Positions 1 to 64,000 of a DNA stretch of 64,000 bases are shown piece after piece; position 1 is the first letter of the stretch, and each line of letters opens with the position of its first letter. The notes beneath the pieces are model-generated. The model did no database searches and had not been told where the DNA came from. It saw nothing but the letters and a program-made list of their open reading frames with translations. Made by a program: the position numbers and the translations under genes. The stretch spans positions 42,108,714 through 42,172,713 of the forward strand of contig CM049320.1 of the NCBI GenBank assembly GCA_026874595.1, given 5' to 3'. Source of the DNA: Sipunculus nudus. Taxonomy: Eukaryota; Annelida; Sipuncula; Golfingiida; Sipunculidae.

Positions 1-3000
1 TGCAGAAATATTTACTTTGAGTAACACAGTAATATATATATATATATATGTTTGGTGTAATATATTATGCATTGAGCGCTGCTGTGACTACACGAACTTA
101 GATGAATCAGGTTCTTTACATCACATCTTCAGCCAACCACGTCCCTACTTCACCCAGACTGTAAACTCAATTGTTTTACGGCGCCCCGGTCAATACTTTT
201 TAATGCTCTGTAAAGTATTGGTGGATCTGGTTTTGCTCTCCAGGTTAAATTGTCAATATCCATTGTTTAAACAAAAGGCATCGCAAAAGGCCGAGATGAT
301 CGATATCTAGTCTAATGTTCGTCTTTTATTACATTTTCTCTGGTACAATGAAAATCTTTAGACATTCACAATTTCTAGAGGGGAAACCAACGTTATCGCG
401 ACCAAAACAAATATTTTAAAGATAATTTAAGGTTCTAACAATTATTTTTATCCGTTTGATGTTAAATATCAAGAGGTATTTTTTTTTTTAATTTTCCAAG
501 TTCATTCGATTTCATCAAAGAATATATATATTCGCAACAAAAAGAAATTTTCTTGTTCAGCATACGAATATAACCTTTTAAACAAAAAAGGCCTCGCTTC
601 TCACAGCTTAAGGTATATTGATTCAGTGGTGGCTGATAATGTTTGAGTTTCATGCATTCCTGAACTAGGTAATACTCGATTATAGCCCTTGTGATGAGCT
701 TGATAATGGTAGCACGATTGGCAAAAAGCCATTTGTGTAAAATCAGTCAAAAAGTTTTTTTTAAATTCATATTAACCCCGTAAAGTATATATTGTTTTAT
801 ACCCGTGACAATGTCCTTTCTGATGGTAAACATATATTCCATTCATTTTAGTCTGTTTTTGCAACATTAAAAAAATAAAAGGTGTACTATTTTAAGCACT
901 CAGTAAGACAATTTTAAATTGACAAATATTAAAATATAACAATATCTCGTAAGTGAATTTTCCCACAGTGTGTGTCTTCATTTATGTAAGGAGAAATTGA
1001 TTTTTTTTATAGAATCAAAATTTATAATGCCATTTTTACGATAGATAGAGACATGATAGAGGAAAAGCAAACGGCTTTAATGTCATTTAGTTTAATAAAA
1101 GCCAACTGAAGAGGCTTGTTATTACTGGGTGTTGCGGTTTGAATAATATGTAAAAATAGCGTACTGTTTAACAATTAAAATTAAAAATCAAATGTAAAAA
1201 TATTACATGAAAATGAATGTTAATTTAAAAATATATATATATATATATCACATAAGCAAGAACACTGTTACAGGTTTTAAATAATGTATACTTAATGATT
1301 CTAATATGGTTTAAAACAACTTTTTGATCGCTTTAAGATATTGGCATTTTTTTTCAATTGTGCTACCTTAAGTCACGAACTCCTGAACATTAATTGCGTC
1401 AGTCTGGACACGCACCTGTACAGGAGAGGAGGTCCCTGGTACCGGCGGTGTGTGCGCCTGTTTTCCCGCCCTGACCATCCTGTTGTAGCCGACCCTTGTA
1501 TCACGGACAGATGGTACTTCTGACCCCTGCTCTAACCTAAGCTGAAATAACACTTTATTTGATATAACCTGCGGTTAACAAGGTATTTACCCGGGCAAAA
1601 ATATACATGGTTTACACTAATAATACGTGGCATCTGCAATTGTTTCATTTATAGCGGACACCGCGGGGTCAGGTATTTAACTCTTACGGCAATCCAGCAG
1701 GCGTTAAAAAGTAGTTGGCGGAGGACATGAAAAAAAAAATGTATGAGGTAGGTTGTATTTGTTAGGGGTCGGGCTAAAAAGGGCATGTGTGTGAGTGTTC
1801 ATGAGCATTATGAACAAAAATGGACGGATAGACTTAGTGTGGAGTTAACAAGTGGAATGTCCAGCAAAGACCATATAGTATAAGACATAAAAAAATTGTT
1901 ATAAATAAAACTGTAAATTAGTCCGAGACAACATGTATATATTCATCATGTTTTTGCTACACCGGAAATAGCCTAGCCCAGCGCAATGAGTGTCGTGGTT
2001 CAGCAGCTCAATGTTTGGATCACAGGCGACCTCTAGGGCGGCTCCTGGTGCCAATAAATGCCTCTAGCCCCCTGTCCAAAGATATCGTTCTGTCTATCTC
2101 ACAATGCAATATAATCCTTTAAATGAATAGCTTTTTGTGGAGATCCCGATTACATACAAAATGGATAGTTCCTTAGGTGTCACCCTAACCCTCTACGAAA
2201 TTTTATAAAAATCATTGACTTAAGATGCTTATAGAAGAATATAAAATTGCGAAACCATAATACCTTGCCACCTGGCGGAGACATAACAATAGAAACTTTA
2301 GTTAAACTAGGAGTGAAGTCCATTTTGAGAGTTTTAAATAAGTTATACTTGAGCGTTAAAGTAGAGTGGAAGCCAAATGAATTTACACACAAATTTTTGC
2401 AAAGGCAGCACGTTTGCTACAGGGGACTGCTTTTCAATCTCCACCTTAACACTGTAGCCTGTGTACAGACATCCATATTCTTTATTTGTGCTGTGTCGTT
2501 GTTTTACGTCTGAAATTGTAAATGCATTTTTTTAAATTCCACTCTCCGTTGCCCTCAAAATATTATAAGCATAAAGAACATACCAAACACATGAACTTGT
2601 TTTATTATTGACACGCGGTATAAAAGTGTAAATGTTATGAAACAGTTTAAATTGGTCGAATATAAAGACAGTCAATACATCTTTTTATCAAGTTCACATC
2701 GTATATACTATTATAAGAGCTTCTCGATGGTTTGCGTAAGTAAATAAAGAAATTTCCAAGGTCAATGGATGTATAACGACCATTACGTATTGATATCAAT
2801 TATGAAGTCCGTGATCGCAAGCATATCCCATGTATTGGCATGTCGTGAACAACATCATTTCCTTGATAGAATGCAATCCGCTAAATGGTTCTTGGTTAGA
2901 TAACCAACGGCAATTTGCATAATTGGACAATTGAGTTTAATAATGGAAAAGGTACATACTGACTGGCGAACTGAGCAAATATTTAACAGATATGTTTTTG

Positions 3001-3620
3001 TGGGGTAAAAGAAATCACTTCATGTTCAGTGGCTGTAAGCTAGGAAAACCATAGAGGAAAACCCACTGCTGGTGCTGAATCATCAAAGGCTGCAGCCATC
3101 AGCATCACAGGTAGCCATCATACACGTGCCCATCCAACCCTATAACGTTATCAAAACATCTCTCTCAAACACACGTGTTTATATCCCGCGTTCATTGCCA
3201 GGGTTAAGTCAAGTTGTTTAATGGTGACACCTACACATTGGGCATTATCAGACCACATGTATTTGGTGGTTTTTCTGTGTCTGATTTATCATGTTATCAC
3301 TGGAACCTGCAGTGATTTATGTGTCTGTACCGACTTTTGAGTTATCGTTTGAAGTCGATACAAGCCATCTGTACCTATATATCCTTCAATAAGACCCCTG
3401 CTCCTTGCTTTGATTGCCGTGTGTTACTACTGTATGCTCCGGCGGTGCAGGTACTGGCTCTAGGTTCATCAGTCGCTGGGAATATGTGTTTAATGACGCC
3501 TGTAGAAGGAGGAGGATCGGAATGTGGTGGGATGCACACGACATTTTGGTGGTCATGTTACACGTCGCGAAATCCGTGTGGTCACTTTGAGATTTGCAGG
3601 TTTTGTTTCTTCTATATACT

Positions 3621-3622
3621 TA

Positions 3623-3689
<67 letters not shown>
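3621..3689. repeat. (TA)n microsatellite
   Basis: A nearly pure TA dinucleotide tract of about 65 bp. It explains the tyrosine/isoleucine-rich open frames that read through this region, which should not be taken as genes. Confidence 0.97.
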
Positions 3690-3692
<3 letters not shown>

Positions 3693-3697
3693 CTTTG

Positions 3698-4110
3698 TTC
3701 GCGAGGATTCAAATTCGCTATGCTCGCGAAAAGGAAATTATCGCAAAATTAAAACCATTGTAAATAAGACGTCCCATCTACACTGGATGGTATAATTTTA
3801 CTGTGTCCTCATTGGTATGTCACGTGGGTTATTCAAGCCAGTAGCATTGAATGCACAGAGGCAAAAGAACGATATAATGGATATCAATTGATCTGCTATG
3901 TGATTGTAAATTAACGACTGATTTTATAGAATATTTCAGATCTCTTATATTACCTCTCAAGATGAACCAGAATGAACGCTCCTTTTATTTTCCCATTGAT
4001 CTAGTCAAACAAAAAATTTGCGGCCTTGATATTAAATGTGAGATAAAAAAGGATGTAATCTGTGTATATGTTACTTTATGGTCGGATCGCGAAAATAGAA
4101 TCCTCGCGAA
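3698..4110. repeat. Inverted pair of TCGCGAGGATT-type repeats
   Basis: The 12-mer TTCGCGAGGATT occurs on the + strand at 3,698-3,709. Its reverse complement, AATCCTCGCGAA, occurs at 4,099-4,110. Around each copy are further TCGCGA words (about 3,724-3,729 and 4,086-4,092). The two copies face each other about 390 bp apart and so could be the ends of one degraded element or two insertions of one family. Words of this kind are common in molluscan repeats; that is recalled family knowledge, not a search result. Confidence 0.5.
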
Positions 4111-7100
4111 ACCCTGATAAACTGGAAATCGCGAAGATTTAACCTCACATATATATGAAGCCAGCAACAGCTTCTCTTATATCTCTGAACAGAATTGCAA
4201 AAGTATGGAAAGAAAAAAAAATCGTTTGATGAATCGGGAAGAAATGACCTTTTTCTATATTTTATTACTGACGGTTTTTATGAGGGTATGTAGTTATTTA
4301 GAGGTGTGTGTGTGTGTCTGTATGCCATTATCATGTTTGATTATGCAATGGTTAAGATCCTCGCTCTTTAGCTAAAAAGTGACATAAACTTTTTTTTTTC
4401 AAATAGTCCTCTCCAATTTCTTCAAGATCTTGAGAGTGAAATGTATGCTGATACTTATTTATGTTTACACGGATTCCTAGTTTCCTTTTTTTTGGGATAA
4501 TTTTTGTTATTTTTACATATCAGTCTTTGTAGCTTTGTGTAAATAATGTAAGGAAATTGCCTTCAGTTGATATTGATCACTTCAAAGAAATGCCTACCAT
4601 CCTGCTTTGCTTTGCCTATCATGTTTATTTACTTTTTCCCAAATCTTGTCCTGACAGTTCATTTTCAGATATTTCTGTCAGCATGCAGCGAGCCTCGCCG
4701 AGTTGGATTAAAATTATTAACATTCATAGCTATATGAGCCTATTTAATAAAAATACTGAAGCACCAAAGCACGTATACAAAAACCCACTGAATCTTTCAG
4801 GTTGACTGACAGGAATGACGCAGGCGATTTTAATTATATCCTTCGATCAATGACCGACCTTGAAGTACGGCGTCTCTCTCCGACTGTCTGATAAAGATCG
4901 ATTTTTCTTATCCCTATGGCCACAACATGTCAAAGTTTTACTGTCTGTTAGCGCTGAAGGCATTCATTTCTTATACCTATAGCAACCTTTAGCTAGTTCC
5001 TATATTTTAATACAACACAAAAAAAGTGACATTACTTACTTTCTATTTTGTTGTTCATATATATATATATATATATATTGTGGCATTTGCCATTTTACCC
5101 GCACAGTTCAAAATTGATCTCTTACCGAATCTTAATAGTTACGAAAATAGCATGATCAAACAAATGAACATAGTTAGTTGAAGAAAAGAAAATTTATGGA
5201 TAAAATTGGATATTTAGATTACATTTATCAGACCACACGTTATTCTCCTCTCTCTATTTTGCCCAAACACCCCGGCCATTCTGCTCGTCCCATGGAGTCC
5301 ATGGTACAGCCTTGAATAGGATGCGTAATAACTGCGGTGTGTAACTTGTTGGCTTGTGAGTGCTCAGAACTTGAGCGCGGGCCGCGGATATCGTCTGCCG
5401 TACACAGGTGGTCCCCTCTAACTCACCATGGCAACCTTGCATTCATGGAGAAGACCTGGTTCTCTAGGTTTATGAATTCTGTTCCTGATGTTATAGAGAC
5501 AGTGTAACCCCGAACTAGCCCAGAAGTAAATACACGTATCGGTTGTCGGCCAGGTATGTGGTATTTCCTGTATTATCAGCTACTGTGAGTAGTTTTTACC
5601 CGATCACTTTTCATTAAAAAAAATGTAACTTGAATATTTGCTGACATGGATAAACATTTATATCGCCTGTTTTTTTTTGTGTTTTGTCAATTTAAAAAGG
5701 TAGATTTTCTTATGCACTTAGTTTTCGCAGTTTTACTCAAAACTGTTAAGATAAACCCGTAAAAATTTAAATTTAAAATGAAAAATTAGAGTGTGCAAAT
5801 TTAGGGTAAGAATTAAGGGAAAAGAAGGCGATAACTTTTTAGACATCTTAAAGTAGGCAGAAAACTTAATAACTGAGTCACCCCAAAGTGTACAGCCAGC
5901 ATTGAATGAATCCGTTTTGAATGATTCATTGCGTGTTCCCTGTAAGTAAATATTCAATCTACCATTTCCGGAACACTGAAACCAGTTTATATTTTGTTTA
6001 ATCCCACAATGAAATATTTCATATGATCAGTTTCTCGTGAAAATAGCATAAATACTTAATTGCCATGGGACCTGACGTTGACTTCAGTCTTGATCGAGAC
6101 TATATCAATACATACAATAGTGGCAGTCATTGTGACGTTTGTGTCTATCATAGTATGTGGTAGGAAAAAATTCAGGGGTCGAGGAATATATCTATAAGAA
6201 CAGGAAATAAAAAGAAAGAAAGTTGATATATATGTTAAGGTTAAGTTGCTTAGGCTTTATGTTATAAGGTTGTTTTATGCAGTGAATTGACAGATTAGGC
6301 TTGATGACTTGTAAAGTTATGCGGAGAAAGAACGAGGGCCTTGTCTATTGAGTTGACGATCAATTTAACAACACGGTTGTTTGGCAACCAAAGCAGCCCC
6401 ACTCACACGTTTCGGATGTATCACCAGGTGAGATGCGAATGCTCCCATCAGGGTCCTGCTGACATAACATCGTCCAGAGCTTTTCTTTTGCTTCCAGTAT
6501 TATGGTGATATTTCTAGAAATGAAGCAATCTTGATGTACATTCAAATTAATATATGAAGTTTGTTACATACCTGTCCCCATGAGCACATTGTCTTGAAAA
6601 GTGATAAATGTACACGTCTGTTGATTATGTTAGGTTGCTTGGAGTATTGTCTTAGTACATGTATTTTAACAATAGCCGTGAATACACGATCGGTAGGCGT
6701 TTATACTGAACTACTAAAGCCCACATGCTCATCACGTAGCGGTCATATACTACAGTCGCCCAAGCGCCTTGGCTTTAACCGCTGCTCTCTAGGCCTACAG
6801 CAAGATTATCTGAGTCCTACCACCAGGGTTAGCACAGAAAAAGAAATTGTAATGTGATAAATGAGAAAATGAGAGCGTGGTATCGCATTGTGCATATGTC
6901 TCCAGATTTTAAACATACGACACCCGCTCTCGTTGGTGTGATTACACCGATTCTGGCACAGGGCCAAGAATCAGACGAACGAGGGCGGGTGTCACTGTGT
7001 AATCAGTCCAAAGAGAGCGGGTTTGGCTATACTTAAATTTGAATATTTAATATTTGAATTTAAAGTCTACTGACGCTGGTGTACACTCTCTGGTGCAGTG

Positions 7101-7979
7101 GGCCGGAATGGCGCTAGCTTATGTCACGCTTATGTCATGTTTGGTTTGTAATCTTTATCTATCGAAGCCTTGCCGTATATTATCAACTTTAGTTTTATAC
7201 CTTGCTTTTCCTTCAGAAAACTTGCAATAAATTAAAGTGTATTGATTTATTATAAAATAATTCGTCTTTCTGGACAATTGCACATTCCCTCCATAAGATG
7301 TCTTATGAGAACACTTGTGGCCACCGTTTCATCTGTCATGTTTTTTAACAAGACTCTTCAAATACCAGGTTACAGAGTGACATGCAAGTATCGACGCTTT
7401 TTACATAATAAAACGAGAGGTAATCATATAAACGAGGCTCGAGAGGTTTTATATGAATTAATTTTCTACATGTTTTACAAAAGAATTTTACATGTTTTAC
7501 AAAAAAAAATTGGAATTATGCTATTTTTTTCATTGATATTTTATTATTTTATATGTAATTAGATGCATTTGGTTAACTTTTGTTAATGAGATTTATGTTT
7601 ACACCAGTGACAAGTCAATATGCAATGAAAGAAATGTCCTCAATGTTCTCCGTCTTTTTGCGTTGTCATGCGCATCTTCTTACTGGGGAAACTTTGTAGT
7701 TAACTGTTCTCGCAAAAGCTGAACCCACTCACATCATGGACACACTCATCAAAACGCTGTTTCACTGTGTATAGGGAAATTAATTATCCTATAAAGCAAG
7801 GTTATGGATTGATATTTACATAAATCTGTTCGGTCATTTTCACATATTGTGATTTTTCCAGTCCGTACAAACTGAATGCCAACGCTGTTCACAACGTTTA
7901 ACACACCTATCCCAGATTTAATATATCAAATTCATTTTATGCAATATCATTGATAGTTTGTATGATACTTGTGTTTCAG

Positions 7980-8201
7980 AGTCTGGCTTCTCCAGACAGC
8001 CACCCGTCTAAGCTGCTGGGCACACTGTCTGTATCATCGACGTGTTTACCGTACGGTGTACCACGGTCACCTAGGTCTAGTGGGGGCAAGTCCAACTCAA
8101 GTGATGGGGGAAACGTAAATAAAGAGGCATGGTGTAAGGGGGGTGTGCGTACCGAGAAATCTACTGATGGTCCGATTATAGAAAGCCGTACAAGAGCTTA
8201 A
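7980..8201 (+). CDS. Possible terminal coding exon, product unknown
   Basis: A pyrimidine-rich run ending GTGTTTCAG (AG at 7,978-7,979) is followed by an open frame starting AGT CTG GCT. It runs 73 residues to TAA at 8,199-8,201. The peptide is rich in Ser, Pro, Gly and charged residues, like a disordered C-terminus (SLASPDSHPSKLLGTLSVSS at its start). I do not recognise the family, find no upstream exon that joins it, and see no AATAAA soon after the stop. It could be the last exon of a + strand gene starting before the window, or chance. Confidence 0.22.
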   Translation, partial: SLASPDSHPSKLLGTLSVSSTCLPYGVPRSPRSSGGKSNSSDGGNVNKEAWCKGGVRTEKSTDGPIIESRTRA

Positions 8202-8470
8202 CAACCCTGTTTCTGCTATCGAAGGGAGCCTTATTCCGTTGATGCTTATTTTCATTGAGATGATACTGTGTTATAAGACAACAAACACAGGTTTGTTTAG
8301 TATATTTATTCCACTGGTTTGCTCCAGTTCTGAATTACACGAACAACTATTATATAATAGCATTCTCGTTATTATAAGCGTGGTCATGACAGTCTGTTAA
8401 TGGTTTAATGGGGTTAAATTATTCCCAGTATGATAAATGAATGCACCCACGAGAGAGAAAGAACGAGAGG

Positions 8471-8503
8471 GGGAGAGAGAGAGAGAGAGGGAGAGAGAGA
8501 GAG
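8471..8503. repeat. (GA)n microsatellite
   Basis: GA dinucleotide run with two interruptions by an extra G. Confidence 0.95.
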
Positions 8504-9055
8504 TCAGATATATAACACGAGGAGGCCAAGCCAAAATATGCTGATCTTGCAGTAACTGTTTTCTTCTCTTGGTTTAATTATGTCTTGAGCCACAAAAAGG
8601 TTTCATAACATGTCGAAATGCAGGAAAAATCGGTGTGTTTACAGTGTATAATTGAATCTTGGCGCCAGGCACCTCTTGAATTCAAGCGCTTAAAACATTC
8701 AATAAGTTGGCTCGATGCCGTGTTGATGGTTATATGCCACCAGCGCCTGAGGTAGCTGTGATATCCAAGCGCCCATACACCACACGGACTAGCTTTCATA
8801 TCATTTCTATAGTTCTGTGTTAACTTGTTTTCATCAAAGATATGTCCTTTCTATGTTGTTTAAGGTGAAAATGTATGAATATTGACGTACCCCTATCAAA
8901 TTCTCATATTGCAACTGAATCCTGCATTGCATATAAGCTAAGAATTTTGCTTTTGCAAAATTATAAATGAAAACATAACATAACCTTATCATATTGTTAA
9001 ACGACATGTTACACCTGTTCGCAGAATTTTTTCTCGATCGAAATAATATGGGTCT

Positions 9056-9366
9056 CTCCGCCAGGAGGGTATGCGTTCTTCCCTGTTCGTGTGTGTGTGT
9101 GTGTGTTTGTGTGTGTGTGTTCACAACTTAATTCACGTAATCATGAACGGTATCGGGTTGAAATTTTCAGGGCACCACGGGAATAAGCCAATGAAGAATT
9201 GATTAACTTTTCTTGTGGGTCTGGATCATGATCCGGGCTCAATATGCAGTCACATATGCCCGACTGAACATGGGAAGATTGGCCGTATAAGTGAATGAAA
9301 AAACGGGTTGATGAGTACCCCACATTAAGGATCGCCTGCACAGCGGAGGCCTGCATTCGTGAGAAT
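9056..9366 (+). repeat. Dispersed repeat copy (partner at 55.37-55.69 kb)
   Basis: Starts near CCAGGAGGGTATGCGTTC, contains a TG microsatellite (9,089-9,120), then 'CCAATGAAGAATTG' and 'GGTCTGGATCATGATCCGG', and ends near GAGAATGCATATTTCTAGTTT. A second, diverged copy with the same order of blocks and the same orientation lies at about 55,370-55,690, so this is a genuine interspersed family. I cannot assign the transposon class. Confidence 0.65.
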
Positions 9367-10224
9367 GCATATTTCTAGTTTGGTTTTGTATTTTACCTTT
9401 CTTTGTTGTTTCCTCTACGTTGAACCTGTCAGCAGGTCACTGATAAATATAGACTCATTGTTATATATATAGCTTGACATAAGGATTAGTCTGAACTGAC
9501 AGCTTGTGATCAGCTAATGGGATGCAGAAATCTCCAATAGTCCAATAGTCACGTCCGACACCCGTCAGGGCACGGATCCCTGAGGCCTGATGCCTCTTAA
9601 TCTAGTGGACGGAGCTCCAGTTATCATTTACCTTAATCCCTAGCGCCATTGTTTGGGTTAAAAAGGGGCGCTCCCTAGAAGAATTGAAAAATAGCTGTCA
9701 GTTTATCTAGGTCTTTTCTTCCCGATCTGCGGATTATGTTTATATCTGTAAGACGAGGCGGGGTGCATTGGGAATGATTCTCAGTGCTGACTCTTTGTAA
9801 ATTGTAATTATTGTCCCACTATAGAGTACAGTTTCACTCTGTTTTTCTATCTCTAAATCAATGCCAAGTCAGCCACTTCTGTGATTACTTCTCCCTATTC
9901 AACGAGAACAGGATTCCCCCTGTGCTTTTATAGATTTATAACGTGTACCTCTACTGCGACTTTGATTTCACTTGGGGTTTAAAGTTAGAGCCCATAAAAC
10001 ATCCATCTTTATGATAATTGACGGTTGGGGCACTTTACTCTTGTCACATTATTCCACTTTGAATGGATAGGGTTATGTAAATATATAATAATAATTGTGA
10101 TAGAAATGGAAAGTACAGGTTTTCCAAGAAATAATAATAGTAATAGTAATAGAAAATAATTAAATATGTAATAGTATTAGTAATAGGACCAAAAGATTAA
10201 TAGCTGATAAATTAATATCTGATT

Positions 10225-10250
10225 GATAGATTAATAGCTATTAATCTATC
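10225..10250. repeat. Perfect 26-bp palindrome
   Basis: GATAGATTAATAG is followed directly by its exact reverse complement CTATTAATCTATC. There is no spacer, so it could extrude as a cruciform only poorly. It lies in AT-rich sequence full of TAATAG words, where such symmetry can arise by chance. Confidence 0.85.
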
Positions 10251-11277
10251 TATTATACTAATTGGCTAAAACAGCTTAGGGGTGAAGTATTTGTTTGATA
10301 ATATATTGATACAGCTAAGTATAGGGCTCAGGCTGTATACAGAGAGATTATAGTTGATCTTAGATGCTTTCATGGTCCTATAGACAATGAGCACCAGGCA
10401 TAGACTTGAGATGCTAACCAGTTAGATAAACTCTTGGTCAGTTTGTAGATTTATAGGTCATTAAACACTAGGACAGTTATAGGCCAGTTAAAACACAGGA
10501 ACAAGTTAGTTTCACAAACAGGGCATGGGGATGGGATACGGTAAAGGTCCAGGTGAGGGTTTGCTTACTGCACCCCACCATTTGTGTAAAGTAATAGCTA
10601 TGGTACTGGTAATATAAGCCATGTTATAGTAATTGTAATAAATGAAATCATGTTGTAATAGTAATTGATGAGTTAAGAATTAATAGCAATAGTAATAGTA
10701 ATAGATCCCAACCCTGGTTCTTTTGACCCACCTCGGAAATGTCCATTTTGTGGTCTTGGACTGTCGAAAATTATGCCAAGTGTGTTCAAGGGGGTCATTC
10801 CCCCTGTTTTCCCGTTAAATCAAGAAACAAATTAGTTCGCCAAGTTGGTATTACAGCGCCATTTATCAAAAACTATATGCCAATGTATCCAGCGAGCAAA
10901 CTTACAGCGCCATGTATAGTTTTTAGAATGGAATTGGTTTTCGAGTGCGAAATAATGAATGGTTATAAAATGTTTAATTTGCCCTTTTCCTTTCACTTAC
11001 AAAATGTCATGGTATAACGTTTCCTAGAATAAAGAATGATGGTCGGTATTTCAATGACTTGCCTAAAACGGAAATTTATCTGGCAAAAAATTGCAGATGT
11101 GTCATCGATAACAGGATCCATTTATTAATTTCTTAATCTTATTTCAGTAATTAACTGAAGGCTTTAGACATATTGACAATAAAAGCCCCTGAGACGCAAA
11201 GAAAAAAATCGTTGTCAATAATTTAATTTGTTCTGGCTGGGTCAGTATTTGTCATTATCTGTACAGGAACAGATAAA

Positions 11278-11281
<4 letters not shown>

Positions 11282-11333
<52 letters not shown>
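11282..11333. repeat. Compound (CT)n(CA)n microsatellite
   Basis: About 30 bp of CT repeats run directly into about 22 bp of CA repeats. Confidence 0.97.
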
Positions 11334-11394
11334 TTTTAAAATAACAAACGCACGCAAGTATATAATATATATGTATATATATATTTATAGATAT

Positions 11395-11645
11395 AGATAC
11401 ACATATTTATTTTAAATTGATTGTACTAATAGCTATTATAAATAATCTCGGCACTCTTCATGGCTGATGTGGTAGCGGTGGTAGTGTATACGTTACAGTC
11501 AATGTAAAAAATCAGTAAATTTTTAAATTGCCTAAACGTTTCCCGCATTGAGCGAGGGGCACATCCCGCCCATATAAACCCACTTCCTCGGTCGATACAG
11601 TCTTTGGGCAATTGATCTTCTGTCAAAATATTTGCACCTACCAAC
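11395..11645 (-). mobile_element. SINE-like element, copy 1
   Basis: Read on the - strand, this element ends with GCCATGAAGAGTGCCGAGA, a TTATAATA block and an A-rich tail with AAAATAAATA. The same end, GCCATGGAGAGTGCCGCGA plus TTATAATA plus AAAATAAATA, occurs on the - strand at 17,040-17,130, where the element also has a tRNA-like head. The internal part of this copy is diverged, and I cannot see a clear A or B box in it. Confidence 0.5.
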
Positions 11646-12555
11646 TCTATATTAATTTATAGATTCACCACAAATAATTTATGTTGATAAAAAGTATATG
11701 TGTGTGGCTATTTGGGAGCGGGGGCGGGGTCGGGATTCGATGCCCCCCCCCCCCTCACACACACAGTGCAGTCTATTGCAATCCGTGCAATCAGTAATCT
11801 ATTGTGTAAATGTTTGCTTTAGCGCGTTTTCAGAGTGTGGAATAACCAAGTTAAAGAAGCTTCCTTAATGAGTGTAAGCGGGAAATCAGTACTCACCTTT
11901 CTTTATTTAGAAGTATTATCGAGCATCCATTGTAAAAGCTAGTCCACGGGACGTTACAGCCAGAACATGTAATGTGCAGGTAGGAGGGAAATTATGGTTT
12001 TTTATAGAACCGTGTCCGCTGTCAGGTAAAAGGCCGCTATTTCCGTGATCAATACAGGTCCACACTGCTTCCGGGAGCACGCTGATTTATAAACTACCTA
12101 CTGCTTCATCTGATGTCTACAGTGCGTTTTCCTATTTTCCAGGTGTCTTTTCCTCTCAACGTAAGCATATCCTCTAACGAGGCGTGACCAGTATTATAGC
12201 GCGTCAGGTTATTAGGACCCTGCTGTATCGTAGAAGAGATTGTGGACTGATACGCGACTTTCCGGATCCGAGCACAGCAGAAACTCCACCAGCTTAATAC
12301 ACCAACCCGAGACACCTCAGCAGGTAAATACCAGCTTTTTAATCATGTAAATAAATGATATCACAAATAGTATATACAAGTATTACGCATTGTGCTTCCA
12401 GATATGGTCCAATGGTCAATATAAAATGCAGATAATAAAGATTCACGAATATTAATGTGTTACGTTACAGGGGATGCACGGTAGGTATACGAGACTTTAG
12501 GGCATTTCCAAGTGCATCTTGTAGCTGATTCCATCTCCCCTGCAAACATATCGCA

Positions 12556-13700
12556 AAACTCTGATCAGTACTGCACGTGGGATTTCCTTCAATTGTATAC
12601 AAAATTCAACTTTGCTTAGGCCTTCCCGTGGTGTTTCATTCCATGTAATACTAGCTTAAACTGTGATCAGGCCTGCACGTAGTATTTCATTCCATGTGAA
12701 ACTGAATTCAACTCTGATCAGGCCTGCACGTGGTATTTAATTACATGTGATACTGGCTTAAACTCTGATCAGGCCTGCACGTGGTGTTTCATTCGATGTG
12801 AAACTGAATTCAACTTTGATAAGGCCTGCACGTGGTATTTAATTCAATGTGATACTAGCTTAAACTCTGATCAGACCTGCACGTGGTATTTAATTCAATG
12901 TGATACTAGCTTAAACTCTGATCAGCACTGCACGTGGTATTTAATTCCATGTGATACTAGCTTAAACTCTAATCAGGCCTGCACGTGGTATTTAATTCCA
13001 AGTGATACTAGCTTAAATTCTGATCAGGCCTGCACGTGGTATTTCATTCCATGTGATACTAGCTTAAAGTCAGATTAGCACTGCACGTGATAAGTCATTC
13101 CATATGATACTAGCTTAAAATCAATTCAGCACTGCACATGATATTTCATTTAATGTGATACTAGCTTAAAGTCAGATCAGCACTGCACGTGATATTTCAT
13201 TCCATATGACACTAGCTTGAAGTCAGATCGCACTGCACGTGATATTTCATTCCATATGATACTAGCTTAAAGTCAGATCAGCACTGCACGTGATATTTCA
13301 TTCCATATGATACTAGCTTAAAGTCAGATCAGCACTGCACGTGATATTTTATTCCATATGATACTAGCTTAAAATCAGATCAGCACTGCACGTGATAAGT
13401 CATTCCCATGTGATGTTAACTTAAAATCTGATGAGGACAGCCCATGGGATTTCATTTCACGGAATATTCCATTCTATGTCGTACTTGCCAACTAAAACTA
13501 TGACTGCATGTAGCATTCCATTCCAAGACAAACTGACTGCAGGTATCATTTCATAGCGTGTCATAACTAGCCAAAACTAAATGTGGTGTCCCTTAAATCA
13601 TCAAACTAGGACTGTTCGTGGTATTCCATATCATACTAGCTTAAAATCTGACCAGGATTGCACGTAGCATTCCGTTTTTTTTTTCATACTATTTTTTTAA
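12556..13700. repeat. ~52-bp minisatellite with a CACGTG in most units
   Basis: Tandem units of 51-53 bp, each with a TGATCAG-like start, CTGCACGTG, a TTTCATTCCAT-like block and ATACTAGCTTAAA. I count 14 CACGTG palindromes between 12,574 and about 13,395. Two subfamilies are arranged in blocks: GGCCTGCACGTGGTATTT units on the left (to about 13,050) and GCACTGCACGTGATATTT units on the right (to about 13,420). Units at both ends are decayed; the right edge fades out near 13,700. The array ends about 1.4 kb upstream of the TMEM26 start codon. CACGTG is the canonical E-box core, but any regulatory role is inference. Confidence 0.92.
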
Positions 13701-14257
13701 ACCTGATTAAGGCAGCATGCGAAATTCCATTCCTGGTCATATACTAAATAAATTCGACACAGGACTGCAAATAACATACTATTTAATGTTATGCTTTCTG
13801 TTAGCGGACAATTGTTTTCTTTCGTAAAAGCAAAACCGTGTTTTGTTTCGCAAAAATTTATTTAGATATTAGGCATGGTGACTGATGATACCTGTTCTGC
13901 TGAATTAAAAAAGGTCCCCAAGTCCAGGAAGGAGAAGGGTCAGGCCAAAAATTAGTCTGAAACCCTTGGAAAACGTTTCGGCAGCTGAAAAAGGGGATAT
14001 ACTTTCACGCCAATTAATATTGCTGTAATTCTGCTTTAATGATTAAAGGTTTCTTGTGGTGACCTTACACAGGCTATATATTCTGTCATTTATAGTTACT
14101 TCTTTTTAACGATATCTTTTGTTATCTTCAGGTTATGATTTTCCTTCCCAACAATGGCACAGGAGACGAGGATCTAGTTTGTCATCTTCTTTCCATGTAC
14201 TTATTCGCAGAAAATGGCTACTTTTCATTGTATTTTATTTTATGGTCATTTAGTTGT

Positions 14258-14288
<31 letters not shown>

Positions 14289-15087
14289 CTTTAAAATTTC
14301 ATAAATTTTCATTAAAAATTTCATTTAGTTTGACTCACTATCAAGTTATACCTCTCGGTTACAAAAGGCAAATCTTACCGTTTAATCATTGATGAACCAC
14401 ACAAGATCAGCAGACTAGATATCGTATTGAAATTTGAAGTTGTATAGTCTATGCGTTCAGGAGCTGTTGGGCAAATATACGACAATAATTTAAAAAGTAG
14501 TGTTCTAAGTATTCAGCTCTTTTGATAATTTATTCCGTATTTGGTTTATAATCCATATTGTAAAATAAAATTGTATTAGTGTACATTTTAAAATAAAAGT
14601 TAACAGGACTATACATATTTTTCTCTTTTCTTGTAGCTGTCATATGGAGTTATCCGATTTCCGGTTTGACACCATGAGCATCATCCATGCCAGTCCTCGT
14701 GTCGGATCATCTTTACCTGGCATTCTTGCCCATCATCCGGACAATTACTGACGGTAATACAAGGGACAGTGTATGATTCTTGTGTAAGATACGTTGGGGA
14801 CAGACAGTTAAGAATCTCCTAATCTAGATTCATCGTTATGTTTATGTTATTTGAAAAAAAAACAGGTTGTGAGAAGAATAAAAGAAAATTCCATTATTAC
14901 AGACCAAAGTTATGAAGAATCAACGATTATTCAAAACACATGGACAGATAAGTTGCATACATTGCTATGATATTGTTATAATTCCGCATCTAGGATTCAC
15001 GGATTATTCCGCGGATTATTTTGAAAAAATACAATCCAAATTAGGAAGATTTATCTAAGCTAGTCACTTGCAGGACAAGATTGAGTC
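13701..15087. other. Upstream region of TMEM26; promoter not identified
   Basis: AT-rich, with a TA run (about 14,260-14,281). Two splice-acceptor-like sites lie here: TTTTCTTGTAG ending near 14,637 and CACTTGCAG ending at 15,073. The second would put a 5' UTR/coding exon border 14 bases before the start codon, implying an untranslated first exon upstream. I could not locate that exon or a TATA/Inr promoter. Confidence 0.4.
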
Positions 15088-15278
15088 ATGGGTTGTAACG
15101 TCATATTTCGTGCCTTGCTGGTCAGAGTATTATTCGCTTGTCACGGTCTCCTGGCAATATGGCTGCTTTTCAATACAACTAAGGACTCGCGTGCATGGTA
15201 CATCGCTGTGGCGCTTGGCGGCCTCGTTCTGGAAACACTGGTCACCATGTTCAAACAACAAGGCAAAGAGTGGAAATG
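15088..15278 (+). CDS. TMEM26: TMEM26 coding exon 1
   Basis: Encodes residues 1-63 and two bases of Trp64, covering membrane segments 1 and 2. It starts at ATGGGTTGTAACGTC and ends TGGAAATG before the donor GTAAGTGA. I chose this Met because the hydrophobic first segment begins right after it, as in the family. The frame also stays open past the donor to TAA at 15,280-15,282, but the join to exon 2 restores the conserved 'KWF' context. Confidence 0.92.
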
Positions 15279-16214
15279 GTAAGTGATAATGAAACATTCA
15301 CTGTTCTGTTATTCATCTTCTTTTCTAGAATGGACGATTCTAGTTATATAAATTGTCATGTTGTACACTCCCTCCATGATCCTGACTTCAAATCAAATAT
15401 ATCCAATACATTTGATGAAATATATTAAAGACTTTGTGCTTTTAATGATTGTAAATGTGTATTACATACAATGGCGTCAATCTTCAAGGGTGCGGGATGA
15501 CCCATAGAGGTAGGTTGAAGCAACTGTTTTGTAAACCTACACGAATATTGTACTCCGTCTTTGTTTCAGGAAAATCTGAAAGAAAAGACACTGATGATAA
15601 AGATATCTGCTTGATCGAACAAACACCTATATAATAAACCTGAGTAATTCATTAATTTAAAAATCAACAATAATACATATCTTTATACAATATTGGTATG
15701 TTTACACTTATTCAGAGAGTTGGCTCTAACCATACTGTGCAATCAGTTTTAAATTGATCATTTAAATGTGATTATGCCAACCATTTTTTTTTATCAAACT
15801 GACTTTACATTAACATTAATATATCAACGGCGCTTTATAATCTCTTTCCATCTGTAATGTATCCGTTCATATACTATAAAATTATGCAAAATTGCATGGT
15901 TGGAATCTCTTGCATATAGATAATTTTGTCTGGCAACCTTTTGTTCATGGGGTCTTTTAAGTTCTGTGAACAGTAATTAATAGCATATTTCTGTAATTTG
16001 CTTTGAATAATATATTTAGCGGTATAATAAATTGTATCTGACATATGTACCATTAGTTGCATACATAGGTCAGTGTTGTGTTTACTGTAAATATTTATCG
16101 ATCTTTAATCTCCAGCTATAACTATATCAAAATATATCTACCCATGATAAAAGGTATATAGGTATATATTACCAAATCTATACAGTAACTGATACAATAT
16201 ACAGTACCTGATAT

Positions 16215-16267
<53 letters not shown>

Positions 16268-19200
16268 GTATATATATATATACAGAAGAGGCTAGTTCGA
16301 ATAAAACCATGTATCATGTGTTCTTTTTGCAATTTAGAGGAAAATACTCCCGGTTTATATAAATTTCACATACATGTTTTTCGATATCTATATATTTTTT
16401 TGCGGTTGAGACAAAGCAAAAAAAAGCCAATGTCCCGTGTCAGAAATGACGCTATGATGAAAATATTAATAGTGCAAATGTCCTTGTATTTTCCATATTT
16501 CCATATTAAGGGCGCAGATAGTAAAGTAATCTTCAGAGTTTTATACTGCGTATTATTAAACACGCACTTCAATGATTCCGAATGATGTTTTAAGGTTATC
16601 AGTAATGCCCTCAGTGGTCTTGTCAAATATCTTAAGATATCCTGCTTCAGAAGCACTTGACAAATTCTTAATAAAATAATTGACCGAATTACTGACCTCA
16701 TCGGGCAAAATGATTTAACTAAAAGATTTGTGATAGCGGGGTCTCGGGTCTTCTGTTGGCGATGAATCAAGTCGGGTTAAAGCAGGCCGCCTCTCCTCGA
16801 CCATCAAGTCACTATAATGTCTCTTGACAGATTATCAACAAACTCAGCTGGCTAAAATTGATGGATCTTCACCAAATAATAGTACGCTGCCCGTTGCCAT
16901 GTTGTCTAGCAATGAATGAGTGAACATTCTGCCATGCCCACATTCATTCCCTGTGAAAGGAGGACCGGCAGTCGTCTTGTCTTTGTTGCGTAGCAACCAA
17001 TATTTCCCGCGCAATTTAAACCAAGATCAGGAATTATACTTATTATGTCTCCCTCTTTAAAATAAATATAAATTTATTTATTTTACATGTATTGAACAAA
17101 TAATTATTATAACTAATCGCGGCACTCTCCATGGCTCAAATGGTGGCGAACGGTAGTCTGTCGGGGTGGCGGAAACCGGAGAAAACCACCGGCCTTGAAC
17201 GGGCAAACTATACAACCCACTCTCATGGCCACCTTAGGGATCGAGCCCGGGTCGCCAGCGAAGAGAGTCGTGCGTTTTACCCCTCGACTGTATAAACTCG
17301 ATTGTGCATATACCATTGGAATAATATTTAAGTTATATTAATGTGTAAGCGGCTTATTACATTCATTATATGTTTTATTACATGTTTGTCTCGTCAAAAT
17401 AACTCATTCAGCTAGTCGTTTGTTGTAAATGGACTACTGTCACAAAGGATTCTGTCACAAAGGATTGGAGCCTTAATTATCAGGGTTTTCAAGAAACAGC
17501 GAGGGTAGTTGTCACTGATGTTTGAGATTTCTACGGGACGCTCGATTCTGAGATTTTAAGGATTCCGCTGGTTTGGCACAAGACCCGATAAAAAAGTAAT
17601 TAACATGTTCAAGCGTTTCAATACAGATCTCTCCACTCGTAATCACTTTTAAATGGAGACTCTAAACTTGTACATGGATCTTTTGGACCTCCTTTATTCC
17701 TCGGGACTTCATCCCCCCCTGCGATTCAAGGACTCTCCAAATAATGTTTCGCCTGTCGACAGCCCTGATTGATAGAGTGAATATATACAGTGTGCATATA
17801 CAACGACGTTACAACAATGTTTTATACATATATACTAAAGAATCATATTACTTTTAAATCTGAGCTCAACATAACCACATGACAGCCATTCGAAGATTTT
17901 ACAAAGAGTATATAAGCTTATTAGACAAACTAGATGTTTTCCGTATATATAAATATACTACAGTGAAGTATAAACCGCCTACTAAAGAATAATATTAAGC
18001 GGAGGGATGATATCAACATAACCTACGGCGTTTATATCGGTCCGCTGCGTGTACTGTTTTTGCTAGAGAGCGTATTACAAAAAGAACTGCAGCTGTCGAA
18101 CCTTCCATCAGTCGTCACTGGTTATTCTTGATGTATTTATTATTTACCTGAAAATAGCCTTGTGTTTGCTAACACCTGCCAGGTGACCTTTATAACACTA
18201 AATCAATATCCCGAGGGTACCTGGTTTGACCATATAATTCACAGGTGCTGCTAATTGGCACTTCCGGTCAACATTTTTATCATGAATTTGTTGGTATATC
18301 GTGTTTTCAAAGCACCCATGTCTTCGTTTAAGCACAAATCATATATATTGTAAGAAAATACAAGAAAAGTCTAGTTTACAGGGATAAAAGCAAATATGAC
18401 GGTTGCGAGGGCCATGCCATGCTATTGCATAAGATAAATTCTCTCTGACCATTCATGCATGGAGTTGTAGAGGGTTTTTCTGGTTCCAGTAACAGACAGG
18501 GTAATTTTCCTCTTGTCTATGGTACATTTACCTTGCCTGTTCCCTCTCTACGTGAGGTTTAAAAAAATGTTCATTTTTTCCACCAAAGTTTAACAGGTAA
18601 TCTTATATTATTTAAAAAAAAAAACTCATAGCCGCGACAAAATAATTCATGTTTAGTTTGAAACATCAAGCACGTGTCATCAAGGAAAAGGGTTACTAAG
18701 CTGGATGGACCCGAGGCTCCGAATTTCCTTTTTAATTCTTTATAAAAATATTTGGCTTCGTTAGATCAACGTATTCATTATCTCAGTTTTGGTACAGTCG
18801 AGGAAATATAAGCGTCACCATGAACAAAACGGTGACTGAAAACGAGTATCCGTGAAATTTGGTTCCCTGTGGACTAGTGCCTGTGACAAAGTTGTATTCG
18901 TACCATTATAAATTACAAATGAGCTTTTTCGGTATTTGCTTGCAGAATTAATCGAAATGTTCGTCAGTTTGCAATGTGTATATGCTAAGGAGCTGAATCA
19001 ACAAACAAAAAAGTCTGACAGTGGAGGTTTAGAACTATCAAGTGAACTGTTTATGATCTGTCATGAACTATGGATGCCTTTTTGGTTCGGTTGAATGGTC
19101 TAAAAACCACTGCTCGTCAAAAAGTCCGCATCTTGTTTTATTATTTGCAATAAATCCTTAGTAAGGTCGTTAACCTTTTCAAAGATCATTTAACAACAAT

Positions 19201-22200
19201 ACCAAATGTTTATTGATAGCAAATCCAGTGGTCAAGTAAACAGGTTACACATACACAAGAGAAGAACCCTGTGTTCTTTTCCAGGTTTAAACATTTGTTT
19301 AGTTGCTTTAATTTTGTTTCCTGAAGGAGCTCTTTGTTTTGAATACAGTAAGAAAAACTTAAGAACATGGGGTATTTCATTGTCATAAGCTTAATATGTA
19401 ATAATTTGTAATATGTAATTATTTGTAATATGTCATAATTTGTAATATGTAATAATTTTGAATCGGGATGACTGTTTGGGTTGTTTTAAATCATTTCGGA
19501 ATAGATTAATAAATGGACATCAGAACAATAAACATTCAAGTTAATCACACCAATAAAGTATATTTTAATATATTACTTGTCACTGTAATTAAGTCAAAAA
19601 GTAAATTTGGCAATTTTTACTGCAATAAACTAAGATTCGTTTCATAACAAAGTTCAGTAATATTATCAATTATCCATATACAATAATGCCTGTTTACGTT
19701 GTCTTTGTGCTCATGGGTGTTTGGACGTACTGATTTTAGCCGTGATTAGCAGCAAATATATAACTCTGCCGGCGGTCATAACTGACAGCGGACGAAGTCC
19801 CACGGGGGTCATTCACTGTGTAAATGCCAGCAGCCGGTCAGTCTGTTCGATTTGTTTATGTTGCCGGTCAGAATATGGCAAATTCTCAGATCCAATATTG
19901 CTATATTAGCAAACGTTCGCTAATTCATGGATCTATTTCAGCGAGCTTCTAAGCGGCCCTACAGCCCCGGTGTAAGTACATACATGATCGAGTGAAACCC
20001 GCGGTCAAGCAGTTCGATTAAACATCAATCAGTCCGCCAGAACATCTTTGTCAACTTCCTGACCACAGATTCATCATCTTATGTTTGTTAGATACATTTA
20101 CAGATTATTGTTATCACTGTCAAACAGCGTAACCTTTATCATACCGGACTTCGGTTGACCACTTACTCTCCACGAATAAGAAGGGTTTATTTCCTCGTGC
20201 GCTATTGCACATAGCAGTATTTGATTAAACCTACAGGTGATACCTTTTTTGGCAATGATAAGAAAATTTTGGTAAGGAATAAGCTATTACAGTCATTGGG
20301 AAAACGTCTATCCTTATAGCAAAACCTACCATTAGTGACTGATTTAAATCAGAAAAAAAATCACATTTATACAAAAGCAAAATCTGCAATGTTTCTTCAA
20401 AAAACAAAAATATTTATCATTTTAAAGTTTACTTTATATACGGGTAAGGCGATAATAATGAATTTGATAATTAGTATATAAGATACAAGAATTATACTCC
20501 AAAACGAAAGCGCATGCGCATATATGCAATATATGAATTGTGCATTTTTTGTATACCTATAGGTTTTTTTTCAGAACATAGATATGACAAATGTTACTAA
20601 TACGTACAATAATATAGCCTTAGGTTCTGGGGACTACTCCGTTACCCTGGTAATAAGATATGGTACATGTTTTCATCTAATGATGATTTTTGCTTACATA
20701 TATTTTGAGTTGTTCTGTATGTTAAACATATTTTTATGCGAGTTTATAAAAGAAATATCGACAAAAATACATTCCTGTGACGTTGCAGAATTAATTAAAA
20801 TGTTTGTCAGTTTCAATGTGTATGTACAGTGATTTGAATTAAACAAAAGTTGTATACATACGTCTTAAGCACGCACGCTTCCAGATTTGAAGCAATAAAC
20901 AGACGTTTGACCAGCAGACGGGAAAACAACGTAGGCCTCGGGTACATGGAACTAAAACGACGGTCCGCCTGCTGCTACATCATCTGGTCACAGTCAGATC
21001 ACAAACCTGCCACAGGCAGTGCATGCCAAGGTTGATAGAACTATTTGAACCCAGACATTTGTACACGTAAGATCAAGAATACCGAAGATTTAAATATTAA
21101 ATGTAAATGATGGCACAGGAATTATAATTTATTACTCAATCATAGCGTTCAACGTTTTATTTGGGCGAGTTTGTAAACTTAGTCACGAAGACATTTTACT
21201 CTATTGTTAATGTACCTTTTCTAATAATTACGAATTTTCCCTAGATACGCTGTCGTTTTTAGAACTCACGATTCACCTGAAGGACCTCTTCAGGATATTG
21301 TGGTTCTTCATTCTTTGTGCTGGTTTTACACCTGGCAAGAATTCCTTCAATAACATCCCCTAAACATTCTTCGGGGACAAAGTTACTGTTTATACTTTGC
21401 TGTTAGGCAAGAGTAAAAATTATGTAAGGAAATACACGCATTTACATGTAAAGCCTACCTGTATACATTTCCTACCAGTCTAAACAATATGAGTATTTTC
21501 CCTGTTTTAAATAAGTTTTGCTGTTAAAAAAAATAGCTCACTGTGGTACATACAAATTTATCCTTTTTTACATTTATTCTTGTGTATTACGCATAAAGAA
21601 ATAGAATCGATTAAAAATATTAAATTAAGAATAATGCCAGTTTAAATTAAATTCTGTTAAAAAACAATATTTAGGCCTAGATGGATTTACTCAATTCAGC
21701 TGAACTGGATTATAGCAGGTCCACGTAAATGCATGTTGATTAAAGGATTATTGGACTGCTAGCAGCATTTCTAAACATGACGCTGTAATTAGCCAGCGTG
21801 TTTCATCTCAGCTCGCGGTTCGTCCAGACAGTCTCTGACGTCGACTGGGCTGTATATGTGTTAAGTGCTGGTACTTACTGGTAGTCCAAGCTGCAGCCGG
21901 GCTGGACAGTAATCTGTGACTGGACATTAACAGGTGGTGCTGACTGCTGTCAGCGTCTGCCAGTCATAGAAATTATGAACATTCTCTTGGGTCAGAAATG
22001 CCTATGATATATCTAATTTAGTATGAGCATTCTGGTTAAGAATAGAATGGGTATTACCACAACAGTTATAAATACACCATACAAATACAATACTTACTCT
22101 CTTGGGTTTACAGAAAATACTAATTCTTTGCAAGAATAAATCATCCGCTAAGTATATATGGCAAAATGCTATATAGTCGAAAGTCTTTCAACAGTGTATA

Positions 22201-25200
22201 CAGGGCCACGCTTCACTAACACGGGTTCTCCTAATGAATGGCAGAGCAAGCACTGGCCCTAATTTCTGTCAATGGGCGGCTTGAAATTGGGGACAGCTGA
22301 ATAGGATGTGCGTCACGATGGAAATTGAGACAATGTAAGAAAAACAAAACAGATATGATGATGAACCAGATTACCTCTATGAGTGTTACCCTAAATCTCT
22401 TAAAAAAATTGATGAAAATCTTATCATTCTTTCGCATGAAGGTGCTAACATCCAAACAAACGAAGCACGAGCTCATACTAACTACGACTCCCGGCTGTGC
22501 TATAAGGAGTGCTTCACAAAGTTCGCACATTTTATTCACTTACATGTCACTTATTTGATGCTTGTAAACCAACAGTGCAATTTATATCAGCAGCGGAGTG
22601 AAAGAGCTCTGGCTGTTTGTAGATTCTGTAATTTGCAAAAAATTGATGTACTACATACGAAAAGTTTGAAATCATCTAAAACCACCTTTTTTTTAAAGAA
22701 ACTTAAAAATAACCAGAAAAAATATGAACAAGTAATTTTCAAATTTAAAAGGAAGAGAATGTGAAAAGTTTTTTTTTGTAAAAAAAAAATACTGTAAAAG
22801 AGTAATTAGTGGTATAATTACTTACTTTACTCAGGATACTGTGGTTGCCTTTTTCTAGTCGGATAAATTCCACAGAGCTTTCGATCCATAACGACTTAAT
22901 CCAAATACAGATCGGCCAGTTTGAAAAAAATGGCTTTAGATGAATTCTTATAATTTGTTGTTGAAATTCAATTGTTTTATACATATCATTGGGTTGTCTC
23001 TGACACTGTGAATTTCATTTCATATATTATCAAGTAAGAAAAAATAATCTTCTACAAAAAAGACTGTTCCATTCAGTGAGCCAGATTAAATGAAGAGCTA
23101 TGTCTTATGTAGCGGGAAATCAAAGACAGTACTGATACCAGAGCGTTGATTACACAGTCTGTCACCAGAAGTGTGTTCATATCAATTTGGTTTGTAAAAC
23201 TATGCTTATATCTATGCTTATTAAGTAAATAGCAGAGAATTCTGTGTAACACATAAACTTCAAAGTCCTTTTTACTGTAGCCAAGTTTAAGTAAAACACA
23301 AGAGAGAAAAGCAACTTGATGCTTTTGGACTTAATTTTTGTACCTGTTTCATTTATTATTTATTATTTGTTAGGCTAAGTCCTAAAACTGCATGCAAATC
23401 TAATTTTTTGAAAATCATGTTATTTGCTTTAACAAAAATGGATATTTTTACAAGATACTAGTGGCATGCCTCTCATAGCAGCTACTATTGTTCCCAAATA
23501 TAGTTTTTTGTTTCATCTTCATTAGCCAAAGCAATGCACTTGTGGGGAACTAAGGCACCATACAATGACTAATGAGTTTTTATTTAATGCCTGTCCATCG
23601 TCTCAAATTATGGCACATCAGAATTGAAGATACGGTTTATTTATGTCACTGGACCTGAATATGTTTTTTGAGTGGAATGTGTAAAAGCACCAGCACTTGT
23701 TTTATTTGGGATTTATAGAGTATTTAGGTAAAGGGCTTACGAGTGCGCCAGGTTCAGGCGTCTGTTTACTGGACCAATCAATGCTACAATCAGGTGAGCT
23801 CAACGGGTGCATGTAGAATGACCAAAAGCTGCGTTGTAGCAAATTGCACCTGCATGTACTTTGCTTTGGAGAAGTTTTTTTTTTTTGCAGATTCGCACAA
23901 TGCTTTGTGATAAATTTACGTTATACAGATTTTCAAGCCATTTCTAATATTGCTGTGTCATATGCATCTGCCTGTCAAAATGCCAAACTTTACAGATTTC
24001 GGACAAAACGTTACGTTCTTCTGTTTCAATAACCAAAAAAAATATCATTTCTAAACTTGCATGTTTTCATGCCAGAGTTTTTTAAAAGAAGTTTTTTTAT
24101 TACCAACGTGATTTCATATCGGCTAGACAAATGGATATTCCCAGAATGTGCACTGGGGACCGCAGTGGTAACAAACACAGGTGGAAACGTCAGATTGCCG
24201 CATGGAACTAGTTAACATTTATCCAACTATAGTTCTGTCCTAAAGGGAGCGATACATTTCCCGTACGATAAGAAATGGTTAAACGTCGTTCCATACAACA
24301 ACGACATGTACATGTATTATATAATTTAAAAATTGTGAGTCATGTTTTCTTAGGTAAGTTAATTTTACCATTTTTTTCAAGAGTGTTTTGTGATCTGACA
24401 TATATTCAGATCTCGCTTTTTGCTGAATAAGCAACATCAATGTAAACAAGATACATATATGCAATTGCAAAACGATCATTGGAAGCTCCCAACCCCCCCC
24501 CCCCCCCCGGTCGGAAACTGGTCGATAATTGTGGATCAGCTGTGGAGTGAACGGCTTTTGAAATAGGTCAAGGTCATAGATAAGTGTCAGGTGCAAATCT
24601 GTGTGTCCGAGAACTAATGCACCTAAATATCAGCTTTTGAAAATAAGCCATATTTTAGATCTAGCACAAGCAGAAAATGGTGAACGAAAGAGAAGAAAAG
24701 AAATTGTAATCAATAACCCGTGTAAGTCTTCCCGATAAGGCTTAAACAGTCCAAATAACTATACCGATTATAAGTACAGGTAACTGGAATAAAAAAAAAA
24801 GGTCTTAATTTATAGGGCCCGGTGTGCCGCATGAACGCTTAATTGGAGTTTGCACAGCAGTTAGAAAAAAAATCTTCGGCGACACATCAGTCTGTGCACC
24901 CTTTTCTAAAAACGGAAACTCCTAGCACCGATTTCTTACAAATTTCAGAAAACCCATTACCTAAAGCATAAATACTCAACATGAGTAAAAGTCTACACTT
25001 CCGGGTTTAACAGTTATCAACGCGTGGAAAATATGATTTGCTTCAAAGCTTCTCATAAAATACAAATTTTTTTTTTACATTGTTTAGTTAATTTCAAATG
25101 TTGAATCATCTTCTGAGGGTTTCATGAAGGATCCATACCCGGATGAACCATTTAGGACACACACATATATACAGTGGAACTCCGCAATGACGACCACCTT

Positions 25201-28200
25201 GGTGTGGTCATAATTTGGGGGTGGTCGTATTTGTGGAACTAGAAGTTACCTGTATTGTATATTCGGGACTAAGAAAGGTGGTCTTATTCGTGGGGATGGT
25301 AGCAATTGCGGGGTGGTCGCAAGGCGGGGTTCTACTGTATATATATAATTGTTTTACCGATTTACCTCTCCCGTTTTCATGGTTCGTCTTTTTTAGACAT
25401 ATTTCCCCTAGAACTATTATTTTTGTTGCATTGAATTTTATAGTTCTCTTTGACAGGTCTTACACTTGAGTCTATGTGTAGGCGGACCTGTCGCTGTGTC
25501 GTTAAACCTGATTAGTTTTCTCTATCCACATAATGTCTGATCCATTTGAAATTTCAGACTGATTTCCACTGCGGTCACCAAGTACAAATTAATATATTGT
25601 ATTTTTATGTTTATACACATCCTCAAACTGAGACTTGTGCCGGCATGATATTAGATTAGTCCTCGCTCGCGGATATTTGTTATATCTTATTTTTGCCGCA
25701 AAAATCTCTTCATGTGCTTTACTCTCGATTTCCCCTGAGGACACCAGTAATGCCTGAGCTGATCACGTGACAATACCTCATAGATCGCTACTACATGTGA
25801 AGTCCATGTCAAGGTCGCAGACGATTTATCATCTCAGACCATTTCTAAAAAGAAACGTGATATCACATAACTCAATCCATCAGCATTAATTTTACATACT
25901 TAATCTCAGCCAAAACAAGAATTAAGACAATTCCTACGAGCTGTTATACGAATGATATTAATCCTGTTTTGCAAGCTTTGATTTATTGGATAAAAAGGTT
26001 CGTTTCAAAGAAGCATTTTCTTGATTTATATCACATAATAATTAAATTTATTGTGTCAGGAAATAACCTCTTGCCTTTCACAGATTACAATTTGTCCTGG
26101 CTCATATAATTTGTTCTTGCTGATGTATAATGTATGTACTGCCTAATAACACCCAGTCTCTTTTATAAAGAACAGTTTAGCAATTTACACTTTTCCTTAA
26201 TAAAAGATCACCAACATTATTAAAGCTCCATAAACTCTAACACTAAGATTATTAATCTAAGCATTGAGACCTTTGCTCAAGGTATTATTTTTTCAATGAT
26301 TTTAGTTGTTGGAGGTAACCGCCTCCGTTTGTTAATGTTAGCTTAACAGTAGTATGTACATCTGCAGAATTCCGTTTGGGTTTCGGACTACATGACAGGG
26401 CAGTAGCACACGCTTCCTCTTTATTTAATATCCTGGTGTTAACCAGGCCCGGTGACTACTGCACCTTCGGGCCCTTGATGTGTAATCTTCCCCGATGCTG
26501 GGTCATATCGGCGAGGAAGCCTGAAAGGCGCACTCGTTTGTGACTGAAACACGGTCGTGGAGCACGGATTTCCCAATATAAACCTGCAAAGCGTTCACCC
26601 TAGGTGAGGGCCGACCGTGAAATAACTCACGATCTCTTGGGTTAAAATCCTATGCTCTACCCCTAAAGGGACAGAAGCCCGGTATAACCAATGTATTAGA
26701 CATAAGTGTATCGGCGATCAGGTGCGTGAGGCACCTATTTGAAGCTTTATGTTGTATTTTGCAAAGGACGATGAGCAAAGTTACAAGAAAGAACAGGACA
26801 CTGACACCAAGCAAGGCAAAATAAAAAATAAAAGATGATACCGACGTCGCCGGTAATTTCAGGGAAATCAGTAAAGAACTTTTAACTCCTCAAAGCTACA
26901 CAGACAGGTAAAAAGGGAGATAGATGGAGTATCTGGACGATGTGGTTAACAAACATTATGGAAAATAAGGAAGTTTATTTATATAAGTTTCAATCATGTA
27001 TACCCGCTCCAAGCTAGTATGTGGCCTTGTGTGCAAATAATTTATGATATGAGAACCAGTAACGCTTTAACTTTCAAGCAGGTTATTTGTAGTATACGAT
27101 ATAATACAAAGACCGCTATATTACCTATCAAATATTTGATTACCTGATCAATTAGAAGATCGTTGAGACTATAAATCAAGCAGGTATTGAAGATATGAAA
27201 TGAAATAAAAGACGGTCATGGCACTGCAGTGCCATCCACTCGTGGTATCCAGTATAGGTCATGTATTCCATATGTAAAACTACCTGTATATTTATGGTAG
27301 TAATGTAAATGGTTGACAACTTTTGAAAAAGACTAGCTGTGTGTAGGTTGTTGTACACAAGCTTTCGGGTGCTCGGCCCACTTCCTCAGGTGTAAATGGA
27401 GCTGTTCCTCAGGTACCTGTTCCCAGTACGGTTCAGTTGACGAGGATTATGGCAAAGCTTGTCGGGTCTATTGTTAAGCTGTGTCGGTGCTGGCTGAATT
27501 AGGGGATTGGTGGATTAGTGATGTGATCATGATTTCCAGGTAGCAGGTGTCCAGTGAAGTGGTAACTGATCCTTAAAAGAAAGGGAGTGTTCCAAGTTTT
27601 CAATTAATGTGTTGTGTATTGGTGTAAAAATCAAAATGTATGTACATAGTCTAAAATAGTTGAGTCCTATGTTTAGTCTTTGTAATAGGTTAGGAATCCA
27701 TTATCTCTGTTTAATCCGATATTTATGCAGTCAACCTGTTCTATGAGTTTCAGTTTACATATGCTATGGTGATGAAAGGTTCGGGTATTGTTGATTCTAC
27801 GATTTAGCCAATGGCAAACTAATTAGCGGCAAAGTATTTTCTCGACACCTTGCTAGTGTTTTGACTTAAACAATCCGAGTTGATTGGCTGAACCCTTTAT
27901 ATAAACCCTATATGTAAAGAACGCTAGGATGCCAAACTCTGTTCCAGCTTGGAAACTGATGCCGCATGTTCCCGCTTTAATGTTATTTTCTTGTTTTTCT
28001 GTTATGCCTGTATTTACCGCCAGCACCTCTGACAAGCCGACTTCCTTTGTATCAAACTTCAATAAGAAAGTTTGGCCTGCGATGTTATTCACAGCACGTC
28101 AATTGTCAGCAAGGAAGAGAAAAAGATATCATGTTCCAAAGAAGTTTCGCAATTGGGGTTCAAAATAACGGTTCCATGTATACATCATCAACAGTATAAT

Positions 28201-31200
28201 CAAGGCTGACACGAACAAAAAATCCACTATTTAAACATCCATTTTTTTTCATTCATACAGCTTAAGAGGGCAGATTTCAGTTAGAGATACTGCAATGTCT
28301 TTCCTCAAACTGTGGTCTAACTATAAATATAGATATAAACATATTTCAGTTTTCACGATGATTCTAATAGTTATCTTTTTTTTTTATAAATGGCATATTT
28401 AATATGACAACAGTTATATGTAATATAGAGGTGTCGTTTCACAGCCGCATTGCGTTGAATGTGTTGTTGTGTATATCACTACTCTTAAAGATTAAAGTTA
28501 AATTTCAACTTAACTTTTAAAGTTATGATTTGTGGCTCCATTTACGATTTCTTGTATTTTCGATTGTCTACCGTCTGTTACCTAATATCTCAAAAACTGC
28601 TGACGCTGTCATCACAAGATTTTACAGAGATAATGCATTATGATGTGATAAATATGCGGATATAAAATTCTTACGCTTGCAGGCGCGGATACACAATAGG
28701 GCATTGGCACAGAATTTGGGCTGCAATGGCGGATTCCGGGGTAGATTAAATTGCACCATGATGTGAAATCCGGCACTTATTTTTCCATTTCATTATTTTT
28801 AATGTCGAAAACGGGAGCGCCACTCAAATGACTTGTTCGGTGAAACATGATACCTGTATATGCGAGAAGCTGGGGCCATTGTTAAGGAATTCGCATCACA
28901 CGACTCTTTGAATCAACTGGGAGTTTTGACTTTGGAGGAGTTATCCAATCAATGGACGTAAAACATTGTTTAATTTTAACAAAGTTAAAAGGAATATATT
29001 TGGCTGTTGATTCATAACTATAAATAATAATCAAATATGTTTATTTAAAGAATGCATTGTTGAAGACGTCCACACAGAAAGGTTACAGCTATATATGTTT
29101 CATGTTTAACTGTCCAGACTGCCCGCTGTAAATGTTTTGCTGTACATGTTTGCTCTTTCAATACAACAGGGCTTGGTTTTAAAATCCAGGAAGAGCACAT
29201 CATGCAGTGGTTAAACATTTGTGGAAAACACTAATTTTGCTCAGCTCAGGCTAGCTACGCCCTGCTCTTTATTGCTATAAATAAATAAAATTAATGGTCG
29301 TTTATGTATGTACTTATCTCGGGCTGGAGGCCTAGGCCATTAAGATAATTTGGCCCAATGCTTCGTTTTGATCAACTATATATATGTAAATCTGGCACAG
29401 AGGGCCTGCATTCGGGATATATTTTTACGCAACTTGCTTGATTTAAATTCAAAAGTTTTACATTTCGATTAACGTTAGAACATCTGTAGTTATTGAGTTC
29501 GCTCATCAGAGATGATGAATTGCATACTTGTTATGTTTAGGATATGGTTATTTGCCCGTTCACTGAACATGTACATAACGACTGAATGTACAGCATGCGG
29601 TTTGGTGTATTGCAAATATGACAACAAGTGCATTTCCCCCGGGAATATTTCAAAATTAACAGCCATTTCCTAGCCTTAGGCTGGAAGTATGCTACTAAAG
29701 CGAAAGGTCTCAATGGAAATTAACGGACCCAGACTGTAAATAGTGAGGAGCGACTGTGGCAGAGGTTTTAATTCCAAACATTAACTTATCTACCAAAACG
29801 ACTTTCAGCGTTGTATGGAGGTTTCCCTCGCTCTTGGTTTATTAAACCTGGTTCTCACTAAGCAGCTAATTTGACACTTATAGAGGAAACGGCCTCTCGG
29901 CGGAACTAACAGCAATTCCTAGCTTATGTACAAAGCAGAGCTGTTGATTATATCGGGAGAATGCTAGATAACATCATACACTCAACCATGACTCGCTAGA
30001 TTACACTGACCACATCACGTGTCTAATGTCTGACAGGATTTTCTGTTATGTTCTGCGTACATATGTGTCATAATCAAATTGACAAAACATTAGATTAAAC
30101 TATATCAGACCTCAGTTGTATATGCTGGAAGATTTCACATTTATTCCATTATAAGTATGAAGGACAGGTGTCCCTGTGACATTTTCTCGTGTTCCCGTAA
30201 TGTTCTGTCGATAACTGTCTGCTCACATTAAAACTGTTCTGTATGTGCAGCATAATTACACATCGATCATGGTTCAAGTCCTGATGTTTGCATGACGTCA
30301 GCTGTTTTGTTACTTTTTTTGCCGTCAGTTTTATTTTTGTTACAGCCAGTAGGTCACAAGTTTTTCAGATCAGTACTTTGCTATTATTCTTTTATTAAAT
30401 ACCTTACCAGTCATTAATTTTGTGCTTTCCGTTTATTTTATACATTTTTTCTCTCGTGTTTTTTTCGTACTTTTGTATTATTAAATATATTTTGCTACTT
30501 TGCAGTTGTCTTGTTACAATTTAGTCAGTTGATATTTTTTATTTTCCATTTTGTAAGATGTTATGGCAAGCACTAATTTTTGTTTTGTTTTCTTTCGTAT
30601 TTTTCTTATTTAAGTTCTGCAAGTACTACTTTTTTCTAATGCTACACGGTCAGCGCAATAGTCTTTTGCAATTGTTAATGTTTGTGTACTTGCTACTTTT
30701 TGTAACACGTTTCTGCTCTCAGTATTCTGTTACTCCTTTATTATTTCATGTTTTGTCAGTTATTGCTATTTTTCGTTTTGTTACAATGTTTTCCGTCGGC
30801 AATTTCCTGTTTTCAGTTTTGTTATACAGGCATGCATGTCAGTTGTTTGCTGTTCCCCGTGTTGTAAAATGATTAGTAGTTTGTTAAACGTTTCCTTTTG
30901 CTCTCTTTTATTACAGGTTTTGACTTTCAGTATTGTTGTAATTCTGTTACAGTTTTTGTGCCTGTCTGTATTTATATTTGTTCTGTTCTGTTAGAGGTTT
31001 TGTTGAAGGTGTTGCCAATCAGTATAATGTGTATATGGTATGTTTTGTTACGGGCTTGTCGTCAGTAATTTGATATGATCTCTTTTGTTTCAGGTTTTGT
31101 CCGTCAGTATTTTTCTACTTGCTGAGTGTGGTGCCCGCCATCTGGTTTTTGGAGTTAGAGGAACTGGAGAAGCGGATAGACCTCAGGGATAATGTAAACA

Positions 31201-34200
31201 CCACACGGGCCCTGACTAACCAGTCAGGGGGACTAACATTCAACCTCGAGAATTTATGGGTGAGTGAAACATGCGACACACTTAGCATAATTGATAAAGA
31301 CACCCTGTTATTATGATATTGTTGTCCAATATTACACATTCCCGGAGCACGAGGTAAAATTCATTTTATTGTTTTATCGGCGGACCCTTCAGTTCAGATG
31401 GCCTAACACTTTGCTTGTAGATGGTGGGCATAATGGTTAATGGTTTTGACAATGGCACTATAACCGGTCTCACATAATTACCGGGTAACCTGAACGCAAA
31501 GGATTGACATCCAAATGTTGTCAAACCCTGGCTTAGAGGCCAAAAAAGGCATGATATCCTTTTCTCAACACTGTATCTGCTGTTACCATAAAGCCCGCGA
31601 GAGGTCTATTAGCCGGAATGTTTTAATATTACTTATTTTTTAAGCATGTATGGAATGATTACCGAACGTATACTGGTGAAACGTGTATCAACGTGTTTTA
31701 TATTTTACGAATAATCTATGACATTTATACGTCTGTTAGTAAATGTTTACCTTCCCCAAGCAAAGTTCGTCTATGCTGATCACCAATGTAATAATGTTAG
31801 TAAATGTCATGGTGGTAGTCAGCGAAGATACGGTTTTTCTATTGGAGAGCAGTTAGCGAAGGTCAAAATCCGTTATTTTAGGATGGAAGTTATTTTTTAT
31901 AAAGGATAGGTCCATGGCCTGTCGTTGGCATTGTCTATTATATGAGGATGAAGGTATCCAGAAGAAAAGAATGAATATTTTGTTATCATTAAGCCTTCTA
32001 GATTTCAGGTTTTCTATGCAAGGGCTGAGGAATAGTCCACAAGTCAAAACCTGTCGTTAAGACATTAGAGCGAATCTATGCCGTTCTAACAAGATTCCAT
32101 CATTTTACAATTGAGGCCCCGGTAGGGTTCGTACCGGGGACCTTCAGTTCCAAAGTCCACCGCTTAACCGTTAGGCTACGTCCTACACCCTTAGGATGGA
32201 AGTAAGCGGAGGTCAAAATCCCTTGCTTCAGACTAGAAGTTAACGGAGGTCTAAATCCCTAACTTCAGGATGGTAGTTAGTTGGGGTCTTAACCCTTGCC
32301 TCAGGATGGAAGTAAGCGTAGATCTAAATCCGTTACTTCAGGATGGTAGTTAGCGGAGGTCTAAATCCCTTGCTTTAGGATGGTAGATAATGGAGCTCTT
32401 AATCCCTTGCTTCAGGATGGTAGAAAGCCGAGGTCTCAATCCCTTGTTTCAGGATGGCAGTTCGCGAAGGTCTAAATCCCTTACTTCAGGATGGTAGCTT
32501 GCGGGGGTCTAACCCCCTGCTTCAGGATGGAAGTAATCGGAGGTCAAAATCCCTTGCTTCAGACTAGAAGTTAACGGAAGTCTTTATCCCTTACTTCAGG
32601 ATGGTAGTTAGTGGGGGTCTTAACCCTTGCCTCAGGATGGAAGTAAGCGTAGATCTAAATCCGTTACTTCAGGATGGTAGTTAGCGGAGGTCTAAATCCC
32701 TTGCTTTAGGATGGTAGATAAATGAGCTCTTAATCCCTTGCTTCAGGATGGTAGAAAGCCGAGGTCTCAATCCCTTGTTTCAGGATGGCAGTTCGCGAAG
32801 GTCTAAATCCCTTACTTCAGGATGGTAGCTTGCGGGGGTCTGCCCCCTGCTTCAGGATGGAAGTAATCGGAGGTCAAAATCCCTTGCTTCAGACTAGAAG
32901 TTAACAGAAGTCTTTATCCCTTACTTCAGGTAGTAGTTAGTGGGGGTCTTAACCCTTGCCTCAGGATGGAAGTAAGCGTAGATCTAAATCCGTTACTTCA
33001 GGATGGAAGTAAGCGTAGATCTAAATCCGTTACTTCAGGATGGAAGTTAGCGGAGGTCTTAATCCCTTGCTTCAGGATGGTAGTAAGCCGAGGTCTCAAT
33101 CCCTTGTTTCAGGATGGAAGTTCGCGAAAATCTAAATCCCTTACTTCAGGATGGTAGCTTGCGGAGGTCTAAACCCCTTCGCCAGGATGGAAGTAATCGG
33201 AGGTCTAAATCCGTTACTTCAGGATGGTAGTAAGCGGAGGTCAAAATCCCTTTCTTCAATATGGTAGTTAGAGGAGGTTAAAATCCGTTAATTCCAGTGG
33301 TAATAAGCGGAGGTCTAAATCCCTTGCTTTAGGATGTTCGTTAGTGGGGGTCTTACCCCTTGCTCCTGGATAGAAGTAAGCGGAGTTCTAAATCCGTTAC
33401 TTCCGGATGGTAATTAGCGGAGGTCTAAATCCCTTGCTTCAGAATTGAAGTAAACGGAGGTCTTTAGCCGTTGTTTCAAGATGGTAGTAAGCCGAGGACT
33501 CAATTCCTTGTTTCAGGATGGAAGATAATGGAGCTCTTAATCCGTTGCTTCAGGATGGTAGTAAGCCGAGGTCTCAATCCCTTGTTTCAGGGTGGAAGTT
33601 CGCTTAGGTCTAAATCCCTTACTTCAGGATGGTAGCTTGCGGGGGTCTAAACCCCTGCGCCAGGGATGGAAGTAATCAGAGGTCTAAATCCGTTACTTCA
33701 GGATGGTAGTAAGCGGAAGTCAAAATCCCTTTCTTCAACGTGGTAGTTAGAGGAGGTCAAAATCCGTTAATTCCAGTGGTAATAAGAGGAGGTCTAAATC
33801 CCTTGCTTTAGGATGGTATATAAAGGAGCTCTTTATCCCTTGCTTCAGGATGGTAGTAAGCTGGAAGTTCGCGAAGGTCTTAATCCCTTACTTCAGGATG
33901 GTAGCTTGCGGGGGTCTAAACCCCTGCGCCAGGATGACGTAATCGGATGTCTAAATCCGTTACTTCAGGATGGTAGTAAGCGGAAGTCAAAATCCCTTGC
34001 GTCAATATGGTAGGTAGCGGAGGTCAAAATCCGTTAATTCCGGTGGTAATAAGCGGAGGTCTAAATCCCTTGCTTTAGGATGTTAGTTAGATGAGATCTA
34101 AATCTCTTGCTTCAGGATAGAAGTTAACGGAGGTCTCTATCCCTTACTTCAGGATAGTAGTTAGTGGGGGTCTTAACCCTTGCTCCAGGATGGAAGTAAG

Positions 34201-37200
34201 TTCTAAATCCGTTACTTCCGGATGGTAATTAGCGGAGTTTTAAATCCGTTAATTCCGAATGGTAATTAGCGGAGGTCCTAATCCCTTGCTTTAGAAAGGA
34301 AGTAAGCGGAGGTCTAAATCCGTGACTTCAGGATGGTTGTTAGCGGAGGTCTAAATCCCTTGCTTCAGGATAGTATTTAGCCGAGATCTAAATCCCTTGC
34401 TTCAGGATTGTAGATAGCGGAGCTCTCAATCCCTTGTTTCAGGATGGTAGTTAGTGGCGGTCTTAACCCTTGCTCCTGGATAGAAGTAAGCGGAGTTCTA
34501 AATCCGTTACTTCCGGATGATAATTAGCGGAGGTCTAAATCCCTTGCTTCAGAATGGAAGTTAGCGGAGGTCTTAATCCCTTGTTTCAGGATGGTAGTAA
34601 GCCGAGGTTTCAATTCCTTGTTTCAGGATGGAAGTTCGCGAAGGTCTTAATCCCTTACTTCAGGATGGTAGCTTGCGGGGGTCTGAACCCCTGCGCCAGG
34701 GATGGAAGTAATCAGAGGTCTAAATCCGTTACTTCAGGATGGTAGTAAGCGGAGGTCAAAATCCCTTGCTTCAATATGGTAGTTAGCGGAGGTCAAAATC
34801 CGTTAATTCCGGTGGTAATAAGCGGAGGTCTAAATCCCCCGCTTTAGGATGGTAGTCAGATGAGATCTAAATCTCTTGCTTCAGGATAGAAGTTAACGGA
34901 GGTCTCAATCCCTTACTTCAGGATAGTAGTTAGTGGGGGTCTTAACCCTTGCTCCAGGATGGAAGTAAGCGGAGTTCTAAATCCGTTACTTCCGGATGGT
35001 AATTAGCAGAGGTCTAAATCCCCTGCTTCAGAATGGAAGTTAGCAAAGGTCTTATTCCCTTGTTTCAGGATAGTACTTAGCCGAGATCTAAATCCCTTGC
35101 TTCAGGATTGTAGATAGCGGAGCTCTCAATCCCTTGTTTCAGAATAGTAGTTAGTGGAGGTCTTAACCCATGCTTCAGGATGAAAGTTAGCGGAGTTTAA
35201 AATCCGTTACTTCCGGATGGTGATAAGCGGAGGTCAAAATCCCTTGCTTTAGGATGGTATATAAAGGAGCTCTTTATCCCTTGCTTCAGGATGGTAGTAA
35301 GCTGGGGGTCTAAATCCCTTACTTCAGGATGGTAGTTAGTGGCGGTCTTAACCCTTGCTCCTGGATAGAAGTAAGCGGGGTTCTAAATCCGTTACTTCCG
35401 GATGGTAATTAGCGGAGGTCTAAATCCCTTGCTTCAGAATGGAAGTTAGCGGAGGTCTTAATCCCTTGTTTCAGGATGGTAGTAAGCCGAGGTTTCAATT
35501 CCTTGTTTCAGGATGGAAGTTCGCGAAGGTCTAAATCCCTTACTTTAGGATGGTAGCTTGCGGGGGTCTAAACCCCTGCGCCAGGATGACGTAATCGGAT
35601 GTCTAAATCCGTTACTTCAGGATGGTAGTAAGCGGAGGTCAAAATCCCTTGCGTCAATATGGTAGTTAGCGGAGGTCAAAATCCGTTAATTCCGGTGGTA
35701 ATAAGCGGAGGTCTAAATCCCTTGCTTTAGGATGGTAGTCAGATGAGATCTAAATCTCTTGCTTCAGGATAGAAGTTAACGGAGGTCTCAATCCCTTACT
35801 TCAGGATAGTAGTTAGTGGGGGTCTTAACACTTGCTCCAGGATGGAAGTAAGCGGAGTTCTAAATCCGTTACTTCCGGATGGTAATTAGCAGAGGTCTAA
35901 ATCCCTTGCTTCAGAATGGAAGTTAGCGGAGGTCTTAATCCCTTGTTTCAGGATGGTAGTAAGCCGAGGTTTCAATTCCTTGTTTCAGGATGGAAGTTCG
36001 CGAAGGTCTAAATCCCTTACTTCAGGATGGTAGCTTGCGGGGGTCTAAACCCCTGCGCCAGGATGACGTAATCGGATGTCTAAATCCGTTACTTCAGGAT
36101 GGTAGTAAGCGGAGGTTAAAATCCCTTGCGTCAATATGGTAGTTAGCGGAGGTCAAAATCCGTTAATTCCGGTGGTAATAAGCGGAGGTCTAAATCCCTT
36201 GTTTCAGGATGGTATTTAGCCGAGATCTAAATCCCTTGCTTCAGGATTGTAGATAGCGGAGCTCTCAATCCCTTGTTTCAGGATGGTAGTTAGTGGAGGT
36301 CTTAACCCATGCTTCAGGATGGAAGTTAGCGGAGTTTTAAATCCGTTACTTCCGGATGGTAATAAGCGGAGGTCTAAAATCCTTGCTTTAGGATGGTATA
36401 TAAAGGAGCTCTTTATCCCTTGCTTCAGGATGGTAGTAAGCTGGGGGTCTAAATCCCTTACTTCAGGATGGTAGTTAGTGGCGGTCTCAATCCCTTACTT
36501 CAGGATAGTAGTTAGTGGGGGTCTTAACACTTGCTCCAGGATGGAAGTAAGCGGAGGTCTAAATCCCTTGCTTCAGAATGGTAATTAGCAGAGGTCTAAA
36601 TCCCTTGCTTCAGAATGGAAGTTAGCGGAGGTCTTAATCCCTTGTTTCAGGATGGTAGTAAGCCGAGGTTTCAATTCCTTGTTTCAGGATGGAAGTTCGC
36701 GAAGGTCTAAATCCCTTACTTCAGGATGGTAGCTTGCGGGGGTCTAAACCCCTGCGCCAGGATGACGTAATCGGATGTCTAAATCCGTTACTTCAGGATG
36801 GTAGTAAGCGGAGGTCAAAATCCCTTGCGTCAATATGGTAGTTAGCGGAGGTCAAAATCCGTTAATTCCGGTGGTAATAAGCGGAGGTCTAAATCCCTTG
36901 TTTCAGGATGGTATTTAGCCGAGATCTAAATCCCTTGCTTCAGGATTGTAGATAGCGGAGCTCTCAATCCCTTGTTTCAGGATGGTAGTTAGTGGAGGTC
37001 TTAACCCATGCTTCAGGATGGAAGTTAGCGGAGTTTTAAATCCGTTACTTCCGGATGGTAATAAGCGGAGGTCTAAAATCCTTGCTTTAGGATGGTATAT
37101 AAAGGAGCTCTTTATCCCTTGCTTCAGGATGGTAGTAAGCTGGGGGTCTAAATCCCTTACTTCAGGATGGTAGTTAGTGGCGGTCTTAACCCTTGCTCCT

Positions 37201-40200
37201 GGATAGAAGTAAGCGGAGTTCTAAATCCGTTACTTCCGGATGGTAATTAGCGGAGGTCTAAATCCCTTGCTTCAGAATGGAAGTTAGCGGAGGTCTTAAT
37301 CCCTTGTTTCAGGATGGTAGTAAGCCGAGGTTTCAATTCCTTGTTTCAGGATGGAAGTTCGCGAAGGTCTTAATCCCTTACTTCAGGATGGTAGCTTGCG
37401 GGGGTCTAAACCTCTGCGCCAGGATGACGTAATCGGATGTCTAAATCCGTTACTTCAGGATGGTAGTAAGCGGAAGTCAAAATCCCTTGCGTCAATATGG
37501 TAGGTAGCGGAGGTCAAAATCCGTTAATTCCGGTGGTAATAAGCGGAGGTCTAAATCCCTTGCTTTAGGATGTTAGTTAGATGAGATCTAAATCTCTTGC
37601 TTCAGGATAGAAGTTAACGGAGGTCTCTATCCCTTACTTCAGGATAGTAGTTAGTGGGGGTCTTAACCCTTGCTCCAGGATGGAAGTAAGTTCTAAATCC
37701 GTTACTTCCGGATGGTAATTAGCGGAGTTTTAAATCCGTTAATTCCGAATGGTAATTAGCGGAGGTCCTAATCCCTTGCTTTAGAAAGGAAGTAAGCGGA
37801 GGTCTAAATCCGTGACTTCAGGATGGTTGTTAGCGGAGGTCTAAATCCCTTGCTTCAGGATGGTAGTTAGCCGAGGTCTAAATCCTTTGCTTTAGGATAG
37901 AAGTTAACGGAGGTCTAAATCCATTGCTTCAGAATGAAAGTCAGCTGAGGCGAAGGTCCATTATTTTCAGTAAGAAATTTAGGGGAGGCCAATTAGGTCC
38001 ATTACAGAATGGTAGTTGTACAGGTCAAGATCCGTAACATCAGGATGGTATTTAGCAGAGGAGGGTAATTTGAGAATTACAGAATCCCTCACACCATTAA
38101 ATAGTTTGCGGGGACCAAGAACCGATCTAATCACTGCCCCTCATATATTGTGATAAGAAAATCATAATAATTGATACTATGAATATTGCACTGTACAGTG
38201 GTTTATAATGCATGCAATAAAGAAGTTTTTTGACAGGATTTTTGCCTTTGTGTAGTTCATCAAAGTAAGGAACGGGCACATGCATGTCATTTTGAACAAT
38301 TAATGGTGAAATTCACACATGTTAAGGATAAATAATAACATGGATAGGTTAAGTCACAACAGTACGGCAGATATAAACAGGGCTGAGTCACCGGCAGACT
38401 CACCTGTTTTCTATATCTATTACCTATCTCTCACACGTGAGAGCAATGCCCCACATACCTATTCACCTTACAGGGGTCTGTGTTCCCCTAATTAAAGAAC
38501 CATAGTCATCAAATACGACAGGTGGGGGGCGCACTGCTCACAGCCCTAGATCTGTCTGATTGAGACCATACGGCAAGTGGGACCAGCACTGCCACTTGCT
38601 GCCTACCGCCAGACAGAGTCTATTACTAATAACTCAGAAATTCTTAGATGAATAAAGTGAAAAATAACACAGTACCTTAATGCTCTTGGTGAATTTGTCT
38701 ATTCAACAGTATGCGTATCACAGGACCTCTGTTCTCATGCGGTAATAACTACTAATATTTACAAAATATGTATCTTAGGACCAACGTTGTATTGCTGAGT
38801 AACTGTTGATTTTAGCAATAATTGTCCTTCAGGACTGTGTTGTATGTATTACTGTCATGAATAATATGTAATTCTATTAATATGTGTATCTCAGAACCTG
38901 TGTTTTAATGTATTAATAACTGCCAAAATGCAGGTTATACAATTAAGTCTGTTGATTCGCCTGTTTACTGTGGAATGAATGATGTATCTGACACTACTAA
39001 AATATGATCGTCTTGATGGGAGGAGATTTTATACAAAGAATGACTATTTGAATTAATTATAGGGTGAAGATAGCAACAATCCGGGGTTAACTGAGACATG
39101 CGCCATATTTTCAAGTTCTCAGTTTCTGGGCTTGTTCGGTATAATCCCGGTAGGGTGCGCCTGTCACTAATTTTGCTGCTTCTTGTGTAAGAAATGTGAC
39201 CTTTAGCCTAGCTCAGAGAAAGCGACCTTGTAAATATACAAATAAACCGTGATAAAGATTGAAGACGTCTCGGTTTTTATATATATGATGTCTTACTTGT
39301 GTAATATTTCGCATGGTTATTTAAAACTTTTAGTTATTTTCCCAATTATTTCTGCATCAGTTTCTGGTCCACGTCATGTCACAGCCCGACATGATAAAAG
39401 GTCTTAAAAGAGAACACTTTCTTACGTCATTAAAAATATGAATAACGAATTTGACCTAAAAATGTTATCAATATACCCTAGACCACTGTATCCGGTTTAT
39501 TAATCCCCCAAATCTCCCCTGTAAAACCACCACAGCGAAACTTTATGTACTTCCCCTATATATCACTATCGAGACTAAATGGTTCAGGTATTCACGAAGC
39601 CTTCAAGGAATTAAATAACTATGCGAAGCACGGTGAGATTTTTTGCTTCTCCAAGTATGTGTTTATTTTGCTGGATGTGCTGTTTATCGTGCGCTTTATA
39701 ACGCCAGGGCTTGTACCCAGGTCTTCCCAAACCTCTTTGATCCGGTCCAGATGCTTTCATGGCGGAAATGAAGCTAATTTCCCAGCTAGGGTTGCCGGCG
39801 TCAAGGGAGCCCGGGCCCTGCGGGTGGTCGCTACTTACAGGGGAAAACTTCGGTGACGCGATTAAATAGACGTGCCGTGGCCTTGGTTATTGTTCAGTTC
39901 ATTTACATAATTTATCTGACTTGCCGGATAATTCAGGGTTACGTTCAAGAAACAGCAAAAACAAACGTTTCCTTGTATTTCGGTTGTTTGACAGCGTTCA
40001 GTAAATTCTGCCTACATGGGTTAATAACAGCTTAATCTTATTGCAACTACAGTGACACCTCGATAATACACGCACACCTCTTGATCTGCCCAGACACACT
40101 GTTAGGATCATATTATATACACAGTCATGTATCTCTTGTAATTATTACAAGAAAGCATTTTTGGAGCGTTTATAATGACAAACACAAAACAACCACCTCC

Positions 40201-41072
40201 TGAGCAGCAACTCCCGGACGTTTCAAAACATTTTGTCTTTATCTGTCTCAAATTGTTTTGAATTGAACTTGTGAACGCTGGAATTTTTTTTACCCATGTC
40301 CAATACGCTTACCTTGCCTTGCGAAGGCGTAAAGAATACCTTGCTTAATTTGTATATGTTTATTATACTCTAAGGAGTTCCGGATCAACCTGAACCTGAC
40401 GTCAGACCAGTGGGTGAGGACCATTGAGCAGGTTCTCCTCCTCCTTCTCATCCTGGGACGCTGGATGCTGCCTAAAGGGAAGCTGACACACGACCAGCTG
40501 TCTCAGCTGCTCCTCGTCTACATCGGCACCGCCGCCGACATCGTGGAATTCTTCGACGCTTTCAAAGAGGAGGAGGTAAGACCACTCTGCTCTTTATGGT
40601 TTGTGACGTCACAATCTGACCCCCACAATGCACCGCGGCTTCTAAGTACACAGATGGCGTAGGTATAAATGTAGTGAAAGGGTTAATTTCTTTCGTTCAA
40701 GTAAGTAGGATAAGCATTGTTTCAAGGCAAATTGCATAAACAGGGGTATTCTTGTTGCACGGAATAAGTGATATTTTATAAAATCTTTCCTTGAAATGTA
40801 ACAAGTTTTTATTATAAAGTTTGGCATCTGAGATAACTAGTCCCGGCCGTCCATCAGTGAGAAACAAGAAAAGGTTTGTTTTGAGTGAAATGACCTCTGG
40901 CGAAAGGGTGGATCAAGACCACACCAAAAACAAAATAGATCTACTTTTTCGCCGCTCCCGTGATTTGCTTTTAATTTTGACCATAATCTTTTGAATTTTG
41001 TTATTGTCTGCCCCTTACTCGATTGCTAAAAAGAATTCTTAATGCTATAGCAAATGGATTTATTTTGTGTTG

Positions 41073-41141
<69 letters not shown>

Positions 41142-42916
41142 CTCTGAAGAAAAACAACACTGTTAATTCACAACAGACTGTTTCACGGGATGCGAACCGA
41201 TCATCAGGTGAATGTGGTTAGAAATTTATATATATATATGCTTCATTTCAATATTTGAAGTTTTGTATTTTTCCTGGCAAGCTGGGCTAAATTCCGCGTT
41301 TTCTGTCTCGATCGATATTGAAAAATTAAAATAAAAATCGCTCGCTCACACAGAGGACGGGGAACACATTTTGTTTGTTTGACATAATATATACAAAGGC
41401 ATTCGCAGACTTCAGTAAAATTAAGGTAGTCACTGGCGAAACCCAAAAAGTAACACTCGTTTGTGGGTGAAAACGAATGTTGGGCACTGTTTTCTCATTA
41501 AGCCTGCATAGCGCTCATCCTGGTTGGAGACCGGCCGCGAAATAATCTGACCGCTTCTCGGATTAGATTCAGAGAATCACGAACTCTCGGCTTTAAGTTC
41601 TTATACTCTGTTCCCCAAGACCACGTCCACGTAAGCCTGTAAAATAAGATTAAAATATCGTGATATATATATATATATACCGTTTTTATTTGTGATTTAT
41701 ATGTGTTTAATACTTCGCATACAAAAATCCGCAGACAGAATAGATTTAAATGACGGGGATTGATATAATGGTCCGCCCCGCTCAAGTGGTCTGACTGACT
41801 CCTCTGACATATAGACCTACATTGATCCACAGATAAATATCACCAGTATATATGGTTGTATAAGTGGACTCTAGCATGATTCAAATTCTGTGAACTCGTT
41901 GTGTGATCTTGTACTTTAATATCCATGATGGTTCTTTGGATTTGTTATAGCAATTCCACAGAGTTATGGCTTTCTTCATACAAAATACTTACCGTTGGTA
42001 TTTTCGTCTCCATACATGAAACTGTCCCACGGCGATCTGAAATTACTTAAAAAAGAGTCTCTCCCCCCCCCCCCCCCCCCCAAAAAAATGAAAATATATT
42101 AAAACGTTTCAAATTTTGAAAACGGAAAATACCCCATGAAATTTTGGCCTATCTGTCTGGGGTATATATTATATATTTAAAAAAAAATAACTGTCAGCAT
42201 ATCGTTATATAATATTTTTTTTATAGTAATGCCTTCTGTCGGAGGAGAATCTCTTTTTTTAATAATGCCTTATTACTTCACGGTTTCATAATGATCAATA
42301 AAAGAAAGACTAATCAATTGGTCACTGATTCCATATTTTTTTCTGTTGCCTCCAGGTTCGCTACAATCGACTGCTGTGCAAGGTGATTTTAGCCATATGG
42401 TCCTGGAGCCTGTTACAGTTCACGATGGTTCTAACAGCAACCAAAGCACGCAAGGACCAGTCGGGTGTCCTATCTCGTCCGAAAAACGACGGACGAAACA
42501 CATGCTGCACGCCAGATGTGTACGGCATCATTATTTCAATATTCATGCAGGACGCGCCATTTTTGACACTGCGTCTGCTTCTCATTTTTAGATACAAAGT
42601 TGTGAGTTACACCAATATGTTCTTTACCTGCAAGAACACCTTGGTGATTTTGTTGTTAATGTACAGACTGATAGTGGTACAGATAGAACGGCGCAAAGAC
42701 AGGGGCAGAAGTCAGGAATACATGCACATGAGCGAAAGCAACAGTGGCGCCAAACTCATGCACGGCTACAGTGAAAACTACGAGAGAATTAGAACTGCCT
42801 ACGCTAACCATTATAAACCGGCACCAACACGACCCGAGCCCGAATACGAAGACATCCCAGTTAATTTTACAATCAAGAAACACATTTCAAATGACAACAT
42901 TAATTCTCTAGCGTGA
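15088..42916 (+). CDS. TMEM26: Transmembrane protein 26 (TMEM26), four coding exons, complete
   Basis: The coding exons join as 15,088-15,278, 31,094-31,259, 40,375-40,575 and 42,356-42,916, giving 1,119 nt and 372 residues, close to the length of vertebrate TMEM26. All introns are GT-AG and the phases agree (2, 0, 0). The protein has about eight hydrophobic segments: residues 7-28, 37-55, 69-85, 139-152, 161-179, 193-212, 241-265 and 273-296. Family-typical stretches include LGRWMLP, DQLSQLLLVYIGTAADI and the FMQDAPFL block. Sequons at Asn99, Asn106 and Asn126 lie between segments 3 and 4. The tail (about 297-372) is polar and Tyr-rich. TMEM26 is a multipass membrane protein of poorly known function; in mammals it is used as a beige-adipocyte surface marker. 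The convergent neighbour is the USP5-like gene. Confidence 0.93.
16215..16282. repeat. (TA)n microsatellite
   Basis: TA tract with a few interruptions (TACATA, TACACGTA). Confidence 0.95.
17040..17310 (-). mobile_element. tRNA-derived SINE-like element, copy 2
   Basis: Read on the - strand from about 17,310: an A-box-like GTCGAGGGGTAAAACG, then a B-box-like GGGCTCGATCCC (near 17,237-17,248), then GCCGGTGGTTTTCTCCGG, then GCCATGGAGAGTGCCGCGA, and an AAAATAAATAAA tail near 17,060-17,090. A/B-box spacing and the A-rich tail fit a tRNA-derived SINE. Its 3' end matches the copy at 11.4 kb. Confidence 0.6.
19391..19459. repeat. Short tandem repeat, ~18-20 bp unit
   Basis: About four copies of TAATATGTAATAATTTG with small changes. 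Confidence 0.9.
25172..25337. mobile_element. MITE, 166 bp, TA target duplication
   Basis: Left end CAGTGGAACTCCGC and right end (reverse-complemented) CAGTAGAACCCCGC. The match continues inward through GACCACC with several mismatches, about 28 bp in total. Flanking dinucleotides are TA at 25,170-25,171 and TA at 25,338-25,339. The inside has several GTGGTC words and no coding capacity. TA duplication with CAGT termini is typical of non-autonomous Tc1/mariner-pogo elements; the assignment is inference. Confidence 0.78.
26440..26690 (-). mobile_element. tRNA-headed SINE, copy A
   Basis: Read on the - strand: a tRNA-like head with the A-box TAGGGGTAGAGCATAGG and an anticodon-loop-like GGATTTTAACCC, then a decayed B-box region GTGAGTTATTTCAC, then CGGTCGGCCCTCACC. 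The body continues to about 26,440. The segment from GAGCATAGGATTTTAACCC through GGGTGAACGC aligns with the element at 41.5-41.66 kb (GAGTATAAGAACTTAAAGCC through GGATGAGCGC). The head looks tRNA-Lys-like, but this is tentative. Confidence 0.6.
27360..27830 (-). mobile_element. Possible retroelement remnant with 49-codon frame
   Basis: On the - strand a frame open between stops (27,673-27,822) encodes 49 residues, including TRTFHHHSICKLKLIEQ and INIGLNRDNGFLTYYKD. The composition is protein-like rather than AT-random. About 300 bp downstream on the same strand is GGCCGAGCACCCGAAAGC (27,360-27,379), a motif I associate with the ends of invertebrate retroelements such as Penelope-like ones. Both links are from memory and weak. 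Confidence 0.3.
30300..31114 (+). repeat. Degenerate T-rich repeat running into TMEM26 exon 2
   Basis: T-rich on the + strand, with recurring TTGTTAC...GTCAGTATT words. The best copies are TTACAGGTTTTGACTTTCAG (30,911), TTACGGGCTTGTCGTCAGTA (31,048) and TTTCAGGTTTTGTCCGTCAG (31,089). The last one is the exon 2 acceptor and exon start. Weaker GCCGTCAG/CCGTCGG matches lie at 30,321 and 30,793. Confidence 0.6.
31094..31259 (+). CDS. TMEM26: TMEM26 coding exon 2
   Basis: The acceptor TTTTGTTTCAG is followed by a G that completes Trp64, then residues 65-119. It encodes membrane segment 3 (FFYLLSVVPAIWFLEL) and the start of a polar loop with sequons N99-T-T and N106-Q-S. It ends at TTATGG before the donor GTGAGTG, in phase 0. 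Confidence 0.93.
31851..31890. repeat. Isolated unit of the 37-bp array
   Basis: AGTTAGCGAAGGTCAAAATC followed by CGTTATTTTAGGATGGAAGT is one complete array unit. It is separated from the main array by the 300-bp SINE at 31,891-32,190, so it marks the true left edge of the array before that insertion. Confidence 0.8.
31891..32190 (-). mobile_element. tRNA-derived SINE inserted in the minisatellite
   Basis: Read on the - strand from 32,190: GTAGGACG, then the A-box TAGCCTAACGGTTAAGCGG (complement of 32,160-32,178), then the B-box GGTACGAACCC (complement of 32,125-32,135) flanked by CCCCG and CGGGG, forming a T-arm. The element continues to an A-rich end (TTTATAAAAAATA) at 31,891. It is bounded by a 13-bp direct repeat TTAGGATGGAAGT at 31,878-31,890 and 32,191-32,203. 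That is the structure of a SINE insertion with target-site duplication. The duplicated site is array sequence, so some of the identity could pre-date the insertion. Confidence 0.75.
32191..37940. repeat. ~5.7-kb minisatellite of ~37-bp units with higher-order structure
   Basis: Units resemble GGATGGTAGTTAGCGGAGGT plus CTAAATCCCTTGCTTCA, about 37 bp each and roughly 150 units. Variant units recur in fixed order: one with GCGGGGGTCTAAACCCC followed by a short GATGACGTAATCGG unit occurs at 33,933, 35,585, 36,062, 36,761 and 37,423. About 400 bp at 33,970-34,370 recur at 37,460-37,860, with no difference seen at an offset of 3,490 bp, and a 192-bp stretch at 36,283 recurs at 36,982 (offset 699 bp). 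The right end decays through diverged units near 37,900-38,060. It lies in TMEM26 intron 2. The open frames inside it are repeat artefacts. Confidence 0.97.
37941..40374 (+). other. TMEM26: Remainder of TMEM26 intron 2, nothing recognised
   Basis: Decayed array units to about 38,060, then AT-rich unique-looking sequence. A GC-richer patch near 39,690-39,850 has an open frame I do not recognise. There is no RNA gene and no clear transposon end. Confidence 0.5.
40375..40575 (+). CDS. TMEM26: TMEM26 coding exon 3
   Basis: Residues 120-186, phase 0 at both ends. The acceptor is TTATACTCTAAG and the donor GAGGAG|GTAAGA. It carries sequon N126-L-T and the most conserved part of the family: LLLILGRWMLP (segment 4) and DQLSQLLLVYIGTAADIVEF (segment 5). 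Its codons are GC-richer than the surrounding introns. Confidence 0.95.
41077..41140. repeat. (TA)n microsatellite flanking ribozyme copy 1
   Basis: About 64 bp of TA that abuts the ribozyme-bearing fragment. A short TA run on its other side (41,226-41,239) completes the flanking pair. Confidence 0.97.
41166..41213 (-). ncRNA. Hammerhead ribozyme, type I, copy 1
   Basis: Read on the - strand: stem I ATTCAC (complement of 41,208-41,213); core CTGATGA (41,201-41,207); stem II region; core GAAA (41,181-41,184); a short stem III in which ACA pairs with TGT around a GTC loop; predicted cleavage after TGTT; then GTGAAT (41,166-41,171), an exact partner of the first strand. All conserved core bases are present. 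Stem II (CGG...CCG) is weak. The homologous fragment runs from about 41,142 to 41,222 and is antisense to TMEM26. Penelope-like elements and retrozymes are known to carry such motifs. Confidence 0.8.
41497..41660 (-). mobile_element. tRNA-headed SINE, copy B
   Basis: On the - strand, GAGTATAAGAACTTAAAGCC, then GAGAGTTCGTG, then (after an extra ~29 bp) GATTATTTCGCGGCCGGTCT and GGATGAGCGC. It aligns block by block with the SINE at 26.44-26.69 kb. This copy is shorter and its B box is interrupted. Confidence 0.5.
42356..42916 (+). CDS. TMEM26: TMEM26 coding exon 4 with stop
   Basis: The acceptor TCTGTTGCCTCCAG is followed by GTT CGC TAC (V187 R Y). It encodes residues 187-372: three hydrophobic segments (about 193-212, 241-265, 273-296), the family block SIFMQDAPFLTLRLLL, and a hydrophilic cytoplasmic-looking tail with YSENY, RTAYANHY and EPEYEDIP. 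The stop is TGA at 42,914-42,916. The tail is less conserved in the family, so its exact end rests on the open frame alone. Confidence 0.95.
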   Translation, partial: VRYNRLLCKVILAIWSWSLLQFTMVLTATKARKDQSGVLSRPKNDGRNTCCTPDVYGIIISIFMQDAPFLTLRLLLIFRYKVVSYTNMFFTCKNTLVILLLMYRLIVVQIERRKDRGRSQEYMHMSESNSGAKLMHGYSENYERIRTAYANHYKPAPTRPEPEYEDIPVNFTIKKHISNDNINSLA

Positions 42917-43088
42917 CGGCGTCTTTTTTGTGGTCAGCAGACGACACCTGAAACCGTTCTGCGTTACCGCAAGGTTTCTGGAAAACGTATTATACCACGT
43001 ATGTTCCAAACAAATTGTTAAATGGTTCAATTTGCCGCAAGGAACGAGTTCGCTGTAACGAACAATGACACTTATCAGGGATTCATGT

Positions 43089-43094
43089 AATAAA
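43089..43094 (+). terminator. TMEM26: Candidate TMEM26 polyadenylation signal
   Basis: First AATAAA after the TMEM26 stop, 173 bases downstream. Positionally plausible; the cleavage site is not verified. Confidence 0.5.
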
Positions 43095-43765
43095 TATCAG
43101 ACACGGCTGGATGCCTAGAGCTGAGAAAAAATATACCCAGGCTGCAATGGAGACAAGTGATTTGCAATCGAATTATGGTACCGACTTACGATTATATGTT
43201 ATCAGAGGAACAAGCAACTGACCAATAGACCGCGAATCTGCCACTGTATGACTTAATGGCAATATGTAGGATCTTGTCTGGATTGTTAATTTTGATGAAT
43301 ATTCAAGGTGTAGCTTAGGACCTACGTAAATCCATAGAGATTATAAAGGAAGCGTACAAAAATTAAAGACAAAGACTAGGGCTACTATATCTGTCAGCAA
43401 TTATAAGTAGACCGTCTTGGGTGGCGGGGAAGGAAATGAAATATTCTAAAAGATTGTTTGAGATTTGTGTAAAATAACATGCGGATATTTTAGAAGTGTT
43501 ATAAACAATTTTAACTTTACTACAGCTTGATATTCCTCTGTCAAAATGCAATGATTACAGAACAGCCTCAGTGGCCTATATATAATTATGACTCATTAGC
43601 CATGTCCTTTCCACACTTTTGGGCTGTATGGTAGGTTGATTGAAATTATTATCGTGTCCTTAGTTTTCTTATTCTTGTGGTCAAGTAAACGAATATTTAT
43701 AGTCCATCACACACAAACACGTATTTGTATATATATATATTTATATATATATATATAATTATAAA

Positions 43766-43788
43766 GCTCTGGTGTACTACCATAGAGC
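43766..43788 (+). repeat. Hairpin resembling the tail of the ribozyme element
   Basis: GCTCTGG, a short loop, then CCATAGAGC. The same hairpin form occurs at 54,655-54,683 downstream of ribozyme copy 2, and both sites sit between TA tracts. It is therefore probably a third, truncated fragment of the same element. Confidence 0.45.
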
Positions 43789-46700
43789 GCCCTAGTAGTT
43801 GTTTATTGCAGGAAACCTGTAGATTAATATATATATATATATATTATAAGCTTATATATTAATAGGTGATAACACCGTGCCATAAGGACGCATAATATGT
43901 AAAGTTCTGCATATAATAGGCTACATATATATTGACCGCCAGATTGCAAAATTTCCAATGGCGCTAAAGGAGGGATCCAACCCAAGAGAACCTATGACAT
44001 AGGTAAAGATTCCAAGATCCGTAAAGGGGGGTTTGGGTTGGTTAAAGCCCGCAAAATAGGTTTGCCACCCTCTACAAAAGGTTGTGGCGGCCAAAAAAGG
44101 AGGGGGGGGGGGGGGCATTTATTGATGGAGGCTGTTATTTGGCACGAGAAGCAAACTGAACTTCATAAAAGTGAAGTGTGAAAAGAACTTAAGAATGAAT
44201 GCAGATCTTACACAGAGTCTTAACAACAAGTTATTACCGGATGAGATGGAATATATCTTTAAAACGAGAAGGTCTTCGGAGGAAGGAAACATGTTACTGT
44301 TGTATGTCGAGTAAAAACCTTGTACCGTATACTCACTGGGCACTTTATTCAGGTGTAAGGAAGGCAATTTTTTATAGTTATGAGGTTTTAGGTATCTGTG
44401 AGAGGTTCCAGGTTATAAAATATTTGTATAACTTATAATATTATTTATATAGAATATTACTGACCTGTGCAAGGTATGCGATTCAGAAACTACTATATAA
44501 TTAGATACGAATTACTCACATGCCCTGTCAAATACTAAGGCGCCTGCCGTTAATATAGCGCCCTCTGGCGGTGGTATTCGGCATCACAAGAATGTTTCGT
44601 TTCGGCTTATGAAACATGTCAGTGGTTGAAGCACATAGTATGTGCCACATTTAAACTGTGTGGACAGTATGGCTATTTATGACAGATATGCGTTTCTGCC
44701 CTGTACAACCGGACATGTACTTCACCAGAATACCACTTGGCAATGCGTGTTCTATGCGGGACGGGTTTTCCATGGACCGAGTTGACACAGGCAGAGTTCG
44801 CTGAAGTTTCTGATAGATGGCACCCCGATTCAGTGTCAAATTCCATAGTATTTATGGAAAAATATGAAAATAACCCCCGTAGGACACTCTTGTTTCGTAA
44901 ACTTTAAGAACAAAACTGGGCATTTCCGAGGCGTGTCAACATGCGAGTCATGTGACCACAATGGAGTGTCACGACCGTTAAATTTAAATCATAGTAAAAA
45001 TTAACACTAATGTATGTTACATGGAGTTAACGATAGACACGCTTTGCTGCCGACGTTGCCGACGGAAGCTGTCTAATATGATAGACCTATCCACCATAGA
45101 GCGTTCTGCAAGCTGTCAAGTGCAGAATTGCAATTCTTAGCTAGTTTTAAAATAGCATCAGGTGAAATGTTTGAAATGTGTAGAATTATATTTTTTATAA
45201 TTCACACCGGAAGCACATTAGTAAATTAGCATTAATTAGATCCAAACAAAAATTACCTAGTATTATCTGTACCGAATATTTAGTTAAAAAAGCATATGCA
45301 TGTTGATTTCTATCTTTTGACAGATAAGGCAAAACAAAGTCATTTTTAACATGCCTATAAATCAATAGGCCTTCCCACGAGCATATGCGCACTGCGCGTA
45401 ACAGTCGTCTGTTGAGTTCACGTGCAGTTCGCCTTCATTGCGGGTTTTCCTGAGTGAACAAGATCCATACCAGAAACACCGAGAATACCCTCATCTTTTA
45501 GGATCTATTTTTACTTGTTATTATTTGAGATATACTAAATGTAAACTTTCTTTATCAAAGTTATGAACCTGGACACATAATATCAATCGTTTCCAACAGA
45601 TGGCGCTAGTGTGGTGGAAAAATGGACAACCATCATATCGTATATGTAAACAAAATATCGATCACACAATTATGATAAATATAAAATAGCATGCGTTATG
45701 TGGTACCCTACATTACCTCGATTTCAGCATGTATTTGTTAAGAACATAAATGCATGTTTGTGGACAGTAAGTCTTCGTGTTGCTGTATACAGACTTTTTC
45801 AGACCCTTTGTTCCAACATTCCTGTTGTGTTCATGGGTACTGCTACATGTGAGTCAGTAAACTACGTGTTGTCCTTAATTAATAAACTACCCCATTCCAG
45901 TTATGTCTCGTGTTTCTTTTTTTTCTAGAGAGACTGTACTGAAAAGCACTCGTTCGCTGTTGTCAGTCGGTATCATAGTTAAATATATGGAGGGACAGCC
46001 ATCGGCTGTAGAGGTTATGATTAAATGGTCAGTTTACGTCCCAAAATTTGACCTACAAACAAAAAATGTATTTATTCCGGCAATATGGAAGGAAGAGTTT
46101 ATCTACAAACAAAACTGATTTTTGTTACAGGTGCCCTTTTTATTGTGTGCGGCGGTCTTGCATGTGTTTCTTTTATTGTGCGCAGGGGTGCTCCATGCGT
46201 TGTTGACATTTGGTTCGTGTGCCACGCGTAGCTCGTGTTGTAGCGGCCTCGCCTGGCCGGATGTTGCAGGCTCGGTTTAATACGGATTGGTTGAACCCTG
46301 GCGTGTAGATACACAGCGTTCTTTGTTCTAGTATGTTCTTTGAGCGTGTTTTTTTATGTTAGGTTCTTTAGAATGTTCGAGAAATGGAAAGTTCTCGGCT
46401 TGAGGTGAAAAGTTATATCATGAGGCTGTGTTTATGAGCCGAGAGAGAGGTGAGAGAATATTCCAGCGTTCACAGAAGCGTGTAAGTCAGTTTGTGGGAC
46501 CTATTCCGATAAGTGCGGCAATTATAGATTTTCTTCTGGATTTGTGACGGATCTTAGATAGTCTTCAGTTTTCTTTCGGGATTGTAACAGGAATTTCACT
46601 TTGGGATTACGGCGGATTGATTTTGCGAAATAACTGGACTGTTTTCTCTGAGAAGATTTATGTGAACTGTTCATCGGAATTATATGCTTTAACGGACTTG

Positions 46701-47065
46701 TTGCTGTGGCAGTGGTGGTATCCAGGTACTGTGCACTTTGTTTATTAGGCTGTGTGATTATATTGATTTGCTGTTATACTGTTGTTGTACTGTGTAATTG
46801 TATTGATTTAGTGTATTATATTGTTAGGGTTGTTTTAAGAATAAATTATAGTTATTTGTTAACAAAAAAACCACTAACTTCTTTATTCGTTTCCCTAGAC
46901 ATTTCACGCTGCCTAGTGTTACAGAATCTGATTTTTTCCCTCCATTATAAAATTTATGTTCATCACGCATACGTGATCTGTTGATATTAGGTTCCGTGAC
47001 ATTTTACACTCAACAGCTTTCTGGACATCTCATTGTAAAGTGAAGACTGCTATGGTGTCAGCCTT

Positions 47066-47348
47066 TATACATGCGTATGTGGAACGTATGCGTACATACG
47101 TATTCGTATGCAGCACTTTTCGATCGCCGAGAATATCAATTAAAATAGCATACGGAACGGACGGGGATATTCCACACTTTGACGGTAGTGTATTAGTGAT
47201 AGGGTATTCCTCTGGCAGATGACTTCTCTACTCAAGAATCTACATACAATAGGCCAGATTTTGCTGCATACGTACCGCATATACGCATACGTATGAATGG
47301 AATCACAGGCGTTCGTTTCCTGGCTGCATTTACGCATACGTACCGCAT
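47066..47348. repeat. CATACGTA-rich inverted repeat
   Basis: The left arm (47,066-47,114) reads ATGCGTATGTGGAACGTATG and later ATACGTATTCGTATGCAGC. The right arm (47,261-47,348) reads GCTGCATACGTACCGCATAT, then ACGCATACGTATG, and repeats ACGCATACGTACCGCATT further on. The arms are mutually complementary in parts and made of repeated self-complementary CATACGTA/TACGTA words. No clean target duplication was found. Confidence 0.6.
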
Positions 47349-47638
47349 TCACACAGATTGAACGCTAACTTAATTCCATTCAAAGGTGCAGTTCTGGAAA
47401 TATGAACAAAACCATCATTTAACATTTGATTGTGTAAGTTTTTTCGATCTAGTTATCCAAAATTTCCTTCTTCTCATATATTAAATTGTTTTATCGAATA
47501 ATTTGCAAGATAAGGTTTTGGTATTTTTCAGAATAATTATCGCAGCATCTTAATAAATTCACTATATTTCAAATTCCCAAAATGAACACAAAGGAGTATT
47601 TAAAAGTATGCACATCTTTATTGCAACAAACTATATAT

Positions 47639-47905
47639 GCGAGGTTTGTCTGAAAAGTAGGCCTAACGGGATTGGTGTCTACAACAATTTATTTCAATGC
47701 GAAACAATAAACTTCTAAGCACCTCTAGAAGGATTCATCTGGGATGCCCCTTAGCTCCTTCGTTTCCGCCCTCTCAGTGGCTTCCACGCATTCGCCATCG
47801 CTTAGAGGGAGAGAAAAAAGTCACACGGAGCAAGATCAGGTGAACAGAGAGTTTGCTAAATTACGGTGATGTTCTTCTCGGTCAAGAACTACCGGATGCT
47901 CAGGG
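47639..47905 (-). pseudogene. mariner transposase fragment, 3' part
   Basis: On the - strand the translation reads FLTEKNITVI, a stop, then SPDLAPCDFF, the signature of mariner transposases, and further on TKELRGIPDESF, which fits the conserved region near the C-terminus. The fragment runs down to a terminal-repeat-like GAGGTTTGTCTGAAAAGTAG at 47,641, next to TATATA. In-frame stops and shifts show that it is dead. Confidence 0.75.
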
Positions 47906-48190
47906 TAGGCAGGTACATTGCCGTCAAAATCAAAAGTCAAAACCATGTTGATCACATTTTTCGATGCGAGCGTCATCATCCTCAGTTAGTTCTTGCCACA
48001 GGCCCAGACGGTCAATCAGCAAGTCTAAAAAGAGGTCCTGCAGGGTTTGCTTTGCTCAAAGCGCGTGAAGAGACGACAGTTTTAGCAAGACCAATCCTGG
48101 CTGCTTCACCACACCAATGCACCTGCTAACAACGCCCTGAACATCCGAAAGTTCCTGGTCGAGAAGAACATTACCATACTTGAACAACCT
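47906..48190 (+). pseudogene. mariner transposase fragment, central part, opposite strand
   Basis: On the + strand, with frame changes: VKIKSK-like, then NQQVYK-like and GLLCAKRVKRR, then SWLLHHTNAPANNALNIRKF and LVEKNITILEQP. This is the mariner region from before the second catalytic Asp to just before the PDLAPCDFF signature. The usual HHDNAPAH is changed to HHTNAPAN, so the catalytic Asp is lost. It ends abruptly after LEQP. It lies head to head with the - strand fragment and overlaps it in content (the EKNIT part occurs in both), so two copies are involved, not one simple inversion. Confidence 0.75.
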
Positions 48191-48938
48191 CACTGGGTCG
48201 CTTTGATCATTCCTTACTAGGCCTTTTGCTCCAGGTTCATCACCAAATTATAATCATCGAGGACTATCTTTGGAAAAAAATTTCCATGAGCGAGATAAAA
48301 CTGCAATAGTGGTTCTCAGACCTATTCATCGTACAAGGACATTCAGGGAGACATTTTGTTCCTGTGTCCTGGTGCTACCTGAAAATTTACCTCCAGTCCT
48401 GTCAATCAAGGACATCTCGCTCATGATAGTTGTGTTTTATATGGATGACGTTTTGTCAAGCACCAATTCTCAGATTTTAGTTACCTTATTTAATTTTATA
48501 GCAAAGATGTGAAACATGCCTCTTAAATGTCCACAAAGTTACTGTCATGACAACCGCAAAATTATTTGCAGGGTTTCCTCAATTGAAAAATATTGGCATT
48601 CTAATATTGTGTCCATTATTAAGTATCAATATCTGAAAAGTCAGAGTATTTAGCATGGCAAAACGTCCTATCCTGTTCAGAAATACTTTATTATTATAGT
48701 ACAAAAAAGCTAAATGGCTGATGCCTAATGTTTATACAAAGTTGCTACCCTAATATTCATCATTTGTCTGGAAGACCCCGTATCTTCTTATATTTTAGAT
48801 ATCTTAATGGATTTAATCAGGAGCAATATTATGCCTATCCTTTCACACTATTAACAACGGTGTGCAAGGTACTGAGAATGTGTGCTGGAACGGTTTTGTT
48901 GGGACACTTTTGAATAAAGCAAAATTTAACTGATAGGC

Positions 48939-49365
48939 GGGTGCTTTTCCATGTGCACGGTTTCTGCCGCACGTCAAATCCGCGGCAAAATAGAAATAGA
49001 ATATGACTTAGTAACCGGTTGGATTTTCGCCGTGCGGCAAACGCTTGGAAACGCTTATATGGAAATGCAACCTAATAAGCCATGTTTTATTTCCATGCAC
49101 GCATCAGTTTTGGAAAAGAACATTGCGGGATTTCTGAGTTTGCTGCGCGGCAAACGCAAGGGAATTCCGCCTTCAAATGTCACTTGTCGGGATTCCCTGT
49201 ACCCGCGTTGTCCTCGTGTCGCAGGTTCCGTTCAGAAATGGCAGGAAGGGCCATGTGCCTGTCTAGAAGCGTCGTTTGCCGCGCGGCAAAAGGCACTGGA
49301 CCTGCCGCGCGGCAAACACAAACGTTTGACGCGCGGCAGAACTGCTGCGCACATGAAAAGCACCC
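48939..49365. mobile_element. 427-bp non-autonomous DNA element with ~40-bp TIRs
   Basis: The left end GGGTGCTTTTCCATGTGC and the reverse complement of the right end GGGTGCTTTTCATGTGCGC match, and the similarity continues to TTCTGCCGCGCGTCAAA on each side. Inside, GYGCGGCAAA-type words recur at about 48,981, 49,032, 49,145, 49,281, 49,305 and 49,331; one is the perfect palindrome TTTGCCGCGCGGCAAA (49,275-49,290). It is GC-richer than its surroundings. I see no convincing target duplication. A 148-codon frame spans it but looks incidental. Confidence 0.78.
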
Positions 49366-49839
49366 TTACACCTAGTTATGGCTCTGCGTGTTGGTAAACC
49401 CAGTCCACGTGTCTATTTATCATAACAAGGCCAAGTGACCGGTAGTCCGATTATGAGCCGCAATACGTGGTGTTTCAGCCTGCGGGAACATATATTTCTT
49501 TTATTGGGCCATGTCTGTCGGGGACACTTTTTTTCGTGGCTCCGCAATGCACACGGCCCCACGCGCTGTGTTTATGTTGAAACCTGTGATCGCGCCTGGT
49601 CTACTGTTTCGAACACTGTTTACAGGAGTAAACTAACGGTTTCAGGCCAATTTTTTTTGGCAGGTACAGGTTTATTTTTAAAGGAAAAAGCTATTTTTCG
49701 TGTTAATATAAAATGCTTTATAGGTGATTAGGTCACTTTAGGTATGCATTTTAGGTATAATTCAGATGCAACTTCTGTATTATGCAAATGTGTCCGCAAC
49801 AGCTGATAATACGTCGTTGACCAGATTCTCTTCAAACTT

Positions 49840-50340
49840 TCCATGGTGATAGAGACACATGTGCAAACTAGAACACTGACATGTCAGGAAGGGCCCCTCA
49901 AAAGGCACATAAACTTCCAGTACAAGCAAGAGACGTTTGAAAAAAAATATGACCCTTGCACCCTCAAACTTAAACGTATTCTTCTCCTAATGGTAAGTAA
50001 GCAATAGGTGAATGATGGAGGGATAAGATGAAAACACTGGCTTTAAATATCACCACACGCTAATGAGAGTACCTCAAAATTCCTCCCCTATTGGTATGTG
50101 AACTATATGTGAAAGATGAAAGGTTCAGGATAAAAAGTCTGGTTTGAAATGCATCCTAAATCTTTTAAAAGAAGTGGGTCCTGTGACCTTGAACTGTGAC
50201 CCAAAAAACAATAAGGTTCTTGCTTTAGTGGTGGTTCATATATATAAAGTTTGAAATCAGTATGTCAATCCAAACTGGAGTTATCATCGATAAACAAAAT
50301 TGTGGATGGACAGACGGACAGGGAAATTACTAAATGACAC
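49840..50340. repeat. Probable diverged dispersed repeat
   Basis: Contains tandemly related segments ('CTCCTAATGGTAAGTAAGC' and 'CTCCCCTATTGGTATGTGA'), a GTGACCTTGAACTGTGACC stretch and the tail GATGGACAGACGGACAGG. Such tails are typical of interspersed repeats in molluscs. Boundaries are approximate. Confidence 0.4.
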
Positions 50341-53248
50341 CCACTAGTTCAAATTGGGCACTAAAGTGGTACATTGTTTTTCAATCTGTGCATTAAATGT
50401 AATGAATTTGTTTGCTGTGCTACAATTGAGACGTGTCCACCTCAATTTCAGAGTGTGGAAAATACTTTTAAAACAGTGTTAAATTGAAGAAAAAAAAAAG
50501 AAAAAAAAATGGCATCTCCAGTCTTGCACAGCTGAAAGGGCTATCCATGATCAATGAACTTACTGAATTTCAGAACGACCATGCAATCATCACAGATATA
50601 GTTTATCTGATGTATGAATTTATACTTTAAACCGCTGAAAATGTTAAAATTTTACATTAGTGTCTGCAGCAGTTATGAAGAACTGGTTGGGCCGATTTTC
50701 TTCATGTTTTACATGGTAAAAATATTATATGTACAGATGATACACAAAATGTCATTACTCAAGCTGAGTGCAAAATATTACTTTACAGCCCAGAAAACTC
50801 ACACGTCTTCATTTTCAAAGTGCCAAAATACACAAAAATGCACTTAATTGCTACAATATTGGTCACACTCTTGGCATGCATGTAGATTTACCACAGACAT
50901 ACCTTGATTTCTAGGTCCTAGGCTGGATGGGTACTATTTGTGGCCTGTTAATGGGCAGAAGGATGAACGCCTTGATGCCACAACAGAGGGTTGATAAATG
51001 GTGATTGATATAACTCAAATGACCAATGGTCAGCTGAGTTAAAAATGCGATCATGGTGAAGGGGCTTAATTCAAGGACACTCACTCATGACAGGTGAGAT
51101 ATCAACTCTTAGCCCTTCCCAGTCTAGAAAACCTCAATCAGGTCAAGTGAGAGGTCATTCCTCTTAGCTCGGTCTTTCAAGGGCATCCTTCTCATGACTG
51201 AAGAAATGTTACCAATACGAATGGATCAACTTATAAATTTGTCAGTGTAAATTGAAATCAATATAAATTGGCACAGGTACTTGTAATTACAACAGAATAA
51301 AACTTGCAGTATTATAATATTATGAAGGACATTGCCATTCAGCTTATCAGCAATTACTAATGTGAACCAGAAATATTGCAAGCAAATAATAGGCTTAAGT
51401 GAAAATGTTAAAATTGTAGAGGTAAGCATGTTTTAGGGGCCTGTTCACCTCCTTATGAAAAAAGAGAGAGATTTCTGGATCAAAGGGTTATTTTGGTTGT
51501 GAAAAGTTCTTTAAAAACACCTCTAAGAAGGATGCATGAACACGCTTATTAATATGTTTGTAAACACAGCAATGTTGACAAAGGGGAAAAAACATGTAAC
51601 CTAAGGTGGTAGGCTGCATATATGCAGAGGCAGAAAGGTCACTTGTTGAAAACGCCATTTGCAAAGCTCTGGCTTATCTGACTTGCCACCAGGTGCCCTT
51701 GTTGAATTTGTTTTATTTTTGCAGGCCCCCACATATAATAAACGTGTTGATATAAACAAAACAAGCAGCTTGTGTGGGGTGATATCCACTTTCTCTGGCC
51801 TATTTTTTTTTTTTATGAAAGCTTGAAGTGATTACCTTCTGTTTATACCTGTCAGAAAGGTGATTAGGTCCCTTAAAGACGAAAAGTATTGGTCATCCGC
51901 ACAAAAGGCAGCATGTCATGTCTCCACATACAAACTCAATTCAGTGGTCTCATCATATTCCCTGATCTAATCAATTTAACATTACACACTGCTTGTATAG
52001 GAAGCATTTGCTGTGGACAGCCACAAGGTGCTGGCAGAGGGCAAAGATTCTACCACCACTGGTTTCAACAAGTGAAGCAATGAAATCCAGAAATATGAAA
52101 GCTTGATGTGGCACGAATAAAACACTGCACACCTGGTGGCAGTCTACATTAAATACTGTGGATGCAAGCAGTGTGTTGAATGAAATGGATCAATTGAAGT
52201 AATGTATCGAGACCATTGTGTAACAGGAGTGCACACCTATGCACACATTTCTTTAAATCGCTTAGGAAGTTAACATGTCTGTAATATATCGACCCTTGAA
52301 TCCACATATTAAACTGAATAATTTATTTCTCAGTGAGCAAAGTATAAAAAAATTCCTACTTATTCAATTTTATTAAATTGTCAATGCTTAGCATTCCAGA
52401 TGATGTACACTTTGTCCATACACAAGGCATCATAAAATCAAGAGGAAGCTACATTTTGTGTTGTAATTTGTCTCTGGAGCAACAGAAGGCCACAGAAAAT
52501 AAACTGCATGATATACATGAATAGGAAAGTTGAAGGAAGCTAAATCCTTTCAGAGTGAAAGGTGATATGCACTTTGATTTCAAAATATTACCAGCATTTT
52601 AATAATAGAAACATGGCCATCTGTTAGGGAACATTGACTCTAAGCATCTTTATAATACACATATACTGCCTGAAATGTTAAGGATAAAAGATTTCCCTTG
52701 AATACATTCATCTAAGGCAACACCATAATCAGAAACAGAATATTCCAGGCAACATAAAATATTTATCACTCTTGCATACAGAGACATACTGGTAATGCCA
52801 CTTGGTCTACAGATAGATTAATAGTACATTTTATAGAATTTCATTCCTGGCTGTACGGATTTCAGTAACAAAGAATATGAAGAAATGGACTGCACAACCA
52901 AAACAAGCACGCTGTGTGCAATATCCAAAACATCCAATAGATATGCTTATACAATCACTACAGAGATATTTATATCTGTTAACAACAGTTCTCCTCACAG
53001 GCTTACTTTCTTCTTCAGCCAGGCAAGGCAAACTTCAGAACTCCAGCCTTCACTGTCCAAGAGATCAATTCCAAGTTTATGTTGATTTCCATTATATTCC
53101 GTTCTCTGTACTTTACACGTCCTATCAGTTTTTCATTATGTCGTTTTAAAAGCAGTAATATAGGTCAAGGAAATTGGTGGCAGATATTGTTTTAGGTGTA
53201 AATTCAAGCTTAAGTAGATGGAACCTACTCTTAAAGTAGGCAAGGCAG

Positions 53249-53254
53249 TTTATT
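53249..53254 (-). terminator. USP5: Candidate USP5-like polyadenylation signal
   Basis: TTTATT on the + strand, AATAAA on the - strand, 63 bases past the stop codon. It is close for a 3' UTR, so other signals further on may be used as well. Confidence 0.4.
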
Positions 53255-53316
53255 AATATAAATTCCTATACTATCAATAACAAATGATAAATTACAGTAT
53301 TTTCTTTTGTGGCAGT

Positions 53317-53489
53317 TCATATTCTTCTATACATATACAAGTAAGCCAAGTCTTTAGGTGGGTGTTCAGAAAGCGCTACTTTTTCATCATTGAATATGAC
53401 CCATCGCCCGTCCTTGAAGATATGGCACACATAGTGTCCGCACTGTGTGGATGTTCCCATGTGACTGATGAAGGCTTGTAGTTTGTACT
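53317..53489 (-). CDS. USP5: USP5-like last exon: His box and C-terminus
   Basis: The acceptor CTTTCAG is followed by AG, completing a Lys codon, then [20 protein letters not shown] and the rest, to RRI and TGA (53,317-53,319). It contains the catalytic His in GHYV and the WVIFND motif. It ends a few residues short of the vertebrate proteins. Confidence 0.96.
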
Positions 53490-54495
53490 CTGAAAGAAAT
53501 AAACTCAATCTAAAGTTCAGCTCACATATCATAACAACAGTAAAGGTACCAGGTACCAGGCTAATCATTTGATATCACAGACCATGTCAATCAATGCCAT
53601 GGGGTTAGGATGTTTAGTGGTTAAGATAATGGACTACTGAGCAATTGATTCCAGTTTATTCCTGGCGCCATATCAGCCCTCTGACGTTACCAGTGTCAAG
53701 GATGCACTGTAACACTCTATGAGGATGCACATATTTTTGTCTTTTTAGAAAATGCCTGGTGGCCTAAAAGTACGCTGTGACTTGACAGGCCAATTGTTAG
53801 CAGTATTAGTATACCTACTAACAACACCTACACTGTGGGAGAAAATTTTGTTTCAATTTAGCATATCCGTAAATCCAGCTGTATGTTTCTTGAATTTTTT
53901 ACTGTAAAAATACAAGCATGGCTCCCATAGGTTACTAAACTATAGCCAACTTGTATTTGATACAGGAAATGACTCACTACCACAGAGAGAGATTTTCAAT
54001 TTGGTTTGCAAGTTCAAATGTATTAATTTGTGTTAAATCATTACTGATAGCCTAATATTCAGATTAAAAGCTGTTTAACTTTACCAGAATATCAATCTAA
54101 CAGGATGGATGACCACTTTTGTACATTCCCCCTTAGGACTTGTATCATGACTCACAGTAGGTTTACCAATTAAATATAAACTACTATACTTCTGATTCCT
54201 GTAATCACTCTAGTTCATTCTCTGACAAAACCTAATAAAAACTAAATGGAGAACTCTTGATAGGACCTCATGAGATTCACTCTAATGCTTTAACTACAGT
54301 TATGATTTCTGGATTTTTCCTAACCCTGTGCATATAGCACTGAAAATTTAATTGGATATCCTTATGCTCATTCAATAGGCAACAGTCACCCAGTCTTGAA
54401 AAATGTCCATCTCAGTCAAAATAAATTAGTTGGAATTTTGAACATCATAATTTAAAGATGGAAAGATTGAAATTAATGATGTATTATTTATCATA

Positions 54496-54544
<49 letters not shown>

Positions 54545-54736
54545 CAAAACCACACCGTTAGCTTCATTCTAACCACATTCACCTGATGATCGGGTTGCAT
54601 CCTGTGAAACAGACTGTTGTGAATTTACGGTGTTGTTTTTTTCAGAGTTATACCGCTCTGGCCTAGTCTGTAGGCCATAGAGCACTTAACAATGGGGGTA
54701 CCTCTACCTTCTATAAATATATATATATATATATAG

Positions 54737-54788
<52 letters not shown>

Positions 54789-57700
54789 TTACAAAACTTA
54801 ACTAAAATGATTTAAAATAAAACTTTTCAGTAATGCTAAATGTGCAACTGAAAAATAAAATTATCATTTTGTATAATGTGATTATACTTTAAATCACATA
54901 ATAATTACAAGGACAGACATCTTTGTGCTTTGTGGTTTTATATTGTGAGGCTTTCTTACTTCCAGTGCCATCCCTGCACTGTGAGCCTGCTTGTTCTTGT
55001 TCTGAGGCCCCTGATTGGTCAGTCTCCATGGGCATGTCAAGCTCCCCAGCATGACTGAATATCCAATCAGCAGCCCGGTCTACTTGGTTGTCCTGGAAAC
55101 AGAAATGAATATTCACGAACACAACACATTTTTCTAAGAATATATATACATATTAAAATCATTTAAAATAGAAGCCACAATTATATAATAGCTATTGCAT
55201 CTTTCTCAAATTTACTATTAAGACACTTAAATCTCTAAGCATATATTGCTTTCTCTAATCACTGGGCCAATGAAACATCTGGTGTCCAGGAAAAGGTCTA
55301 CTTGAGTGGCTTTGACAGATCTGTGAGGTAGCCATGTTTTAACTAAAATGAACTTTATGGTAAGTTTACTGCCTCTTCCAGGAGGGTATGCATTCATCCA
55401 AGTTTGTTTGTGTTTGTTAAAAAAATACTCAAGAAATTTTCCAGGCATTTCAGGAATGGCCCAATGAAGAATTGTTTAGACTTTTAGTGTGGATCAGGCA
55501 CATAATCTGGTTTCAGGGATGTCATCAAGGAATAATATTTACAAATGTAAGAGTCTGTTATGCATGAATGAACCTGGGAATACAGGCCAAACTAAGTGAA
55601 TACAAACACAGGCTGGGAAGCATTCAAGAACAGGGACTCCCCACATGGCGAAGGCTTGCATTCCTTATATTAGAATGCAAATGTCTAGTTTGCACACAAA
55701 GTCTAGAGTGATATCAATGAATCTGAAAAATGACCTTCCTGTAACATGATATGAATCCTTAATACCAGCTTATCAGAATTTCACACAGCAGTTGAGGTAG
55801 ACTGTAAGCCCCTGAATTTGCATATAAGAAAATCACATTTGTAAGTTCAAGACACACCATTACCACATGGTGAGCAGTGTATTGTGTTTCTGAGGTTCTG
55901 CTGAAAACTTGGGATACCAGAACAACAGTGAAATTCTAGCCATCAACTTATGTAGAGACAGGTGGCACTGTCTGTAATGTTTAACCGCTTTAAACCAGAT
56001 GCAGTGTTCCAGGCCTGACTGAAGGTTTTCCTGTCACCACTGCTGTAGACTGCATTCTCTGTGTAACCTAATCACATTTAAAACTAAAAAACATCGTGGA
56101 CAAACACGCCTGTGCCTGGCTTGGACTACAGCTCTATCCTGCTTCCTTGTTGTTTATATAAGCTCTACTTACTGTAGCTTTGAGTGCTTTGGTTGCCTGT
56201 TCCCTAGTAAATCCCATGGACATGATCATGGCCAAGTGTTCCTCATTAGGCACAAACTCCCTGGCTCCCTTCTTCTTAGACCCTGGCAGCTTTAGTGGTG
56301 CCGCAAAATCTAAGAAGACAAAAGTGTGAAATAATAAAAGACAAAAGTGTGAAATCTAAAAAGACAAAAGTGTGAAAGTTTATTCATTTGATCTTTCTAC
56401 TTAAATATCTATATAAGCCTTCTACAAAAACCAACAGAGATCTTTTTTAATCTAAATTTTTATTATCTATTACTTATTATTGCATACATTGATGAAATGT
56501 ATGCAGTTATCATTAATTCAAATGTATTTTAAATGACCTATTCTGTACCTAGGTATTCTATAAAAGTACTATACCCCTACCTGGACTTGATCATCTCGGA
56601 ATTACCTGTACCTGTTCCTATGTACTTTCACATGTACCTGGCCCAAACCCCTTGGGTGTGATTTTTCAAAGGTTAAATTTACAATTATGGTTGGGGTCTA
56701 AACAAGATATATCAGAAATATTTTTGCTGAACCTTATTAGGAACTAATTTAAGTGAATATTTATTGAACAGTCATCAAATGACCATACACTTTTCTGAAA
56801 TATGTATATAAACCCATTTTAGGTAAAATTTGTTAATGAAAAGGTTCAATCAAATCTATCATGTTTAGAATTCTATCTCTTGAATGGGATTATATCCACA
56901 TGCACAGAACTTCTCTCACATATGCAGAGTTTTTATGATTAATAAATTTTGATTTCAAGATACATGACATGGTGAATTTTCTCTTAATAAATAAAGGACA
57001 TATTCTTGGTGTTTATACAATGCAAGTTTACATGAAGTGTGTGTTGTGCCAGGATTACAGACCTGCGTCTTCCATGTGCGTCATGACCCACTCCATGGCC
57101 TGCTCGAGCCCTGCATTGTTGGTGTGGTACACGGCCTTCTTACATGCCTCCAGTGGGAACCCCATGTCCATAACCTGACTCACCAGGCCTTCATTTATAT
57201 TCACCTCTGTAACAATTACTGACAGTATGGAACATTCATGTTTATAAAAGAATATTCATCTGATTAAACAAACAGAATGCAACTCACCATGGTTAATGCA
57301 AGATTATATATCAGAGTCAACCCTGATGAGATATAGCAGAACAAAGGTCCAATCAAAACCTGCAGGACCATGCTTAGATCAAGCATTATTATAAAGGTTT
57401 CTTAATTCTCCCATCTCTCTGTACATTAATTATCTGAGTATAAAGAACATACAGATATCAGTGTTAACAATCTGCCTATACTGGCCATTATACTGATATC
57501 TTCAATCTGTAAAACAACACAATCTTTTGATATACCCCATTTTTTTTAACTAAACCTTCACACAAACAGGAATGCACAGGGTGTAAGGTCTAGAAAGCTT
57601 TCCCTGTATCATTAAGACCACTGTGCCAGACATCTAAGCTGCCATTTTTGTTGTTAAATTTACTAGATGTTTTCCCTAAAAGGGCCAATGAATAAAACAA

Positions 57701-60700
57701 AAATTTCTTGTCTTCATTCAATTTAAAAGCTCTAGACTAGTGCCAGACTGCCTGCATGCTGGTGTCTGGGGTGTGTAGAAGCTCATCGTGGAGTGGGCGT
57801 GGTTGCTGCTCAGCTCACTTGTCTAACTTCTTGTCTTGAATTCAATATTGGGTGTTCTTGAGCTAACTTGGGAAAGGTGTCTTGGAAAAATTTGCACCAG
57901 GCTTGGTGTGGCAGCTATAAATACTATAACTAAAATATCAGCAGAAGCTGACAAAAGCCCTCCGCCAAAAGAACATTGTTATAGGTGGTAATAGTAACAA
58001 GTGCGAAATATTTGTTTGCACATGGATGTGTATCTGTACATGTCTCAGTTATAAATTTAAACTGGAGAGTTATGTACCAGGTTTCATAACAATTCACCAA
58101 ATGCTTCCTGAGAAATAAGCTCCTAAATTTTACTCTATTCTAAGCTGTGTGACCTTGAAAAGTAGGCCAAGGTCACCCATCTTTGAACATGACCAAGATT
58201 TTGTAAATATGCATCAGCACTGAGGAAATGAAGTTCCTGTGTTGAATAGGCCTACCTTTGGAGATATCCCGCTCACAAGGCCAAAGTTGAAAAATCCGAT
58301 AAAAATTTATTCAAAATCAGATATTGTAGGTGGCGCCCCCTTACTTGTGCAGCAGGTACAGACCATCAGTCCCAATGACCATAGTAAATTTTGTGAAAAT
58401 CCACCCAATGGTTCCTAAGAAATAAGCTTCTAAGTGTTTTTCTATAATCCCCTCTAAAATGTAGAAAATCGGTCAAGGTCACCCATCTTCGAACTTGACT
58501 GAGATTTTGTCAATATACATCTTCACCGAAGAAATAAAATTCCTAAGGTGAATCCTTTTAGAGATATCCTGCTCACAAGGTAAAAGTTAACGGATGCCGG
58601 ACTGACGGGCGGACGGACAGCTTGGGTGATGACAATAGCCCATCAGACTAAGGGCTGAGGGCTAAAAACGCTATAAAAAAATGTCCTCTTCTTTTTCTCT
58701 TAACAATATTTAGAGGCCAAATTTCCAGAAACTACGTCTATGACCTTCTGTTGTTAGTGAGGGAGCCAATGCGGGCCCCAGCTTGCTGGAGAAATGTGAT
58801 CAGCCTGAACCTTGACTCCACTTTTTCATTTCATTCTGTTTTTCCTATAAGAAGCCTCACCCTACAAGACCATCCCTACTCTGTCATGAAAGTGTAAAGA
58901 GATCCATAATTCCATGGTAACAGTTTTACATAATCTGTACACGTTATGTGTCACCTGGTTCAGCTGATCCTGCTGCATCCTCAGGTAGCTCCTCTTCTCC
59001 TGTCTGTAACCCCTGACCTCTCAAGGCTGTAAGGTCAAGGTCATCTGGAACATCTACCGAGACATCTGTTATCACAAAAGAAACAGAAGTCAGAAAAGTT
59101 TACATGTAACTGTCAACAGCGATCCTTCTTAATTTAATTTTGCGTAAACTTTCACTGATGACATATATATGAATAATTTTATGTTCATAATGAGATGCTG
59201 TCAGACTGTTCATGTTTTCCATTGCCCAAACTTCCATAGCCCTTATGCTCTCACCTGCTGAATTAATTATGCTATTCAGCTCAAAAATCACTCCTACACA
59301 GAAGGCTGTCCATACCTTGGGTTCCGAGAGCTGTTTATAAGACAATAATGTACTCACAAAGACGTCAGAAAGGTCGGTCAAATTTGGAATTGCTATATCA
59401 GTGTTGAAAATATCCCAATTATTGTGAAGTGTGAGGCCACATTTTGTATTATTTGTCTCATGCGAAAATTCACTGCAAAGATAAGACATTAATATATACT
59501 CAGCAGTTGGTCGAATAGCTCCTGCAACCTTTGGCCTAGAACATTTTATACTGTCTCCTATGTATGAAACACGTCCTGGAAAAACACCTGGGCGGGGGTA
59601 CTGGAATAGACTACACTTGTTTTGTTTTGGATGAGTCACCCAAATTAAGCATTTGTCAGGTGATTGACTGTTTACATTGCTTACAGTAAGTTGAGTGGTT
59701 GCTTGCAGATGCTCATCTCATGATTATTCATTGAATATGTTATTTAGGTCACATAGAGTTCATGATTAGGTTTAAAGGATAATATCTTATGCATCATCAG
59801 GCCAGTAACATTAGCGCAATTTTAAGCTACTGAAATAACTGTTGAGGAGCTACTATATTGACTGAAATGTTTTTGGTATTAGCAGATGTTTCCACTTCTA
59901 ATCAGACTTTTACTTTTTGCTAACACCTTAGCAGTAGCATCTGTAGATGAAAATTCAGAAGGAGATCCAGCAACACCCTTGAAACACAGGAGTATGAACT
60001 ATAACAGTCAGAGCTGAACTTGATATATGAAGTAAAGTTAAAATTATTAAATATACAGACAATATTAAATCAAATGCACTAAGCTTTACATTTGACAAAA
60101 CCTACCTAGTTTAACAGGTGTCCAGTTATCTGAAACAGTAAACTTTTTCAACTGGATGAATAAATAATCAGGGAATGTCTTCAAACGTGTGGTTCTGAAA
60201 ATAAAAACAGGTAATAATGAGGCTACCATTGTATACATGTAAAGTAAATGCCTGAAATAAGAATTTCAATGCATCACAATATACAAGAGGGAAAGGTGGA
60301 GAGAAAAATCTGATGCAAACAGCAGACAATACACAGCATATCCTACTCTTATTTGACAATTTGGGCGTGGTCCAAAAAAGTGTCACTGTGCTTTTAAACT
60401 TTGCAAATACACATCCTCTCCACAGATATTTTCTTATCGGGACCCTGTCCGACGAGGACTTTCGTGTCATATCCCTGCACACCTTGCAAACCCTGCCACT
60501 TATTTCTCTAACTTTCAGGAACCTGCTCATGGGGGTTGCCATTTTGCATACAAACTAAAATCTGGATGTCACAGGTCACTTTTTGGAATTATGGGTATAC
60601 AGTAATATATAATATCAGGTAAACATTCTGCAATATCACTATATGAGCATTCCTATTTTTAATTTCAAATTATAAAAAAAAATATAAACTCAGGTCTCTC

Positions 60701-63700
60701 TGCTTTGTAATTCTGATTTACATAATGACACATAATAAGTTTTATCACATAGTAAGCTTTGTATATGGCAGTTACACTTACTTTTGTGCTGTAGTTTTTG
60801 CCTGGACAGCAGTACTGTAGAAATCATCCACAACTTCCGCTGCTGCTAACAGATCAACACAGGCAGACAGTGGTACACGTGGACGGACCAGTTCCTTTGG
60901 ATCTCTATATAATAATAAAAACACACAAAGTGATAAAAAGGATCAGTTAAACATTATTTATCAGAGCCAATAAACTTCAACTTATATTCAGCCCTATTAT
61001 ACTGGAAGAACAAGCTTATACTGTAAGATAAAACCATCTTCAAAATGATAAGTGTCTGGCCAAAACCATATTTCACTTGAGCAGTATAGCTTTACAGATA
61101 TTGGTCATATACCTCACTGATACATGTAATCATACTTTAATATACATGCAGTGTTTTAATCAATATGCAAATCAACTGTACAAGATACTTTGATATTTAA
61201 AGAAAAAAGAAAACTCCAGCATCAGCAGGGCTGAAAAATCTTAAACTAGAGGATCTGAAAGTAAAGTTTTCCATTTTGATAATCAGGTAATACAGGTAAG
61301 TAACTACATATATGATTTAAACACGTATCTGATACATCAAGTCTGAAAAGTAGAAACACACAACTCACACAGTTTGACTGTATTATATAGTCATATTTTT
61401 AATCTTATTCAGTTTCTATTTCTTATTCTGATTTATATCAAATAAATTAAGATAATGTCAAATATATTTATACATATCAACCAAAAAGTGATGATGCACA
61501 GACTGACAGTTTTGTTTATATCCACATGTTTATAACTTTTTCCTGTTTGTCAACATCAAAAAGAGTTCCAGGTTTTAATACTTGAAGCTTGTGTATACAC
61601 AAGCTCATAACTCAAGAATTTTCTATGCAGAAATTACTTACAGTACTAGTCCTTTCATATAAGTGGGAGGAATTGGTTGTAAAATCGTAGCCGTTGAATG
61701 AAAGACAGCAAAGGACCCATACGTCACATCACTCAGATGAATTTTGGAAAGTTTTAGCAAATGCAAAATATCCTTTTATTGATTTTTTTAATGTATATAT
61801 ATATATATAGATATATATATATATATATATATATTGGCATTAGAAATGCTAAGAGGAAACTATTTTACAATTTTCCATTTTCAAATGAGCATTAACCAAA
61901 TTTCATAAGAAAGTTAAAACAAGCCAATTAAGTATACATTGCATGTGCAATGAATAATATGTGAATTTTGAGGTATAAAACCATTTTATGATACAATATT
62001 GAAAAGAATAGTAATGTTATATGAATAGGTAAATTTTAAAAATCATCGAAATGTATAATATAATATTTCTCAACAGTTAATCTTATGGCCATGACAGCTA
62101 AAAATTAAGTCACATGAATTTTGCCCAATATTCCTGATTGAGTGTTCCAGTGTCATAGTATGCATGGTCTAGCCAACACTGGTGGCCCCACTGATGGCAT
62201 GATATGGGGGATTTACCATCGAAATGCATTATGGTCATGTGTTGTTAAAACCAGATCTGAAATTGTTTATTAAAGACATATAGAAATTTCTATTTGTCTT
62301 ACTTAATCTTTGTTGATTATTCTTTTTTTATTTTTAATTGCAAAAGAAGTATAATAGTAGTTGGTTTAAAAACCGATCTCTGCCAATTGATCACAATGGC
62401 AGCCATGTTTTATCTCGCCAAAGGATCAGGAAGCATTAAAATATGGAAAAAACACAAATAATTTCTCTTTGAGGGATTAAATATTTTATCTGAATTCTAC
62501 AACACAAAAATTACACCCTGCACATTAACACATCATTAGATATGAACACTGGCGCAGCATAGCTGCCCTTTAAAGGAAATAGTCAAGAAAGATGGAAATA
62601 AGAAATAATCATAAACTATATACATTTATATGTAAGGGATCTAATTGGTCAAAAATTTTACATCTGAAATATTATCAATTGGTCATACTGACTCACAGTT
62701 TTTCTCCCTTTGCTTCAGCTTGTTTCTTCTTTGCTTCATAAGCAGCAACTTCCTCTGTTAAAAGTAACATTTAGATGTGTATGACAACTATAAGAGTGGA
62801 AAATTTAGAGAGTTATAGAAACAAAATCACTGGTATCCTATTTTCTTTAACAACTGAGCAGTCATTCATACAGTAACCTGTAACATTTAATCACAAAGGT
62901 ACCTGAAATATCTGGTATATTCTTATCACAATTGACTACTTACTATCCTCAGCAACTTATTAAACTTTTCAATCATTTCCTCATACAGCTATCTGCAGCC
63001 ATCTGGTATCTGCTATATAATAGTTACAAATGTTCCTGCCAAATTTACCCAGTCCTTTGTTGGCAAAGCAGAACTCCATCATATGCTAAGCCGACAAAAT
63101 AATAAAATTAGTCATTTATGCACTGCCAAAAATAATTTTCTTGAAAAAATAAAATTTATTATCCAAAGAAATTTTTCTGAACATTCCTTATCCAAAGAAA
63201 TGTTTCTGTTGACAAGCAATCCTCAAGTTATTTTTTCTTGATTTATAGGCAGCATGCTTAAAGTCAAGAAAAAACGTCTAGATTTTCTTAAGACATCTTA
63301 TCACATAAAAATTCCATCATAATATCTGCAGATATTTCTTGCCCTATTGTTTTCTGAGAGCAAGAAATATTTTCTATTCAGAATAAAAAAATTCTAATCA
63401 AAAGAAAAACTTTCCTTAACAATTACAAGAAAAAGATTTTTTTTTTATATTAAGAAATTATAGGGAGTGGGGCAAGAAAATTTATCTTTTCATGAAAATT
63501 ATTTTTGGCAGTGTGAAAAATATGGCTGCAACTGATAAAAAATTGACATGTACTGGATGTACATGTTGTTATAAGGGTGTACCTTTGTTAACGGCTGCCT
63601 CAACAGGGATTGGGACACTGAGTAGAAAGCTGTCTTGTGTGGTATACTTGACTTTCTTGGACTGTGTACACTGTACTCTCTCCTCCACCTGGAATTTGAG

Positions 63701-63736
63701 GCTGTCTGTTGGGTTTTCAGATCCTCTGCTGTTCCT
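53317..63736 (-). CDS. USP5: Ubiquitin carboxyl-terminal hydrolase 5/13, C-terminal half (partial)
   Basis: Nine coding exons, transcribed leftwards: 63,736-63,583, 62,754-62,697, 60,904-60,782, 60,194-60,106, 59,065-58,955, 57,206-57,063, 56,309-56,173, 55,092-54,960 and 53,489-53,317. Together they make 1,122 nt, or 373 residues plus stop, and all phases join without a break. USP5/13 disassembles unanchored polyubiquitin chains. Present here are the middle of the USP catalytic domain, UBA1, UBA2 and the His box with GHYVCHI plus the FND third-residue motif. The zinc-finger UBP domain and catalytic Cys lie beyond the window. Invertebrates often have one gene ancestral to both USP5 and USP13, so the symbol means USP5/USP13-like. 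Confidence 0.94.
54500..54786 (+). mobile_element. Ribozyme-bearing element between TA tracts
   Basis: The unit consists of a TA tract, the hammerhead fragment (about 54,545-54,640), CAGAGTTATACC, the hairpin GCTCTGGCCTA...TAGGCCATAGAGC (54,655-54,683), ACAATGGGGGTACCTC, CTTCTATAAA and a second TA tract. About 80 bp of it match, inverted, the segment at 41,142-41,222. I infer a remnant of a Penelope-like element terminal repeat or a retrozyme, based on the ribozyme; no reverse transcriptase is attached. Confidence 0.6.
54577..54624 (+). ncRNA. Hammerhead ribozyme, type I, copy 2
   Basis: Stem I ATTCAC (54,577-54,582), core CTGATGA (54,583-54,589), stem II CGGG/CCTG with one G-U pair (54,591-54,604), core GAAA (54,606-54,609), short stem III ACA/TGT with a GAC loop, predicted cleavage after T54,618, and GTGAAT (54,619-54,624) pairing exactly with the first strand. 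An outer stem I helix adds ACACCGT (54,552-54,558) with ACGGTGT (54,627-54,633), seven perfect pairs across an internal loop, as natural hammerheads have. U-U faces at the base of stem II where G-C is usual, which may lower activity. It is antisense to the USP5-like gene. Confidence 0.85.
54960..55092 (-). CDS. USP5: USP5-like exon: end of UBA2 and linker
   Basis: Begins [14 protein letters not shown], the last helix of UBA2, then an acidic and Gln/Ser-rich linker ending CRDGTG. The donor is GGAA|GTAAGA. The linker is the variable loop that lies between UBA2 and the final part of the catalytic domain. Confidence 0.93.
55370..55690 (+). repeat. Dispersed repeat copy (partner at 9.06 kb)
   Basis: CCAGGAGGGTATGCATTCAT at the start, 'CCAATGAAGAATTG' and 'GTGTGGATCAGGCAC' in the middle, GCTTGCATTCC and GTCTAGTTTG at the end. 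It is collinear with the copy at 9,056-9,366 and lies in a USP5-like intron. Confidence 0.6.
56173..56309 (-). CDS. USP5: USP5-like exon: start of UBA2
   Basis: Completes an Asp codon, then [20 protein letters not shown] and the UBA2 core [20 protein letters not shown] with its MGF ubiquitin-binding loop, ending KALKAT. The acceptor TTCTTAG sits inside a 23-bp tandem repeat (see findings). Confidence 0.94.
56308..56378 (-). repeat. 23-bp tandem repeat overlapping a splice acceptor
   Basis: Three copies of GACAAAAGTGTGAAA (+ strand; starting at 56,317, 56,340 and 56,363) with 7-8-bp spacers. On the - strand two of the copies carry a pyrimidine tract and AG: CTTTTGTCTTCTTAG (the real acceptor) and CTTTTGTCTTTTTAG, 46 bases upstream. 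Confidence 0.85.
57063..57206 (-). CDS. USP5: USP5-like exon: UBA1
   Basis: Reads [20 protein letters not shown], then [20 protein letters not shown] and VMTHMEDA. A complete UBA domain with the MGF motif, about residues 5-45 of the exon. The donor is GCAG|GTCTGTAA, weaker than the others. Acceptor TTACAG. Confidence 0.95.
58020..58680 (+). repeat. Dispersed repeat with internal ~308-bp tandem duplication
   Basis: Two collinear halves offset by about 308 bp: 'CTGAGAAATAAGCTCCTAA' and 'CTAAGAAATAAGCTTCTAA', 'CAAGGTCACCCATCTTTGAAC' and its partner with CTTCGAAC, and 'GAGATATCC(C/T)GCTCACAAGG' in both. It ends with GGGCGGACGGACAGCTTGGG and 'GATGACAATAGCCCATCAG'. It resembles repeats common in molluscan genomes and lies in a USP5-like intron. 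Confidence 0.65.
58955..59065 (-). CDS. USP5: USP5-like exon: linker before UBA1
   Basis: Completes Asp, then [20 protein letters not shown] and [16 protein letters not shown]. The LRGxGLQxGEEELP stretch is a USP5/13 hallmark. The linker between it and UBA1 is shorter than in vertebrate proteins; the join goes directly to EVNINEGL. Confidence 0.94.
60106..60194 (-). CDS. USP5: USP5-like exon: catalytic domain strand region
   Basis: [19 protein letters not shown] then [10 protein letters not shown]. FPxYLxIQxKKFT is the conserved USP-domain block just before the LRG linker. Phases 2 to 1; acceptor TATTTTCAG, donor CTAG|GTAGG. Confidence 0.95.
60782..60904 (-). CDS. USP5: USP5-like exon: catalytic domain insert
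   Basis: Reads [19 protein letters not shown], then [20 protein letters not shown]. It matches the family's 'xELVRxxVPxxxCL' and VDDFxSTAxQAK blocks. The acceptor TATATAG is pyrimidine-poor; I chose it because it alone keeps the frame with both neighbours. Confidence 0.92.
61794..61834. repeat. (TA)n microsatellite
   Basis: About 40 bp of TA with one GATA interruption, in a USP5-like intron. Confidence 0.95.
62697..62754 (-). CDS. USP5: USP5-like short exon
   Basis: A 58-nt exon encoding (E)[18 protein letters not shown](L), a charged helix matching the 'LxEYEEKKRQAEEE' part of the family. Acceptor TTAACAG, donor AAACT|GTGAGT. It is too short to find by length alone and was placed by its family match and phase. 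Confidence 0.9.
63121..63513. mobile_element. 393-bp MITE with perfect 20-bp terminal inverted repeats
   Basis: The left end CACTGCCAAAAATAATTTTC is exactly mirrored at the right end (63,494-63,513). The inside is AT-rich with many TCTTGA/CAAGAAAA words in both orientations, so it can fold extensively. Both flanks carry TG, possibly a 2-bp target duplication. CACTG termini suggest the CACTA/Chapaev-type superfamily, but that is tentative. It lies in the USP5-like intron between the exons at 62,697 and 63,583. Confidence 0.85.
63583..63736 (-). CDS. USP5: USP5-like exon, most 5' in window
   Basis: [20 protein letters not shown], then [20 protein letters not shown] and [11 protein letters not shown]. 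It matches the family segment 'NxxSSENPxxxFRFxVEE..KVKYTxR...LPVPxxAAxNKE'. The acceptor TTTTTTCCAG starts in phase 0, so further exons must lie upstream, beyond 64,000. The remaining 263 bases of the window (63,737-64,000) are intron. Confidence 0.94.
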
Positions 63737-64000
63737 CTGGAAAAAATATGGAGAAGCTACAGATGTTGGGGAAGGTTGAAAACCTCTGAATGATGCAAAA
63801 ATCATGACTTTTCAAGGAGTAAACATAGATTAAGGCTCATGTCTGAGCTGACAACTCACTTAATTTTGAGTAGAAAATTAATGTTAACACAGTGACTGTG
63901 TAATTCATATGTACAATTATAATATATATGTATAATGTGCAAGCAATTAAAATCTTCTTCCATGATGCAATGAGGTGTTGATAACTTTTTTACAATACCT

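Follow-up and report, generated by a model that had tools for sequence, protein, structure and literature searches.

The question raised by this locus is whether the window (the whole stretch of 64,000 nucleotides that was analysed) holds an intact, working hammerhead ribozyme at 54552-54633, or a sequence that is related to hammerheads in some looser way. The answer reached here is that it probably carries a hammerhead-derived U10.1-U11.1 motif as part of a short, dispersed, retroelement-like repeat, either the 3' end of a Penelope-like element or a relic of a non-LTR retrozyme, which landed in (TA)n tracts. The described sequence was confirmed letter by letter by a direct read of the window at 54552-54633, and the layout of this first copy (copy 1), as read from the sequence, is as follows.

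54577..54624, plus strand: hammerhead-like core of copy 1 (18.5 bits with our own covariance model, E ~0.0033, second best in the window)
54577-54582 and 54619-54624, plus strand: stem I, ATTCAC/GTGAAT
54583-54589, plus strand: core letters CTGATGA
54590 and 54605, plus strand: the U-U, with U10.1 (T 54590) and U11.1 (T 54605)
54591-54594 and 54601-54604, plus strand: stem II, CGGG/CCTG, with the loop TTGCAT at 54595-54600
54606-54608, plus strand: core letters GAA
54609 and 54617, plus strand: A15.1 and U16.1
54609-54611 and 54615-54617, plus strand: stem III, ACA/TGT, with the loop GAC
54618, plus strand: position 17, a U (T 54618)
54552..54558, plus strand: 5' arm of the outer helix, ACACCGT, which has no counterpart in copy 2
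54627..54633, plus strand: 3' arm of the outer helix, ACGGTGT

The direct read bears out that both conserved cores stand in the right order, in this copy and in a second one described below, and that stem I closes perfectly; next to the core it comprises six perfect pairs in both copies. The letters used here to recognise a type I hammerhead (C3 U4 G5 A6 N7 G8 A9, G12 A13 A14, A15.1, U16.1 and H17, a list taken from PMC3088659) are all present in both. The U-U noted at the base of stem II is real as well, and natural variants with it are already documented (PMC3088659; PMC7229834). It leaves N10.1-N11.1 unpaired in both copies, at a position where the filter of PMC3088659 asks for a pair; the authors of that filter regard most of the matches that it rejected as cryptic mutants of hammerheads belonging to repeated elements. 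The predicted cut site 3' of 54618 agrees with the hammerhead numbering, which would place U17 at this nucleotide. Stem III would be closed by A15.1-U16.1 and has only 3 bp and a 3-nt loop; its letters form an odd palindrome in each copy (ACAGACTGT in copy 1, ACAGTCTGT in copy 2). In copy 1, the pairing of the outer helix is predicted to extend via A+T-rich pairs to ~54540 and ~54652, the outer inverted repeat reaching TATAAC/GTTATA beside the TA tracts. The internal loop between stem I and the outer helix is lopsided, with 18 nt on one side and 2 on the other.

Copy 1 is a repeat. A blastn search reveals a second copy in the window, at 41137-41223 of the minus strand, which shares 92% identity with copy 1 across 87 bp.

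41166..41213, minus strand: hammerhead-like core of copy 2, within the aligned repeat 41137-41223 (19.6 bits with our own covariance model, E ~0.0015, best in the window)

Copy 2 has the same core letters as copy 1 and retains its stem I and stem III, the U-U and the U17; in stem II of copy 2 the U-U is followed by C-G, G-C and G-C. It starts at TTCTAACCAC and thus lacks the outer 5' arm ACACCGT. For this reason the bipartite stem I that had been predicted is limited to copy 1: the outer 7-bp helix exists there, but it is not supported as a feature of the family. Over the 48-nt core the copies show four differences, which leave the core letters and position 17 untouched, as well as all of stem I and the pairs of stem III. 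Two fall in loops, one turns a G-U pair of stem II into G-C, and one breaks the top stem II pair. The two copies are isolated, 13 kb apart and on opposite strands, and neither blastn nor Tandem Repeats Finder detected a tandem copy beside either of them in the window. Two weak profile matches elsewhere in the window, at 47840-47878 (E 0.088) and 6367-6431 (E 0.11), were not accepted as copies.

Tandem Repeats Finder also recorded a minisatellite at 32193-37950, with a 37-bp unit in ~156 copies (73% match; a 110-bp unit fits as well) and raised G+C and GC skew. A 51-bp tandem repeat with ~18 copies lies at 12556-13456; it is open in one frame and includes a repetitive ORF of 131 aa at 12683-13078.

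A chance origin of the layout had been called very unlikely. This is supported by order-2 Markov simulations of the window, of which 0 of 150 gave a structure with at least 3 bp in stem II, 2 bp in stem III and 6 bp in stem I on either strand. When stem I was relaxed to at least 4 bp, 0.0067 structures were obtained per simulated window (one match in 150). The real window contains two descriptor loci, namely copies 1 and 2, which count as one event because the copies are related. The significance within a single window may nevertheless be overstated, since the finding was picked from possibly many windows.

An independent covariance model points the same way. Its training set consists of 30 type I hammerheads from phages, of which one has a U-U, and includes no window sequence. 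Its alignment (A3) has 99.8% of cells paired, and 12 of the 15 pairs vary on both sides; a MAFFT alignment (A2) with an unanchored 3' stem was set aside in its favour. With filters off, this model ranks copy 2 (19.6 bits) and copy 1 (18.5 bits) first in the whole window, both as full-length matches, followed by a third at 12.5 bits (E 0.29). Eighty other loci, together 682,801 bases, served as controls under default filters and gave a single match at E <=10, with 13.0 bits; the E-values of the model are rough and the base composition of these loci is not that of the window. Another 24 loci, selected for U-U patterns or matches, yielded 35 model matches at E <=1 in 16 of the 24, with scores of 18.5-53 bits, and the window copies sit at the lower end of this phage range.

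The search with the type I hammerhead models of Rfam, proposed as a check in the original prediction, matched neither copy. Rfam 15 gave no match at the gathering score anywhere in the window, and no hammerhead at E <=10 in 54400-54800, in 54570-54630 (copy 1) or in 41155-41225 (copy 2). The 23 rows that it did return at 54400-54800 contain no hammerhead and were taken for (TA)n noise. This silence weighs little, because Rfam also misses or misfiles phage hammerheads with a U-U. A hammerhead pattern was used to choose 20 phage control loci; the descriptor recognises a type I hammerhead in 15 of them, and RF00163 passes its gathering score in two (40.0 and 35.9 bits). In the U-U form of locus L364 (6565-6630), to which our own model assigns 42.8 bits, Rfam finds no hammerhead at E <=10. 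The U-U hammerhead of L263 (5948-6014; 21.4 bits with our own model) is filed only as type III, with 19.4 bits and E 0.024, below gathering. Together with the family in the window, these missed or misfiled forms suggest that standard models undercount such variants.

The U-U also recurs in phages. Thirteen distinct U-U type I hammerheads were obtained with the descriptor from IMG/VR among the matches listed (L046, L263, L284, L348, L353, L356, L358, L362, L363, L364, L367, L368 and L406), and four of them (L046, L263, L284 and L348) lie in arrays beside canonical ones. Apart from these, the phage contigs L004, L010, L043, L064, L079, L119 and L300 each carry several type I hammerheads, between two and seven, all on a single strand. 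Position 17 is A in 12 of the 13 U-U hammerheads and C in one, the latter from a search demanding C. Nine of the sequences fit a pattern that allows A, C or T at this position, and all nine have A17, as do the three incidental cases (L046, L263 and L284). In that pattern search, 11 of 22 stretches hold a U-U match, some of them identical. The U-U is followed by C10.2-G11.2 in 11 of the 13, as in the window copies, although in ten of these 11 cases the search pattern itself either specified C-G or admitted only C or G; of the three incidental cases only L284 has this pair. With G10.2-C11.2 beside the U-U instead (CTGATGATGC..GCTGAAAC), 35 stretches were found and none passed the descriptor. Across the 251 distinct descriptor matches among those listed (loci from L003 on), position 17 is distributed by the 10.1-11.1 pair as follows.

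G-C at 10.1-11.1: C17 in 215 matches, A17 in 18, T17 in 2
U-U at 10.1-11.1: A17 in 12 matches, C17 in 1
U-C at 10.1-11.1: C17 in 2 matches
A-C at 10.1-11.1: A17 in 1 match

The C17 majority in this pool is biased, as one contributing search asked for GTC, and related phages make the U-U/A17 counts not independent; a Fisher value calculated on this biased pool was disregarded. Within the loci of one search alone, C17 is still dominant with G-C at 10.1-11.1, at 126 of 141 matches listed (A17 in 14, T17 in one), and the single U-U match has A17. If the link between U-U and A17 in phages holds, it would give a testable statement on communication between stem II and the cleavage site. U17, by comparison, occurs in two of the 251 matches listed, both with G-C at 10.1-11.1. 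Since the U-U recurs in documented variants and in phage hammerheads, it does not disqualify the window copies, and U17 is the odder feature. A wider proposal would be that U10.1-U11.1 hammerheads form a coherent natural subclass, shared by phages and animal repeats, with linked C10.2-G11.2 and non-C17, and that the window family is its animal branch, overlooked by Rfam, acting as a dimer or with the protein of the element and spreading into (TA)n. This is a speculative suggestion that we hold to be quite doubtful.

The predicted folding of the copies is less favourable to a hammerhead. Both contain a competing hairpin, TTCAC-CT-GATG..CATC-CY-GTGAA. In 48-mers, the hammerhead is predicted at -4.7 kcal/mol against -7.0 for the hairpin in copy 1, and at -2.9 against -6.9 kcal/mol in copy 2. 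The pair probabilities of the copy 1 48-mer are 0.33-0.56 for stem I, 0.37 for stem II and at most 0.015 for stem III; those of copy 2 are 0.60-0.996, 0.003 and 0.002. In the 82-nt unit of copy 1 they drop to 0.001 for stem I, below 0.01 for stem II and ~0.05 or less for stem III. The z-scores of the fold are weak, at -1.20 (23 of 200 shuffles as good) and, for 54539-54652 with -25.5 kcal/mol, at -1.60 (12 of 200). Nearest-neighbour energies, however, omit the non-standard contacts of hammerheads. Seven phage pieces of 48-58 nt served as controls: in four (L364, L263, L348 and L036) the predicted minimum is the hammerhead, in the other three (L046, L358 and L021) it is not. Fold prediction is therefore best regarded as no strict test of a hammerhead.

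These energies do give substance to a different reading, in which a palindromic, MITE-like or hairpin repeat fits the hammerhead plan by accident and its true shape is the competing hairpin within the outer inverted repeat. The hairpin is the more stable fold in both copies and places all four differences between them in its loops, and for that reason the two copies cannot decide between hammerhead and hairpin. Likewise, the continuation of the outer inverted repeat to the TA tracts would suit such an element, and single-window E-values overstate the significance of a finding selected from a larger scan. Against this stand the covariance model, which ranks both copies above all control bases, the empty simulations, and copy 2, in which the left arm of the inverted repeat is absent. 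Hammerhead motifs number in the thousands in animal genomes and are common in some animals. Acropora millepora is reported to have more than 6000 motifs of type I (PMC7229834), and such a density of true hammerheads would favour descent if the source is an animal of that kind. An accidental fit is accordingly considered rather unlikely.

Descent from a hammerhead remains the preferred reading, and the short stem III raises the matter of a dimer. The original prediction likened a stem III of this length to those of Penelope-like element and animal retrozyme ribozymes, which often act as dimers. The 3-bp palindrome of stem III in both copies suits such action, but the dimer hammerhead is not the cofold minimum. 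For the 48-mers, the two-strand hammerhead is predicted at -20.5 (copy 1) and -18.3 (copy 2) kcal/mol, twice the monomer minimum at -18.2 and -20.8, and the cofold minimum at -28.8 and -26.1. The 82-nt unit gives -35.1, -39.6 and -50.0, respectively. According to these models the dimer is much more stable than a pair of separate hammerhead monomers, yet it is not the predicted minimum. In the dimer, the palindrome ACAGNCTGT would form eight pairs around one mismatch. A precedent is the axolotl U-U hammerhead HHR_Amex2, whose monomer is reported to cut to 22% in 1 h and whose dimer cuts much more (PMC7229834).

It is very unlikely that copy 1 is an intact type I hammerhead whose stem I is bipartite and which folds and cuts as a monomer. 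It does have a complete core, a 6-bp stem I and an outer 7-bp helix, and the four-of-seven result in the phage controls means that a poor predicted fold is no strict test. The description as intact-looking is nonetheless unsupported, given the U-U, U17, the weak 3-bp stem III, the competing folds with a stem I probability of ~0.001 in the 82-nt ensemble, the lopsided internal loop and an outer helix confined to copy 1. Judging by their base pairs, the window copies would most probably be very slow to cut, or inactive, and any cleavage would be likelier as a dimer or with the assistance of a protein.

The surroundings of the two copies bear on the type of element involved.

54493..54543: (TA)n tract left of copy 1 (Tandem Repeats Finder)
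54712..54786: (TA)n tract right of copy 1 (Tandem Repeats Finder)
41077..41140: (TA)n tract adjoining copy 2 at its 3' end (Tandem Repeats Finder)
53329..57195, minus strand: host gene of copy 1, USP5/USP13-like (UBA_7 1.8e-28, UCH 4.4e-11; PDB USP5 1.9e-20)
40396..42667, plus strand: host gene of copy 2, Tmem26 (Tmem26 1.4e-24 and 3.5e-31)
54655..54683, plus strand: downstream hairpin GCTCTGGCCTA/TAGGCC-AT-AGAGC, in full GCTCTGGCCTAGTCTGTAGGCCATAGAGC (fold -15.5 kcal/mol)
43766..43788, plus strand: related hairpin GCTCTGGTGTACTACCATAGAGC, from a pattern search of the window, between (TA)n tracts (fold -7.3 kcal/mol)

Copy 1 is flanked by Pfam matches to UBA (57058-57195) and UCH (53329-53592), and copy 2 by two to Tmem26 (40396-40587 and 42353-42667). 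Both copies are taken to be intronic and antisense to their host genes, so that the ribozyme strand would be missing from the pre-mRNA of either host. The 5' end of copy 2 adjoins only a short TATATA run. The (TA)n tracts beside both copies and beside the 43766-43788 hairpin mark an AT-rich insertion site, a feature that is not specific to Penelope-like elements.

The hairpins at 54655-54683 and 43766-43788 share the form GCTCTGG..CCATAGAGC and keep the AT bulge. When the two stems are compared without gaps, starting at the base, both partners have changed in two of the pairs (C-G to U-A and C-G to G-U); with these two hairpins alone, such two-sided changes are a hint only. Copy 2 ends before the downstream hairpin. 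Copy 1 has ~65 bp of extra sequence at its 3' side, and the hammerhead unit and downstream stretch together make up ~175 bp. A pattern for this hairpin gave at least 120 matches in viral contigs. The profile of the two copies found no match at E <=1 in the loci from that pattern, among the matches listed, and its sole match among 349 loci was L070 (E 0.037). A pattern for the family itself matched one IMG/VR contig and one Anoxybacillus contig, both judged by eye to be chance matches in bacterial or phage coding sequence, and a stricter family pattern gave no match.

Taken together, the following course may be proposed. The RNA of an active parent element would adopt the type I hammerhead fold, probably by dimerising via the palindromic stem III or with the help of the protein of the element, and would be cut 3' of U17 (54618 in copy 1). 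The copies in the window would be isolated, non-tandem remnants of it, lying antisense in introns. The letters, their repetition, the covariance match and the position relative to genes are observed; descent from a hammerhead, the kind of element, help from a dimer or a protein and any residual activity are inferred.

The motif can be compared with several known systems, and it is not assigned firmly to any of the families concerned (hammerhead, Penelope-like and retrozyme). With the type I hammerhead RF00163 it shares CTGATGA, GAA and A15.1-U16.1, three stems in order and an H at position 17, and it differs in the U-U instead of G-C at 10.1-11.1, in U17, in the 3-bp stem III and in being Rfam-negative. 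The phage U-U hammerheads have the same CTGATGAT..TGAAAC and largely the same C10.2-G11.2, mostly by search design, whereas their stem III hairpins are longer and A17 prevails in place of U17.

Animal retrozymes are described as carrying type I hammerheads, some with a weak helix III, one axolotl family having the U-U (PMC7229834). That family, HHR_Amex2, resembles the window copies in the U-U at the base of helix II, the weak helix III and its place in an animal repeat, a likeness in described features. It is tied, however, to a tandem 350-bp repeat with ~60,000 motifs, as against two isolated copies here. Within the share of the preferred explanation, it is conceivable, if unlikely, that the copies are monomer relics of a non-LTR retrozyme (a circular-RNA element) and not Penelope-like. 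The self-paired unit of copy 1 would fit such an origin. Retrozymes, on the other hand, are reported as tandem repeats of ~150-450 bp, each with a type I hammerhead (PMC7229834), while the window copies are isolated and the hammerhead unit and downstream stretch of copy 1 are short in total.

Penelope-like elements carry minimal type I hammerheads, whose role was still called a mystery (PMC7761336). As described in PMC7761336 and PMC11167929, these elements share with the window copies a weak stem III, AT-rich sites, a hammerhead followed by a stem-loop, and variable 3' ends. They differ in their protein and repeat content: six-frame Pfam scans of 39.0-63.0 kb gave no match to a reverse transcriptase (RT) or GIY-YIG domain, both of which short truncated copies would lack, and no pseudo-LTRs in tandem or partial tandem lie beside either locus. 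In the Anolis element PAc, cleavage favours AT-rich DNA, and reverse transcription begins downstream of the hammerhead, within a stem-loop located 111-118 bp into the ORF (PMC11167929). Its genomic copies have an optional tail of 30-40 bp, shorter than the extra 3' stretch of copy 1. The PAc hammerhead is reported to cut only with protein added, and in vitro insertion persists with its catalytic mutants and hence did not require cleavage there (PMC11167929). Because the layout of hammerhead, stem-loop, variable 3' end and AT-rich site resembles that of PAc, a Penelope-like origin appears to be favoured for the window copies.
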